Of a stretch of 64,000 nt of DNA, positions 1-64,000 are shown piece after piece (position 1 is the stretch's first letter; each line of letters opens with the position of its first letter). Position numbers and translations under genes: made by a program. Below the pieces are notes generated by a model. That model had not been told where the DNA came from. It saw only the letters and a program-made list of their open reading frames with translations, and did not search any database. Source of the DNA: Flavobacteriales bacterium (GTDB taxonomy: Bacteria; Bacteroidota; Bacteroidia; Flavobacteriales; UBA7430); the NCBI GenBank assembly GCA_022425195.1, contig JAKMFX010000011.1, positions 54,075 to 118,074 of the forward strand. Reading direction: 5' to 3'.

Positions 1-1033
1 CGCATTGGTTATGCTCATTTACAATTCTAATCTGTTGTACGATTTAGGTTTTCAGTTGTCCTATCTTGCTGTTATTGGCATTTTGTATTTCTATCGATTT
101 TTCAAGAACTACTTCGAAACCATCAGCCCTTTGAAAAGGTTTATATTGGGGATTGCCTTCGTCACGATTTCTGCACAATTAAGTACTGCATTTCTTTCGA
201 TTTATTACTTCCATACTTTTCCTGTATCATTTTTATGGGCCAACTTACTCGTGATGCCCATAATGATGCTGTTGCTGTATTTCGGTTTTATTTATCTCCT
301 ATTATTGATTTTTGATGTTTACATGTCTTATATCTCACACGCAATGGATGTCACGATAGATTTGCTATTGCAATTATTGGCATTTATTGAGCGTTTTTCA
401 TTTTCACCAGTACTTATATACATGACTCGTAATGAGGTGTTTTATTTTTACGGTCTATTGATCCTGATCTGTTGGATTTTTCTTGAGAAAAAATTCAAGC
501 ATCTGCATTTTTTGTATCTCTATGTGCTTCTGGGTGTTTGTTGTTATTCTTTTAGAAAGGATGGTTACAAAAAAGAACTATTTGTCAATGCCTCAACAAA
601 TGCCTTGGTGATTTCAGTTATTGCAAACAATGAACAAGTTGTTTTAACTAATGATGTCAACTCATTGGACTACTTATTGGGGGACTATTCCTTGAGGAAT
701 TCTATATCTTGTTTGGATACTTTACCTCTAAGGTCTGAATATTCCAATGCTTTTTTCGGTGCTTTTGGATCTCATATGAGCATACTCAATCACCAATTAA
801 TGATTGTTGATCATCAGTTGATCAGGTCCGATTTATGGATTGATGTAGACGTTCTCATCCTACAATCTTTCAGAGAAGATGCATACCATATCAAAGAGCA
901 TTTATCTCCAGAGGTCGTCTTACTAGATGCGAGCATTCCCAACTACGAAAGGTTGCGAATGAAGCAGTTGTTCTCATCTCAAAATATTCAAATTGTTGAT
1001 TTGAAAGAAGACGTTTACACAAAGAGGTTTTGA
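1..1033 (+). CDS. comEC: ComEC/Rec2-family competence protein, C-terminal part (5' truncated by window)
   Basis: Frame is open to the window start; 'LLYDLGFQLSYLAVIGILYFYRFF' and multiple TM segments match the ComEC competence domain, followed by a short degenerate C-terminal part. Confidence 0.75.
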   Translation, partial: ALVMLIYNSNLLYDLGFQLSYLAVIGILYFYRFFKNYFETISPLKRFILGIAFVTISAQLSTAFLSIYYFHTFPVSFLWANLLVMPIMMLLLYFGFIYLLLLIFDVYMSYISHAMDVTIDLLLQLLAFIERFSFSPVLIYMTRNEVFYFYGLLILICWIFLEKKFKHLHFLYLYVLLGVCCYSFRKDGYKKELFVNASTNALVISVIANNEQVVLTNDVNSLDYLLGDYSLRNSISCLDTLPLRSEYSNAFFGAFGSHMSILNHQLMIVDHQLIRSDLWIDVDVLILQSFREDAYHIKEHLSPEVVLLDASIPNYERLRMKQLFSSQNIQIVDLKEDVYTKRF

Positions 1034-1044
1034 TGGGATTCTGT

Positions 1045-1563
1045 TTATGGGTAGTAATTTTGACGTAACCATTCTCCTAAAACGATGGTAAGTGCATGAC
1101 TTACATTCATCGATTTATTGTGCCCTTTCATTGGTATGTGTATTGATTTTTCACATTCATTCAAAACGCTGTCGTCCAATCCAACTTTTTCATTACCCAC
1201 AAAGAACACGCTCTTGCTAGGTAATTTTGTTTCATACAAGTCTGAAGACGGAGAAGCAGTCTCTATGGCAATAAGATGGTAGTCATCGGGAATGTGTTCT
1301 TTCCAGTTTTCAGTGGAACAGAAATGCCATTCAACAGCTTTATAACTTGTTTGAGCCGTTTTTTTAATATTACGATTTCTAAAGGAGGGGCTTTCATCAA
1401 CAAAAAGAACTTTTTCACAGGCCATGTTATCTGCTAGTCTGAGTACATTTCCTAGGTTGTTTGGCGTATTGAGTTTCCAGCAAACAATAATGGGGTGTGT
1501 TTCGGTTTTATGACTGGATTTCTTTGATTCAAAGAAAGTTCTGGATTTGATGTATTCTGTCAT
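1045..1563 (-). CDS. TrmH/SpoU-family RNA methyltransferase
   Basis: 172 aa; 'NNLGNVLRLADNMACEKVLFVDE...FFVGNEKVGLDDSVLNECEKSIHIPMKGHNKSMNVSHALTIVLGEW' is the SPOUT knot signature. Confidence 0.85.
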   Translation of the reverse strand: MTEYIKSRTFFESKKSSHKTETHPIIVCWKLNTPNNLGNVLRLADNMACEKVLFVDESPSFRNRNIKKTAQTSYKAVEWHFCSTENWKEHIPDDYHLIAIETASPSSDLYETKLPSKSVFFVGNEKVGLDDSVLNECEKSIHIPMKGHNKSMNVSHALTIVLGEWLRQNYYP

Positions 1564-1611
1564 TTGACCAATATAGTATAAAACAATGTTTATTTAGAAG
1601 AGCCATGGCAT

Positions 1612-1643
1612 AAAAAAAGCCTGTCAGTTGTGACAGGCTTTAT
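1612..1643 (-). terminator. Rho-independent terminator downstream of the csp pair
   Basis: AAAGCCTGTCA-GTTG-TGACAGGCTTT perfect stem; on the - strand it is followed by a T7 run. Confidence 0.8.
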
Positions 1644-1667
1644 AATGATTTGTTGAAAAGTGAATGA

Positions 1668-1859
1668 TTAAACGGTCTTAACGTTTACAGCATTTAAACC
1701 TTTTCTTCCTTCTTGCAATTCGAATTCAACAACGTCACCTTCGTTAATTTCGTCAATTAATCCAGTTACGTGTACGAAGTATTCTGTTTTTGACTCTTCG
1801 TCAACAATAAATCCAAATCCTTTAGATTCATTGAAGAATTTTACTGTTCCTTTATTCAT
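1668..1859 (-). CDS. Cold-shock domain protein (copy 1)
   Basis: 63 aa; 'GTVKFFNESKGFGFIVDEESKTEYFVHVTGL' CSD with RNP1/RNP2. Confidence 0.95.
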   Translation of the reverse strand: MNKGTVKFFNESKGFGFIVDEESKTEYFVHVTGLIDEINEGDVVEFELQEGRKGLNAVNVKTV

Positions 1860-1869
1860 AGTAGTAAGA

Positions 1870-2061
1870 TTAAACTGTTTTAACGTTTACAGCGTTTAAA
1901 CCTTTTCTACCTTCTTGCAATTCGAATTCAACGGCATCACCTTCATTAATCTCATCGATTAATCCTGTTACGTGCACGAAGTATTCTGTTTTTGATTCTT
2001 CGTCAACAATAAATCCAAAACCTTTAGACTCATTGAAGAACTTTACTGTTCCTTTGTTCAT
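1870..2061 (-). CDS. Cold-shock domain protein (copy 2); start placed at the internal ATG 2061, not 2088
   Basis: Translation is identical to copy 1 except for one V/A change; the ATG position is conserved with copy 1. Confidence 0.95.
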   Translation of the reverse strand: MNKGTVKFFNESKGFGFIVDEESKTEYFVHVTGLIDEINEGDAVEFELQEGRKGLNAVNVKTV

Positions 2062-2156
2062 AGTGTAATTTGTAAATTTAAAGTGCAAAGATAGTTTTAT
2101 ATATTGAATATATAGGCTTTCGCTTGTATTTATTATATTTCAATTGTAGATCAAGA

Positions 2157-2900
2157 TTAAAAATCGGAGTCATAGGTCTTTCGTGAATCAGCTACTAAAC
2201 GGTTGATTTCGGCCAATTCTTTTTGGCTTATATCTCTCCATTCGCCGTAGGGTATGTCGTCAATTTTAATGTTCATGATACGTATTCTCTTGAGTTTATA
2301 TACCTCATAGCTAAGGTAGTCACACATTTTACGTATCTGTCTGTTTAAGCCTTCAGTTAATGTGATTCTGAAATAGAACTTGTCAATTTGTTCGACCTTA
2401 CACCTTTTAGTGACTGTATCCATAATTGGAATACCGCTCCCCATTTGTTCGATAAACTTTTTTGTGATGGGCTTGTTAACCCTTACTTCATAAACCTTTT
2501 CGTGGTTGTTTCTTGCACGGAGTATTTTGTTAACGATATCACCATCACTGGTTAACAATATGAGGCCTTCACTGGGTTTATCCAGACGCCCAATTGGAAA
2601 TATGCGTTTGGGATGTCCTATATAATCAACGATATTGTCTTTTTCTGCTTTGGTGTCTGTAGTACAAACAATTCCTCTGGGTTTGTTTAGCGCGATATAA
2701 ACGTGGTTTTCATCAGGAGTGATAATGAGTTCACCATCTACATATACCTTATCTTCGGCTGTGATTTTAGTTCCTTTTTCTGGTACTTGACCATTTACGG
2801 TAACACGTCCCTCTTCTATGAGTTTGTCAGCAGCTCTGCGAGAGCAGTAACCTACTTCGCTAAGATATTTGTTAATTCTCTTTAGTTGGACTTCATTCAT
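2157..2900 (-). CDS. rluF: 23S rRNA pseudouridine synthase, RluF-type
   Basis: S4 domain 'RINKYLSEVGYCSRRAADKLIEEGRVTVNG' plus 'IGRLDKPSEGLILLTSDGD' catalytic motif. Confidence 0.85.
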   Translation of the reverse strand: MNEVQLKRINKYLSEVGYCSRRAADKLIEEGRVTVNGQVPEKGTKITAEDKVYVDGELIITPDENHVYIALNKPRGIVCTTDTKAEKDNIVDYIGHPKRIFPIGRLDKPSEGLILLTSDGDIVNKILRARNNHEKVYEVRVNKPITKKFIEQMGSGIPIMDTVTKRCKVEQIDKFYFRITLTEGLNRQIRKMCDYLSYEVYKLKRIRIMNIKIDDIPYGEWRDISQKELAEINRLVADSRKTYDSDF

Positions 2901-2945
2901 GCCTGGGCGTATTCTTTGTTGTGAGGTAATGTAATTGTGGGTTAA

Positions 2946-4256
2946 TTATATGATGCGTATTCTGATTTTCTTCTTTTTTAATTTGGTGTTGTTTAGTTTT
3001 TTAATCAGTTCATCTGTTTTTTCTGTAGGGACAGAAACAAAGGCGCAATCTTGTTTTAACTCTATGGTACCCAACTCATCGCCAACAAGCCCTCCTTGTT
3101 TAAAAAACAAACCTGCTATATCTCCTTTTGAAATTTTATCTTTTCTACCGCCAGATATAAATAAAGTAGTCTTTCTGGTGGTTTCTGGAGGTAACACACC
3201 GCTTAGTTTTTCTTCTTCCATTTGATGGATGAAGTCGGGTAATTTTTCTTCTTTCCAATGAATAACATAGGCTGTTCCTTGTTTGTTCATTCGAGCAGTT
3301 CGTCCATTTCTGTGCGTAAATTCTTGTTGACGCATGGGGAGATGGTAATGTATGATGAATTTGATTTCTGGTACATCTATTCCACGAGCGGCTAAATCTG
3401 TTGCAAGGATTAACTGATGGGTTCCATTGCGGAATTTTATGAGTGCTCGCTCTCGATCTTTTTGTTCCATGCCACCATAAAAGCAGCCATGATTAATCGA
3501 ATTAGCTGTTAGGTGCTCACTGACTCTGTGTATCGACTCTTTGAAATTACAGAAGATAATACCGGGTTGGTTGCCCAAGTGGTCAAGGGCCTTTACTAAG
3601 GTCTCCAATTTGTCTTTGGAAGGTGAGACTATTGACTTTACTTTCAGCTGAGATTCCCCTTCTTTCAAGTAGTTTACATATACAGGACTTGTAAGTCCTA
3701 CAAATTTCGGTACACGTACTTTTTGTGTCGCCGAGGTAAGTATTTTCTTTTTCACCTTAGGTATCGATGTACAAATATCTGTCATTTCTGTTTCGAAGCC
3801 CACCTCTAAAGATTTGTCAAATTCATCCAGTACAATGGTTTTGATGTTTGAGGTTGAAAATGTGTTTCTTCGAATGTGATCAGAAATCCTCCCTGGGGTT
3901 CCGACCAGGACCGCAGGACGGTGTTTTAAGTCAATTTTATCTTTGGAAAACAGTCGACCACCATAAACTACGGATGTTTTATAACCCGAGCCCATTTCTC
4001 TTAGGACTTGTTCAATCTGTATGGCCAACTCTCTTGAAGGGGCAACAATCAATGCTTGAATTTCATCACAAGAGGGGTCTAATTCGGCAATGATAGGTAG
4101 TAAAAATGCCAGTGTTTTACCTGTCCCTGTAGGAGATAGTAGCACAATGTCTGTGCAGGATTGTATGGCCAGTTGGGCTTCTTTTTGCATAGGGTTTAAT
4201 TCCTCTATGCCAAGCTTACTAAGAATACTCTTTTGGTTTTTTAAGGTTTGCGACAT
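2946..4256 (-). CDS. DEAD-box RNA helicase with C-terminal DbpA-like RNA-binding domain; start at ATG 4256
   Basis: 'PTGTGKT', 'LDEFDKSL' (DEFD variant of DEAD), 'SAT', 'HRNGRTAR'; C-terminal 'LFISGGRKDKISKGDIAGLF'. The ORF track start (4379) runs into the slyD-like gene. Confidence 0.88.
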   Translation of the reverse strand: MSQTLKNQKSILSKLGIEELNPMQKEAQLAIQSCTDIVLLSPTGTGKTLAFLLPIIAELDPSCDEIQALIVAPSRELAIQIEQVLREMGSGYKTSVVYGGRLFSKDKIDLKHRPAVLVGTPGRISDHIRRNTFSTSNIKTIVLDEFDKSLEVGFETEMTDICTSIPKVKKKILTSATQKVRVPKFVGLTSPVYVNYLKEGESQLKVKSIVSPSKDKLETLVKALDHLGNQPGIIFCNFKESIHRVSEHLTANSINHGCFYGGMEQKDRERALIKFRNGTHQLILATDLAARGIDVPEIKFIIHYHLPMRQQEFTHRNGRTARMNKQGTAYVIHWKEEKLPDFIHQMEEEKLSGVLPPETTRKTTLFISGGRKDKISKGDIAGLFFKQGGLVGDELGTIELKQDCAFVSVPTEKTDELIKKLNNTKLKKKKIRIRII

Positions 4257-4260
4257 GACG

Positions 4261-4268
4261 CAAATATA
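4261..4268 (-). promoter_or_regulatory. Candidate Bacteroidota -7 element (TATATTTG) for the DEAD-box gene
   Basis: - strand TATATTTG-CGTC-ATG; a possible -33 TTG lies on the - strand at about 4292. Confidence 0.4.
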
Positions 4269-4290
4269 CTTTAATTCATTTCTTTGTTTT

Positions 4291-4326
4291 GCAAAAAAAA
4301 AATCTCCTCGAAAAGAAGAGATTTTA
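4291..4326 (-). terminator. Putative terminator for the slyD-like gene
   Basis: AATCTCCTC-GAAAA-GAAGAGATT imperfect stem (G-U wobble in the - strand RNA) followed by a - strand T run. Confidence 0.6.
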
Positions 4327-4341
4327 ATATTCTTTAGAAGA

Positions 4342-4845
4342 CTAGTGTTCGTGCCCGCCCGGGCCGTGAACGTGACCATGTTCGACTTCTTCTTTCGTAG
4401 CCTCTCTTATTTCAAGTACAGATCCTGTAAAATGTAGGTCTTGGTCAGCTAATGGGTGATTGACGTCCATAGTAACCGTTTCTTCGTTTATTGATACGAC
4501 TTTAGCAGGAACAACTTGCCCACTTTGATCTTGAAGAGGAAGTACATGATCGACGACAACTTCTTTGATGAGTTCTCCATCTTGCTTGAACATATCCTGA
4601 GGCAATTCTATGACTGCTTCTTCATTCCTTGTTCCATAGGCGTTCTCAGCTTTGATTCCAAATGAAAATGTGTCATCAACACTCAGGTCTATCACTTGTG
4701 CTTCAAATTCAGGGATCATTTGTTTGACGCCAGACAAAAACACCAAGGGCTCTTTCCCTTCTGTAGTTTCGATCATTTCTCCTTCTGCATGGTCTCTGAA
4801 TAACTTGTAATTTAGAGATATGACTTTGTGTTTTACTTCACTCAT
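4342..4845 (-). CDS. slyD: FKBP-type peptidyl-prolyl cis-trans isomerase, SlyD-like, His-rich C-terminus
   Basis: 'EPLVFLSGVKQMIPEFEAQVIDLSVDDTFSFGIKAENAYG...' with IF domain and C-term 'EHGHVHGPGGHEH'. Confidence 0.85.
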   Translation of the reverse strand: MSEVKHKVISLNYKLFRDHAEGEMIETTEGKEPLVFLSGVKQMIPEFEAQVIDLSVDDTFSFGIKAENAYGTRNEEAVIELPQDMFKQDGELIKEVVVDHVLPLQDQSGQVVPAKVVSINEETVTMDVNHPLADQDLHFTGSVLEIREATKEEVEHGHVHGPGGHEH

Positions 4846-5007
4846 GGGTATGTTTTTTTTTGCAAAAATAAACTTAATAATGAACCTAAAGCTTCAAATA
4901 GAACTTAATTATTTGTTATTGTGGATTCTTGGTAAGACAGCTTTAGTATACTGAAATGTTTCTTTTGATTTAGTCTCGAGTGTTAGGGTCAATCTATTGC
5001 AAATGAA

Positions 5008-6816
5008 TTATCCAATAGTTAGGTGCGCGTTTGGATATTCGTAGTTGTTAGAATTCATTTTGCTACTTAAAGCAAAGGCAAGGGTAAGTGTACCAATTCT
5101 CCCGACAAACATGCAGATCATGATGATGACTTTTCCAAAGGAAGAAAGTTCAGCTGTTATCCCTGTTGAAAGGCCAACAGTGGAAAATGCGGATACCGCT
5201 TCAAAGGCAATGGGCATCAGGCCTTTGTCCCCATCGCTTATGCTAAGGATGAAAATGGCTAAAAAGATGGCAGTAGACGAGAATAGAAATATGGAGAAAG
5301 CTTTGTGAAGTAATTCAGGGGAAATGGTGCGTTTACCGATTTCAATTCTCTTTTGGCCTCTGATGGTATTCATTGCCGAATAGACAATCAAAGTAAATGT
5401 TGAAGTTTTGACCCCGCCTCCAAAAGAACCAGGTGCCCCACCAATAAACATCAAGAATAGAAATATGATTAGCATGGGAGTCCCTACTTTTGAAATATCG
5501 ACCGAATTAAATCCTGCTGTCCTAGAGATGGATTGAAAGAACGAAGTAACTAGCTGACCATCGAGCTTCATCCCGTTTAACGTATTTTGTTGTTCTAGGA
5601 AGTAGAAAGCCAGCATTCCAAATGCGATAAGGAATAGTGAGGTGTAGAAAGATATTTTAGTACTTAGTTTGAGTCCTAACCAAGGGGTTTTTATTGTTTT
5701 TTTAATTCGATTAAAATTTACCAAGTCTTCAATGACTGGGAAACCTATGGCTCCAAACAAGATCAATAATCCTACGATCATGTGTAAGTTGTATGAGTCT
5801 TGAAGTAATGGATTGTTTAATCCATCGGTAAATAAAGTAAAGCCCGCATTGTTGAAGGCGGAGACAGAATGAAAAATCGAGTAAAAAAGTTGTTCCTCAA
5901 CATGTTGGAATTTTATCTGAGGACTCCAGGTGAAATAGATAAGAAGTATCCCTATCATTTCAATAAAAAAACTGAATAAGAAAACCTTTCTCAAAAGACC
6001 TTTACCACTCAGGAGAGATTCGGAGCTAAAGTTTTCTTGTAGCATGGTCTGATGCTTGATTCCCAAACCTTTTTTTGAAAAAATAGCAAATAGTGTTGCA
6101 AAAGATATGATGTTAAGTCCTCCAAGCTGAATCAGAAGCATCAATACGATGTGTCCTTTTTGCGTAAAGTAAGTTGCTGTATCAACAACAATCAATCCCG
6201 TCACACAACAGGCACTTATGGAAGTAAATAATGCTTCGAAAAAAGGCATCATTCGCACTTCTTTTGTCATTTCAGGCATCATCAGTAAGCCTGTTCCAAT
6301 TAGGATGAGTAGTATGAATGAGAATATGAGTAATCGAGGTGGGTTTACTTTTAAGAAGGATAGTTTGGGACTGGCTTTTCCGAGCCCAATTCCCACCAAT
6401 ACAAAAAAGTAGCACTGAATGAACAGCATGTAAAAGTTTTCTAAATGAAATAGCTCTAGTTCATTGCCGATAAAGTTCAGTAAGGATTGTTCAAAGGTTA
6501 CACGTGAAATTGCATTGATGAAAATTAAAAACAAGAGCAGGGCTTCAAACCACGTTTCTCGAATCAACCTTATGGGTTCGTAGGAGTATAGTAAATCAAC
6601 CAGGTATTTGAGGATGTAGAAGCCAAAGCTGGCTTTTATAAATAGAATGATCCAATTTTTAATTTCTGTATTGGGGTCAAATCCGAATTGATAAACGAGA
6701 AGAGATAAAATAAAAGATGCAGTAATAAAGCTACCTATCTTGAAAATGTTCAAAACGAGTTCTTTACTGTCGTAGAGTGCTAAGTTAATTTTCTCTCGTA
6801 TCGATCTGATCGACAT
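5008..6816 (-). CDS. trkH: TrkH/KtrB-family potassium uptake membrane protein
   Basis: 602 aa polytopic; P-loop-like motifs 'TSISACCVTGLIVVD', 'SVSAFNNAGFTLF', 'SISRTAGFNSVD', 'AVSAFSTVGLSTG'. Confidence 0.88.
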   Translation of the reverse strand: MSIRSIREKINLALYDSKELVLNIFKIGSFITASFILSLLVYQFGFDPNTEIKNWIILFIKASFGFYILKYLVDLLYSYEPIRLIRETWFEALLLFLIFINAISRVTFEQSLLNFIGNELELFHLENFYMLFIQCYFFVLVGIGLGKASPKLSFLKVNPPRLLIFSFILLILIGTGLLMMPEMTKEVRMMPFFEALFTSISACCVTGLIVVDTATYFTQKGHIVLMLLIQLGGLNIISFATLFAIFSKKGLGIKHQTMLQENFSSESLLSGKGLLRKVFLFSFFIEMIGILLIYFTWSPQIKFQHVEEQLFYSIFHSVSAFNNAGFTLFTDGLNNPLLQDSYNLHMIVGLLILFGAIGFPVIEDLVNFNRIKKTIKTPWLGLKLSTKISFYTSLFLIAFGMLAFYFLEQQNTLNGMKLDGQLVTSFFQSISRTAGFNSVDISKVGTPMLIIFLFLMFIGGAPGSFGGGVKTSTFTLIVYSAMNTIRGQKRIEIGKRTISPELLHKAFSIFLFSSTAIFLAIFILSISDGDKGLMPIAFEAVSAFSTVGLSTGITAELSSFGKVIIMICMFVGRIGTLTLAFALSSKMNSNNYEYPNAHLTIG

Positions 6817-6829
6817 ACTTTATTTCTGT

Positions 6830-7801
6830 TTACTGGAGACTTGCTTTTAACAAATCTTCCTTTAAAATAGGGACAACGCCTACCTTCTCACAAACCAAAC
6901 CTCCAGCTAAGTTAGCAATTCTCATTAAAAGTTCACTGTCTAACTGACAAGCAAGTGCCAGTGCAGCTACGGAGACAACGGTGTCTCCTGCACCGGAAAC
7001 GTCAACAATAGATCTTTTATGTGCTTTTTCTCGGAATATATTTTCTCTGTTTTGATAATAAATTCCGTGTTCAGATAGGGTAAGTAGTATACTTTTAGCG
7101 TTTAGTTTCGCTCTTAAAATTTCAACGTATCTAGATAATTCTGATTCAGATTGAACCTCAAATTCTACGTCCATTCCCTCTTTGATTTCTTTTAGATTGG
7201 GTTTGAATATATCTACACCCTTGTAGGCGAAAAAGTTTTCTTTCTTTGGGTCTACTATCGTTGGGATGTTTTTTTCAGTGGCTATTTCTATGGCAGTTTG
7301 TATGAGTTTTTCACTCAAAAGCCCTTTGTTGTAGTCTTCGAAAATGATGACGTCGAAAGTACCCGTAAGGATTAAATTTTTGAGACACTCGATGATTTTT
7401 TCATCCCGGATCATCGACACTTCTTCCTCATCGACTCTTAACACATGTTTATTGTCACTAATGATTCGTGTTTTAACGGTAGTGCTTCGATTTGATATTC
7501 TTTGAATTCCCTCAGTAGAAAGATTCTGTTCTTTCATGAGCTTGAGGAATAAGTCTCCATAATGATCACTTCCTATACTACTGAATAGAACGGGTATAGC
7601 TCCCAGAGATTGAATGTTTAGTGCAACATTTGCCGCTCCACCCAGTCGACTTTCTCGCTTATTTATTTCAACAATAGGAACAGGTGCTTCTGGAGACATG
7701 CGATTTACTTCCCCCCACATGTATGCATCAATCATGGCGTCGCCAATGACCAAGACTTTTTTCGACTGAAATTGATGTAAAATATTTGCTATTGAACTCA
7801 T
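6830..7801 (-). CDS. rfaE1: D-glycero-beta-D-manno-heptose-7-phosphate kinase (PfkB family)
   Basis: 'VLVIGDAMIDAYMWGEVNRMSPEAPVPIVEI', 'RLGGAANVALNIQSLGA', 'DVSGAGDTVVSVAALALA'. Confidence 0.88.
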   Translation of the reverse strand: MSSIANILHQFQSKKVLVIGDAMIDAYMWGEVNRMSPEAPVPIVEINKRESRLGGAANVALNIQSLGAIPVLFSSIGSDHYGDLFLKLMKEQNLSTEGIQRISNRSTTVKTRIISDNKHVLRVDEEEVSMIRDEKIIECLKNLILTGTFDVIIFEDYNKGLLSEKLIQTAIEIATEKNIPTIVDPKKENFFAYKGVDIFKPNLKEIKEGMDVEFEVQSESELSRYVEILRAKLNAKSILLTLSEHGIYYQNRENIFREKAHKRSIVDVSGAGDTVVSVAALALACQLDSELLMRIANLAGGLVCEKVGVVPILKEDLLKASLQ

Positions 7802-7868
7802 AAAGGTTGTTCGTGTCCAAAATTAATAATGAAAGGACTGGTTAAGACCACTTTCAGATACAAATGAA

Positions 7869-7902
7869 CAAAAAAAATCCCCTACATCATGTAGGGGATT
7901 TT
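7869..7902 (-). terminator. Rho-independent terminator downstream of the aminotransferase gene's upstream neighbour (between 7801 and 7906)
   Basis: AAAATCCCCTACATCATGTAGGGGATTTT; long perfect stem flanked by A/T runs. Confidence 0.8.
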
Positions 7903-7905
7903 TAA

Positions 7906-9099
7906 TTATGCTAATTTTTCAAGAGCTGCTTTAATTCGATCTGCTGCTTCGATCAGTTTTTCATCGGCGGCGGCATATGAAATTCGTATACAATTTGGGG
8001 AACCAAAAGCTTCTCCTGTTACCGTTGCTACATTGGCTTCATTTAACAAGTACATACAGAAGTCATTTGCATCTGCGACCTTAGTTCCTTTGAAAGATTT
8101 ACCGAAGTAGGAAGACACGTCTGGGAAAATATAGAAGGCTCCCTGAGGGATGCTCAACTTGAGACCATCAATTTCTTGAAGTTTCCCAATCATTAAATCT
8201 CTTCTTCTCAAGAATGCAGTACGCATATCTTCTGTGAAGCTTGGATCAGCAGAAACCGCAGTTTCGGTAGCTTTTTGCGCTATAGAACAGGTAGCTGATG
8301 TTGTTTGGCCTTGCATTTTCGTACAAGCTGACGCCAACCACTTAGGGCCTCCTAGGTAACCCACTCTCCAGCCTGTCATGGCAAATCCTTTAGAGACACC
8401 GTTTACAGTAACCACTCGGTCTTTGATGGACTCAAACTGGCCAATACTTACGTGTTCACCCAGGAAATTAATGTGCTCATATATTTCATCAGAGATGATC
8501 ATAATCTCCGGGTATTTTTCAAATACTTTCACCAATTCAGCCAATTCTTCTCTGCTATACACAGATCCTGTTGGGTTACATGGTGTACTAAATAAGAATG
8601 CTTTTGTTTTCGTTGTGATTACTTCTTCAACTTGTTGAGCGCTTACTTTAAAGTCTGCATCAACGGTAGCTTCAATGACAATAGGTGTACCTTCAGCCAT
8701 TTTCACCATTTGGAAGTAACTTACCCAATACGGAGCAGGAACAATCACTTCATCACCAGGATTTACAATGGTTTGTAACAATTGGGATAAGGTTTGTTTT
8801 GCCCCTGTAGATGCTACGATTTCATCGGCCGCATAATCTAGATTGTTGTCTCTTTTGAATTTCTTTGAAATGGCATTTCTAAGCTCACCCAATCCCGGAA
8901 CAGGAGTATAGTGAGAAAAGTTATCGTCAATCGCTTTCTTTGCAGCTTCCTTAATAAATTCAGGAGTGTCAAAGTCAGGTTCCCCTAAACTTAGTGAGAT
9001 TACATCTACGCCACTGTCACTTAATTCACGGCTTTTACGAGCCATGGCAATGGTTTGTGATTCTTCTAAATTCAGAATACGATCAGATAAAATGTTCAT
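7906..9099 (-). CDS. Class I/II pyridoxal-phosphate aminotransferase (aspartate aminotransferase type); start at ATG 9099
   Basis: 'SLGEPDFDTPEFIKEAAKKAI', 'SGAKQTLSQLLQ'-type motif, 'VNGVSKGFAMTGWRVGYLGGP'. Confidence 0.92.
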   Translation of the reverse strand: MNILSDRILNLEESQTIAMARKSRELSDSGVDVISLSLGEPDFDTPEFIKEAAKKAIDDNFSHYTPVPGLGELRNAISKKFKRDNNLDYAADEIVASTGAKQTLSQLLQTIVNPGDEVIVPAPYWVSYFQMVKMAEGTPIVIEATVDADFKVSAQQVEEVITTKTKAFLFSTPCNPTGSVYSREELAELVKVFEKYPEIMIISDEIYEHINFLGEHVSIGQFESIKDRVVTVNGVSKGFAMTGWRVGYLGGPKWLASACTKMQGQTTSATCSIAQKATETAVSADPSFTEDMRTAFLRRRDLMIGKLQEIDGLKLSIPQGAFYIFPDVSSYFGKSFKGTKVADANDFCMYLLNEANVATVTGEAFGSPNCIRISYAAADEKLIEAADRIKAALEKLA

Positions 9100-9270
9100 G
9101 CTTTTGAGGTTAGTGCTTAATATTTTTTTTCGTGCCGCAAATATAGACAAAGAAATTCAGTTGTAAGCGCTTCGTTTGTTTGAATTTATTTTTATTAAAA
9201 TAATAACCCACAGGCTTTTAGATAGATCCAATACTTGGCGTATCCGTTCCGTCTATCTATATTTTTTAAA

Positions 9271-9278
9271 TATCTTTG
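9271..9278 (+). promoter_or_regulatory. Candidate Bacteroidota -7 element (TATCTTTG) for queE
   Basis: TATCTTTG-TCCC-ATG(9283). Confidence 0.4.
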
Positions 9279-9282
9279 TCCC

Positions 9283-9933
9283 ATGAGTGAAACCCTACTT
9301 TTTTCATCAGAAACATCGGAGCGTATCAAGCGAGGAACGGTGCTGCCCGTTATGGAGCATTTTTACACCATACAAGGTGAAGGTTTCCATTCTGGGACGC
9401 CTTGTTATTTTATTCGGCTCGGTGGATGTGATGTAGGCTGTCCTTGGTGTGATGTAAAGGAAAGTTGGGAACAAGGAAAACACCCGATTCATACGGTAGA
9501 AGACATCATTGCTTGGGTACTCAGCTCTAAAGCTCAAAAGGTCGTTGTGACGGGAGGAGAACCTCTGATGTATTCCCTAGATGTCTTGTGTGGGATGCTA
9601 CACCAACGAGGCCTTGAATGTCATATAGAAACATCTGGGGCCCATCCTTACAGTGGAAGTTGGGATTGGTTTACCTTATCTCCTAAGAAGCGTAAACTCC
9701 CTCAGCCTATCAATTACTCCAAAGCGAACGAGCTTAAAGTGGTTATTGCTCGACACAATGATTTTCAATTTGCCGAAGCGCAAGCTTTAAAAGTGAATTC
9801 TGATTGTAAATTGTACCTTCAACCAGAATGGTCTAAAGAATCTCTTATTCTCAAGGATCTCATTTCCTATGTCAAGGAAAATCCCAAGTGGAGTATTTCT
9901 TTACAAACGCACAAATACATGGATATCCCTTGA
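9283..9933 (+). CDS. queE: 7-carboxy-7-deazaguanine synthase (radical SAM)
   Basis: 'FYTIQGEGFHSGTPCYFIRLGGCDVGCPWCDVKESW', 'VVVTGGEPL'. Confidence 0.92.
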   Translation: MSETLLFSSETSERIKRGTVLPVMEHFYTIQGEGFHSGTPCYFIRLGGCDVGCPWCDVKESWEQGKHPIHTVEDIIAWVLSSKAQKVVVTGGEPLMYSLDVLCGMLHQRGLECHIETSGAHPYSGSWDWFTLSPKKRKLPQPINYSKANELKVVIARHNDFQFAEAQALKVNSDCKLYLQPEWSKESLILKDLISYVKENPKWSISLQTHKYMDIP

Positions 9934-9934
9934 T

Positions 9935-11827
9935 ATGCGTATTCTCTTATTGTTTTTTTTTATAAGTATTCATCTCTTTGCTCAACAAACGACTAGGTCC
10001 CGAAAGGCGGCGAAAATATTCAAAGAAGCCAAGAGTGCAGTTGCAGTAAAGGATTACCCATCGGCAAAATTGCTTTTGGATCAAGCTTTAATCATTGACG
10101 ACCAATTTGTTGAAGCTTGGATCCTACTGGGTGATGTTAGTATGGGCCTAGGAGATAAGTATGCTGGGATACAAGCCTACAAAAAGTCAATACCAATCTC
10201 GCCTCGTTTTTCATTTCCCATGTACTATCGACTGGCCAATGCAGAACATTCTCTGGGAGATTACACGGAGGCTTTAAAGCACATTCGAAAATATTTAAGT
10301 TTTAAAAAGGTTTCTGAAAAGTATAGAAAAAAGGCAATAGCACTAAAAAAATCATGCGAGTTTTCCATCTCATCGATGAAAAACCCTGTAACCTTCAGTC
10401 CAGAAAATTTAGGGGAAAATGTGAATACTGAAGCTGATGAGTATTTGCCGGCACTATCTGCGGATGGATCTAAATTGATATTTACGAGAAGCAAGAGGGT
10501 TGAGGGTGCTCGAAATGAAGATTTTTATTTGTCACTATATGGGGATGAAGGCTGGTCTTTGGCTAAGAATTTAGGTGCGCCAATAAACACCCTTCAGAAT
10601 GAAGGAGCCCAGTGCATTACTGCCGATGGGAAAACACTATATTTTACCGCTTGTTCTCGTCAGGATTCATACGGACGCTGTGATTTGTATTCTTCTGATC
10701 TTATTGAAGGATATTGGACGGAACCTGTAAATCTTGGTGAAAATATAAATACTGAAAGTTGGGAATCTCAGCCGGCTATTTCTTCTGATGGTCGACAGTT
10801 GTTCTTTGTCTCTAATAGAGCCGGAGGGCTGGGAGGAAAGGATATTTGGGTGGCTTATAAAAACGCCAATGGCAAATGGACGAAAGCAAAAAATTTAGGG
10901 AAACAGATCAACACAATCAGAGATGATGTTTCCCCTTTTTTACATTGGGACAATCAAACGCTTTACTTCTCATCTCTTGGGTATGTGGGCATGGGTGGCT
11001 TTGATGTCTTTCTCTCTCGATTGGATGACTTAGGGAATTGGGGCCCCGTCAAAAATATGGGTTATCCTATCAATTCTCCATCGGATGAAAATTCATTAAT
11101 CGTGGCAAAGGATGGTCGAACCGCCTATTTTGCCTCCGCTTATTTTCAAGAAGGTAGAACGGATTTAGATCTTTACACCTTTGATTTACCTATTGAGAGT
11201 AGGGCCAGAGAAGTTGCTTACATTCAGGGGGTGGTGATTGATGCAAAATCGAAAAAACCCATAGAAGCTGAAATAGAATTGGTAGACTTAGCTTCTAATC
11301 GTTCATACAAGAGTTCAAGAAGTGATGCGGGGGGGGATTTTATGTTTTGTTTGCCTTCTCATGCGGAATATGCATTGACAGTATTGAAAAAGAACTATCT
11401 TTTTTATTCTGAAAATATAAAGATGGAAGAAGAGGGAACCATTCTTGTAAAGAATTTCAAACTACAACCGATAGCGGTAGGTGAACAAGTTCGGTTAGAT
11501 AATATTTTCTTTGAATTAAATTCATTTGATTTAAAAGACGAGTCCGCTACAGAGTTGAATAAGATGATTCAGTTTATGGAATCCAATCCTTTGGTTACTA
11601 TTGAAATAGGAGGGCATACTGATAGTAGTGGCTCTCAAAATTATAACTTAGTGCTTTCAGAAAAGCGCGCCCAATCTGTAAAAAATGTTTTGGTGCAAAG
11701 AGGATTGCCTTCAGATCGTATTCATATCAAAGGTTACGGAATGACGGAACCTTTAAATTCGAATCGTTCTGAGCAGGAAAAAGCTGACAACCGAAGAACA
11801 GAATTGAAAATCATCTCCATCAAATGA
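9935..11827 (+). CDS. TPR + PD40 beta-propeller + carboxypeptidase-regulatory-like + OmpA C-terminal domain protein (PorE-like architecture)
   Basis: Signal peptide 'MRILLLFFFISIHLFAQQ'; TPR-like 'LLDQALIIDDQFVEAWILLGDV'; repeated 'LSADGSKLIFTR/ITADGKTLYFTA/ISSDGRQLFFVSNR'; CRD 'GVVIDAKSKKPIEAEIELVD'; OmpA 'IEIGGHTDSSGSQNYNLVLSEKRAQSVKNVL...DNRRTELKI'. Confidence 0.9.
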   Translation: MRILLLFFFISIHLFAQQTTRSRKAAKIFKEAKSAVAVKDYPSAKLLLDQALIIDDQFVEAWILLGDVSMGLGDKYAGIQAYKKSIPISPRFSFPMYYRLANAEHSLGDYTEALKHIRKYLSFKKVSEKYRKKAIALKKSCEFSISSMKNPVTFSPENLGENVNTEADEYLPALSADGSKLIFTRSKRVEGARNEDFYLSLYGDEGWSLAKNLGAPINTLQNEGAQCITADGKTLYFTACSRQDSYGRCDLYSSDLIEGYWTEPVNLGENINTESWESQPAISSDGRQLFFVSNRAGGLGGKDIWVAYKNANGKWTKAKNLGKQINTIRDDVSPFLHWDNQTLYFSSLGYVGMGGFDVFLSRLDDLGNWGPVKNMGYPINSPSDENSLIVAKDGRTAYFASAYFQEGRTDLDLYTFDLPIESRAREVAYIQGVVIDAKSKKPIEAEIELVDLASNRSYKSSRSDAGGDFMFCLPSHAEYALTVLKKNYLFYSENIKMEEEGTILVKNFKLQPIAVGEQVRLDNIFFELNSFDLKDESATELNKMIQFMESNPLVTIEIGGHTDSSGSQNYNLVLSEKRAQSVKNVLVQRGLPSDRIHIKGYGMTEPLNSNRSEQEKADNRRTELKIISIK

Positions 11828-12672
11828 TACAAGTTGTAGAGTGTCCTAGAGATGCCATGCAAGGCATTTCCGAGTTTATCTCAACAGAAAAAAAGGCTGA
11901 ATACATTAATATGCTTTTGAAAGTTGGCTTTCATACGGTTGACTTTGGTTCTTTTGTATCTCCCAAGGCGATTCCGCAAATGCGAGATACTGCTGATGTG
12001 TTGTCAAGATTGGATGTCGATCAGACAGATTCAAAGTTACTTGCTATTGTAGCCAATAAGAGAGGTGCTTTAGAAGCCTGTTCTTTCGATCAAATCACTT
12101 ATTTAGGGTATCCTTTTTCTGTTTCTGAAACCTTCCAACAACGAAATACCAATCGTTCTATTGAATCCTCTTTACTTCTCGTGGAGGAGTTACAGAACGT
12201 CTGTTTGAGGAGAAATAAAACCTTAGTGGTGTACCTTTCTATGGCTTTTGGGAATCCTTACGGCGAAGCATGGGATGTGGATATGATTGCCAAATGGACG
12301 CACTTCCTCACTCAAATGGGGGTGAAGGTTATAGCCCTTTCAGATACCATTGGGATTTCATCCAAGGCGACCGTTACCGCCTTGTTTTCCCAATTGATAC
12401 CGGAATTTTCTGAGGTGACTTTTGGAGCTCATTTACATACCACAGCTCAAAATTGGAAAGAAAATGTTCTGGCCGCATATCAAGCAGGTTGTACTCGATT
12501 TGACTCAGCCATTAAAGGATACGGAGGCTGCCCAATGGCCAAAGATGAATTGACCGGAAATATGCCTACGGAAAAACTCTTATCCTTTTTTAATGAGCAG
12601 AAAGAAGATGCCGGTCTCAACGCTATGGCTTTTGAATCAGCATACAATAAGGCCTTAGAGATCTTTAGGTGA
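11824..12672 (+). CDS. Hydroxymethylglutaryl-CoA lyase-like (HMGL family)
   Basis: 'VECPRDAMQG', 'FHTVDFGSFVSPKAIPQMRDT', 'ALSDTIGISSK', 'GAHLHTTAQNW', 'SAIKGYGGCPMAKDELTGNMPTEKL'. Confidence 0.88.
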   Translation: MIQVVECPRDAMQGISEFISTEKKAEYINMLLKVGFHTVDFGSFVSPKAIPQMRDTADVLSRLDVDQTDSKLLAIVANKRGALEACSFDQITYLGYPFSVSETFQQRNTNRSIESSLLLVEELQNVCLRRNKTLVVYLSMAFGNPYGEAWDVDMIAKWTHFLTQMGVKVIALSDTIGISSKATVTALFSQLIPEFSEVTFGAHLHTTAQNWKENVLAAYQAGCTRFDSAIKGYGGCPMAKDELTGNMPTEKLLSFFNEQKEDAGLNAMAFESAYNKALEIFR

Positions 12673-12780
12673 AAACACCTTTTCGTTAGGGCAATCAATC
12701 AATTAATATTAGCCTTGCCATCCCGTCTCATAATCTTTTTCTATTGTACTATATTTGCTGAAATTTAAACAAGGATTATT

Positions 12781-13893
12781 TTGAAGAGTTTTAAAGAGTT
12801 AGGCGTACACAAAGATTTTGTAAAAGCTTTAGAAGGGTTGAACATTACGACACCTTCGGAAATTCAAAATTTAGCCATCCCCATATTGTTGAATGGTAAA
12901 ACCGATTTAGTGGGGCAGGCACAAACAGGTACTGGAAAAACAGCGGCTTTTGGCTTGCCACTCCTTCAAAGTATTGATGTTTCCCGTAGTGAGATTCAAG
13001 GTCTGATTCTCTGCCCTACACGTGAGTTAGGACAACAGATTGCAAAAGCGTTATTTAGATTTACGAAGTACTCTGATAAAATTTTTACTGAAGCGGTTTA
13101 CGGCGGAGAAAAGATAGATCGTCAGATTGGAGCTTTGCGCAGACCAACACATATTGTGGTGGCTACTCCCGGCAGACTTATCGATTTGTTAAAGCGTAAA
13201 GCATTGAGTTTGGATAAGGTGAAAACCATCATCTTAGACGAAGCAGACGAAATGTTGAGTATGGGCTTCAAAAAGGAACTCAACCAAATTTTATCTTTCG
13301 TTCCTAAAGATGCCAATAAATGGTTGTTTTCAGCAACAATGCCGCATACAATTCGCGAAATGATCAAAGAGCATCTTTCTATTGACGCTCCTAAGGTCGA
13401 GACGAGTGGAAAGACTTTAGTTAATGAAAATATACAACACAAATATTTCGTTTGTGATGAAGATGAAAAACTTCACGTTTTAATGCAGTTCATTAAATCT
13501 CAACATAAAGATAGAGGGATCGTGTTCTGTAGAACAAAGAAAGCGACACAGCATCTGGCAAAACAGTTGATTGCTAAAAATATAGCTACCGATGCCATTC
13601 ATGGTGATTTATATCAAAAGGAACGCGATAAAGTCATGCGGGCTTTCAAAAAGGAAAACTTACAACTTATCGTAGCTACCGATATTGCTGCCAGAGGATT
13701 AGATATAGATGCACTTTCGTACGTGGTTCACTATCAGTTGCCAGAAAGTGAGGAGTATTATACACACAGAAGTGGGCGAACTGCTCGTGCCGGAAATTCA
13801 GGGGTGTCTATGGCTTTTGTGACCGCCTTCGAAAGAAAGAAATTAATGGAGTACGAAAATACATTGGGGATTTCGTTTGAAAGGGTGCGGTAA
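12781..13893 (+). CDS. DEAD-box RNA helicase (core only, TTG start)
   Basis: 'AQTGTGKTAAFGLPLL', 'PTRELGQQ', 'LDEADEML', 'SAT', 'HRSGRTARAG'; 370 aa, ends just after the helicase core. TATATTTG at 12750-12757 upstream. Confidence 0.9.
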   Translation: MKSFKELGVHKDFVKALEGLNITTPSEIQNLAIPILLNGKTDLVGQAQTGTGKTAAFGLPLLQSIDVSRSEIQGLILCPTRELGQQIAKALFRFTKYSDKIFTEAVYGGEKIDRQIGALRRPTHIVVATPGRLIDLLKRKALSLDKVKTIILDEADEMLSMGFKKELNQILSFVPKDANKWLFSATMPHTIREMIKEHLSIDAPKVETSGKTLVNENIQHKYFVCDEDEKLHVLMQFIKSQHKDRGIVFCRTKKATQHLAKQLIAKNIATDAIHGDLYQKERDKVMRAFKKENLQLIVATDIAARGLDIDALSYVVHYQLPESEEYYTHRSGRTARAGNSGVSMAFVTAFERKKLMEYENTLGISFERVR

Positions 13894-13921
13894 GTGATTT
13901 AAACTGCTATTGAGTGGTGAA

Positions 13922-15061
13922 TTATCCTTTCAAATTTAAATGCTCACTATCGACCATATCTACCCATTTCTTCATCTTCTTTTGAATGACTTTAAAGTGG
14001 TGTTTGTCTTCGGGAGTGATCAAAGAAATCGCATCTCCGGGTGATTCAGCTCTCCCTGTCCTCCCTATTCGATGAATATAATCTTTTGGTGATCGAGGTA
14101 GTTCGTAGTTAATGACATGAGGTAGGAATTCAATATCTATACCACGAGCCAGTAGGTCTGTTGTGACGAGGACTCGGAGTGTCCCCGCTTTAAATCTTGC
14201 TAAGGAATCAAGCCTTGCCGTTTGACTTTTCTTACTGTGAATTGCTGAAGCGTCAATGCCATTTTTACGGAGTTTATCGGCTACATTATCCGCCTTATAA
14301 GTAGATGCGGTAAATACTAAAACTTGTTTTAAGTCCCCATTCTTAATTAAATAACGAAGTAGTGGACCTTTCTTTTCTTCACTAACCCAATAGCCCAACT
14401 GTTTAATCAATTCTATTGAATCTTTCTCCTCTTCAATTCTTATGAGAACAGGTTCTTTAAGGATCCATTGATTGATGGAGTCAATATCTTCGTTTAAGGT
14501 CGCTGAGAATAGTAAATTCTGACGTTTTTTAGGAATCAGTTTAAAGATGCGGTCAACTTCATCTTTAAAGCCCATGCTTAACATTTTGTCAGCTTCATCG
14601 ATAACGAGGGTCTTAATCTCGGATAGATGAACGGCATTAGATTCCACTAAGTCCAATAGTCTACCCGGAGTCGCTACCAATACATTTACATGATTTAGGG
14701 CTTGCATTTGTGGGTTGATAGAAACCCCTCCATACACAGCTAATGTTTTTATTCTTTCAGGAAGCGATGTCCCAAATTGTTGAAACACGTCTTTTACCTG
14801 AACGGCGAGCTCGCGTGTCGGAACCAATACCAAAACATTTACATGACGGTTTTTAGTGCTGGGGTTCTTTTGTAAGTCGTCCAGGATGGGAAGTACATAG
14901 CTCGCTGTTTTCCCCGAGCCTGTTTTCGCAATTCCCATTACATCTTTACCCTGTAAAACAGCAGGAATAGCCTGCTCTTGAATTGGGAACGGTTTTGTGA
15001 TTTTTTGATCTTTTATAGCATTTAATAAAGATCTTGATAAACCTAAAGATGTAAATGACAT
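13922..15061 (-). CDS. DEAD-box RNA helicase, RhlE-like
   Basis: 'AKTGSGKTASYVLPIL', 'VDEADKML'-type motif (IDEADKML), 'HRIGRTGRAESPGDAISL'. Confidence 0.9.
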   Translation of the reverse strand: MSFTSLGLSRSLLNAIKDQKITKPFPIQEQAIPAVLQGKDVMGIAKTGSGKTASYVLPILDDLQKNPSTKNRHVNVLVLVPTRELAVQVKDVFQQFGTSLPERIKTLAVYGGVSINPQMQALNHVNVLVATPGRLLDLVESNAVHLSEIKTLVIDEADKMLSMGFKDEVDRIFKLIPKKRQNLLFSATLNEDIDSINQWILKEPVLIRIEEEKDSIELIKQLGYWVSEEKKGPLLRYLIKNGDLKQVLVFTASTYKADNVADKLRKNGIDASAIHSKKSQTARLDSLARFKAGTLRVLVTTDLLARGIDIEFLPHVINYELPRSPKDYIHRIGRTGRAESPGDAISLITPEDKHHFKVIQKKMKKWVDMVDSEHLNLKG

Positions 15062-15189
15062 ATATTGAATTGTAATGGGGTTAGGGATGCTACAAATCTA
15101 ATAAAATCAGATTTGGGCCATTAGGTGAAAATGCGCTTAAGGGTAATGGTTTGTCAAGTATTTATATAAATAGTTTTTGTTGGAAGGCT

Positions 15190-15756
15190 TCAAAAGCTTC
15201 CAGTAAGCAGTTGATCATTTAATTGATGAATAGGTAGACCTACGACATTAAAATAAGAACCTTCAATTTTTGTGATGCCAATAGCACCTATCCATTCTTG
15301 AATTCCATAGGAGCCTGCTTTGTCAAAGGGCTTATATGTATTGATGTAATAATCTATTTCAGAATTTTTTAGTTCTTTGAAAAAGACCTTTGTTTTGCTT
15401 GAAAAAGAAGAGGTTTTGTATTTGGACTTAATGCAGACACCAGAAACCACAACATGACTGCGATTGGATAGACTTGTTAGCATGCGTTTGGCTTCAGCTT
15501 TGTCTTTGGGTTTCCCTAAAATTTCATCATCCAGAAGGACTACTGTATCCGCAGTAATAATAATTTGATTTTCATCTATGTCAGAAAATGCAGAAGCTTT
15601 GAGTTTAGCGAGATATTCTGCAACTTCGTTTGCCTCAAGATCATCTGGAAATATTTCCTCAATTTCTCGAACCTCAATCGTAAAATCATAATCCAGAAGC
15701 GCTAATAATTCTCTGCGCCTTGGGGACTGAGATCCTAGGGTGATACGTTTCATCAT
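15190..15756 (-). CDS. maf: Maf-family nucleoside triphosphate pyrophosphatase
   Basis: 'LGSQSPRRRELLALLDYDF', 'ITADTVVLLDDEILGKPKDKAEAKRML', 'YKPFDKAGSYGIQEWIGAIGI'. Confidence 0.93.
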   Translation of the reverse strand: MMKRITLGSQSPRRRELLALLDYDFTIEVREIEEIFPDDLEANEVAEYLAKLKASAFSDIDENQIIITADTVVLLDDEILGKPKDKAEAKRMLTSLSNRSHVVVSGVCIKSKYKTSSFSSKTKVFFKELKNSEIDYYINTYKPFDKAGSYGIQEWIGAIGITKIEGSYFNVVGLPIHQLNDQLLTGSF

Positions 15757-15788
15757 ATTTTAGATGTCAATGAGTTTGATTTGTAAGT

Positions 15789-16679
15789 CTATCTAATGAA
15801 AAAACACAAACTGAGAATTCCTGCAAAAATAATAAGCTTAATGAGTTTAGAAATACGCTCGTAGTCAGCATTTACCTTAGCTTTATAAATCCAAATGTTT
15901 AATAAGAATAAAGGTCCGATGAGCAGCAAAAGAGCATAAGTCAGTGTCATCAATTCGCGTTCGAAAACGTAGGTGGAAATCGCAACGATCATGAATGCAG
16001 AGAGCACACTTAACCATTTTACAAATTCTTTTGTTTTCTCAATACCCCAAACTGACGGGAGTGTTTTTATTTTAAACTTGACATCACCTTCTACGGTTCT
16101 GAGGTCTTTTATGATCTCATTCATCAGGCTTGAGATGAATGCAAAGGCTGTATAGATACAAACCACAATGAAAGGATATCGACTTTCGGCTGCGTTGAAT
16201 CTGGGTAGCATTTCGTAGGCGGAAAGGGAAATCACAAACAGAGCTGTCAGTACAGCAACAATTAAATTCCCGACAAAAAGAAAGCGTTTAAGTCTTAGGC
16301 TGTATTCCCACAGGATATATGAAGCTAAAGTCAAGAAGGCTCCAAGGAGAATGTAGTCTATCTTGTAGGCGATGTAGAAACCTAATAATACACCACTAGA
16401 GGATAGTAGAGCATGAAGAATGAGTGCTATTCTACGTTTTATCCTTCTGCCAACAATGACATTTTCATTGGTTGTATCCGTTTGGATATCAAAATAATCA
16501 TTGATGACATAGCCTCCCGCAGCAATTAAAATCATACTCAATACGAGTGATGCAAAATATGAATCACCCAATACGTTTTCCTTGCCATAGGCAGGTACCA
16601 TTATGCTGTACCTAAGTAGGTACTGTATAAGCACCATGACAAGCAGGTTTTGAAATCGAATGAGGGATAAGTATTTCAC
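15789..16679 (-). CDS. UbiA-family prenyltransferase (geranylgeranylglycerol-phosphate geranylgeranyltransferase-like)
   Basis: 'AAGGYVINDYFDIQTDTTN' (NDxxD) and 'MNEIIKDLRTVEGDVKFKIKTLP'; 8-9 TM. Confidence 0.85.
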   Translation of the reverse strand: MKYLSLIRFQNLLVMVLIQYLLRYSIMVPAYGKENVLGDSYFASLVLSMILIAAGGYVINDYFDIQTDTTNENVIVGRRIKRRIALILHALLSSSGVLLGFYIAYKIDYILLGAFLTLASYILWEYSLRLKRFLFVGNLIVAVLTALFVISLSAYEMLPRFNAAESRYPFIVVCIYTAFAFISSLMNEIIKDLRTVEGDVKFKIKTLPSVWGIEKTKEFVKWLSVLSAFMIVAISTYVFERELMTLTYALLLLIGPLFLLNIWIYKAKVNADYERISKLIKLIIFAGILSLCFFIR

Positions 16680-16707
16680 CTAGAGTTTATTGTGTCATTT
16701 CAGTTGT

Positions 16708-17229
16708 TTAAATGGATGTTGTAGAACTATCATTACTCCATTTTCCTTGAATTTTAAGCGTTTGTTCAATCACGTCACGTACACATCCTTCCCCACCTTT
16801 TTTTGGTGATATATAATCGGATAGATTTTTAATTTCGTTAGCGGCATTATCAGGGCAGGTGGGTAGCCCCACACTTTGCATGATTTGAAAGTCAGGAAGG
16901 TCATCACCCATGTATAGGATGTTTTCAAATGCCAAGTCATACATGTGCATGAGCTCATTTAGGGCTTCTACTTTTTGATGACAGCCTAAATACACATCGT
17001 GAACACCCAGGCGATTCATTCTTGTTTTTACCGCTGCCGAACTACCTCCACTGATTATGGCTACAACGAAACCTTGCTTGACGGCTAGCTGAAGGGCATA
17101 CCCATCTCTAGTATTCATCTTTCTCACCTGCTCGCCGTCAGGCATAAGTGTTACGGTTCCATCGGTTAAAACTCCATCACAATCGAAAATAAGAGCTTTG
17201 ATGTTTTTGAGTTTGATTTTATAATTCAT
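16708..17229 (-). CDS. HAD-superfamily phosphatase, KdsC-like (KDO-8-P phosphatase type)
   Basis: 'IKALIFDCDGVLTDGTVTL', 'RDGYALQLAVKQG', 'YMGDDLPDFQIMQSVGLPTCPDNA'. Confidence 0.85.
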   Translation of the reverse strand: MNYKIKLKNIKALIFDCDGVLTDGTVTLMPDGEQVRKMNTRDGYALQLAVKQGFVVAIISGGSSAAVKTRMNRLGVHDVYLGCHQKVEALNELMHMYDLAFENILYMGDDLPDFQIMQSVGLPTCPDNAANEIKNLSDYISPKKGGEGCVRDVIEQTLKIQGKWSNDSSTTSI

Positions 17230-17998
17230 CGTTGTTTTTGAGGATTATGTTTTCGGACAACAATTTATAAATATCGTAATTTTTCCCTTTTGCCAAGTAG
17301 TTAAGGTGGCTGTCAATGACTTCTTTATCCTTACGGACCGCAGGACCGGTTTGAACATCTTTGGGCTTATAGCTTGAAACTTTAGATGCAGTTTCTTTAA
17401 TTAAGGGATGTAATATGTCCATGGGGATGTTTTCTTTTTGAAGTATTTCATCCGAAATCATATACATGTAGTTGCTAAAGTTACATGCAAAAACAGCTGC
17501 TACGTGTAGCACCTTTCTTTGATGTGAGTTGATGTTGTATACAATTGGACTCATTAAGGTCGCCAATCTCATTAATGTATTATAGTCTTCACTTTTAGAC
17601 GCCTCAATACAAAATGGAATGCCTTTGAAATTAAGCTTCTTCTTTTTGGAGAATGTTTGTAGCGGATAGAAAACCCCTCTTCTAGAATGTTTTATGACAT
17701 CTTGATCGATGGCGCCCGATGTATGTACAATAAGCTTATCTTTTAGGTTTAAGCTTGCAGCGACTTCTTCAATGACAGAATCTTTTACCGTGAGAATATA
17801 GAGGTCAGCATCAGGATTTAATTTTTCTATTTCCGTAGTATAATCACATTTTAGACGACGAGATAAGGAGCGAACTTCTTTCTCAGATCTGTTGTATACT
17901 TGAAGGATGTTTTGCTCTTTATTTTGAAGTTCTTTTGCCAAATGCCAAGCTACATTTCCGGCTCCAAGGATGACAATATTTAGCTTTAAGGTACTCAA
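17219..17998 (-). CDS. Rossmann-like/DUF2520 domain protein
   Basis: 'IVILGAGNVAWHLAKELQNK', 'HTSGAIDQDVI', 'RRGVFYPLQTFSKKKKLNFKGIPFCIEA', 'TGPAVRKDKEVI'. Confidence 0.85.
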   Translation of the reverse strand: MSTLKLNIVILGAGNVAWHLAKELQNKEQNILQVYNRSEKEVRSLSRRLKCDYTTEIEKLNPDADLYILTVKDSVIEEVAASLNLKDKLIVHTSGAIDQDVIKHSRRGVFYPLQTFSKKKKLNFKGIPFCIEASKSEDYNTLMRLATLMSPIVYNINSHQRKVLHVAAVFACNFSNYMYMISDEILQKENIPMDILHPLIKETASKVSSYKPKDVQTGPAVRKDKEVIDSHLNYLAKGKNYDIYKLLSENIILKNNDEL

Positions 17999-18004
17999 AA
18001 TGTT

Positions 18005-20413
18005 TTATTTTTTAGTTTGTTTAAATAAATGAAGCATGGCAATGAAGGTACCAACTGCCATGAGAATTACTCCAATCCACAACAGGTTTATGTAGGGGAA
18101 TATGATCGCCTTCATGACGATGAATGGTTTTTCATTGTCTAGGTGTTCATAGGCCTTGATTTGTATACTTCCCGCCTCAGGGTTAACCTCGCTAAAAACG
18201 AATTTGTATTTTAAAGGGCCGTCTTCTAGATATCCAGCAAATGACTGTGCTACATTGTTTTTTACTGCATATATGGTTTCTGTTTTTGAGAATTCTCCTT
18301 GCATGTTTTGCATCTTAAGTTTTGCAATTAACATCACATCTAAAGCCTTTTCACTTTCAAGGTTGGTGTTTGCATTCACCAGTAAACTGTCAAGATAGAG
18401 GAAGTGTTTGCTGTAGATTACGGAGTCTCCTTGTTTAATATTGATAAGGCTTTCTTGGTGATAAGGGTCATTTTCATCATGTTCGTCAACATCAGCGTAG
18501 GTGAGGTGAGAGTAGACGTCGTAGAGTAGAAAATGTTTAGTGGAGGGTTCTGCCACATTACCCATGATTTCATTCAGTTGTATGAATGGGTTCAGGGTGA
18601 ACTGATATTCAAACTTACCATCTTCTTTCAGGTTAAAATACTCCACCTCATAGGTTTTGTTGATGCCGATGAGCGTATCCGATTTGTAGAGTACAAAGTA
18701 GGTTCCCATGGCAGTGGTGTCTCCTTTTTCGAGTAAAATATTCTCGTTACTCGGAAAGTCTTTCGCGATAAAACCTTCATTGCTAGAGATGACATTTTTG
18801 TTGGCATTACTCAGTAGAGCTCCCATAATAACAAGCGCAAAGCCTATGTGAGCGATTGATGAACCCGATAAATTCCAATTCCCTTGGAGTATTTTTCGCC
18901 AGTAAAAGAAGTTTGACAAGGCCGCAAAGATGGTCGCCCAAAGAAGAATGAGGTATACTGGATCCCACATTCGAACCGTAAAAGCAATGACAAATGTGAG
19001 TGCTATTGATGAAATGAGGCTCGAAGTGATTTGTTTGAATATTTTTTTCAAATCTGATTTCCCGTAACTCAAGTACTGGGTAATACCAATTAACGCGATG
19101 ATAATGATTGCGATAGGGGCTTGCCAAGAGTTGTATAAGTCAATGGCATCAATAGGAGGAGCCATTTGTGTTCCAAGGACCTTGTTAATGACAGGTAAGG
19201 AGGTGAACCAGGTAATTTGAAATGCAGAAATGAATAATACCATAGACCCAATGAACATCCAAAATTCTCGTGAACTCGAATCTTCCTCTTTTTTGACATG
19301 TGGTATTTTTTTGAATCTAATGGCCAAGATGAAAATAGAGAAAATGACGAAACTGATGAGGTAGATTAGCAGTTGATAGTCCAAACCTCCTGCAAAGGCA
19401 TGTACAGAGGTATCGCCCAAGATACCACTTCTCGTTAGGTAAGAAGAGTAAATGACGAGTAAGAACGACAGAATCGTCAAGATAAATGTTGACCTCAAAG
19501 CGGTCTTTTTGGCTCTGTAAACAAGCATTAAATGAGCCGCAGCCACCAGTATGATCCAGGGTACCAATGAAGAGTTCTCAACCGGGTCCCAGGCCCAAAA
19601 ACCTCCAAAAGAAAGAGACTCATAAGCCCAAGCCCCACCCATTAAAATCCCTGTACCCAAAACCATGATGGCCGCATAGGTCCAGGGGAGTGCTTCTTGA
19701 ACCCATCCTGAAAAATTCTTTTTCCACAGCGCAGCAATCGCATAACAAAAAGGAATCATGGTTAAAGAAAAGCCTAAGAAAAGTACGGGAGGGTGAATCA
19801 CCATCCAGTAGTTTTGCAATAGAGGGTTTAAACCTCTTCCGTCCAGGAACTGAGGGACTACTTCCAGGTAGTTGGGCATCTTGGTCCAGGGCAAGCCAAT
19901 ATTTTCCTCTAGATTACGAACCAAAATAAATGGGCTGGTACCAATTTTTATTCCAAACAAATAGCCACCGATGATCATGGAACTAAGAAATGCTTGAATG
20001 GAAGCAACGATAGTAAGAACAGGGGCTTCCCAGTTTTTGGCTTTTCTCATGAGTACTACCCCTAAAATAAGATTCCAAAAAATCCATAGTAAGAAACTAC
20101 CTTCTTGACCTTCCCAGAAGCAAGAAATCATATAATGTGTAGGAAGTGATAGAGAGGAGTGCTGCCAAACGTATTGGTATTCAAAATAGTGATTGTATAT
20201 CATGGTGAACATGCATACGATAATCCCGATGATGGACAAGCCATGTATGTAAAATGTACCCCGAGCTAGTGGCGTCCATTCATTCTTCGAGGTTTCACTT
20301 TTGGAAGCTTTGTAAAAAGAGAATGCAGAGAGTAAAGCGGCAACAAAAGCAATGCTGATAAAAGCTTGCCCAATGGTTCCAACGAGGGTGTGTTCTCCAA
20401 TGTATTCTATCAT
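18005..20413 (-). CDS. ccmF: Cytochrome c maturation heme lyase CcmF-like
   Basis: 'HYMISCFWEGQEGSFLLWIFWN', 'QNYWMVIHPPVLFLGF', 'GGFWAWDPVENSSLVPWI' (WWD-type heme motif). Confidence 0.92.
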   Translation of the reverse strand: MIEYIGEHTLVGTIGQAFISIAFVAALLSAFSFYKASKSETSKNEWTPLARGTFYIHGLSIIGIIVCMFTMIYNHYFEYQYVWQHSSLSLPTHYMISCFWEGQEGSFLLWIFWNLILGVVLMRKAKNWEAPVLTIVASIQAFLSSMIIGGYLFGIKIGTSPFILVRNLEENIGLPWTKMPNYLEVVPQFLDGRGLNPLLQNYWMVIHPPVLFLGFSLTMIPFCYAIAALWKKNFSGWVQEALPWTYAAIMVLGTGILMGGAWAYESLSFGGFWAWDPVENSSLVPWIILVAAAHLMLVYRAKKTALRSTFILTILSFLLVIYSSYLTRSGILGDTSVHAFAGGLDYQLLIYLISFVIFSIFILAIRFKKIPHVKKEEDSSSREFWMFIGSMVLFISAFQITWFTSLPVINKVLGTQMAPPIDAIDLYNSWQAPIAIIIIALIGITQYLSYGKSDLKKIFKQITSSLISSIALTFVIAFTVRMWDPVYLILLWATIFAALSNFFYWRKILQGNWNLSGSSIAHIGFALVIMGALLSNANKNVISSNEGFIAKDFPSNENILLEKGDTTAMGTYFVLYKSDTLIGINKTYEVEYFNLKEDGKFEYQFTLNPFIQLNEIMGNVAEPSTKHFLLYDVYSHLTYADVDEHDENDPYHQESLINIKQGDSVIYSKHFLYLDSLLVNANTNLESEKALDVMLIAKLKMQNMQGEFSKTETIYAVKNNVAQSFAGYLEDGPLKYKFVFSEVNPEAGSIQIKAYEHLDNEKPFIVMKAIIFPYINLLWIGVILMAVGTFIAMLHLFKQTKK

Positions 20414-20814
20414 AGTTGAGGAAGTGTAAGTGTATCTTGTTCAATAGATTGTTGCTCATTGTATTTTGATGGACATTTCATCAGTATCGTGCGGGCTGTA
20501 AAACCTGAATCGGTTGCAAAACCGGTCATTGTAATTTTTTCGGACCGCTCAAAATCTTGGGGTTTTGAGTCGTAATAGTAAACTTTTCGTTCGTTCTGAA
20601 GTGAGTCAGACGCATAGAAGGTCAGTACATTTAAGCGTGGCTCAAAAAGAATTTCTTTGTCTTTGTTGAGCGCTCCAATGACGGTAAACTCTTTCCCCAT
20701 TTGTTTTTCCGCATCGGTAAAGGTAATGTAGGTACTTGCGTTGTAGGTCAGAGAAACGATGACGCCAATGATAACTGCAACAAGTAAGATCAAGATGATT
20801 TCCGTTTTTTTCAT
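20410..20814 (-). CDS. ccmE: Cytochrome c maturation heme chaperone CcmE
   Basis: Single N-terminal TM, position in the cluster, OB-like 'EFTVIGALNKDKEILFEP'; the canonical HExxY-type motif was not clearly recognised. Confidence 0.75.
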   Translation of the reverse strand: MKKTEIILILLVAVIIGVIVSLTYNASTYITFTDAEKQMGKEFTVIGALNKDKEILFEPRLNVLTFYASDSLQNERKVYYYDSKPQDFERSEKITMTGFATDSGFTARTILMKCPSKYNEQQSIEQDTLTLPQL

Positions 20815-20815
20815 T

Positions 20816-21013
20816 CTATTCTTCGAGCTTTTTAACTCTTTGGTCTATTCCGAATAAGTAAATGGCCAAACCGATAAAGATTACGGCAATCACTGCAACA
20901 ACAACGTATATTTTTCCATTTGATCGCATGACATCTGCCATTTCAACTGCCTGAGCAGAGGCTGAGTTCATGAAAAACATGCAACAAAAGATTGAACCGA
21001 GTAAGGACTTCAT
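20816..21013 (-). CDS. CcmD-like small membrane protein
   Basis: 65 aa with signal/TM segments between ccmC and ccmE; 'VVVAVIAVIFIGLAIYLFGIDQRVKKLEE'. Confidence 0.65.
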   Translation of the reverse strand: MKSLLGSIFCCMFFMNSASAQAVEMADVMRSNGKIYVVVAVIAVIFIGLAIYLFGIDQRVKKLEE

Positions 21014-21016
21014 TTT

Positions 21017-21679
21017 TTAGCTATTTTCTTTGTTAATTTCAAGTGTTTTGATGCGATATCGCAACTGTGCTACCCATACGCCTATCAATATCCAGCCGAT
21101 AACGGCGGGGTAGAAGACCATACGCATATTGCTGTTTAAATCGTAATTGCCGAATGCCGGATTTCCTCCGTTACCTGGGTGAAGACTGTCTGTCATTCGC
21201 GGAAGGATTCCAATAAATACAATCATCATAACAAAAGCAAGGATGTTGTAAATGGCACTTACACGCGCTCGGCTGTCTTCATTTTCGATACTATTTCTGA
21301 GGATGAAGTAGGCGAGATAAATGAGCATGGTAACTGCTGTTCCGTTTAGTTTTGGGTCATTTACCCAAAAAGTTCCCCAGGTAAATTGAGCCCACACCAT
21401 TCCAGTCAATAGGCCCAGTAAACCCATAAACATTCCTGTAGAGGCGAAGGCCTCCGCTTTTGTATCCTTAGTTTTGTCAAAACCATTGAGGAATCGAATG
21501 CTTTGAATCATTGAAAATAACATCAAAAAAATCATACTGAACCACATGGTAACGTGGAAGTATAAGTTTCGAATGGTTTCGTTAAGAATGTTTAGCTGAG
21601 GAACGGGGAACAGTAAGCCACCAATGATGCTGTATAAAATCAGTAAGATTCCGAGAATTTTCCACCATTTTGATTGCAT
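21017..21679 (-). CDS. ccmC: Cytochrome c biogenesis CcmC
   Basis: 'YFHVTMWFSMIFLMLFSMI', 'LLTGMVWAQFTWGTFWVNDPKLNG' (WWD-like domain). Confidence 0.88.
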   Translation of the reverse strand: MQSKWWKILGILLILYSIIGGLLFPVPQLNILNETIRNLYFHVTMWFSMIFLMLFSMIQSIRFLNGFDKTKDTKAEAFASTGMFMGLLGLLTGMVWAQFTWGTFWVNDPKLNGTAVTMLIYLAYFILRNSIENEDSRARVSAIYNILAFVMMIVFIGILPRMTDSLHPGNGGNPAFGNYDLNSNMRMVFYPAVIGWILIGVWVAQLRYRIKTLEINKENS

Positions 21680-21694
21680 CGAAAAAAGCTTTTT

Positions 21695-22351
21695 TTAGTC
21701 CCGCCAAAGGTACGGAAATAATAGGTAAGAGAGTAAAACACTAGCAATATTTAATAATGCCAAAAACAACAATTGATTCCCAGCGATGAAAAGGTTGTTT
21801 TCACTCAAACAAATTTGAGAGGTTTGTATGAGGTTTAGGAGCAAAGGAAAAAGCAAGGGCATGCTTAATACCGCCATTAAACCTGCATTATTGTTTGTTT
21901 TGGAAGCGATGGCAGAAACGAGAGTAAGTACTGAAGCGAGTGCCGAACTTCCCAAGATGACACAAAGAATGAAAGAAATGTTTGCAGTGATCGGGTTGCC
22001 TAAAAAAAGACTGTAGACGAGGTAACTTGCCAGGGTTAAGAAAATCAATAGACCACTATTGAAAAGTGTTTTGGCAAGAATGATGGCCCTAGGATTGGCA
22101 AGTGTGTAAAAAAATAAAGCTTGTTCGTTGAGCTCTTTTTTAAAGCTTTGTAGACAAGCGTTCATGGCCGCGAACAGTACAATAATCCAAAATAAAGCGA
22201 CCCATGCATGTTTGTCTATAACGCCTTCAAAGCTTAAGTAGGCTACATAGCTTGTGCTAAGTACATAAAGAAGCATGCTGTACAAAGCATTGCGTTCTCG
22301 ACCGTTCAATCGAATGTCTTTTAGTACCAATTCTTTAACCTGATAAAACAT
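21695..22351 (-). CDS. ccmB: Heme exporter CcmB-like ABC permease; start at ATG 22351
   Basis: 'VKELVLKDIRLNGRERNALYSMLLYVLS', cluster position. Confidence 0.85.
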   Translation of the reverse strand: MFYQVKELVLKDIRLNGRERNALYSMLLYVLSTSYVAYLSFEGVIDKHAWVALFWIIVLFAAMNACLQSFKKELNEQALFFYTLANPRAIILAKTLFNSGLLIFLTLASYLVYSLFLGNPITANISFILCVILGSSALASVLTLVSAIASKTNNNAGLMAVLSMPLLFPLLLNLIQTSQICLSENNLFIAGNQLLFLALLNIASVLLSYLLFPYLWRD

Positions 22352-22355
22352 AATG

Positions 22356-22363
22356 CAAATATA
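22356..22363 (-). promoter_or_regulatory. Candidate Bacteroidota -7 element for ccmB
   Basis: - strand TATATTTG-CATT-ATG. Confidence 0.4.
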
Positions 22364-22447
22364 GGCTTTTATCAAATTAGACTTCTCCGAAATTCTCAGG
22401 ATATTTATCTTGTTTAACAATGAACTCACGGATTGAGTGGTTTTTAC

Positions 22448-22480
22448 TTGTATATATCAGATGTGTATTGATTATCTTTG
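22448..22480 (+). promoter_or_regulatory. Candidate Bacteroidota promoter for the TonB-type receptor gene
   Basis: TTG(22448-22450)-N22-TATCTTTG(22473-22480), ATG at 22498. Confidence 0.45.
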
Positions 22481-22497
22481 CACGAAATGCATATGAC

Positions 22498-24927
22498 ATG
22501 AGAAAACACCTTTTTTTCCTCCTTATTCTTCCCTGTTTAACCTGGGCACAAACTTACACGATGGAGAAGGATAAAGGTCGCGGTGCTGTTGTGGGATTGG
22601 TGTTGGATTCGGTGACTCTAAAACCATTATCCTATGCATCGATTAGTCTACTTGATGTAGAAACAAGTTCACAGTTGATGGGGACTATTTGTGATCAAAA
22701 GGGTGTCTTTAAACTGCAAAATGTGCCCAAAGGCTCATATGAGCTATTAATTGAGTTTATGGGCTACAGTCCTATGCTTCGAGAAGGGTTAGAACTTTTT
22801 CATGAAAAGGAGTATACAGATCTAGGGTCTTTGTTGCTTAATAAGTTTGTTGAAGAGCTTCAAGAGGTTGAGCTGTTGGAGAGAAATACATATGTGGTTC
22901 AAGAAATTGATAAAAAGGTTTTTAACGTAGGTCAGGATGAGGCCAATTCATCTGGTACTGCACTTAACTTGATGCAGAACCTTCCATCTGTTGATGTTGA
23001 TGTAGATGGAAATGTGAGTTTACGAGGGTCGGATCAAGTTCGACTTTTTGTCGACGGGAAATCTTCATTGCAAAGTGCTTCAGATTTGTTGGAAAATCTA
23101 CCATCATCCATGATTGAATCCGTTGAATTAATCACAAATCCTTCCGTAAAGTACAGTCCAGAGGGCATGTCAGGTATTATTAATATTGTCTTAAAGAAAA
23201 GCCGTAAGCGTGGATTTAATGGCAGTACTTCATTGACCTATGGACATCCCAACCGAACCAATTTTTCGACACTCATCAATCGTCGCTCTGAAAAAGTGAA
23301 TATATATTCCTCATATAGCTTCATGGATCGCGAGGGGGCCTTCACATCCAAAAGTGAAAAACACACTTATTTTTCTGAGGATATTTTTCATTTAAGTCAA
23401 GACAAGAGTGGTGTAAATCATCGTAAATCTCATACTTTTAAAGCAGGCCTAGAATACAATCCCAGTCCAGAGAATTATTTCACTTTAGAAGGAAAATATA
23501 CGCCTTCAGAACGACTTAATAAAGATACAGTACACTATAATCAAACAAATTTTAGTGGTTTTAATGCTTACGATAGACTAACAGATTCAGAGTCTAGTAA
23601 TGGAGCATGGGAGCTCAGTTTTGGTGCCAAAAAAGAGTGGTCTTATGGTTTGATATGCGATATGTACTTGAGCCAATCCTCACAAACGATTGATAAATCA
23701 GACCTATATACTGAAACGATACTCAGTCAAAATGATATGCTCGGCATTTATCCTATATATGATCAGCTTTCTAACGATAGGGTTGATGATAAGCTGGAGG
23801 CGAAATTGGACTTTACTCTGGGGGATAAGGATGAAGGATTTTGGGAGTGGGGTTTGAGTTACCGTGATCGTAAAATGGATCAAGATCAATTTTCGGAATT
23901 AAATTCAACGTATCTAGATGGCAAACCACTTGACAATCGTTTTGTCTTTGAAGATGAAGTTTATTCTGCATATGTTAATCATTCAAGAGCTTTTGGCCTG
24001 TGGTCATTTCAAGGAGGTCTTAGGACAGAACAGATGACAACCAGTTCATGTCTTGATCAAACAAATTCTGTTTACACCACCACTTACACGAAGTTTTACC
24101 CCAGTGCATTTTTCACTTATTCGCTCGATGATTTGTCATCGATACAAGCGAGTTATTCTCGTCGAGTTAACCGCCCCCGATTTAAGGCCTTAAATCCCTT
24201 TCCTAAGTATTCTGATCCCTATAATTTGAGAATGGGAAACCCATTTTTAAAGCCAGAATACATAAACTCTTATGAGTTGGGATATCAGAAATACAGTGAT
24301 GGAATGAGTTTTACCGCGTCTGTGTTTGCAAAAGACATTCATGACAAACAGCGACGATACATTGCGGTAGATTCAAATAATGTATCACGTGTGACCTATC
24401 AAAATTTAAAGGGGACTTTAAATGTGGGGCTTGAATTTCTTTGGTCTAAAAAAATAACATCTAGATTTAACTTTAGGGTAAGCTCATCCATTTACCATTC
24501 TAAAATGGATGCTTCAAATTTGACAAGAACCTATCAGGAGTCTGCGATAAAAATGAGATCTAGCTTTAATGCTTCCTGGAATAAAATGGGACATAAGTTC
24601 CAGGTTTCTGGATGGGTTCGTCCGGGGGGACAAGTAGGCCAGGGAAAGATGAAAACGATGTTCAACACCGATTTGGTGTATGCTAAGAATATTTTTTCTG
24701 ATCAGGGGAAATTGACGATAAAGCTCAGTGATGTCTTTAACACGAGTGGCTTTGCAATTGACACTTTCGGAGAAAATTTTGATCAATCGTTCAGCTATAA
24801 ACGACGCTCTCGAGTGCTCAGTCTGAGTTTAAGTTGTAACTTTGGTAACCATAATGAAAATCGTTCGTCGTCAAAAAGAAGAGGTAGTTACAGCAGCCCT
24901 CGTGATAGCGAAGGAGGATTTTTTTAA
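22498..24927 (+). CDS. TonB-dependent receptor / outer-membrane beta-barrel family protein with N-terminal CarboxypepD_reg-like domain
   Basis: Signal peptide 'MRKHLFFLLILPCLTWAQ'; 'GVVLDSVTLKPLSYASISLLD' CRD; plug 'LNLMQNLPSVDVDVDGNVSLRGSDQVRLFVDGK', beta-barrel 'SRRVNRPRFKALNPFPKYSDPYNLRMGNPFLKPEY'. Confidence 0.9.
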   Translation: MRKHLFFLLILPCLTWAQTYTMEKDKGRGAVVGLVLDSVTLKPLSYASISLLDVETSSQLMGTICDQKGVFKLQNVPKGSYELLIEFMGYSPMLREGLELFHEKEYTDLGSLLLNKFVEELQEVELLERNTYVVQEIDKKVFNVGQDEANSSGTALNLMQNLPSVDVDVDGNVSLRGSDQVRLFVDGKSSLQSASDLLENLPSSMIESVELITNPSVKYSPEGMSGIINIVLKKSRKRGFNGSTSLTYGHPNRTNFSTLINRRSEKVNIYSSYSFMDREGAFTSKSEKHTYFSEDIFHLSQDKSGVNHRKSHTFKAGLEYNPSPENYFTLEGKYTPSERLNKDTVHYNQTNFSGFNAYDRLTDSESSNGAWELSFGAKKEWSYGLICDMYLSQSSQTIDKSDLYTETILSQNDMLGIYPIYDQLSNDRVDDKLEAKLDFTLGDKDEGFWEWGLSYRDRKMDQDQFSELNSTYLDGKPLDNRFVFEDEVYSAYVNHSRAFGLWSFQGGLRTEQMTTSSCLDQTNSVYTTTYTKFYPSAFFTYSLDDLSSIQASYSRRVNRPRFKALNPFPKYSDPYNLRMGNPFLKPEYINSYELGYQKYSDGMSFTASVFAKDIHDKQRRYIAVDSNNVSRVTYQNLKGTLNVGLEFLWSKKITSRFNFRVSSSIYHSKMDASNLTRTYQESAIKMRSSFNASWNKMGHKFQVSGWVRPGGQVGQGKMKTMFNTDLVYAKNIFSDQGKLTIKLSDVFNTSGFAIDTFGENFDQSFSYKRRSRVLSLSLSCNFGNHNENRSSSKRRGSYSSPRDSEGGFF

Positions 24928-24936
24928 CACATATTC

Positions 24937-27309
24937 ATGAAAAGAAATTTACTTTTTCTCCTGCTCTTATCTAATACATTCATTTTTGCTCAAGACTCTT
25001 TTACGCTAAGCGGTTTTATTCGTGAAGCGGAGAGTTCTGAAGACCTTATTGGTGCGAATGTAGTTTGCGAAAATTTAAAAATTGGGGCAACGACCAACGC
25101 CTACGGATTCTATTCAATTCGTTTGCCAGAGGGTACGCATACCATTAGGTATTCATTTATCGGTTATGTCGATCAAGTGTTTGATCTCAGTGTTTCAGAA
25201 GCCAAAAATAGAGATGTTTTTCTGCAAAATTTTGCAGAGCAGCTTACAGAAGTTGTCTTGGAAGATGAAGCGAATGTAAAGGTTCGCTCGATAGAGATGA
25301 GTGTTAACAAATTAGAGACAAAGGCGGTTAAGCAACTGGCAGCTATCGGAGGTGAGGTAGATATCATCAAGAGTATACAGCTATTGCCCGGTGTTACGAG
25401 CGTGGGAGAAGGGGCAAATGGATTTAACGTTCGTGGGGGTGCTGCGGATGAAAACTTGGTTTTACTCGACGAGATGACGCTTTATAACGCTTCTCATTTG
25501 TTTGGTTTCTTTTCTGTTTTTAATGCAGATGCGATAAAAGATATGAAGCTCTACAAGGGAGGTATCCCTGCTGAATATGGTTCTCGGGTGTCTTCGGTTT
25601 TGGATGTCCGACAAAAGGAAGGAAACTCAAATTACACGGAAGCTTCTGGTGGTATAGGTTTGATATCAAGTCGTTTTATGGTGGAAGGCCCTATGTGGGA
25701 TGAAAGTTCATTTATGGTCGCAGGGCGAAGGTCTTACGGTGATTTATTTTTGGCTTTTTCCAAAGATTCTGCCTTGAGAGATAATAAGTTGTATTTCTAC
25801 GATTTGAATATGAAGGTAAATACCTGGCTCGGTAAAAAAGATCGATTATTTTTATCCTCATACATGGGTAGAGACGCCTTTAAATTTGGAAGTTTATTTG
25901 CTTCCTCTTGGGGTAATGAAACCATTAACCTCAGATGGTTGCACCTTTTTTCAGACCGAACGTTGTCTAACTTGTCTTATAATTTTAACGACTATGATTA
26001 TTTGGTTTCCATATTGCCTGAAGGCTTTGAGTTTGATTGGAAGTCCAAGATTAGAAATCATCAACTAGAGTATGATGTTTCCTATTATCACAGCAATGAA
26101 CATCAGATCAAAGGGGGGCTGTCGTTCAATAAATATGATTTTGAACCCGGTTTGATTGCTCCTGCCGCTGACAGCTCCGCAATTGTTACTTTTGATATGA
26201 GAGATAAGTTTGCTTACGAAACGGCTTTGTTTGTACAAGACGAGTGGAAAGTGTCGGAGCGCTTGTTGGTAAAAGCTGGCCTCAGATGGTCCTCTTTTTA
26301 CCGAATGGGTAGCGATACGATTTTGGTATATGAAAACAATGCACCGATAACTTATGATGCAAGTTTGGCTCAGTACACAAACGGAACTGTTGTAGATTCC
26401 CTTTTTTACGATGCTAATGACTTGGTGAAGCGATATTCGAATTTAGAACCGAGATTGTCCATACGTTACCAACTCGATGAATCCAATTCCCTAAAAGCGA
26501 GTTATCAGAAAATGAATCAATACATGCATTTGATTACCAATGCAAGCTCTCCCACTCCATTGGACATATGGGCACCTTCAGGGCCTTTTATCAAGCCATT
26601 GAAGAGTCAGCAGTATGCCCTGGGGTATTTTTACAGCTCAGACAATCAAATGTGGGATTTCACCAGTGAATTGTATTACAAGACTTTAGATAATGTGACG
26701 GACTATGTGGATGCTGCAGATCTGGAATTTAACAACCACCTCGAAACAGAAATCCTTTATGGAAAGGGAAGAGCCTACGGTTTGGAATTGATGGTTGAGA
26801 AGAAGTTGGGAAAACTTACTGGATGGATGTCATATACCTATGCGAAAACGGAAAGTAGAGTTTCGGGGAATGGAGCCGGTGGCCCGGGGATTAATATGGG
26901 AAAGTGGTATCCTAATCCACAAGATAAAACACATGATTTGTCTTTGGTTGCATTTTATAAATTGAATGATAAGTGGTCCTTTTCTTCTAACTTTGTTTAT
27001 GCAACAGGAATTCCTACAAACTACCCTGAAGCAAAGTATGAATATGAGGGAATCGTAGTTCCGCATTACTCGGGTTCAAGAAATCAAGAACGTTTGGAAG
27101 AATACCATCGATTGGATTTTGCAGCTACGCTAAGACCTAGAAGAAATGACCGTAGAGAATGGGTTTTTAGCATTTATAATATCTATAACCGAAAAAATGC
27201 TTCATCACTTTATTTCAGAGAAAGTGAAGATTTTATTGGACAAACAGAAGCCGTTAAGCTGTCTATTTTCCCCATTGTTCCTAGTGTTTCATATAATTTC
27301 AAATTCTAA
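24937..27309 (+). CDS. TonB-dependent receptor
   Basis: Signal peptide; 'GANVVCENLKIGATTNAYGFYSIRLPEGTHTIRYSFIGY' CRD; plug 'KSIQLLPGVTSVGEGANGFNVRGGAADENLVLLDEMTLYN'. Confidence 0.92.
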   Translation: MKRNLLFLLLLSNTFIFAQDSFTLSGFIREAESSEDLIGANVVCENLKIGATTNAYGFYSIRLPEGTHTIRYSFIGYVDQVFDLSVSEAKNRDVFLQNFAEQLTEVVLEDEANVKVRSIEMSVNKLETKAVKQLAAIGGEVDIIKSIQLLPGVTSVGEGANGFNVRGGAADENLVLLDEMTLYNASHLFGFFSVFNADAIKDMKLYKGGIPAEYGSRVSSVLDVRQKEGNSNYTEASGGIGLISSRFMVEGPMWDESSFMVAGRRSYGDLFLAFSKDSALRDNKLYFYDLNMKVNTWLGKKDRLFLSSYMGRDAFKFGSLFASSWGNETINLRWLHLFSDRTLSNLSYNFNDYDYLVSILPEGFEFDWKSKIRNHQLEYDVSYYHSNEHQIKGGLSFNKYDFEPGLIAPAADSSAIVTFDMRDKFAYETALFVQDEWKVSERLLVKAGLRWSSFYRMGSDTILVYENNAPITYDASLAQYTNGTVVDSLFYDANDLVKRYSNLEPRLSIRYQLDESNSLKASYQKMNQYMHLITNASSPTPLDIWAPSGPFIKPLKSQQYALGYFYSSDNQMWDFTSELYYKTLDNVTDYVDAADLEFNNHLETEILYGKGRAYGLELMVEKKLGKLTGWMSYTYAKTESRVSGNGAGGPGINMGKWYPNPQDKTHDLSLVAFYKLNDKWSFSSNFVYATGIPTNYPEAKYEYEGIVVPHYSGSRNQERLEEYHRLDFAATLRPRRNDRREWVFSIYNIYNRKNASSLYFRESEDFIGQTEAVKLSIFPIVPSVSYNFKF

Positions 27310-28160
27310 TGAAAAAAGCAAGCTTATACAGTCTGATTCTCATTCTTTTTACTTCTTGCGAAACCGTTGTTGAAGTGGATTTGAATGAAGGTGAAAAAAA
27401 CTTAGTGGTAGAATCTTATCTAGAGTTCTCAAGTAAAACAAACAAGGGCCATGCACATGTTTATCTCTCGGAATCGAGTGAATTTTATGGAAAGACTTCC
27501 CCCAAGGCGGTCTCTAATGCTGTTGTTACCATCAACGATACCTATACACTGGTAGAGGTTCAAGATTCCTTGGGTTACTTCGTCAGCCAAGATTCCATAC
27601 CCGTGGGAGCATCTGAATTCGAACTAAAAATCAGTGCTACTATTGATGGTAAAGAAGGCGAATGGAGTGCCAAAGATACTTACACAGAAATTCCCAGTAT
27701 CGATTCTATCTATTACGTTTACGAACCAGCATCTCCACCTTTCCAAGATGAGGGGTATTATGCAAAGATCATGTTAGTTGATCCTATTGAGGTTGCTAAT
27801 TTTTACCACCTAGATGTGTTTATCAATGACAGCTTGAGTTTTGAGTTAAATGGGGGAACCAAAAGATCTTCAATCTTGAGGGATGAATACACCAATGGTA
27901 GCGCTCTAGACTTCGAGGTAAATGATGAGCCTCTAAAATACGGAGATCATCTAAAAGTGCGCTTTTCTTCTCTTACGGAAGAAGTGTATTTCTATTACTT
28001 TAATTTGTATACACTCCTTACGGAGACCAGTGGCATAGGATCGCCACCTCCATTTCCGCTTTATGGGAATGTAGTTTCCAACAATACAAACTTTAATAAT
28101 GCTCTGGGAAATTTTCAGGTGAGGAGTTTTGTCGAAAGTGAGATTACCATTCAGAAATGA
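27309..28160 (+). CDS. DUF4249-family lipoprotein
   Basis: Lipobox 'LILILFTSCETVVEVDLNEGEKNLVVESYL'; 1-bp overlap with the TonB receptor gene. Confidence 0.85.
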   Translation: MKKASLYSLILILFTSCETVVEVDLNEGEKNLVVESYLEFSSKTNKGHAHVYLSESSEFYGKTSPKAVSNAVVTINDTYTLVEVQDSLGYFVSQDSIPVGASEFELKISATIDGKEGEWSAKDTYTEIPSIDSIYYVYEPASPPFQDEGYYAKIMLVDPIEVANFYHLDVFINDSLSFELNGGTKRSSILRDEYTNGSALDFEVNDEPLKYGDHLKVRFSSLTEEVYFYYFNLYTLLTETSGIGSPPPFPLYGNVVSNNTNFNNALGNFQVRSFVESEITIQK

Positions 28161-28287
28161 TTCCTAGGCATTTGGAATATTAAGACCAGTGAAGCTAATT
28201 TTATCTTTAAACATCCATAATCAACTTTTTAAGTTTGTAACAAATAGTTGAAGATTCTTATTACTTTTACCCGGAATTCAAAGAACT

Positions 28288-29325
28288 ATGTATAAAACGA
28301 TCATCCGACCCTTACTTTTCTGTTTTGATCCGGAAAAAGTCCATCATTTCACCTTCAATTTGATCAAATGGATGCAAAGTATTCCCTTGGTTTCATTGAT
28401 CACAAGAATCATATATACCCCCAATGATTCGAGCTTGAAACGAACGGTTTTTGGTTTGGAGTTTGACAATCCTGTGGGCTTAGCTGCGGGGTTTGATAAA
28501 GAAGCGAAACTTTATAATGAGCTGGCCAATTTTGGCTTTGGGTTCATAGAAATAGGAACGCTTACGCCGGTGGGTCAGGATGGAAATCCCAAACCACGAC
28601 TTTTCCGATTGCCCCAAGATTCCGGACTGATCAACCGTATGGGATTTAACAATGAAGGCGTAGAAGCGGCTGTTCAGCGATTGAAAAAACGAAGGACCAA
28701 GGTGCTTATAGGAGGGAATATTGGTAAAAATAAAGTCACTCCCAATGAAAAAGCTGAGGAGGATTACTACAAAACATTTCATGCACTCTACGAACATGTA
28801 GATTATTTTGTGGTGAATGTGAGTTCTCCAAATACGCCTGATTTGCGTGCGCTTCAGGATAAAGAGCCGCTGACCAAGTTGTTGAAAATGTTGAAGGTAG
28901 AAATGCTTGCCATGCCCAAGCAAAAACCGATACTACTGAAGATCGCTCCAGATTTGAATGACGAGCAGTTGGACGACATCATTAGCATTGTCACTGAAGT
29001 AAAGATTGATGGCGTTATTGCCACCAATACCACGATTGATCGTTCGATGCTGACTTCAGCTCCATCTATAGTGGAAGCCATCGGTGCTGGAGGTTTGAGT
29101 GGTAAGCCTGTTGGTAAACGATCTACGGAGGTAATAGCTTACTTACATCAAAAGTCCAATGGAGCTTTCCCAATTATAGGAGTGGGTGGGATCTATACAG
29201 CAGAAGATGCTATCGAGAAACTTCAAGCAGGGGCGAGCTTATTACAGGTGTATTCCGGATTTATTTACGAAGGGCCTTCCATGATCAAGAAGATTTGCAA
29301 AGGAATCGTAAAAGCGGGATTGTAA
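28288..29325 (+). CDS. pyrD: Dihydroorotate dehydrogenase (quinone)
   Basis: '[34 protein letters not shown]', '[14 protein letters not shown]', 'ATNTTIDR', '[11 protein letters not shown]'. Confidence 0.95.
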
Positions 29326-29384
29326 GCATTCCGGCTTGTTGATAGAATTGACTACATTAGAGAACTGAATACAAAATAACAATA

Positions 29385-30749
29385 ATGGCTCAAAAACCAT
29401 CTATACCTAAAGGAACACGTGATTTTTCTCCTGCAGTAATGCTCAAGAGAAACTACATCATTGAAGTCATCAAAAAAGCCTTTAAAACCTTTGGTTTTCT
29501 TCCTATAGAAACGCCTTCAATGGAAAACTTATCTACCCTTATGGGTAAGTATGGTGAAGAGGGTGATCGATTGATATTTAAAATCTTAAATTCTGGTGAT
29601 TATCTAAAAAAAGTAGATGCCAACTCCGACTTTGAGGCTAAGAAAATGATGCCTAAGATTTCTGAAAAAGCACTTCGCTATGATTTAACGGTTCCTTTTG
29701 CGCGATATGTGGTACAACACCAAAATGACATCGCCTTACCCTTTAAGCGCTATCAAATACAACCCGTATGGCGAGCTGACCGTCCTCAAAAGGGGAGGTT
29801 CCGCGAATTTTATCAGTGCGATGCCGATGTGGTAGGTTCAAACTCTTTACTTTATGAGGTAGAGCTCATACAGCTTTATGATAAGGTATTTACCGATTTG
29901 AAACTCCCCTCGCTCATTAAGTTCAACAACCGTAAAATACTTTCTGGTATTGCAGAGGTTATAGGGGAAGAGGACAAGCTCATTGATATGACGGTTGCCA
30001 TTGATAAGTTGGATAAGATTGGGATTGATAAGGTGAAAGATGAGATGTTGGAAAAAGGCATTTCAAGCCTTGCCGTTGAGAAGCTCGATCCCATATTAAA
30101 TATGCAAGGAGATGTCAGTGATAAATTGCTTACCATGCGAGAGGTTTTAGCCGATTCTGTTTTGGGATTGGAAGGGGTTGATGAAATTCAAAAAGTCATT
30201 GATAAGCTCAAGGTTTTAGGACTAGAAAGCACAGAGATAGATTTTGATTTGACCCTTGCCCGAGGCTTAAACTACTATACAGGCTCCATCTTTGAGGTTC
30301 AAGCCAAAGGCGTGCAAATGGGTAGTATTGGCGGCGGCGGTCGTTATGATGATTTAACTGGAATTTTCGGTTTAAAAAATATGCCAGGAATTGGGATCTC
30401 TTTTGGTCTAGATCGAATTTATTTAGTGCTTGAGGAGTTGGGCTTATTTCCGAGCTTAGAGGCTGATTTCACCCAAGTGTTGTTTGTGAATTTTGGTGAA
30501 AAAGAAGCGGATTATTGCCTTAAATCCCTTCAAAAACTACGTCGTGCCGGCATCAATTCTGAGTTGTATCCCGATGCCGCTAAGATGAAAAAGCAAATGA
30601 ATTACGCCAATAAAAAAGGCATTCCCTATGTCGTTCTTGTTGGAGAAGATGAGATGAAAAATGACTTGTTAACCATCAAAAATATGGCTGACGGTACTCA
30701 ATCAAAGCGAACGGTTGATGAGATGGTGACTTGGTTGGCGACTCTCTAG
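29385..30749 (+). CDS. hisS: Histidyl-tRNA synthetase
   Basis: 'PKGTRDFSP', 'LRYDLTVPFARYVVQH', 'RPQKGRFREFYQCDADVVG', 'ARGLNYYTGSIFEV'. Confidence 0.95.
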   Translation: MAQKPSIPKGTRDFSPAVMLKRNYIIEVIKKAFKTFGFLPIETPSMENLSTLMGKYGEEGDRLIFKILNSGDYLKKVDANSDFEAKKMMPKISEKALRYDLTVPFARYVVQHQNDIALPFKRYQIQPVWRADRPQKGRFREFYQCDADVVGSNSLLYEVELIQLYDKVFTDLKLPSLIKFNNRKILSGIAEVIGEEDKLIDMTVAIDKLDKIGIDKVKDEMLEKGISSLAVEKLDPILNMQGDVSDKLLTMREVLADSVLGLEGVDEIQKVIDKLKVLGLESTEIDFDLTLARGLNYYTGSIFEVQAKGVQMGSIGGGGRYDDLTGIFGLKNMPGIGISFGLDRIYLVLEELGLFPSLEADFTQVLFVNFGEKEADYCLKSLQKLRRAGINSELYPDAAKMKKQMNYANKKGIPYVVLVGEDEMKNDLLTIKNMADGTQSKRTVDEMVTWLATL

Positions 30750-30776
30750 TTACATCGTGTTTTCTTAATTGACATT

Positions 30777-31967
30777 TTAGCGATAAAGAACCGTTTCTTT
30801 TTGGTTTTTGATAAACCAAACTAGACATATTCCTCCTATCAAGGCAATAATTATGCTCATGGCCATCATGGCACTACTGAGGCCCTCATGATCGGCAATC
30901 CACCCTATAAATGGCGCAATAATCGCAAAGGTGGTTCTGATGATAAAACTACGAATACTCATTACAGTTGCGCGAACATTGGATTCGGTGTGTTTGTTGA
31001 TGTAGTTTCTCAGTAATGGAGTTGCGTAGCCCCGATTTGCATAAAATAGGAATAAGATGAAAAGCCCCAGGTAATTTATGTTTTGGGCAATCAAAATATA
31101 GCCGAACACACTGGATGCAAAGATGAGAATCAAACTGTTTATAGGCTTTAGTGTCTTATCTATTCGATAGGCTAAGAATGCTACGACTCCCACCAAAATG
31201 TTCAGTAAAGCCCAGATGATTCCGTAATTTTTCATACCCATCCCAATATCCTTTAAAAAAGGCTGCGCCAACCAAGCCATCATGAGTGTTCCAATACCCA
31301 TAATAGCTGAGTAGATGATGTAGGTTCTCAGAATTTTAGATTCTATCAGAGAAAAACGTACAACAGATACGATCGATTCCCAAGAGTTTTTAAGGCGTTT
31401 CGTTTGTGTTTTGGGCTCCACCAAAGCGAAGGCAAAAGGGATGGTGATCATTGTCACGATGACCTGTGCATATGCGGGGTACCTAAAGGATATTGCTGCT
31501 AAGAAACCACCCAGGATACCGGCTGCGGCTTCCGAAAAATTTCCGATGGATACACTCCGTCCTTCGTATTTTAAAAAACGATCTTCAGCTTTTACCTCAA
31601 GAAGGCTGTCATACATAATGGCAGTATCTGCTCCGGATATAAAGCTATTACCAAGACCTAGAAAAATTTGTGCGACCAAAAACCACCAAAAGTCATAGGA
31701 AATAGAAAAGATACTAAAACCAACAAAAGCTAAAACACATCCAAGAATAAGTGTTTTGCGTCGACCTAAAATATCTGCTGCATAGCCTGATGGAATTTCA
31801 GTAAGCCCCAAGGATAAAGAATAGCAGGCTTGAATAATCATGATTTCTTGCAAGTTCAGACCGTGGTCTTGAAAAAAAAGAACAATAACCGGCATGATGA
31901 CCATAAACCAAAGGGAACCTTTGATGACAAATAGTTTCCAAATGTTTGGATGAGGTAGTTTGGTCAT
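30777..31967 (-). CDS. MFS transporter
   Basis: 12-TM pattern; 'LTEIPSGYAADILGRRKTLILGCVLAFVGF'. Confidence 0.85.
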   Translation of the reverse strand: MTKLPHPNIWKLFVIKGSLWFMVIMPVIVLFFQDHGLNLQEIMIIQACYSLSLGLTEIPSGYAADILGRRKTLILGCVLAFVGFSIFSISYDFWWFLVAQIFLGLGNSFISGADTAIMYDSLLEVKAEDRFLKYEGRSVSIGNFSEAAAGILGGFLAAISFRYPAYAQVIVTMITIPFAFALVEPKTQTKRLKNSWESIVSVVRFSLIESKILRTYIIYSAIMGIGTLMMAWLAQPFLKDIGMGMKNYGIIWALLNILVGVVAFLAYRIDKTLKPINSLILIFASSVFGYILIAQNINYLGLFILFLFYANRGYATPLLRNYINKHTESNVRATVMSIRSFIIRTTFAIIAPFIGWIADHEGLSSAMMAMSIIIALIGGICLVWFIKNQKETVLYR

Positions 31968-32860
31968 TTTCGAGGATGGTGTTGTATGATTTCTTCCCGA
32001 ATAAAGTCTCTGTCGATGTGCATGTATATTTCTGTGGTACTAATACTCTCATGACCTAACATGGTCTGGATGGCTCTCAAATCTGCACCTCCTTGCAAAA
32101 GGTGTGTCGCAAAGGAATGCCTAAAAGTATGAGGGCTAATGCTCTTTTTAATTCCTGCTATTTTTGCTTGTTTTTTCACGATGGTAAATATCATCATTCT
32201 TGTGAGTTGTTGTCCTCGATTGTTGAGAAAAACAAAATCCTCATGACCTGTTGCTATGTTCTGATGACTGCGAACCAACTGAATATAATTCTTAAGATAT
32301 TTAACCAGCGTTTTGTTTAAGGGGACTAAGCGTTCTTTGTTTCCTTTACCAATGACAGTTAAAAAGCCATCATCCAAGAAGAGTTTTGAGCATTTCAACT
32401 CAATGAGTTCCGTAACTCTTAAGCCACAGGAATAAAGTGTTTCTAATAGAGTTCGGTTGCGTTCACCATGTCTGCTTGATAAATCCACAGAGTCAATGAT
32501 TTGGTTGATTTCCTTGGGGTTTAAGGTGTCGGGTAATTTTCTCTCGGAGCGCGGACGGTCTATATGGTCGCAGGGGTTTGTATCAGTAATGTTTTCTACA
32601 CACAAATAATGAAAGAAGGATTTTATACCCGAAAGAATTCGTGCTTGAGACTTGCTCCCCATTTTTTGTTTGTGAAGTTCCTCTATAAAATGGCGAAGGG
32701 TTTCTGTAGTGACCCTCGTACAGTCTTTGAGGTCTTGCTGAACACAAAATAGAGATAGTTTATTGACATCGCGTAGATAGGCCTCAACAGAATTGTCTGA
32801 TAAAGCCCGTTCAAGTACGAGGTAATTCCGGTATTCTTTTAAAGCACTTTTCCAGTTCAT
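31964..32860 (-). CDS. xerD: Tyrosine recombinase XerD-like
   Basis: 'LYSCGLRVTELIELK', 'IGKGNKERLVPL', 'SPHTFRHSFATHLLQGGADLRAIQTMLGHESISTTEIYMHID'. Confidence 0.92.
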   Translation of the reverse strand: MNWKSALKEYRNYLVLERALSDNSVEAYLRDVNKLSLFCVQQDLKDCTRVTTETLRHFIEELHKQKMGSKSQARILSGIKSFFHYLCVENITDTNPCDHIDRPRSERKLPDTLNPKEINQIIDSVDLSSRHGERNRTLLETLYSCGLRVTELIELKCSKLFLDDGFLTVIGKGNKERLVPLNKTLVKYLKNYIQLVRSHQNIATGHEDFVFLNNRGQQLTRMMIFTIVKKQAKIAGIKKSISPHTFRHSFATHLLQGGADLRAIQTMLGHESISTTEIYMHIDRDFIREEIIQHHPRK

Positions 32861-32891
32861 TTCTTATATTAGCCCAACCAATAGCAAATAT

Positions 32892-33314
32892 ATGAAAGTG
32901 ATCATCATCAATGGGCCCAACTTAAATCTTTTGGGAAAGAGAGAGCCTACAATTTATGGGAACCAAACCTTTGAGTCTTATTTGGAGACTTTAAAGTCCG
33001 AGTTTTCGGATGTTACGATAGATTATTATCAGAGTAATGTGGAAGGTGAACTTATTGATAAAATCCATGAAGTTGGATTTTCGTATGACGCAATCATCAT
33101 GAATGCTGGAGGATACACACATACATCTGTTGCATTATCAGATGCCATTTCATCAGTAGAGACTCCCTGTATAGAAGTTCACATTTCTGAACCCGTAGCG
33201 AGAGAATCTTTCAGACACATCTCATTAATAGCTGCTAAGTGTAAGGGGAGTATCAGTGGTTTTGGGATGGATTCCTACCGATTGGGATTGCTTTCAGTTA
33301 TCGGTAAGCAATAG
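32892..33314 (+). CDS. aroQ: Type II 3-dehydroquinate dehydratase
   Basis: 'INGPNLNLLGKREPTIYG', 'YQSNVEGELIDKIHE', 'NAGGYTHTSVAL', 'EVHISEPVARESFRHIS'. Confidence 0.95.
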   Translation: MKVIIINGPNLNLLGKREPTIYGNQTFESYLETLKSEFSDVTIDYYQSNVEGELIDKIHEVGFSYDAIIMNAGGYTHTSVALSDAISSVETPCIEVHISEPVARESFRHISLIAAKCKGSISGFGMDSYRLGLLSVIGKQ

Positions 33315-33389
33315 CGGGTTTAATTTCCCTCTTTAAAGGAACCTTCCTCAAGTTTTTATTTATTCATTTATAACATCATTCATCATTTC

Positions 33390-34178
33390 ATGCATTCTAG
33401 AGAAGAAAAGTTACAAGCCTTTGGAAGACTCTTGGATATCATGGATGACTTAAGAGCTAAGTGTCCTTGGGATATGAAACAGACGATGGACAGTCTTCGA
33501 CACTTGACCATTGAGGAGACCTATGAGCTGTGCGATGCCATACTGGATGGAGATATGGAAGAAGTCAAGAAAGAACTTGGAGACATTTTATTGCATATGG
33601 TGTTTTATGCAAAAATGGGTTCGGAGCAAAAAGCCTTTGACATTGCAGATGTTTTGAACGGGATTTCAGAAAAGTTGATTTATCGTCATCCTCATATTTA
33701 TGGAGATGTGGATGTTCAGGATGAGGAAGAGGTCAAGCGAAATTGGGAGCAATTAAAATTGAAAGAAAAAGGTGCCAATGCTTCTGTTTTAGAGGGAGTT
33801 CCTAGTTCTTTACCTGCTTTGGTGAAAGCCATAAGAATTCAAGATAAAGTCCGTGGTGTAGGATTCGACTGGGCCGATAAGAAAGATGTCTGGGCAAAAG
33901 TCAAAGAGGAATTAGCGGAATTCGAATACGAAGTAGAAAATACCAACACCCGTGAAATGGAAGCTGAGTATGGAGATCTTCTTTTTTCTTTGGTCAACTA
34001 TGCCCGTCATCTAAACATCAACCCAGAAGACGCCTTAGAACGCACCAATAAAAAATTTAGAGCGCGTTTTCAGGCTATGGAGTTCCTCATATTGAAGGAT
34101 GAAAAGAGCTTGTCAGATATGAATTTAGCTGAAATGGATTTGTATTGGGAAAGGGTGAAGGAGCAAATGAAATCTTAA
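33390..34178 (+). CDS. mazG: Nucleoside triphosphate pyrophosphohydrolase MazG
   Basis: 'LRAKCPWDMKQTMDSLRHLTIEETYELCDAI', 'KKELGDILLHMVFYAKM', 'KVGFDW'-type motif (GVGFDWADK). Confidence 0.95.
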   Translation: MHSREEKLQAFGRLLDIMDDLRAKCPWDMKQTMDSLRHLTIEETYELCDAILDGDMEEVKKELGDILLHMVFYAKMGSEQKAFDIADVLNGISEKLIYRHPHIYGDVDVQDEEEVKRNWEQLKLKEKGANASVLEGVPSSLPALVKAIRIQDKVRGVGFDWADKKDVWAKVKEELAEFEYEVENTNTREMEAEYGDLLFSLVNYARHLNINPEDALERTNKKFRARFQAMEFLILKDEKSLSDMNLAEMDLYWERVKEQMKS

Positions 34179-34215
34179 GTTTCATCTGACAGACCCCTTG
34201 TCAATCATCACCCCA

Positions 34216-35436
34216 TTATTCGTGTCTTAAAGCTTCTATCGGATCTAGTCTTGAAGCTTTGATGGCTGGGTATATCCCCGACGCCAAGCCTACTAAAAAG
34301 CATAGTACCACACTTGCACCTAACCAAACCCAGGGAATTACGAATGCAGATTTTACAACAAAAGAGGTAATATTTCCGATAAAGATTCCCAAGAGAATAC
34401 CCACGACACCTCCCATTTGGCAGATGACAATGGCTTCTACTAAAAACTGTTGTTTGATTGTGCTTGAGGGAGCTCCAATGGCTTTTCGAGTTCCAATTTC
34501 TTTTGTTCTTTCGGTAACACTCACCAGCATAATGTTCATTAGTGCAATGGCCGCTCCCAAGAGGGTAATGAAACCAATCATTGTTGCAGCCTGTGTCACA
34601 TAATCCAAGTTTTCCATTAGTGATTTTGCCAGACCATCACTCTTGGTGATGTGGAAATTATTTTTTTCTTTCGGTTTCAGCCTTCGAACACTTCTAAAAA
34701 CACCTGTAGCTTCCCCAATTATTGCATCGATTACATAACTACTATTTGTCATAATACTTATGGATGCTGAGGGTCTATAGGCTATGTTATTTCGCAAATA
34801 ACTGTTGGGAACCATACAGCTTTTGTCTCCTCCCATACTCATGCTAGACCCCTTTTCTTTTAAAACACCAACAACGCTCATCCGTTTATTGTTTACAGAG
34901 ATAACACTACCGATCGCATCTGGAGAAGTATTAAACAGTTTTTTATAGATGTCTTGCCCAATCAGTACGACATTATTATTGAGATTTATATCATTTTGGT
35001 TGATATTTCTACCAATTTCAATTTCATATCCTGAAACATTAAGGTAGTTCTCATCCACACCCAAGATTCTGATATTAGGATGGGTTTTTTTGGATTGGTA
35101 ATTTAGAGTAGCGATTCCAGTTGCGGAATACGAAACAGAGGTTAAGCCCATTTCCTCAAACCGTTTTTTAAACTCTAGAGCTTCTTTATACTCTATAATG
35201 GGGTTGTCGGTTTTTCGTTCTTCTCGAGAGCGAGTTCCTCTTTCTTGATGTTGAAGCGTAAACGTGTTTGCTCCCATCATAGAGAAATTATCGTTTAATG
35301 CATGATCAATAGAGTCGATGGCTGTAAGTATGCCGACCAGAGCAGAGATACCAATAGCAATGATTGAAACCGTGATGCTGGTTCTCAAACGATGCCCTTT
35401 GATGGAGTTAAGCGCTATTTTAATACTTTCTATCAA
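34216..35436 (-). CDS. MacB-like ABC transporter permease (FtsX family)
   Basis: '[25 protein letters not shown]', '[27 protein letters not shown]', '[17 protein letters not shown]'. Confidence 0.9.
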
Positions 35437-35478
35437 TTTTTTCAGCGATCTATTTCAAAGGGGGATGGAAAGACGATT

Positions 35479-36756
35479 TTAATATCGGTTTTTTGACTTC
35501 TGCGCTCTTTTATCTCTTGAACGGTTGGCCTTATTATCCGAATCAGCAGTTCTTTTTAGAGGTTTGTTATAGTTTCTTTGCCCCCGAGTTTTGGTTTTTT
35601 TCTCTGGCATTTCCTCAACTTCATCTGCAAAAGGATGCTGTGTGACGACCGGTATTTTCTGGTCAATAAGTTTTTGTATGTCTTTTAAATAGGCCCTTTC
35701 TTCAATGTTACAGAAGGATACAGCAACGCCTGAATTTTTCGCACGTCCAGTTCGACCAATACGGTGAACGTAAGTTTCGGGGACGTTCGGTAAATCGTAG
35801 TTGATGACCAATTCGAGTTCATCAACATCAATACCTCTTGCAGCAATATCTGTAGCAATGAGTACCTTAGTGTCTCTGTTTTTAAAATTCTCCAAAGCTC
35901 TTTGTCGTGCTCCTTGAGATTTGTTGCCGTGAATGGCTTCAGACTTGATTTGAACTTTATCCAGTTGTTTTACAATTTTATTGGCACCGTGTTTGGTTCT
36001 AGAAAAGACCAATACGGAATCGATTTCATTTTCTTTGATTAAGTGAATGAGTAATTTGGTTTTACTCTTCTTACTCACGTAATAAAGCGCTTGTTCAACT
36101 TTTTCGGAAGTGGCCTGCTCTGGTTTAATGGTCACCTTTTCGGGTTTACCGAGTATAGATTGAGAAAGCTTTACAATAGATTGCGGCATGGTCGCAGAGA
36201 AGAACAATGATTGTCTTTTTTCTGGAAGCGCTGCGATCACCTTTTTGATGTCATGAATGAAGCCCATGTCCAACATGTGATCCGCTTCGTCGAGGACACA
36301 ATACTTTACATCTTTTAGGGAGATGTAGCCTTGGTTCATTAAGTCTAACAATCTGCCGGGTGTAGCCACCAAGATATCTACTCCATTTCGCAGTGCATTG
36401 GTTTGTGCACCTTGCTTAACACCTCCAAAGATGACGGTGTTTTTTACGTGGGTATGTTTGGCATATTTAGAACAGTTTTCACCAATCTGTATGGCCAACT
36501 CACGGGTAGGCGTAACAATAAGCGCAGTTATTTTCCGTCTTCCATTTTCATGAGTTTTGGAGTTGTGTATATGTTGAATGATTGGAATGGAAAAAGCGGC
36601 TGTCTTTCCCGTACCCGTTTGCGCACATCCCAATAGATCTTTTCGATCGAGTAGAATGGGTATAGATTGTTCTTGAATAGGGGTTGGTTGTGAATATCCT
36701 TCAGCTTCTAAAGCTTTAAGTATGGGGTCTATAACCCCTAGATCTTTAAATGTCAT
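35479..36756 (-). CDS. DEAD-box RNA helicase RhlE-like with basic C-terminal tail
   Basis: 'AQTGTGKTAAFSIPII', 'LDEADHMLDMGF', 'HRIGRTGRAKNSG'; C-term 'KKTKTRGQRNYNKPLKRTADSDNKANRSRDKRAQKSKNRY'. Confidence 0.92.
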   Translation of the reverse strand: MTFKDLGVIDPILKALEAEGYSQPTPIQEQSIPILLDRKDLLGCAQTGTGKTAAFSIPIIQHIHNSKTHENGRRKITALIVTPTRELAIQIGENCSKYAKHTHVKNTVIFGGVKQGAQTNALRNGVDILVATPGRLLDLMNQGYISLKDVKYCVLDEADHMLDMGFIHDIKKVIAALPEKRQSLFFSATMPQSIVKLSQSILGKPEKVTIKPEQATSEKVEQALYYVSKKSKTKLLIHLIKENEIDSVLVFSRTKHGANKIVKQLDKVQIKSEAIHGNKSQGARQRALENFKNRDTKVLIATDIAARGIDVDELELVINYDLPNVPETYVHRIGRTGRAKNSGVAVSFCNIEERAYLKDIQKLIDQKIPVVTQHPFADEVEEMPEKKTKTRGQRNYNKPLKRTADSDNKANRSRDKRAQKSKNRY

Positions 36757-36909
36757 ATATGGCGTATAAGCCTCAAAGGTAGTTCAAATGATTGGAATCT
36801 GATTGAGAAATGCTATGGATACTTTTTAATGGGCTGTAAATTGAAATTTTTCAAATTTTACAATCCCCTCAGGGTTGGTCAATTCATAAAAGCGTAGTAA
36901 TTTGCAGCC

Positions 36910-38442
36910 ATGCAAGAAAAGATACTTATCCTCGACTTTGGTTCTCAATATACGCAGCTTATTGCGCGTAGAGTGAGAGAGTTAAATATTTATTGTGAGA
37001 TTCATCCTTACAATAAAATCCCTGAATTAACCGATAATTTGAAAGGCGTAATTCTTTCAGGTTCTCCTCATTCGGTACGTGAAGAAAATGCACCGATACC
37101 CAATTTGGAAAATATCAAAGGAAAATTACCCTTATTAGGGGTTTGTTATGGGGCTCAACATCTGGCTCATAAGTTTGGTGGAGAAGTTTTACCCTCCAAA
37201 ATTCGTGAGTATGGTCGTGCCAACTTATCTTTTGTTGACGACACTCACCCTTTGCTTAAAGGAGTTCCCACAGGTTCTCAAGTATGGATGAGCCATGGTG
37301 ATACCATTGCCAAACTTCCAGAAGGGTACAAGGTAATTGCTTCCACACATGATGTAGAATGTGCGGGGTATTATATAGAGAATGAGGAAACCTATGCGAT
37401 TCAATTTCACCCTGAAGTATATCACTCTTCAGACGGGGCAACGCTTCTAAAAAACTTTTTGGTAGACATCTGTTCTTGTTCTCAAGATTGGACATCAGCG
37501 TCTTTTGTTGAAACCACCGTAGCAGCCTTAAAAGAGAAATTAGGAAATGACAAAGTGGTTCTTGGTTTGTCCGGAGGTGTTGACTCTTCGGTGACGGCAG
37601 TTTTGTTACACAAAGCCATCGGTTCAAACTTACACTGTGTTTTTGTAGACAACGGATTGCTCCGTAAAGATGAGTTTAGCGGAGTTTTGAAGCAATATGA
37701 GGGGATGGGTTTAAACGTTACTGGAGTTGATGCTAAGGATCGTTTTTACAATGATCTAGCAGGCTTGTCTGACCCAGAGAAAAAGAGAAAAGCCATTGGT
37801 AAAGCTTTTATTGATGTGTTTGATGATGAGTCCAACAAAATAGAAGATGTCGTTTGGTTGGCACAGGGGACTATATATCCAGATGTTATTGAATCCGTAT
37901 CTGCTACGGGTGGTCCCTCAGCGACCATTAAATCACATCACAATGTAGGTGGTTTACCCGATTATATGAAGTTGAAAATTGTAGAGCCCCTAAACACACT
38001 CTTTAAAGATGAAGTGCGCAGGGTAGGGAAAGCTATGGGCTTGTCTCATGAACTTTTAGGAAGACATCCTTTTCCAGGACCGGGGTTGGCCATTCGAATT
38101 TTGGGCGATATCACTCCAGAAAAAGTAGCCATCCTCCAAGAGGTAGATCATGTATTTATTCAAGGCTTGAAAGATCACGGTCTGTATGATGATGTGTGGC
38201 AAGCAGGAGCTATGTTGTTGCCGGTACAGTCTGTGGGTGTGATGGGTGATGAGCGCACCTATGAAAAAGTGGTTGCATTACGTGCCGTTGAATCTGTAGA
38301 CGGTATGACAGCGGATTGGGTGCATTTACCTTATGAGTTTTTGGCAAAAGTCTCTAATGATATTATCAATAAAGTTAAAGGAGTGAACAGAGTTGTTTAT
38401 GATATTAGCTCTAAGCCTCCAGCAACTATTGAATGGGAATAA
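36910..38442 (+). CDS. guaA: GMP synthase (glutamine-hydrolysing)
   Basis: '[20 protein letters not shown]', 'GVCYGAQ', '[21 protein letters not shown]', C-terminal '[18 protein letters not shown]'. Confidence 0.97.
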
Positions 38443-38445
38443 TTC

Positions 38446-38478
38446 AAAAAAAAAGCACTCATATGAGTGCTTTTTTTT
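38446..38478. terminator. Bidirectional Rho-independent terminator between convergent guaA and lysA
   Basis: A-run + GCACTCATATGAGTGC + T8; symmetric palindromic stem. Confidence 0.88.
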
Positions 38479-38499
38479 GTGTTGTTATTTTTTGTACTT

Positions 38500-39705
38500 C
38501 TAGATTTTGATGTCGATGACTTTTTGATTTTTCAAAAGATCTTCCATGGTTTCTCTTTCTCGAATTAAGTGCGTCTCACCTTTTAAAGTTAGAACTTCAG
38601 CAGGTTTAAATCTTGAGTTGTAATTGGATGCCATGGAGTAACAATAGGCACCCGCATTTTCAAAGAGTAAAATATCTTTTTCTCGAACTTCGTTCAAGAT
38701 TCGATCTGTAGCAAATGTGTCAGATTCACAAATGTATCCAACCACAGAATACATTTTCTTTTCCCCATTGGGGTTAGAGATGTTTTTTATGTTGTGATGT
38801 GAATTGTAAAACATAGGACGAATCAAATGATTGAAGCCACTGTTAACGGCAACAAAAGTACAGGCTGTAGTTTGTTTGATTACGTTTACATCAGCCAAGA
38901 AAGAACCGGACTCACTCACCATAAACTTCCCAGGCTCAAATCTAAGCGTCAAGTCTTTTTGTCTTTTTTCACAGTATTCGTTGAAAAGTTTACTGAACTG
39001 AGTACCAATTTTTGCGATGTCTGTTTCTAGATCATTCTCCTTGTATTTAATTTTAAATCCACTTCCAAAGTCAATAGATGTGATGTCTTCAAACTGATCA
39101 GCAATGGTGAAAATTAATTTGGCCACCCGCTCAAAAATATCTGCTTGAACAATGTCAGATCCCGTGTGAACATGGATCCCTTCAACTTTAATGTTGTATT
39201 TTTTTGTCAAGCGGAGTACAATAGGGATTTGGTGAATAGAAATTCCAAATTTAGAGTCAATATGACCTACACTGATATTGTTATTCCCTCCAGCCATTAA
39301 ATGCGGGTTTACCCTTATGAAAATGGGTGTATTTGGAAACTTAAGCCCAATTTTTTCTAGTATTGAAATATTATCAATTGTGATTTTAGTGCCAATATTA
39401 ATGGCTTCTTCGTATTCTTCAATAGAAACACCATTGGGCGTAAATATGATGTCTTCAGGAGCAAACCCTGCCTTCAATCCCATTTGTATTTCTTGAATGG
39501 AAACACAATCTAACCCGGATCCCATTTCTTTGAAAAGCTTCAGAATCGAAAGGTTGGTAAGCGCTTTCGCCGCAAAGTGAATTTTAAGATTTTTTACATC
39601 AAAAGCGTTTTTAAACGATTGATACTTTTCAATAATCACATCACCATCGTATACATACAAGGGTGTGCCATATTCTTGGGCTATGTGAGACAGGTTATTT
39701 TTCAT
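38500..39705 (-). CDS. lysA: Diaminopimelate decarboxylase
   Basis: 'YGTPLYVYDGDVIIEKYQSFKNAF', 'HFAAKALTNLSILKLFKEMGSGLDCVS', 'CESDTFATDR', 'ENAGAYCYSMASNYN'. Confidence 0.92.
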   Translation of the reverse strand: MKNNLSHIAQEYGTPLYVYDGDVIIEKYQSFKNAFDVKNLKIHFAAKALTNLSILKLFKEMGSGLDCVSIQEIQMGLKAGFAPEDIIFTPNGVSIEEYEEAINIGTKITIDNISILEKIGLKFPNTPIFIRVNPHLMAGGNNNISVGHIDSKFGISIHQIPIVLRLTKKYNIKVEGIHVHTGSDIVQADIFERVAKLIFTIADQFEDITSIDFGSGFKIKYKENDLETDIAKIGTQFSKLFNEYCEKRQKDLTLRFEPGKFMVSESGSFLADVNVIKQTTACTFVAVNSGFNHLIRPMFYNSHHNIKNISNPNGEKKMYSVVGYICESDTFATDRILNEVREKDILLFENAGAYCYSMASNYNSRFKPAEVLTLKGETHLIRERETMEDLLKNQKVIDIKI

Positions 39706-40017
39706 AATATAAGACCAATTCGCCCTTTTTATTGGGCGTGTTTAGGGCAGCAAATTTATAGCATTTATTTGGATTAGCAAACGCTTCAATCTATAAGTGG
39801 CAAGGCTTTGTTTGGCTCACCATTCATTCGTAATATTTTAACTGCTTGATTTGAATGGATAATGGCTTAAAAATGATTTAATGGGTAAAGCTGGGCTTGA
39901 TCAGATTTCCCTTTCATATTCTTGATCATGATCTATGTAAATGGCTCACATGTATCTGTTGATTACTTTCTCTAAAGCTCAGATTAGGCATATAAAAACA
40001 CCCTATATTAGTTGTCA

Positions 40018-40791
40018 ATGAAATACGGGATTGCACATATTAGCATTATTCCAATGCGGGCTGAAGCAGCTGATACATCAGAAATGGTGAATCAGATTCT
40101 TTTTGGGGAGCATTATAAGGTTGTTGACAAACGCGTAAAATGGGTTAAAGTTCGCTTGTCTCATGATGAGTATGAGGGTTGGATTTGTATCAAGCAATTT
40201 TTTGAAATTGACAAAGCCCAATATTTAAGCTTATCTGACGACTCTCCATATTACAATTATAATTTGATGGATGCCCTAAGTACCGATTCTGGGGATATGA
40301 TCCCCATAGGCTTGGGAAGTACTTTGCCTTTTTACGATGGAGAACATTGTTTGATTAATGATCAGCGTTTTCATTTTGAAGGCGCTCAGCAACCGGATGA
40401 AAAGAACAGAAAGTCCGATGTTGTCAATACGGCTTTTATGTATTTGCACGCTCCTTACTTGTGGGGTGGTCGTTCTCCTATGGGCATTGATTGTTCAGGT
40501 TTTACCCAAATGGCTTACCGCTTGAATGGTAAATCTATTCCTCGTGATGCTTCTCAGCAAATCAAATTGGGTACGACATTGAGTTTTATAGAAGAAGCTG
40601 AGCCTGGAGATCTAGCTTTTTTTGATGATGCAGAAGGTAATATCGTTCACGTAGGGATGATTTTAGAAAACAATCACATACTTCACGCTTCAGGAAAAGT
40701 TAGGGTAGACCGAGTTGATCAACAAGGTATTTTCAATGAAGAGTTGGGAACACATACCCATAAACTTCGGTTGATAAAAGATATTTTTTAA
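40018..40791 (+). CDS. C40 (NlpC/P60) peptidase with N-terminal SH3-like domain
   Basis: 'YLWGGRSPMGIDCSGFTQMAYRLNGKSIPRDASQQ', 'GDLAFFDDAEGNIVHVGMI', 'HASGKVRVD'. ATG 40018 preferred over the TTG at 40012. Confidence 0.9.
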   Translation: MKYGIAHISIIPMRAEAADTSEMVNQILFGEHYKVVDKRVKWVKVRLSHDEYEGWICIKQFFEIDKAQYLSLSDDSPYYNYNLMDALSTDSGDMIPIGLGSTLPFYDGEHCLINDQRFHFEGAQQPDEKNRKSDVVNTAFMYLHAPYLWGGRSPMGIDCSGFTQMAYRLNGKSIPRDASQQIKLGTTLSFIEEAEPGDLAFFDDAEGNIVHVGMILENNHILHASGKVRVDRVDQQGIFNEELGTHTHKLRLIKDIF

Positions 40792-40849
40792 TCCAAAACT
40801 TATAATTTGTTATGTACTGTTTACAAAAGTGCAGATTATCCCAAATAAA

Positions 40850-41489
40850 TTATTGAATAAATGGGTTGTTTTTTCTTTCGAATCCTATGCTTGTTTTTTG
40901 GCCGTGACCGGGGTATACAACCATCTTATCATCGAGTATGAGCAGTTTTTCTTTGATAGATTTTAGGAGGGTTGCATGGTCGCCCAGAGGTAAATCTGTC
41001 CGCCCAATACTAAGGTGAAATAAGACGTCAGCAGAGAGTAAAATATTTTCATTTTCGTTAACCAAACAGATGTGTCCTGGGGCATGCCCTGGTGTGAAAA
41101 TGATTTCAAAGGAACTGTTTCCAAAACTTATATGATCTCCCTCTTCAACAAAATGACCCACTTCAGGAAGCGCTTCCAAGTGCAGATCATATTGTTCTGC
41201 GGTAAGTGGAGCATATTCCAGAAGCGGAAGATCAGCCTTGTGCATAATGGGTTTTATGTTGTAAGTTTCTGAGACAAACTTATTTCCAAATAGATGATCC
41301 AGATGGCAATGCGTATTCACAAGCGCCATAGGTTTTAAGCCTTTTTCTTCAATGAAGTTTTTAAGTATCGTATTGTCATTTTGATCATAACAACCCGGGT
41401 CAACAATAATGCACTCCAGAGTTTCGTCATAAGCAATGTATGTATTCTCCTGAAAGGGGTTGAAGGTGAAGCTTTTAATTTGTATCATT
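40850..41489 (-). CDS. MBL-fold metallohydrolase (glyoxalase II-like)
   Basis: 'TFNPFQENTYIAYDE', 'NTHCHLDHLFGN', 'TPGHAPGHICLV', 'YPGHGQKTSIGFE'. Confidence 0.9.
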
Positions 41490-41550
41490 AGGACTGTCTT
41501 TTTTACTTTTAACAAAGTAATTATTTAAAGCAAGAATAACCTAACTTTAC

Positions 41551-42756
41551 GTGATTAAACATATTGTAGTGCAGCAAATAACTAAAATTAAAGAAATCAT
41601 AGAATCGTCATACTCAGACTTAGTTGAGTGGCGAGAATATCTTCATGCTCATCCAGAGCTTTCATTTAAAGAGGAGCAAACCTCAGCTTTCGTTGCCGCT
41701 AGGTTGGAGGCTATGGGCATATCTTTTCAAACGGGAGTTGCAGGAACGGGAATCGTTGCCTTGATCGAGGGAAGAAATCCCAAAAAACAGTGTCTTGCCT
41801 TGCGAGCAGATTTAGATGCGCTCCCGATTTTTGAAGAAAATGATGCCCCATACAAATCTAAAGTAGATGGGGTTATGCATGCTTGTGGCCACGATGTCCA
41901 TACCACCTGTTTGTTGGGGGCTGCAAAGGTACTTCAAACCTTAAAAGAAGAGTTTGAGGGTACCATCAAACTTATTTTTCAACCCGGTGAAGAGGTCTTG
42001 CCTGGTGGTGCTTCTTTAATGATTAAAGAAGGTGTGTTGGAAAATCCAAAGGTTGATAAAATTGCCGCTCTCCACGTATTTCCTACCATGAATGTCGGGA
42101 AGATTGGATTTAGGGCCGGACAATATATGGCTGCTTGCGATGAGTTGTATCTTAATGTTAAGGGTAAAGGAGGACACGCAGCTTTACCTAGTGAATACAA
42201 CAATCCGATTATGATTATTGCTGAGTTATTACCTAAGCTGGAAGCTTATGTAAAGTCTTTGTCTGATGGAACGTCACCTTACATATTTGCCATCGGTAAA
42301 CTACAAGCCGAGGGCGCCACTAATGTGATCCCTCCCTCTGCAATTGCTGAAGGTACATTGAGAACTATGGATGAGTCGTGGCGTAAGCTTATCCATGAGA
42401 AAATGCAGGCGTTTGTCCTTCAATTTTTAACTTCAAAAAATGCTCAAGGTGAATTGCGTATCGTGAAAGGTTATCCTTCTTTACTCAATAACGAGTCTTT
42501 TACAAGTCAGTCTATGCAAAGCGCTAAGGATTACTTAGGTGCTGAAAATGTCGAAGAGATGGACATTCGTATGACGGCAGAGGACTTTTCTTTTTACAGC
42601 CAGAAGGTGCCTGCCTGTTTTTTTAGGTTGGGGGTTCGTAATGAAGACCTTGGAATTACTTACGGTGTGCACCACCCTAAATTTGACATCGATAAAAATG
42701 CATTGAAAGTTGGAGCAGGCGTTATGGCTCAGCTGGCTCTTTCAGCTTTAGATTAG
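41551..42756 (+). CDS. M20-family metallopeptidase/amidohydrolase (GTG start)
   Basis: 'LHAHPELSFKEEQTSAFVA', 'ALRADLDALPIFEEND', 'MHACGHDVHTTCLLGAA', 'MTAEDFSFYSQKVP'. Confidence 0.92.
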   Translation: MIKHIVVQQITKIKEIIESSYSDLVEWREYLHAHPELSFKEEQTSAFVAARLEAMGISFQTGVAGTGIVALIEGRNPKKQCLALRADLDALPIFEENDAPYKSKVDGVMHACGHDVHTTCLLGAAKVLQTLKEEFEGTIKLIFQPGEEVLPGGASLMIKEGVLENPKVDKIAALHVFPTMNVGKIGFRAGQYMAACDELYLNVKGKGGHAALPSEYNNPIMIIAELLPKLEAYVKSLSDGTSPYIFAIGKLQAEGATNVIPPSAIAEGTLRTMDESWRKLIHEKMQAFVLQFLTSKNAQGELRIVKGYPSLLNNESFTSQSMQSAKDYLGAENVEEMDIRMTAEDFSFYSQKVPACFFRLGVRNEDLGITYGVHHPKFDIDKNALKVGAGVMAQLALSALD

Positions 42757-44939
42757 TTGGCGAAATCGGATAGAAATTTGATGCGCATCAATCTCAAGTC
42801 ATCCTCTTCATAATCACCATCGAATTCGGACATGGCTTCATCTATTGAATCGGTTTCCGCATCCTCTTTGAAATAGTCGAATATTTCTTCCTGCTGGTCG
42901 TCGTCGAGAATGTCATCTAAATAGTAGTTGATGTCTACTTTGGTCCCTGAATAGACGATGTTTTCCATCTCAGTGATTAAGTTTTGCATGTCAAGGCCCT
43001 TTGCAGAAGCAATGTCTTCAAGCGGTAATTTACGATCTGTACTTTGTATAATGTACACCTTAAGTCCCGATTTGTTAACGATGGACTTTACCACCATATC
43101 TTGGGGTCTATCTATATTGTTTTCAGTGACATAGTTGTTTATGCAGCTGATAAATTCTTGACCAAATCGATTTGCTTTCCCCAATCCAACACCATTAATA
43201 TTTGTAAGCTCTTCAATGGTAATTGGGTATTGTAATGCCATGTCTTCAAGGGAGGGGTCTTGGAAAAGAACGAAAGGCGGAAGGTTTTTTGATTTGGCTA
43301 TTTTTTTACGAAGGTCTTTTAGTATCTGCAATAATACGGAGTCAAAGACAGCAGATTTTACATTAGATTGGGCTTCTTGTTTTTCAATATCTGTATAATC
43401 ATGGTCCTCAGTGATCATAAAAGATTTGGGGCTTTCCATGAAAGCCATACTTTTTTCATTTAATTTAATCAGGCCATAAGATTCAATATCTTTATCTAGG
43501 TAGCCTTGTACAAGAACTTGTCGAATCACTGCATGCCAGTAGGCTGCATCTTTATAATTTCCTTTGCCAAATACTTCAAGTTTATTACAGTTGTAATCAT
43601 TGATCATGGCTGTCATCTTTCCAATGAGAATGTTGACGAGTTCCTTGGCCTTGAACTTTTCTTTACTTTCTTTGATGGCATTTAGCAAAAGGATGACATT
43701 TTCTTTGCCCTCATTTTGTTTTTTAGGCGTCTTACAATTGTCACAGTAATTGTTGCAATCGTTTTCGTCAAATGATTCTCCAAAATAATGCAAAATATAT
43801 TTCCTTCTGCACATGGATGTTTCCGCAAAGGAAACCGTTTCTAGAAGCAGTTGTTTACCAATCTCTTGCTCTGCAACGGGTTTACCCTGCATAAATTTAT
43901 CAAGCTTTTCAATGTCTTTGTAGCTGTAAAAGGCAACACATATACCTTCACCACCATCACGACCAGCCCTTCCGGTTTCTTGATAATAGCTTTCCAAGCT
44001 TTTGGGAATGTCGTGGTGAACGACAAAGCGAACGTCGGGTTTATCGATCCCCATTCCAAAAGCAATGGTTGCCACAATCACATTGCAATCTTCCATTAAG
44101 AAAGCGTCTTGGTGCTTACCTCTCGTATTTACATCAAGGCCAGCATGATAGGGTAGGGCATTGATCCCATTTACCTGAAGTGTCTGTGCAATTTCTTCTA
44201 CTTTTTTACGACTTAGGCAATACACAATACCCGACTTATTGGGGTGTTGCTTAATGAATTTAATGATTTCTTTATTGACATTAATCTTCGGTCTTACTTC
44301 GTAAAAGAGATTACCTCGATTAAAAGAAGACTTGTAGAGCTTGGCATTTTCCATTCCCAAGTTCTTTTGGATGTCTTCCTGAACTTTTTCAGTAGCCGTT
44401 GCGGTCAGCGCCATAATAGGCGATTTCCCAATTTTTTGAAATATACTTCTAAGATTTCTGTATTCTGGTCGAAAGTCATGCCCCCATTCTGAGATACAAT
44501 GAGCTTCATCAATGGCGAAGAAAGAAATTTTAACGGAATTCAAAAAAGCGATATTATCTTCTTTTGTGAGAGATTCTGGAGCGACATACAGCAACTTTGT
44601 CAAACCATTTGTAATATCTTCCTTAACTCGTTTTGCTTCTTTTTTTGTTAGCGAAGAGTTGAGTACATGAGCAACACTGTCGTCAGAGGAAAAATTTCTG
44701 ATGGCATCTACTTGATTTTTCATCAAAGCAATCAGCGGAGATACGATGATTGCTGTACCCTCACTAATGAATGCCGGTAATTGATAGCAGAGCGATTTAC
44801 CACCACCAGTGGGTTTGATGACAAATACGTCATGCCCTCCCAATAAGCTTTGAACAATCGATTCCTGATTGCCTTTGAAATTTGAAAAACCAAAAAACTT
44901 TTTGAGGGAAGTGTGAAGAGGTTGATTTGTTTCGCTCAT
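42753..44939 (-). CDS. recQ: ATP-dependent DNA helicase RecQ; start at ATG 44939
   Basis: 'KPTGGGKSLCYQLPA', 'IDEAHCISEWGHDFRPEYR', 'QETGRAGRDG', zinc-binding 'CRRKYILHYFGESFDENDCNNYCDNC', HRDC-like region. Confidence 0.93.
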   Translation of the reverse strand: MSETNQPLHTSLKKFFGFSNFKGNQESIVQSLLGGHDVFVIKPTGGGKSLCYQLPAFISEGTAIIVSPLIALMKNQVDAIRNFSSDDSVAHVLNSSLTKKEAKRVKEDITNGLTKLLYVAPESLTKEDNIAFLNSVKISFFAIDEAHCISEWGHDFRPEYRNLRSIFQKIGKSPIMALTATATEKVQEDIQKNLGMENAKLYKSSFNRGNLFYEVRPKINVNKEIIKFIKQHPNKSGIVYCLSRKKVEEIAQTLQVNGINALPYHAGLDVNTRGKHQDAFLMEDCNVIVATIAFGMGIDKPDVRFVVHHDIPKSLESYYQETGRAGRDGGEGICVAFYSYKDIEKLDKFMQGKPVAEQEIGKQLLLETVSFAETSMCRRKYILHYFGESFDENDCNNYCDNCKTPKKQNEGKENVILLLNAIKESKEKFKAKELVNILIGKMTAMINDYNCNKLEVFGKGNYKDAAYWHAVIRQVLVQGYLDKDIESYGLIKLNEKSMAFMESPKSFMITEDHDYTDIEKQEAQSNVKSAVFDSVLLQILKDLRKKIAKSKNLPPFVLFQDPSLEDMALQYPITIEELTNINGVGLGKANRFGQEFISCINNYVTENNIDRPQDMVVKSIVNKSGLKVYIIQSTDRKLPLEDIASAKGLDMQNLITEMENIVYSGTKVDINYYLDDILDDDQQEEIFDYFKEDAETDSIDEAMSEFDGDYEEDDLRLMRIKFLSDFAN

Positions 44940-44994
44940 GCGCTGTAAATTCACGAAAATTGAGTTATTTTGCAGTATTAAAGTAAAGACAAAG

Positions 44995-45981
44995 TTGCGA
45001 AATATCAAAACAATACCATTGAAATCTCACAAAGAAATTATAGAAATAGCTAAAAAAGTTATACAAAACGAATCTCAAGCGATTTCTAATCTATCGAGTT
45101 TGCTGGATACGCATTTTAGCGAAGCAATTACTGCTATATATAAGTCTCCTGGAAGACTCATTATCACGGGTATCGGGAAAAGCGCCATTATTGCCAATAA
45201 GATTGTAGCGACTTTAAATTCAACGGGTCAGCCCTCAATGTTTATGCATGCTGCTGATGCCATACATGGTGATTTGGGGATGATTCAATCCGAAGACATT
45301 GTCTTGTGTATATCTAAAAGTGGCAACACACCCGAGATTAAAGTTTTGGTTCCCTTAATCAAGAATTTAGGAAATCAACTGATCGGAATGACATCGAATA
45401 AAGATTCTTTTTTAGCCGAACATGCAGACTATGTATTTCATGCTTATGTAGAAAAGGAGGCCTGCCCCAATAACCTCGCTCCGACCACCAGTACGACAGC
45501 ACAATTGGTTCTTGGAGACGCCTTGTCGGTAGCCTTGTTGGAGATGAGATCTTTTACAAGTAGTGATTTCGCAAAATACCACCCTGGCGGATCTTTAGGT
45601 AAAAAATTATACCTCAGGGTGGAAGATCTTTTACATTCAGAAAAGCCACAAGTTTCATTAAACGCTTCTCTTCAAGAAGTGATTATAGAGATTTCTTCAA
45701 AGCGTTTGGGGGCCACTGTAGTTGTAGAATCGAATGAAATCTTTGGATTAATTACAGACGGTGACTTGAGAAGAATGCTAGAGAAAGGCAGTGAAATTCG
45801 TGGCGTTCTCGCTCGTGACATCATGAGTGAAAAGCCAAAATGCATCTCTAAAGATGCTCTTGCAGCTGAGGCATTGTCGCAGATGGAGTCAAATTACATC
45901 ACACAACTCATTGTAGAAGATAAAGGGCGTTATATGGGGGTTATTCATTTACACGACATCTTGAAAGAAGGGATTTTATAG
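44995..45981 (+). CDS. kpsF: KpsF/GutQ-family arabinose-5-phosphate isomerase (SIS + CBS)
   Basis: 'GRLIITGIGKSAIIANKIVATLNSTGQPSMFMHAADAIHGDLGMI', 'ISKSGNTPEI', CBS 'ITDGDLRRMLEKG'. TTG 44995 suggested as start; the ORF extends to ATG 44938. Confidence 0.9.
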   Translation: MRNIKTIPLKSHKEIIEIAKKVIQNESQAISNLSSLLDTHFSEAITAIYKSPGRLIITGIGKSAIIANKIVATLNSTGQPSMFMHAADAIHGDLGMIQSEDIVLCISKSGNTPEIKVLVPLIKNLGNQLIGMTSNKDSFLAEHADYVFHAYVEKEACPNNLAPTTSTTAQLVLGDALSVALLEMRSFTSSDFAKYHPGGSLGKKLYLRVEDLLHSEKPQVSLNASLQEVIIEISSKRLGATVVVESNEIFGLITDGDLRRMLEKGSEIRGVLARDIMSEKPKCISKDALAAEALSQMESNYITQLIVEDKGRYMGVIHLHDILKEGIL

Positions 45982-45982
45982 T

Positions 45983-46804
45983 ATGGGTCAAGAAAAAGCA
46001 GAGATGTCCTTTTTAGAGCATTTGGGAGTCCTTCGCGGACACCTCATTCGTTCTGTAATTGCTGTTTTGGCTTTTACTGTTTTGGCATTCGTTAATAAGG
46101 GCTACTTATTTGACGATTTGTTGTTGGCTTCTAAAGAACCCAATTTTATCACCTACAGAACCCTTTGTAAAATATCCGAGTTACTTAGACTGGGAGACGT
46201 GTTGTGCATTACTGAACAACCCTTCATTTTAATGAATGTTGATATGTCTGGACAGTTCACCATGCATTTGTGGGTGGCTTTTATAGCTGGAGTGATCATT
46301 GCATTCCCCTACATCATATGGGAGTTATGGCGATTTATAAAACCCGCTTTAAACGCCAATGAATCAAGCTATACATCTGCTATTGTTTTTGTGATTTCAT
46401 TTTTATTTTTATTGGGGATTTGTTTTGGTTATTATATGATAGCTCCCCTGTCAGTCAACTTTTTGGGAACTTACCAAGTCAGTGATATGGTCTCGAATCA
46501 AATCAATTTGAGATCTTTTATCAGTACAGTAACCACCATTACTTTTGCTTGTGGATTGATTTTTCAGTTGCCGATAGTTGTGTATTTTTTAACGCAACTT
46601 GGATTGCTTTCTCCTGAGACCATGAAGCATTATCGATCTCATGCTATTGTCGGTGCACTGGTCATTTCTGCAATCATCACGCCACCTGATTTGTCGAGCC
46701 AAATATTGGTAACTTTACCTTTGCTGGTTTTGTATGAAATAAGCATACATATTTCGAAATTTGTAATCAAAAGATCTCAATCAAAGCATGAAGTTAAGAG
46801 CTGA
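45983..46804 (+). CDS. tatC: Twin-arginine translocase TatC
   Basis: '[19 protein letters not shown]', '[28 protein letters not shown]', multi-TM. Confidence 0.92.
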
Positions 46805-47513
46805 AAAAATAATTAAAACCTATCGAGATCGGACGGTAGTCAAAGGGGTTAGTTTAGAAGTCAATCAAGGAGAGATTGTGGGGCTATTAGGTCCCAATGG
46901 TGCGGGTAAAACCACGTCTTTTTACATGATTGTTGGCTTGGTGAAGCCCAGCTCAGGGAATGTTTATCTTAATGAAGAGAACATAACGACCGATGCCATG
47001 TATGTTCGCGCTCAAAAGGGAATAGGTTATTTAGCCCAAGAAGCCTCTGTGTTCAGAAAATTATCTGTGGAAGACAATATCAAGGCCGTACTTGAAATGA
47101 CTGATCTGAGCAAGGATCAACAGAGGCAAAAGTTAGAAGAATTACTCAATGAATTCAGTCTACAACACATTCGTACAACACGTGGGGATTTATTGTCTGG
47201 AGGAGAGCGAAGAAGAACTGAAATTGCCAGAGCATTGGCCGTAAATCCAAAATTCATTCTATTGGATGAACCATTTGCAGGGGTGGATCCTATTGCTGTA
47301 GAAGACATACAATCTATTGTGCATCAACTCAAAAAGAAGAACATCGGAATACTTATTACCGATCATAATGTTCAGGAAACACTTTCAATCACTGACCGAG
47401 CCTATTTGCTGTTTGAAGGAAATATTTTAAAAGCAGGAACTGCCGAGGAATTGGCTGATGATGAGCAGGTTCGTCGTGTATATCTCGGACAGAACTTTGT
47501 ACTGAGAAAATAG
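46788..47513 (+). CDS. lptB: LPS export ABC transporter ATP-binding protein
   Basis: '[26 protein letters not shown]', '[17 protein letters not shown]', '[18 protein letters not shown]'. Confidence 0.95.
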
Positions 47514-47526
47514 TATCCTAGGGTCT

Positions 47527-48213
47527 TTAGCTTGATTTTGGTTTAAAAATTATCGATGCGAGTACGTAAAGTAGTACAATCATAGGAATTGCAGAAAATT
47601 GCAACACAGCCAACAACACGATACTTGTTCCAATAAAGACAAATCTTAACTTATTGTCTACAAACTTTAGCGATTTAAATTTTAAGGAAAACAATGTGAT
47701 TTCTGAAATCATCGCTAGAGACATCAGTACAGTGAAGAGAATAATTATCTCTGGTGAACCCATCAAATGAGCAAGGCCACTCTCTTTTTGAAAAGTAAGA
47801 ATCAAGGGAATGGAGACAAAGAATAAGCAATTTACCGGAGTGGGTAATCCTATGAAATGAGTCGTTTGTCTTTGATCAACATTAAATTTCGCCAATCTAT
47901 ATGCGGATAATGCCGGAATGAGCAAAGCAACAAATGAATATGCATTCAAAGAGCTTGATGCCAAAAGGTGGAATACTACAGATCCAGGAACGACTCCAAA
48001 GCTCACCATATCCGCTAAAGAGTCAAGTTCTTTACCCATAGGACCAGAAACATTGAGTAATCGCGCTGCGGCCCCATCCATAAAATCGAATATCGCAGCA
48101 AGTCCAATAAGGTAAGCTGCCACAACCATTTGGTTGTGGAAAGTAAAGTACAAGGCAACGCATCCACAAATAAGATTTGAGATTGTCAGAAGGTTTGGAA
48201 TGTGTTTTAACAT
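47527..48213 (-). CDS. pssA: CDP-diacylglycerol-serine O-phosphatidyltransferase
   Basis: 'FDFMDGAAARLLNVSGPMGKELDSLADMVSFGVVPG' (CDP-OH-P motif). Confidence 0.93.
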   Translation of the reverse strand: MLKHIPNLLTISNLICGCVALYFTFHNQMVVAAYLIGLAAIFDFMDGAAARLLNVSGPMGKELDSLADMVSFGVVPGSVVFHLLASSSLNAYSFVALLIPALSAYRLAKFNVDQRQTTHFIGLPTPVNCLFFVSIPLILTFQKESGLAHLMGSPEIIILFTVLMSLAMISEITLFSLKFKSLKFVDNKLRFVFIGTSIVLLAVLQFSAIPMIVLLYVLASIIFKPKSS

Positions 48214-48221
48214 CGGAAACT

Positions 48222-48229
48222 TATATTTG
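48222..48229 (+). promoter_or_regulatory. Candidate -7 element (TATATTTG) upstream of lnt
   Basis: TATATTTG 40 nt before ATG 48270, with TTG at 48195-48197. Confidence 0.35.
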
Positions 48230-48269
48230 TAACAAATTAAAGCAATTTATTGCGATTGAATTGTAAAAT

Positions 48270-49883
48270 ATGAGTTTTGTAAAACATATTCTCCTTTGTT
48301 TGTTGCCCGTATTGTTGTTTTACAGCTCTTGGCCACCGCATACCCTGACAGGATGTATTTTTGTCGCCTTCATTCCTGTACTATGGACTGTATTTAATTT
48401 CAATACGGGAGAAAAGAAGCTTCCTGATGGCTATTTGTTTGTCTTTCTTTACCTCACTTTTTTCCTTATCAACTTCGCGCTTACCTCTTGGGTAATGAAT
48501 GCCCATTGGGGCGGGGGCTTGTTTGCCTCTTTATTCAATGCTTCTCTGATGTCATCGGTGTTTTTCTTGGTCTATAAGCTCAGAAAAAGTTATGGAAACA
48601 AACACGCATTGATTGCTTTCCCTTTGTTCTGGCTTGCTTTTGAATATCTACACCTCAATTGGGAGTTAACATGGCCCTGGTTGACCTTAGGGAATGTGTT
48701 TTCCCATCAAACGGAATGGATACAGTGGTATGAGTATACGGGTGTACTAGGGGGCTCACTTTGGGTTTTAATCATTAATGTTTTGCTGTACTTGTTTGCG
48801 ATTGAATTACTCAAAAAGCAATACAGATTTGCCACTTTGATTTCAGCCGTACTTATTTTTACCATTCCGTATTTCTTGTCTCAACAATTGACGCCATTAT
48901 TGGTGAACCCTGAAGATAACCCCGTTAAGGTGGTGGTGGTTCAGCCTAATTACGAGCCACATTTTGAAAAGTTCTCCATCCCGCAACATAAACAGTTTGA
49001 GCGTGTAGAGACCTTGTTAGATTCCGTTTGGGAATCGAATCCAGACTTAATTGTTTTGCCAGAAACATTCATTACAGATTGGATTTGGGAGTCAAGAATA
49101 GAACGCTCTCCAGCCATCATGTCAATGAAGTCTTGGTTGAAAGACCACCCCAGTACACAAATACTTACTGGGGCTTCAACAGGAAAGGTCTTAAGTGATT
49201 CTGATTCCTTAAAAACAACGGCACGCAAAAGTATTGGAGGCACCTGGTATGAAGTTTTCAATACAGCATTATTGATATCTGCGGAAGATTCTGTTCAAGT
49301 TTTCCATAAGTCCAAATTGGTTCCAGGTGCAGAAATGGCTCCTTACTCGAGTCTATTGAAGCCCTTTTTAGATCATTTTCCAATTGAGTTGGGGGGCACC
49401 GTAGGTAATTTTGGGGTAAATGATTCCATTTTTAATTTAAATTCAAATTTGGGGACATTGACTCCCATGATTTGCTATGAGTCTATATTTGGAGAATACG
49501 TTTCTAAATTTGTTCGCAAAGGGACTGGTTGGATTTGTATTATCACGAATGACGGTTGGTGGGGTGATACATTTGGACATCAGCAACACCATGCCTACGC
49601 TCGTTTAAGGGCCATTGAGACTCGTAGGTATGTGCTTCGATCGGCGAATACAGGAATCAGTTCTGTCATTCGTCCGGACGGTCATGTGGAACAGTTTTTG
49701 AGTTACAACGAAATGGGGGTTTTAAATGCCACCATTTCTCCATCTAGTAAATACACATATTACGTGGTGCATGGGGATTATGTGGGAAGGTTGGCTTCAT
49801 TTTTAGCCATTGTTTATCTTTTACAGCTCATCATATTTCATGTAAATAATCGTGTCTTAAGCCGTTCAAGACTCAAAAAGTAA
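48270..49883 (+). CDS. lnt: Apolipoprotein N-acyltransferase
   Basis: 'LPETFITDW', 'HKSKLVPGAEMAPYSSL', 'MICYESIFGEYVSKFVRKG', 'ITNDGWWGDTFGHQQHHAYARLRAIETRR'. Confidence 0.95.
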   Translation: MSFVKHILLCLLPVLLFYSSWPPHTLTGCIFVAFIPVLWTVFNFNTGEKKLPDGYLFVFLYLTFFLINFALTSWVMNAHWGGGLFASLFNASLMSSVFFLVYKLRKSYGNKHALIAFPLFWLAFEYLHLNWELTWPWLTLGNVFSHQTEWIQWYEYTGVLGGSLWVLIINVLLYLFAIELLKKQYRFATLISAVLIFTIPYFLSQQLTPLLVNPEDNPVKVVVVQPNYEPHFEKFSIPQHKQFERVETLLDSVWESNPDLIVLPETFITDWIWESRIERSPAIMSMKSWLKDHPSTQILTGASTGKVLSDSDSLKTTARKSIGGTWYEVFNTALLISAEDSVQVFHKSKLVPGAEMAPYSSLLKPFLDHFPIELGGTVGNFGVNDSIFNLNSNLGTLTPMICYESIFGEYVSKFVRKGTGWICIITNDGWWGDTFGHQQHHAYARLRAIETRRYVLRSANTGISSVIRPDGHVEQFLSYNEMGVLNATISPSSKYTYYVVHGDYVGRLASFLAIVYLLQLIIFHVNNRVLSRSRLKK

Positions 49884-49969
49884 GCTCTTATTCATCTTTT
49901 GAGTTGATGTAATGATATGACATCATTAACCTCTCCTGAGTATTTCTTTGAATAAAAACAATTCACAAG

Positions 49970-51976
49970 ATGAATAGATTCTTCTCAATACTTATGCTCT
50001 TAGGTTTGGTGGCTGTCGCACAAACCGATACCCTAATAATTCAATCACACCATCAAGTAGATTTGACTTGGTATGGTGATTACGATAAAGAGGTCGTCTT
50101 TCCAAGTGAAAATTCTTTTGAAAAGGTGCTAATGGATTTTACCATGGGCTGTGCGAGTGGGGGCTACTCAGATTGGGATTATACCGTATCTGTATTTTTG
50201 ATGAGACCCACGGGCCATCTGGATTCCACTGTCTTGGTTTTAGATACGATGCTTCTCGAACCCTTAACAATAGATACGATTTGGGCGGTTAATGAGTCTT
50301 TTGAGAAATTTGAATTGGCTCGTTTAATAACACCTTACGGAGCCTATATGGATGCTTACATTTCAGGAGACCCAAATGATCTATATGATGATTCATGGAC
50401 GCATTCTTATATTTTTGATGTCACAGATTTTGCTCCATTATTAAGAGATACCTCATTGATTCGAGTTCATTACGGGGGTTGGTCTAGTGGTTTCAGTGCC
50501 ACTGTTGACTTTGATTTTATTGTAGGTGTTCCGCCTAGAGAGGTTTTGCATATTGAAAATATGTATCCTGTTGATGAGTATTCTTATCGAAGTTTGGCTG
50601 ATGATGAGAGTTTTCCGTCCCTAACAAGAACATTTGAGGAGCCAATACAAGGGCTTGCTCTTAAGTCATATATATCTGGTCATAAGCATGCTGGGCCTGA
50701 AAACTGTTGCGAGTGGGTTCCCAAAAACCATTCTTTAAGTATCAACTCTCAGGCAGTAAGCCAATGGAGTGTATGGAAGGATTGTGGGATGAATCCTATC
50801 TTCCCACAAGGAGGTACTTGGCCATTTGATCGTGCGGGTTGGTGTCCGGGCTCTGCGGTAGACCTCAAAGTGAAGGAGCTTACCAATTATATAAATGTTG
50901 ATGTTCCCCTCACCCTAGATTACAGCGTGGAACCTTACGAGAATAATGGAGAAGACACTGGAACGTTTATTGTGTCTAATACTTTATTCTCCTATGGGGC
51001 TATTAATTTTGAGAAAGACCTTGAAATTATAGACATTTTAAAACCTTCTCGGAAGGATGAATGGCGTAGGATGAATCCTATGTGTGCAGGTCCACTTATT
51101 GAAATTCGGAATCGGGGTTCAGAGAAAGTCTCTTCTATAAAAATACAATACGGCCTTAAAGGAGAGGACTTAACTACTTATGATTGGACTGGTGATTTGG
51201 AGTTTCTCGAAACAGCAAGGATTGAGTTGCCTGAGCCCAACTGGAAGGGTTTAAATGATGCTTCTGAATTTGTCGTTCACCTTATTTATGATGAAGATGA
51301 GTATTTACTCAACAATACATTGACTTCAGATTTTGATCTTACTGAGGTCTTGCCCAATGAATTTATAGTTTCATATAAAACACAGAACAACTTTGATTCA
51401 TCCAACAGAGCTGCTGAAAGTTCTTTAGAGGTGTACAATAGTGTCGGTGAACTTGTTTTTGATGATTTTTCCTTCTCGGAATCCAACACTTGGTATCACG
51501 ATACTTTGAGATTAAGTTCTGGTTGTTATTCCTTAGTATTTAGGGATTTAAGTCAAGATGGTATTAATGAGTATTGGTATTCTGGAGAGCCTTACTCAGC
51601 AGCTGGAATGTTACAAATTAGGAATCTGGAAGGGGTTTTGTTGAAAATATTTCCTGATGATTTTGGACAGGAAATCGATTATCAATTTACCATAAATCCT
51701 TCTCTCCACACAGGTGTGCTTGATACGATAGGATTGAATCTCTATCCAAATCCTACGAAAGATTTCTTGCATCTGAATATTTTCTTGGGGCATCCACAAA
51801 ATCTTGAGGTCAGCATTATAAATGCCAAGGGGTATGAAGTCACTCGTTTTCAAAGAACAAATTTCACAGTAGGAACCGAATTTGTAGACACAAAAAATAT
51901 GTCGCCAGGTATTTATTACTGCAGTATTTTTGGCGACTGGGGAGTCACAACAAAGAGGTTTGTTGTGACGGACTAA
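49970..51976 (+). CDS. Secreted PNGase F-like glycoprotein/peptide-N-glycosidase domain protein with T9SS type A sorting domain
   Basis: Signal peptide; 'MDFTMGCASGGYSDWDYTVSVFLM' and 'ISGHKHAGPENCCEWVPKNHSLSINSQAV' resemble PNGase F N/C domains; C-terminal 'GLNLYPNPTKDFLHLNIF...GIYYCSIFGDWGVTTKRFVV'. Confidence 0.82.
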   Translation: MNRFFSILMLLGLVAVAQTDTLIIQSHHQVDLTWYGDYDKEVVFPSENSFEKVLMDFTMGCASGGYSDWDYTVSVFLMRPTGHLDSTVLVLDTMLLEPLTIDTIWAVNESFEKFELARLITPYGAYMDAYISGDPNDLYDDSWTHSYIFDVTDFAPLLRDTSLIRVHYGGWSSGFSATVDFDFIVGVPPREVLHIENMYPVDEYSYRSLADDESFPSLTRTFEEPIQGLALKSYISGHKHAGPENCCEWVPKNHSLSINSQAVSQWSVWKDCGMNPIFPQGGTWPFDRAGWCPGSAVDLKVKELTNYINVDVPLTLDYSVEPYENNGEDTGTFIVSNTLFSYGAINFEKDLEIIDILKPSRKDEWRRMNPMCAGPLIEIRNRGSEKVSSIKIQYGLKGEDLTTYDWTGDLEFLETARIELPEPNWKGLNDASEFVVHLIYDEDEYLLNNTLTSDFDLTEVLPNEFIVSYKTQNNFDSSNRAAESSLEVYNSVGELVFDDFSFSESNTWYHDTLRLSSGCYSLVFRDLSQDGINEYWYSGEPYSAAGMLQIRNLEGVLLKIFPDDFGQEIDYQFTINPSLHTGVLDTIGLNLYPNPTKDFLHLNIFLGHPQNLEVSIINAKGYEVTRFQRTNFTVGTEFVDTKNMSPGIYYCSIFGDWGVTTKRFVVTD

Positions 51977-51977
51977 T

Positions 51978-52667
51978 TTATACCATCCAAGCAAGAATAC
52001 TTCCTACGCTAATGGCGAGTAATTTTTGAATGTTAAATTTGTGACCTTCGGAACTCTCAAATAAAATTGTGGTTGAGATGTGTAAGAAAATTCCCACAAC
52101 AATAGCTGTTATTTCTTTGTGGTAGTGGCTTAATTCAGAGACTAAACTCCCTGTCAGTGCCCCTAGAGGGCTCATAATTGCAAAGATGGCTATGTATGCA
52201 AGAGACTTGGTTTTGGAGAAGCCTGCTTGAGCGAAAAGACTCATGAGAACAATGGTTACAGGAATTTTATGAAGCGCAATTCCTGTGAGAAGTGAATCCT
52301 CAAAATGTGAATGTCCGTGGTGGTCAATACCTCCAATAGGCATGCCTTCTAAATAGGCATGAATCGCTAGACTTATCAACATAGATATAGGAATGGCTTT
52401 ATTGCTGACGTGGCCATGACCGTGTTCAATTCCTTTGGAGAAAAACTCCAAAATGATTTGAAGAATGAATCCGATCAGTAGAAATAAACCTATTTTTTTT
52501 CCTTGGTCTACGTATATCTCGGGTAGAAGGTGGAATACAGAAATGGCAAATAGGTAAGCTCCAGAGAAAGCCAGTAATAATTTAATGACATTCGGCTTCA
52601 AGTCTTTTCCAAGTAGAACCAAAAGAACTCCAACAACAACGGAGGCAATTAAAACAATATAAGTCAT
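51978..52667 (-). CDS. ZIP-family metal transporter
   Basis: 'HLLPEIYVDQGKK', 'AIPISMLISLAIHAYLEGMPIGGIDHHGHSH', 'GIALHKIPVTIVLM', 'SPLGALTGSL'. Confidence 0.88.
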   Translation of the reverse strand: MTYIVLIASVVVGVLLVLLGKDLKPNVIKLLLAFSGAYLFAISVFHLLPEIYVDQGKKIGLFLLIGFILQIILEFFSKGIEHGHGHVSNKAIPISMLISLAIHAYLEGMPIGGIDHHGHSHFEDSLLTGIALHKIPVTIVLMSLFAQAGFSKTKSLAYIAIFAIMSPLGALTGSLVSELSHYHKEITAIVVGIFLHISTTILFESSEGHKFNIQKLLAISVGSILAWMV

Positions 52668-52744
52668 ATGTTTATTTTAGCGAGGGCAAATATATGAAGA
52701 ATTTGTTTTTTTCGATTGAGACATTTGGCTAAAATACGATGATT

Positions 52745-53491
52745 TTAGGTGTAAATTTTAAAGACTAGGATCAAGCGATCTGAATTATCGGGATCAAATT
52801 CGTTCAAATCATAATCGCCAAATACATTTATCACTTTCAGATTTACCTCAGAAGCCATTTCTAAGAGTGTTTTTTTATCAAACGCAGCCACTCTCTCTTG
52901 AAAATGACGCGTTTCGTTTTGATCATGAACTTCAATGTCCTTGATGATATGCTTTCCGTTGTATTGTCTTCTGATGTCAAAAGTTATCCCATCAAGTGTT
53001 TTAGTTTCTTGTGGAATAAGATTTGGGATGATTTTTTCGATGTTGAGAAAATCCAAAACAAAAACACCATCATCATTTAGGTTGCGTGCAGCCGCTGCTA
53101 AAACTTTTATATTTTCCTCTTTCTTTTCAAAATAACCAAAGCTGGTAAAAAGATTAAATACATAATCGAACCCTTTATCGATATAGGTTTTACGAATGTC
53201 GTGAATGTCAAAGTACGCGTTTTCAACTTTGTTGTTCAGCGCATTTACATGGGCAATACGGATGCTTTCTTCTGCCAAATCAACACCTGTGGTTTGAAAG
53301 CCTTTTTTAGCGAGATGTATAGCGTGTCTGCCTTTTCCGCAGGCAAGGTCCAAAATTTCCGCCTCTTCTTTGACCTGAAGATGAATGCATAAATTGTCGA
53401 TAAATCGGCAAGCTTCACCCTCATCTCTATGTTGGTAAAGGGTGTGATAATAAGAGGTGTTGAACCAATCTACAAACCAGTCTTTATTCAT
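52745..53491 (-). CDS. Class I SAM-dependent methyltransferase
   Basis: 'ILDLACGKGRHAIHLAKKGFQTTGVDLAEESI', 'FDYVFNLFTSFGYF'. Confidence 0.88.
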   Translation of the reverse strand: MNKDWFVDWFNTSYYHTLYQHRDEGEACRFIDNLCIHLQVKEEAEILDLACGKGRHAIHLAKKGFQTTGVDLAEESIRIAHVNALNNKVENAYFDIHDIRKTYIDKGFDYVFNLFTSFGYFEKKEENIKVLAAAARNLNDDGVFVLDFLNIEKIIPNLIPQETKTLDGITFDIRRQYNGKHIIKDIEVHDQNETRHFQERVAAFDKKTLLEMASEVNLKVINVFGDYDLNEFDPDNSDRLILVFKIYT

Positions 53492-53492
53492 G

Positions 53493-54290
53493 TTAAATAA
53501 AATAGGAGTAAAGGTTAAATAATTTTACGATGGCAAGAGAAATCATCAGAATGAGGATGCGTCTCACCCAAAGTGTTGCGTTTTTATTTTCAAGAGCAAA
53601 TTTTGTGGCTATCCATGCGCCAAGTCCTTGCCCAATAGACAATGCTATGGCGGGCTTCCAATCTACTTGATCGTTATACATGTAGATCAGTAGGGCAGGA
53701 ATGAAAAGCGTAAAGCTGATGATGATTTTTATGAAATTAGCATCAATCAAGCTGTATTTTGAAACCAGAACTAAGGCCGCTAAAAATAACACCCCCATTC
53801 CCATTTGAATAAACCCTGCGTACCAACCGATACCAAAGAAAATAATATAATTTAAAAGTGATCTGTTGTCCTCTCGATTTGCGGTTTCAATTAGCCAGCG
53901 TTTTGGTTTTAATAGGACAATACTAAGCATGACGATCATCAAATAGCCAATCACTTTGGTGAGTAAGTCATCCGAGATTTGTAGGGCAGAAGTGGCACCC
54001 AAAATAGCCCCGATCACTGCTGGAATCATTAAGCCTAAACTGCTTTTTAATAGTGGTTTAAACTTATCAGTGTTGCGAAATGTGAATATGCTGACAATAC
54101 ATTGAACGAGAGCACCCAATCGATTTGTCCCGTTGGCCAATCCCGCCGGCATGCCCGCAAACAGTAATAAGCTTAGGGTAAATACAGAGCCGTTTCCGGC
54201 AAGTGTATTAATAAACCCTGCCAGTGCACCGGCAAGAAAAAAGAGAGGGTAGAAGTACCAGGCTAATTCCATTGTTTCTAAAAAACCCAA
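53493..54290 (-). CDS. TauE/SafE-family membrane transporter
   Basis: 'FFLAGALAGFINTLAGNGSVFTLSLLLFAGMPAGLANGTNRLG', 8 TM. Confidence 0.87.
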   Translation of the reverse strand: MGFLETMELAWYFYPLFFLAGALAGFINTLAGNGSVFTLSLLLFAGMPAGLANGTNRLGALVQCIVSIFTFRNTDKFKPLLKSSLGLMIPAVIGAILGATSALQISDDLLTKVIGYLMIVMLSIVLLKPKRWLIETANREDNRSLLNYIIFFGIGWYAGFIQMGMGVLFLAALVLVSKYSLIDANFIKIIISFTLFIPALLIYMYNDQVDWKPAIALSIGQGLGAWIATKFALENKNATLWVRRILILMISLAIVKLFNLYSYFI

Positions 54291-54473
54291 AGGTAATTAT
54301 TTCGGAACAGGAACAAAGTTTTTAAGTGATGGGCCTCGTAATATTAGTTTTCCCCTGCTTTCATTTTCAAATTATGAATGCCATTCCATTAACTTTTTAT
54401 CGTTCATAAGTTCGTTTTTCAAGAGTATTCTGGAGCAATAGTTTTATTAATTTTAAGACTTAAATTAGAAGCA

Positions 54474-57400
54474 ATGAGATTATTATGGATAGGCCTTTTT
54501 CTGGTTATTTTTTCAAATCAAACGTCAAGAGCACAGCAACATAGAATAGACCCTTTGATGGAAAGCTATCAGAGAGGTATCCAGTCTTATAATACCGGTT
54601 CATATGCTGAGGCTTTTATGATTTTCAAGAACCTTCATCATGAGATTGATGATACCTACAGCTTAATAGCGCTTCACTCTCATTACTACAAGAGCCGTTC
54701 AGCCATGCAGCTTTTTCATCAAGATGCGATTTCTCTGATGGAGACGTTTTTGTTGACTTACCCCAACAGCTCACTTTTTTATGAAGCATCAAGAAATTTA
54801 GCAGATTACTATTATCAGAAAAGAGACTATTCAAATGCGCTGCATTACTACAAAAATATTGACCCTACTCAGTTGCAAGCAAAGTACCGTGATGTTTACA
54901 GGTTTCATTACGCATATAGTTTGTTTAGCACTGGAGATACTTCTGGTGCAGCCTCCTTTTTTCACGACTTGATTTCGAAAGATTCCGAATTCAAGAGTGC
55001 TTCACAATACTACTTTGCTTATATCGCCTACATCAATGGGAATTATACAATTGCTGAAAAACAATTTTTAGACTTGATAGAACAAGAGATGTATTTGGAG
55101 GAGATTCCGCTCTATGTGGCCCAAATATATCACAAGCAAGATGCTCATGAGGACTTAATTTCGTTTGGCTTACCCTATGTAGACGCTACCTTTACATTCA
55201 CTGAGTTATTCAAGCTCTTGGCTGAGGCTTATTACCATCTTGGTGACTATGACCGATCAATTTATTTTTTCAAGGACAAGTATTTGAATACCGGAGCTAA
55301 GTTAGACGATTATGGCTACTATCTTCTGGGTCAAGCTTATTACAAGACTGAGGAGTTTTCTTTGGCAGGATCAACCTTTAACAAAATTGTGGAGGCAGAA
55401 GATAGTTTGGCTCAAAACGCTTATTACCATCTGGCAGACTGTTACTTGAAATTAGGGGACAAGCGTTCTGCACAAAATGCTTTTGAGTCGGCATCTCATT
55501 ATGATTTCAACACAGCCATCGCCGAACATGCGCATTTTAATTTTGCTAAGTTATGCTATGAGTTGGGCTATCCCTATGCCGATCCTACGATGATCCTTCA
55601 GGATTTCATCAAAGACTTTCCTCAATCCGAATATTTAGATGAAGCCTATTCTTTCTTGGTCAATGCATTTTTAACCCATAAGGACTATTCCAGAGCGATA
55701 AAGTCTCTCGAAAACAGTGGTTTGTCGAGTGAGCTTTTACAACAAGCTTATCAAGAGGTTTCATACTACAGAGCGGTACAATTGTTCAATGATGGGAATT
55801 ATCAAAACGCCGTCATTCACTTTGAGAAAGCCCTGCTTCATCCACATAATAAAACTTTAGAAGCGATGTCTCACTATTGGAATGCTGAATCTCACGATCG
55901 ACTGAACGAATTTGAGAAAAGCATCACTTCGTATAAAAAATTTCAAAATACACCAATATCAATTGGGCTCCCTGAATATCAATCCGCTTCTTATCATATC
56001 GCCTATGCTTATTTCAAATTGTGGAAGTTTGCAGAATCTTCGAAAGGCTTTGAGGTTTTTGTTGGCAACGCGAATAAAAATGACATGAGATTGCATGACA
56101 CCTACGTTCGCCTGGGTGATTCTAACTACATGCTTAAAAATTATTCGAAAGCCATTAGGTCTTATGAGAAAGCCGTTCAGCTATGGGGAGTAGATGCAGA
56201 TTACGCAGCTTATCAGATTGCATTGGCCTATCAACAGTTGGGGAAGTATGATGAAGTGATAGAAAGTCTTGTGAAATTCGATGAGCAATACGCCAAATCC
56301 ACTTATGTTGATGACGCTTGGTATCGAATGGGAGAAGCCTACATCAAGTTGGAAAACTCTGAAAAAGCACTAGAAATGTTTCGTAAAATTGGGGCTAATT
56401 TCCCAAACAGTGCCTATGTAGCAGATGCAAAAATGAAGATAGGCCTGGTTTTATACCATGCTGAGGATTATTCGGAGAGCATCCAGCAATTTAAAGCCAT
56501 TGTGACCGAATACCCGGCGACAACGATTGCTCGTGAAGCCATCAGTAATGCGCGGAGTGTCTATGTTGATTTGGGTGATGTTCAATCCTATGCAGACTGG
56601 GTTGAAACGCTAAGTTTCGTAAACATAAGTACCTCAGCCCTTGATTCTACGGCCTATGAATCTGCCGAATTGCATTATTTGAAGGGGAACTTTAAGAAAT
56701 CTTTTTTAGGTTTTGAATCCTATCTCAACACCTATACTGAGGGTATCTTTAAGCTTTCCGCAAACTACTATTATGGAGTGTCTGCCCTAGAAATAGATAA
56801 AACAGATGAGGCATTAGTCGCTTTTGAGCTTGTCGCGTCTTATCATAACAATCCTTTCACCCATGTTGCTTTGAAGCATACAGCTGAGCTTTATCAGCAG
56901 AAAAAAATGTACGACAAAGCTCTTGAAAAATTTCATCAACTGGATGATTTAGCCGAAACTGTAGAAGCTCAACTTTTTGCCAAACAAGGCTTGATGGATG
57001 CTTACCTCAGTAAAGGTGAATATACAAATGCTATTGAGCAAGCCCAGTTAATACTGAATTCTGGTCGGGTAGACGAAAGTCTTATTTTGGAGTTAAACAC
57101 CTTTGTGGCTCGGGTTGCATTTTTAGATTTGGATCGCGACTTAGCTGCTGAAAAATATAAGGTAATAGAGGAAAATAGTCAAGGAGCTTTGAAAGCTGAA
57201 TCCATGTATCATCTTGCCTATCTGGCTTTTTATGAAGGGGATTATGAGCTTTCTAAAGAACTCATTTTTGAGCAATCAAGATCATTACCTCGCTACAAGG
57301 AATGGTTGGGTAAATCATTCATCATATTGGCTAAAAATTATTGGGAAGAAGAAGACGTATTTCAAGCCACGCATACCTTGGATCAATTGATACTTAACGT

Positions 57401-57554
57401 AGATGATGCTGAAATTTTGAAAGCGGCAAAACGATTAAAGGCTGAAATCCTTGCCAATGAAAACACACAACAGGATTTGACCTTGGGTTTAGATTCTCTG
57501 ATTCTTGCAGACTCAATCCCTACATCAGATTCATTACGAATTACAGAAGAATAA
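54474..57554 (+). CDS. Large periplasmic TPR-repeat protein
   Basis: 1026 aa; signal peptide; many TPR motifs ('YKTEEFSLAGSTFNKIVEAEDSLAQNAYYHLADCYLKLGD', 'YSKAIRSYEKAVQLWG'). Confidence 0.88.
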   Translation: MRLLWIGLFLVIFSNQTSRAQQHRIDPLMESYQRGIQSYNTGSYAEAFMIFKNLHHEIDDTYSLIALHSHYYKSRSAMQLFHQDAISLMETFLLTYPNSSLFYEASRNLADYYYQKRDYSNALHYYKNIDPTQLQAKYRDVYRFHYAYSLFSTGDTSGAASFFHDLISKDSEFKSASQYYFAYIAYINGNYTIAEKQFLDLIEQEMYLEEIPLYVAQIYHKQDAHEDLISFGLPYVDATFTFTELFKLLAEAYYHLGDYDRSIYFFKDKYLNTGAKLDDYGYYLLGQAYYKTEEFSLAGSTFNKIVEAEDSLAQNAYYHLADCYLKLGDKRSAQNAFESASHYDFNTAIAEHAHFNFAKLCYELGYPYADPTMILQDFIKDFPQSEYLDEAYSFLVNAFLTHKDYSRAIKSLENSGLSSELLQQAYQEVSYYRAVQLFNDGNYQNAVIHFEKALLHPHNKTLEAMSHYWNAESHDRLNEFEKSITSYKKFQNTPISIGLPEYQSASYHIAYAYFKLWKFAESSKGFEVFVGNANKNDMRLHDTYVRLGDSNYMLKNYSKAIRSYEKAVQLWGVDADYAAYQIALAYQQLGKYDEVIESLVKFDEQYAKSTYVDDAWYRMGEAYIKLENSEKALEMFRKIGANFPNSAYVADAKMKIGLVLYHAEDYSESIQQFKAIVTEYPATTIAREAISNARSVYVDLGDVQSYADWVETLSFVNISTSALDSTAYESAELHYLKGNFKKSFLGFESYLNTYTEGIFKLSANYYYGVSALEIDKTDEALVAFELVASYHNNPFTHVALKHTAELYQQKKMYDKALEKFHQLDDLAETVEAQLFAKQGLMDAYLSKGEYTNAIEQAQLILNSGRVDESLILELNTFVARVAFLDLDRDLAAEKYKVIEENSQGALKAESMYHLAYLAFYEGDYELSKELIFEQSRSLPRYKEWLGKSFIILAKNYWEEEDVFQATHTLDQLILNVDDAEILKAAKRLKAEILANENTQQDLTLGLDSLILADSIPTSDSLRITEE

Positions 57555-57557
57555 ATC

Positions 57558-59162
57558 ATGAAAAAGATAGTACAACTGGCGCTTTATTGTTTTTGTGTCT
57601 CAACGCTTCAAGCACAGGAAGGTTTGAATCAAGAAGTCATCGATGTGGTGAAAGATTTCAGACCTAAAGTGATGCAGGCTGAAAAAATAAAGACACAGCC
57701 TGTCTTTGTAGATACCTCAAAAGTATCTGAAAAACTGAGCTACCAAATTCGATTAGAAGACTTTACAGTGCAACAGAAAACGGATTCCTTACATGCCTTG
57801 TTGCTCAACAGACCTCACATAGATGAGCTTTACCATCAACGACTTGACGTGGGCATAGGATCCCTTTTAAGCCCATATATATCTTATGATGTAAGTAATG
57901 GTAGAAGTACCAAAAACGTTTATCATGCTTATTTAAATTATGATGGATCTTTTTCTAATCGTATGCCCGTAAACAATAAATACAGTGATTTAAGATTAGG
58001 GGCTGCTTATAAACATCCTTTTAATACCGGTCATCTAAAATCGGATTTCGCCTTTCAAAACCTGAGTAGATTTGATTCTCTAGATCGTAATATTCAACTT
58101 ACTCCATTGGATTTTTCTTCATCCATAGAATTTAAGGACAGCACTCGCTCTTATATTCCAGACCTTTTTGATGCATCTACCAGCCTTCTGTTATACGATG
58201 GAAGTTTTGCAGAGCGAAAGATTACTTTTAAAACATTGCACGATAACATTCCAATCAAAAACTTGAAATGGCGATTCGACAATGTATTGGCCTTTCAAAA
58301 ATCAGATGATGTAAACAAGCTGCATTGGAAATCAAAAGTAAAGACCAATACAAAAATTGATGTTTTCGATGTAAATTTAGCTTTAGGTTTCGACCTATTG
58401 GATGGAAGTTTTAAGCTGTTTCCAGAAATCAAAGCTCAGTACCCAATTAAAAAAGGTTTGTACAGCTATTTTGAACTTGGAGGAAACCGAGAACTAAGTT
58501 CATTAGATCAACTTTACCTAAAGAACCCTTATCTGCCACTTATGGGGTCTTCAGGAAGTTCGCTCGGTAAATACCTGGAAGATAATACGAGCTATTTTTC
58601 TAGGCTGGGCTTGAATGGAAAGTTGTTTGAAACCCTTGTCTACCAGTTGTCTATTACGGCAAAAACAGATGACCAATTCATGCATTTTATTCGCATTTCA
58701 AACCCTGCTGAAGCGAGTAATATGTCCATAATTCCTGATTATACGAGTTTGAATTCCGTTCAAGTTCATGCAGAAATTGAGGCTCAATGGAACGATCAGC
58801 TTCACTTTTGGTTAAAAGGTGATTTTCGAAGCTATGACAAACACCTTTCCTACACTCCTGAAACGGAAATAGGTTTCTACATTGCTTATCAATACAATAC
58901 GCAATGGTTTATCCGTTCTTCAATGAGATGTATGGGCGCTCGTGAAGTTTTGACTCCTAGTCTTGATGATAACGACAAACGGGTGAAAAGTGAAGATTTA
59001 CAGGAGCTATTTGATTTGAATCTGAAGTTGACTTACTCGCATGACAAACAATTTAATTTTTATTTGGAAGCACTGAATTTATTTGATCAAGAAGTTGTGA
59101 TTTGGCAACAAAACCCAGTTTTAGGAAGACAATTCATCATAGGATCTAGTTATCGTTTTTAA
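57558..59162 (+). CDS. Outer-membrane beta-barrel protein paired with the TPR gene
   Basis: Signal peptide 'MKKIVQLALYCFCVSTLQAQ'; alternating beta-strand pattern, C-terminal 'NFYLEALNLFDQEVVIWQQNPVLGRQFIIGSSYRF'. Confidence 0.78.
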   Translation: MKKIVQLALYCFCVSTLQAQEGLNQEVIDVVKDFRPKVMQAEKIKTQPVFVDTSKVSEKLSYQIRLEDFTVQQKTDSLHALLLNRPHIDELYHQRLDVGIGSLLSPYISYDVSNGRSTKNVYHAYLNYDGSFSNRMPVNNKYSDLRLGAAYKHPFNTGHLKSDFAFQNLSRFDSLDRNIQLTPLDFSSSIEFKDSTRSYIPDLFDASTSLLLYDGSFAERKITFKTLHDNIPIKNLKWRFDNVLAFQKSDDVNKLHWKSKVKTNTKIDVFDVNLALGFDLLDGSFKLFPEIKAQYPIKKGLYSYFELGGNRELSSLDQLYLKNPYLPLMGSSGSSLGKYLEDNTSYFSRLGLNGKLFETLVYQLSITAKTDDQFMHFIRISNPAEASNMSIIPDYTSLNSVQVHAEIEAQWNDQLHFWLKGDFRSYDKHLSYTPETEIGFYIAYQYNTQWFIRSSMRCMGAREVLTPSLDDNDKRVKSEDLQELFDLNLKLTYSHDKQFNFYLEALNLFDQEVVIWQQNPVLGRQFIIGSSYRF

Positions 59163-59666
59163 AGTAGCTTGAGTGCAGTCCTATGAACGTTTTGCGCCAT
59201 TTATTGTACCTCGAAAACCCCCTGTTTAAATTCAATTTTTTGTGGATGTATTTGGAAACTAAGTGATTAAGCCTTATGTTTGTTTGTGTATAATAAAATA
59301 ATATAAAAATAGAATCCATGAATTCACATCTGACAACTCATCTCAATATTTTTTAAAAGCGGCAGTTTGCTCTTTTTCATTTCTACTACTTTTCTGTAGT
59401 TCGATTCGTTTGGATACTATTCTTGGATTGACTTTTTCATTTAAAAAAAGATAAAGTCAAATGGGCATTTTTTTAATATAATAATTTAAAACCTCCCTAA
59501 TGATTGAAACACCCAACTAATAAAAATTTCAAATACTTTCTGTTATCTATTTTCAGAACATCACCTAATTCTTGGTGAGTGAGTTCATTGTGGTCTTATT
59601 TTAAGATACTGATCTTATCATGATTCGTTTATTTCGATTGCCAATAATTAATAATAATAATAAATA

Positions 59667-60182
59667 ATGAAAAATATGAATATTCTATTTTCTGTATTCC
59701 TGTGTCTTTATACTTTTTCTCTTTTGGGGCAAAACGCCTTAGACAACTCATTAATTCTAAGGTCGACTTTTAGCACTTCAACACTTACTTCGGGAGAGAA
59801 CCGTAAATTCATTCATCAACAAAGTTCAGGTCAATCTGGACTTACTGGAACTTATGCTTCGGGTGGTTATCTATTGAGTCAAGGATTTGTTCAATCCAAT
59901 GTATGGGAATTGATGACTGGCCTCAGCGAGATTTTGGACTTGAAAGTACAAATTTTCCCCAACCCATTTGTCAGTGAAGTTCAGGTAAAACTCACAGAAG
60001 CAACAAACTCTGATGTTGAGCTCATCTTATTTAGTCCTTTAGGAAAGGAGTTGGAGCGATATAAGTTTAAAGATAACGAAAAAATACAGATTTCTTTGGC
60101 GCATTTACCCACTGCAAATTATTTCATCAAAATAGCGACGAATAGCAAACAAGTGATACATCCAATCATAAAGATTAAATAA
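59667..60182 (+). CDS. Small secreted protein with T9SS type A sorting domain
   Basis: Signal peptide 'MNILFSVFLCLYTFSLLGQ'; 'SSGQSGLTGTYASGGYLLSQGFVQSN'; 'DLKVQIFPNPFVSEVQVKL...LPTANYFIKIATNSKQVIHPIIKIK'. Confidence 0.82.
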   Translation: MKNMNILFSVFLCLYTFSLLGQNALDNSLILRSTFSTSTLTSGENRKFIHQQSSGQSGLTGTYASGGYLLSQGFVQSNVWELMTGLSEILDLKVQIFPNPFVSEVQVKLTEATNSDVELILFSPLGKELERYKFKDNEKIQISLAHLPTANYFIKIATNSKQVIHPIIKIK

Positions 60183-60213
60183 ACTCAGATAAATAGCCTA
60201 ATACAATCATCTT

Positions 60214-61353
60214 ATGAGAAAACCATTTCGAATTTTCGTTCTCAGTATATTTTGTTCCTTGACCACAATCAGTGCGCAAAGTTTTTACACTGAATTTGGA
60301 ATCAATGCCTTAACCAAGATGGACTATGAAAGTTTTGTGGCCATAACGTATGATTCTGAACAAACGTTTTCACCACAAAAGCATTTTGAACTTGGATGTA
60401 AGTACCCTATTTCCAATCGTGTGAATATCACTTTGGGCTTTTCCAGTAATGCATATCATTTCAGCAACCGTCTAAATTTGGGTAAGAATAAATCCTTAGA
60501 CGCAGAGATATTTACAAATTCTCTATTTGAACTCGATTACTTAGGTAGCAATTTGGGTATAGAATTGAACTTTTCTCAAACCGCAGATTGGCGATTTTAC
60601 GGTTCTGGTAAAATGTCCTTTAATCAGTTGATTCGCGGAAAGAGAACCGACCAGGTGATTAATGTATCCGACACGTACTTTTCAAATTTAAACCCCAATT
60701 TACTGCAAGAAGACCATTTTCAGAAGTTGTGGTGTAATCTTCAACTTGGATTTGGACTGTCCTACCGCGTTAACACGTTTATGGATATATATACACAGTA
60801 TAATTTCAACCAGACCCTTACCTCTGTTGAAACTGAAAAAGTAAATTATGGTTTTAGTGCTCACGATCTTTCAGTAGGATTGCTTTTTAATATTTCAAAA
60901 CAAGAACAGAGTCCTTTAGATGTGCATCTAACCTCAGATCTTCCTGATCCTACTTTGCCTATTCTCAGTCCCGACTTAAATCATTTTGCGCTTGATTTAA
61001 GTTTTAAAGAACCTACAAATACGATTGATTCTTCGAGATTAAAAATATTTTTCCCACCCAGTTCTTCAGCCTTCTACGAAAATCAAACCGAATCACTTGA
61101 GGGACTTTCAAGTAGGCTATTATATAGCCCCTCTCTTAGGTATTATATCTTAGGTTATTTCACAAATTTCACCCACAAAAATATTTGTATTGCAAGACTT
61201 AAATCGGTGTTAGATTTCTTGTTAAAAAAAGGGGTTCAACGCTCACAATTGGTAGTGGCCTATATCAATGAAGATTTAGATGATCAAAATGAAACGGTAT
61301 ACAATAGAAGAATTGAATTAATCCAAATGAATCCAATCAATCCAAATGAATAA
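60214..61353 (+). CDS. Outer-membrane beta-barrel protein with degenerate OmpA-like C-terminal domain
   Basis: Signal peptide; amphipathic strands to about residue 235; C-term 'YYILGYFTNFTHKNICIARLKSVLDFLLKKGVQRSQLVVAYINEDLDDQNETVYNRRIELIQM'. Confidence 0.65.
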   Translation: MRKPFRIFVLSIFCSLTTISAQSFYTEFGINALTKMDYESFVAITYDSEQTFSPQKHFELGCKYPISNRVNITLGFSSNAYHFSNRLNLGKNKSLDAEIFTNSLFELDYLGSNLGIELNFSQTADWRFYGSGKMSFNQLIRGKRTDQVINVSDTYFSNLNPNLLQEDHFQKLWCNLQLGFGLSYRVNTFMDIYTQYNFNQTLTSVETEKVNYGFSAHDLSVGLLFNISKQEQSPLDVHLTSDLPDPTLPILSPDLNHFALDLSFKEPTNTIDSSRLKIFFPPSSSAFYENQTESLEGLSSRLLYSPSLRYYILGYFTNFTHKNICIARLKSVLDFLLKKGVQRSQLVVAYINEDLDDQNETVYNRRIELIQMNPINPNE

Positions 61354-61357
61354 TGTT

Positions 61358-64000
61358 ATGAAAAATACAGACAAAAAAACAATGTTCCTATTAATGCTAT
61401 TCTTTTGCGGTAGTTTAGGAGCAATTGCACAAACCTTAGGGTTTAATTATCAAGCCATTATCAAATCAGACCCTTCCAATAGTTTTGAATTCTATGGAGA
61501 AACGGTAAGCCTAAATTTTTTCGCCAGTAGTGATGTCGCTCTGCGATTCTCAGTTCTCAATGCATCGGGGGAAAAAGAATATATAGAAGAACATTTCACT
61601 ACAACAAACGCTCTAGGTGAAGTGAATCTAACGGTAGGTGCTGGAATTCCATCCCAAGGAGATTTTAGCGATATTGTTTGGAATGGGACCAAGAAACAAC
61701 TGTCTGTAGAAATCGACTATGCGGCAAATGGATCATCCTATCAATATAGCAATACACAAGATCTTCTATATCTGCCACATCCCAACAATTCATTAAATAT
61801 CGGACTGTTTTCGGATATTAAAGATTCTATCTCTGTCATACAGACGAATTTGGCTAAAAATCAGACGGAAAGTGTCGCAGCAGATTTAGCTTTGCAAAAC
61901 ACCATTGATATTCTTCGAGTCGATGTTTCGGCGAACTCCAATAAAATAGGGGTCACTACTGAGCAGTCAGAAACCATCACATCGAATGCTACGGCACTTA
62001 GTGACTTGGAAACTACCGTAAATCAAAATAAAACCATATCCGAAACCGCAGACGCTACCCTTCAGGGAACTATTGATGGGCTCGGCACTGCGGTAAGCGG
62101 CAACAAGGCGGCCCATGAATTGGCATTGACAGATTTGGAGACTACAATAGGTCAAAACAAAACCGCATCCGAAACTACAGACGCTAGCCTTCAGGGAACT
62201 ATTGATGGGCTCAGCACTACGGTAATCGCCAACAAGGCGGCCCATGAATTGGCATTGACAGATTTGGAGACCACAATAGGTCAAAACAAAACCGCATCCG
62301 AAAGCGCAGACGCTACCCTTCAGGGAACTATTGATGGGCTTAGCACTACGGTAATCGCCAACAAGACGGCTCATGAATTGGCATTGACAGATTTGGAGAC
62401 TACAATAGGTCAAAACAAAACTGCATCCGAAAGTGCAGACGCTAACTTTCAGGGAACTATTGATGGGCTCGGCACTGCGGTAAGCGCCAACAAGGCGGCC
62501 CATGAATTGGCATTGATAGATTTGAATACCCAGGTAGAGGGCAATGAAAATGAACTCAAGACCACTGTCAAATCCGTAAATGGATCAAATCCGGATATGA
62601 GTGGAAATGTAGTTGTATCCTTAGCTGCAGTAAATACGGGAACACTTGCCGCCAAACCATTGACCACAAATGCTCAAGAAAAAGGAGACATGTATATTGT
62701 TTCTGGTGATTCATTTGAAAACAATGGTCGAACCTTTATTAGTGACGGGGAAGAATGGCGTGAAATCACATCGAATACAGCTGCTACAGACAATAGATAT
62801 GTGAATCAAAGTGGTGATGAAATGCAGGGTAATCTGAATTTAGGGATGAATGACATCGTCAATGTAAATGATATAACTGCCGTCACTTTAAATGGTAATT
62901 TGACCGGTAATGTAACTGCAACAAGCGTATTGGCTGATGGCGTAGTAGCCACCACTCAAAACCCCAACAATAATTCTACCAAAGTCGCTACCACAGAATA
63001 CGTAGATCAAGCAGACCATGGTTTGCAAAGTACTATTGATGTATTAAATAATACGGTATCGGATCACAAGTTAGCGCACGAAACGGCATTGACGGATTTA
63101 AATACCAAAGTAGATGGCAATACCAATGAACTCAATACCACTGTTAAAGTTGTAAATGGGGTATTCCCAGATGTTGACGGTAAAGTGGTGATATCTCTTA
63201 CTGGTGTGGAAACAGGAACATTAAATGGAAGACCAATTTCAGTACCTAAAGAAGGGGATATGTATGTTGTTTCTAATGATACGGATGGAGATAATAATGG
63301 AAGAACTTTCATTAGTGATGGCAATACCTGGCATGAAATTACTTCAAATACGAATGCAACTGATAGTAGGTATTTGAACCTTAGTGGTGATCAAATGCTA
63401 GGAACTCTTGATATGGGTAGTCAAAACATCACCAATCCTGGGATGATAGATGGCAGGGATGTTGCTGCAGACGGTACCATGCTGGATGCCATCCAAACCG
63501 GATCGGGATTGGCTACAGATGGAGCTTACACTGTAAACATTGGAACCCACTACCTTGATGCAGCAGGATCACTTGATGATGCTGACGATAGGTTGGATAC
63601 ACAGATAAAAACAAATGCTGATGCCATTACAACAAACACCTCTGGAGTAGCCAATAATGCATCAGACATTGCAACGAATGTATCAGCAATTGCATTAAAC
63701 ACAGATAAAACAGCCATTACTACTGAACAAGCAACAGCCATAACAACGAACACTTCTGGAGTATCTACGAATGCAAGTGCAATCGCTGGGATTCAAACCG
63801 ATTTAACCTCGGTAGACAACCAAGCTTTGAGCTTGGAGGGAAACACCCTTAGTTTGGATGATGGAGGAAGTGTAGATGTAAGTGCAGCCACTGCAGTAGC
63901 AACGAATACAGCCGCCATTACAGCGAACACCTCTGGAGTGGCCGATAATGCATCAGACATTGCAACGAATGCCACAGCCATTGCATTAAACACAGATAAA
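61358..64000 (+). CDS. Repeat-rich secreted fibre/adhesin-like protein, 3' truncated by window (not in the supplied ORF track)
   Basis: Manual translation from ATG 61358 stays open to the window end: 'MKNTDKKTMFLLMLFFCGSLGAIAQTLGFNYQAIIKSDPS...'; tail-fibre-like 'NSTKVATTEYVDQA', 'SGDQMLGTLDMGSQNITN'; coiled-coil-like 'ITTNTSGVANNASDIATNVSAIALNTDK'. Confidence 0.85.
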   Translation, partial: MKNTDKKTMFLLMLFFCGSLGAIAQTLGFNYQAIIKSDPSNSFEFYGETVSLNFFASSDVALRFSVLNASGEKEYIEEHFTTTNALGEVNLTVGAGIPSQGDFSDIVWNGTKKQLSVEIDYAANGSSYQYSNTQDLLYLPHPNNSLNIGLFSDIKDSISVIQTNLAKNQTESVAADLALQNTIDILRVDVSANSNKIGVTTEQSETITSNATALSDLETTVNQNKTISETADATLQGTIDGLGTAVSGNKAAHELALTDLETTIGQNKTASETTDASLQGTIDGLSTTVIANKAAHELALTDLETTIGQNKTASESADATLQGTIDGLSTTVIANKTAHELALTDLETTIGQNKTASESADANFQGTIDGLGTAVSANKAAHELALIDLNTQVEGNENELKTTVKSVNGSNPDMSGNVVVSLAAVNTGTLAAKPLTTNAQEKGDMYIVSGDSFENNGRTFISDGEEWREITSNTAATDNRYVNQSGDEMQGNLNLGMNDIVNVNDITAVTLNGNLTGNVTATSVLADGVVATTQNPNNNSTKVATTEYVDQADHGLQSTIDVLNNTVSDHKLAHETALTDLNTKVDGNTNELNTTVKVVNGVFPDVDGKVVISLTGVETGTLNGRPISVPKEGDMYVVSNDTDGDNNGRTFISDGNTWHEITSNTNATDSRYLNLSGDQMLGTLDMGSQNITNPGMIDGRDVAADGTMLDAIQTGSGLATDGAYTVNIGTHYLDAAGSLDDADDRLDTQIKTNADAITTNTSGVANNASDIATNVSAIALNTDKTAITTEQATAITTNTSGVSTNASAIAGIQTDLTSVDNQALSLEGNTLSLDDGGSVDVSAATAVATNTAAITANTSGVADNASDIATNATAIALNTDK
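61985..62515 (+). repeat. 129-bp (43-aa) in-frame tandem repeats, about four units
   Basis: 'catgaattggcattga(c/t)agatttg' recurs at 62114, 62243, 62372 and 62501, exactly 129 bp apart; a more divergent unit precedes (61985-62113). Confidence 0.95.
62519..63400 (+). repeat. Divergent internal module duplication (offset 576 bp) within the fibre gene
   Basis: 'DLNTQVEGNENELKTTVKSVNG...GDMYIVSGDS..NNGRTFISDGEEWREITSNTAATDNRYVNQSGDEMQGNLNLG' versus 'DLNTKVDGNTNELNTTVKVVNG...GDMYVVSNDT..NNGRTFISDGNTWHEITSNTNATDSRYLNLSGDQMLGTLDMG'. Confidence 0.85.

Follow-up and report, generated by a model that had tools for sequence, protein, structure and literature searches.

A secreted fibre family of Bacteroidota related to Bdellovibrio MAT proteins and linked to a small T9SS-sorted partner gene

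We analysed a 64,000-nucleotide stretch of a Flavobacteriales genome (contig JAKMFX010000011.1, positions 54,075 to 118,074; hereafter the window) and, with somewhat better than even confidence, read the open reading frame at its end as a chimeric surface fibre of the mosaic adhesive trimer (MAT) type, whose head would be docked by the products of its gene cassette while a helical stalk points outward and carries a lectin-like tip. MAT-type fibres are already known; what is new here is the neighbourhood of the head gene, that is, an upstream partner sorted by the type IX secretion system (T9SS). A preliminary description of the window missed this conserved cassette and had proposed a surface adhesin that acquired tail-fibre architecture. 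The protein is indeed chromosomal, secreted and of fibre type on a common Bacteroidota head, but instead of being a one-off acquisition it belongs to a widespread chimeric family related to the Bdellovibrio MAT proteins.

Structure of the fibre gene

As described earlier, the fibre frame runs to the end of the window without a stop. The window end coincides with the end of the contig (118,074 bases), and the stop is missing because the assembly (1.77 Mb, 98.98% complete, 48 contigs) breaks there, inside a repeat array; the 3' part of the gene is absent from its own assembly. The signal peptide and 'FNYQA'-type head reported from the window are both present, with Q25, the first residue after the signal peptide, invariant in the 15 heads aligned. 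All of the motifs previously quoted were also located, namely NNSTKVATTEYVDQA, NQALSLEGNTLSLDDGGSVDVS (aa 821–842) and two of the form SGD(E/Q)M.G.L..G...I (within aa 483–500 and 674–691). A 178-aa frame on the minus strand (61967–62503) is a shadow of the 129-bp repeats and not a likely gene.

Table 1 Features of the fibre gene and its upstream neighbours in the window.
Feature	Position	Strand	Basis or remark
Partner gene, encoding a secreted protein of 171 aa: mature N segment of ~70 residues, then type A T9SS sorting domain (aa 96–165)	59667..60182	+	PF18962 E 2.9e-9, TIGR04183 E 3.2e-9, each above its cut-off
Outer-membrane beta-barrel protein, C-terminal region OmpA-like but degenerate	60214..61353	+	PF13568 28.1 bits, just over cut-off
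Alternative fibre start, in-frame ATG	61346	+	12 bases upstream of 61358; also possible
Fibre gene	61358..64000	+	3' end cut by contig end; signal peptide, 'FNYQA' head and repetitive stalk
Signal peptide, aa 1–24 (..AIA/Q)	61358..61429	+	Judged by eye from sequence; next residue at 61430
Head domain, aa 25–148, MAT-N-related, predicted beta-rich	61430..61801	+	Profile comparison and AF2
Long helix after head, aa 152–194	61811..61939	+	AF2 model residues 128–170; hydrophobic period 3.5
Helical repeats in tandem, 3.9 copies of a 129-bp (43-aa) unit	62023..62524	+	Repeat detection; hydrophobic period 3.6
Tail-fibre-like motif NQSGDEMQGNLNLGMNDI, aa 483–500	62804..62857	+	Sequence; weak phage matches
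Tail-fibre-like motif NNSTKVATTEYVDQA, aa 538–552	62969..63013	+	Sequence; weak phage matches
Second copy of SGD(E/Q)M-type motif, NLSGDQMLGTLDMGSQNI, aa 674–691	63377..63430	+	Sequence
Heptad segment rich in [IVL]xxN[TAS], aa 750–881, to contig end	63605..64000	+	Motif counts; 96% identical continuation in G002 C70

Helical segments of the stalk are marked by hydrophobic periods near 3.5–3.6, and the pattern [IVL]xxNT is found 12 times in the whole window protein where 2.5 would be expected; 2000 local shuffles gave no more than 8. Asn-Thr heptads are typical of trimeric coiled coils in autotransporter adhesins, and on this basis we read the stalk as a trimeric coiled coil: the heptad segment probably forms one, while the helix following the head in the predicted structure is probably a coiled-coil neck. 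For the window fibre it is the motifs that point to a trimer; no mention of the IxxNTxx motif was found in the open-access literature searched. The likeness to tail fibres claimed from the window holds for its motifs, which gave weak phage matches, but does not go beyond the motif level in this stretch, as the whole window protein had no significant match to Pfam, PHROGs, NCBIfam or phage sequences.

A genome of the same genus (G002, a sister species) carries the fibre head and stalk at 85–90% identity on contig C31, and since the protein is kept at this identity and its head family recurs across the phylum, the fibre is more than a chance observation. C31 breaks in the same kind of repeat as the window contig; it shares with contig C70 a correctly oriented overlap of exactly 115 bases, and joined together the two encode a fibre of about 1,545 aa. 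The start of the C70 product matches the final stretch of the window protein at 96% identity. The sister's distal half matches PHROG families (E 2.4e-8 and 1e-7) and its C-terminus is an Lcl_C domain (PF07603, E 1.4e-10, to residue 768 of 770), which also matches a solved structure deposited as HbP1 (E 2e-6). A T9SS sorting domain, S74 or another anchor had been suggested for the C-terminus. The window contig ends before it, and in the sister the Lcl_C domain takes that place, with neither S74 (Pfam) nor a T9SS C-terminal sorting domain present; Lcl_C at the C-terminus, the mark of Lcl-type adhesins, is thus found in the sister species only. Pfam gave no match to a YadA-type C-terminal membrane anchor, either in the C-terminal half of the sister fibre or in any family matched by the 75 tips of relatives considered below; no type B sorting domain was found in the sister fibre or in those same families, and collagen had no Pfam match in the window or sister fibre.

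Head domain family

A profile built from 15 heads recovered the family in 77 of the 392 Bacteroidota genomes sampled, and in 46 of the 179 genera. The head family is missing from Pfam, and for this reason many of its fibres probably carry annotations derived from their tips alone, such as tail fibre or S74 protein. The only curated family recurring among the heads was NCBIfam NF053851, the Bdellovibrio MAT N domain, which matched 9 of the 15 at E ≤ 0.01 (best 1.4e-12), the matches listed all lying below its 60-bit cut-off. Searched directly, NF053851 had matches in 80 of 296 genomes, none over the cut-off, and in 0 of 14 control genomes; the best relative scored 47.7–48.6 bits against the required 60 and by score falls short of MAT membership. 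The window's own head had no direct NF053851 match, so its link to MAT runs via the family profile. These profile comparisons, though they stay under the curated threshold, relate the Bacteroidota head family to the N domain of Bdellovibrio MAT fibres.

The window protein also has, right after its signal peptide, a beta-rich domain of the ~130-residue kind described for MAT proteins (aa 25–148, seven predicted strands). An AF2 model of the head, of moderate quality (pLDDT 69), places a 43-residue helix after seven strands. Foldseek comparison of this model with PDB and viral models returned nothing at E ≤ 1e-3, the head profile found no match in a PDB sequence search, and the window head had no PHROG match.

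A second head protein (428 aa) is encoded in the window's own genome (L071:5144-6430; G000 C38:104143-105429), with a 764-aa gene upstream that weakly matches the T9SS sorting domain. A further same-genus head protein, with Cys-rich repeats (CAGVPNGTSWESDCGCVAQGNSGDDCDD), is cut by the contig end in both genomes where it was seen (L024:3-1772 in G002 C70; L025:1-1701 in G001 C50). At two other loci (L110 in G277 and L130 in G418) several head-fibre genes stand in tandem or close together, many of them ending in S74-like coiled coils.

Partner gene and linkage

The partner gene upstream of the window fibre encodes a protein with the attributes of T9SS type A cargo, a signal peptide combined with over-threshold TIGR04183 and PF18962 matches. 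AF2 gave its N segment no confident fold, which may reflect folding on binding, though a poor prediction would fit as well. In the barrel between partner and fibre, the OmpA match has E 0.24 in the window and 2.3e-4 in G002, and is strong in G043. Further copies of the same three-gene set occur in same-genus genomes. The source genome has T9SS genes: PorV scores 493 bits, 29 type A cargo domains pass the cut-off, and SprA, the T9SS translocon, lies in two pieces (G000 C37:33-4307 and C16:2-2866), each at the end of a different contig, which reflects assembly fragmentation and not gene loss. Elsewhere in the window (49970–51976) a T9SS sorting domain is also carried by a secreted protein of 668 aa, whose N-terminal part may resemble PNGase F-like domains.

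We assessed linkage in 60 loci fetched from the phylum-wide head search, in which ORF calling gave 86 head genes. Using a sorting-domain HMM built from small proteins of these same loci, we found a sorting-domain protein upstream of 66 of the 86 head genes (52 directly, 14 one gene further) compared with 14 of 578 other ORFs, and Pfam independently placed PF18962 in 59 of 92 upstream neighbours. The upstream partner is usually ~160 aa, and in the 14 one-gene-removed cases the gene in between encodes a barrel or another fibre in tandem, or is a small ORF. Counted by genome the link is seen in 44 of 53, and by family in 13 of 17 (Fisher p 1e-58, relatedness ignored); it is lacking in the other 4 families, and the partner is missing from the expected place at 20 of the 86 head genes, some of which are tandem copies or cut loci. 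Among relatives of one Chryseobacterium fibre used as query, the partner lies 7–15 nt upstream in 44 of 45 named loci of the Chryseobacterium group. Only 2 of the 86 fibres match the local sorting-domain HMM themselves.

Distances between heads were correlated with distances between partner N segments, the Mantel coefficient being 0.55 where permutations gave at most 0.21. When partners were shuffled within genomes to control for species, the observed agreement of 130 of 207 was reached in 13 of 2000 shuffles, whose mean was 94.5. Linked genes that are inherited together would co-vary in this way as well.

Tip diversity

The 75 tips comprised S74 (16), Lcl_C (4), collagen (3) and Recep_L (2), with C1q, Collar, Gp10_C, Peptidase_G2 and DUF7452 found once each. 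Variable adhesive tips on one conserved head, which characterize MAT fibres, are therefore present in the family, the window gene's own tip being unassembled. Within the Chryseobacterium group, loci L179-L185 have heads 55–86% identical to that of the query fibre but other stalks and tips than L141-L178, and keep the partner. Differing tips on similar Chryseobacterium heads represent natural tip exchange.

Anchoring of the fibre

For other proteins it is established that type A cargo leaves the cell through the T9SS and can become attached to its surface. In our favoured reading of the window locus, the 171-aa partner would likewise cross the outer membrane by the T9SS and be fixed there, and, alone or together with the barrel and its OmpA-like region, would dock the fibre head. 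The beta-rich head would then stay at the cell surface, the helical stalk with its phage-type modules would project outward, and the C-terminal lectin-like tip, Lcl_C in the sister species, would bind a ligand, probably a glycan; the small partner may even carry the fibre out with itself. Trimerisation, surface exposure, head-partner binding, co-export and ligand binding are what we infer for this arrangement. Extended across Bacteroidota, MAT-type fibres devoid of a T9SS signal would depend for export and fixation on a small T9SS type A adaptor of their own, the product of the gene just upstream. Tips would be freely exchanged in this two-protein route, and the adaptor's N segment would be the ligand of the head; we offer this extension tentatively, as possible rather than probable.

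The main rival explanation is that the barrel alone anchors or shuttles the fibre, by analogy with PorP/SprF for type B T9SS adhesins or TpgA for trimeric autotransporters, the small T9SS protein being linked genetically but physically separate. At the window locus, as in several further families, a barrel lies directly upstream of the fibre, and OmpA domains are present in some of these cases; the TpgA model for an OmpA partner matches the G043 barrel at 4e-14, and PorP/SprF-like barrels are known to bind and anchor type B adhesins, as in SprB-SprF (PMC9143113, PMC12618676). However, at most loci the small T9SS protein adjoins the fibre with no barrel between them, and the missing type B sorting domain in the sister fibre and in the families matching tips also speaks against this explanation, which we regard as rather unlikely.

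Less likely still, the neighbours might not anchor the fibre at all: it could be released or held by another surface component, with head and stalk otherwise employed and the linkage reflecting shared regulation. The incomplete linkage and the lack of a significant Foldseek match for the head would fit this, whereas the tight linkage across 13 families and the persistence of head-partner co-variation under species control would not. A prophage or decayed phage tail fibre is highly improbable and was rejected: phage-type motifs in the stalk and the sister's PHROG matches favour it, but the protein has a signal peptide and a head without PHROG match, neighbouring genes are the same in G001, no relative was found in 50,697 phage records or viral contigs, and no phage structural gene occurs among neighbouring ORFs, in line with the preliminary description.

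Relation to known systems

Bdellovibrio, a predatory bacterium, uses MAT fibres to grip prey (Caulton et al. 2024, PMC10769870). MAT fibres of Bdellovibrio bacteriovorus share with the Bacteroidota fibres a signal peptide, an N domain of ~130 beta-rich residues, a long fibre and exchangeable tips, including S74, C1q/TNF-like and C-type-lectin-like folds (PMC10769870). The Bacteroidota fibres differ in the sub-threshold NF053851 matches of their heads, in a stalk predicted to combine coiled coil and phage modules, and in being tied to T9SS partner genes in a different phylum, with no evidence of predation. The Legionella collagen-like adhesin Lcl, which is trimeric and binds sulphated glycosaminoglycans (PMC11162425), likewise ends a stalked protein in Lcl_C (DUF1566), but head and stalk of the window-type fibre are unrelated to it and lack collagen repeats. 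As in SprB-SprF, a large surface adhesin is genetically linked to an outer-membrane barrel, yet here no type B sorting domain was found, the partner is type A cargo and the gene order is another. Trimeric autotransporter adhesins of the YadA group with TpgA resemble the family in Asn-containing stalk heptads and in an OmpA-type partner gene at some loci, whereas the sister fibre is without a YadA-type C-terminal anchor and its conserved domain is N-terminal. Phage tail fibres share short stalk motifs, and in some relatives the C-terminus is an S74 or phage collar domain, but the window fibre is chromosomal and secreted and its head was absent from the phages searched.

In the open-access literature searched, we found no report tying MAT-type fibres to Bacteroidota or to the T9SS. 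The surface partner of the MAT head was unknown according to Caulton et al. (PMC10769870), and the T9SS partners are candidates for its dock. MAT-type heads are common in Bacteroidota and occur there with a conserved partner gene; because this gene is found in organisms that can be grown, the question of how MAT-type fibres are anchored becomes directly testable.
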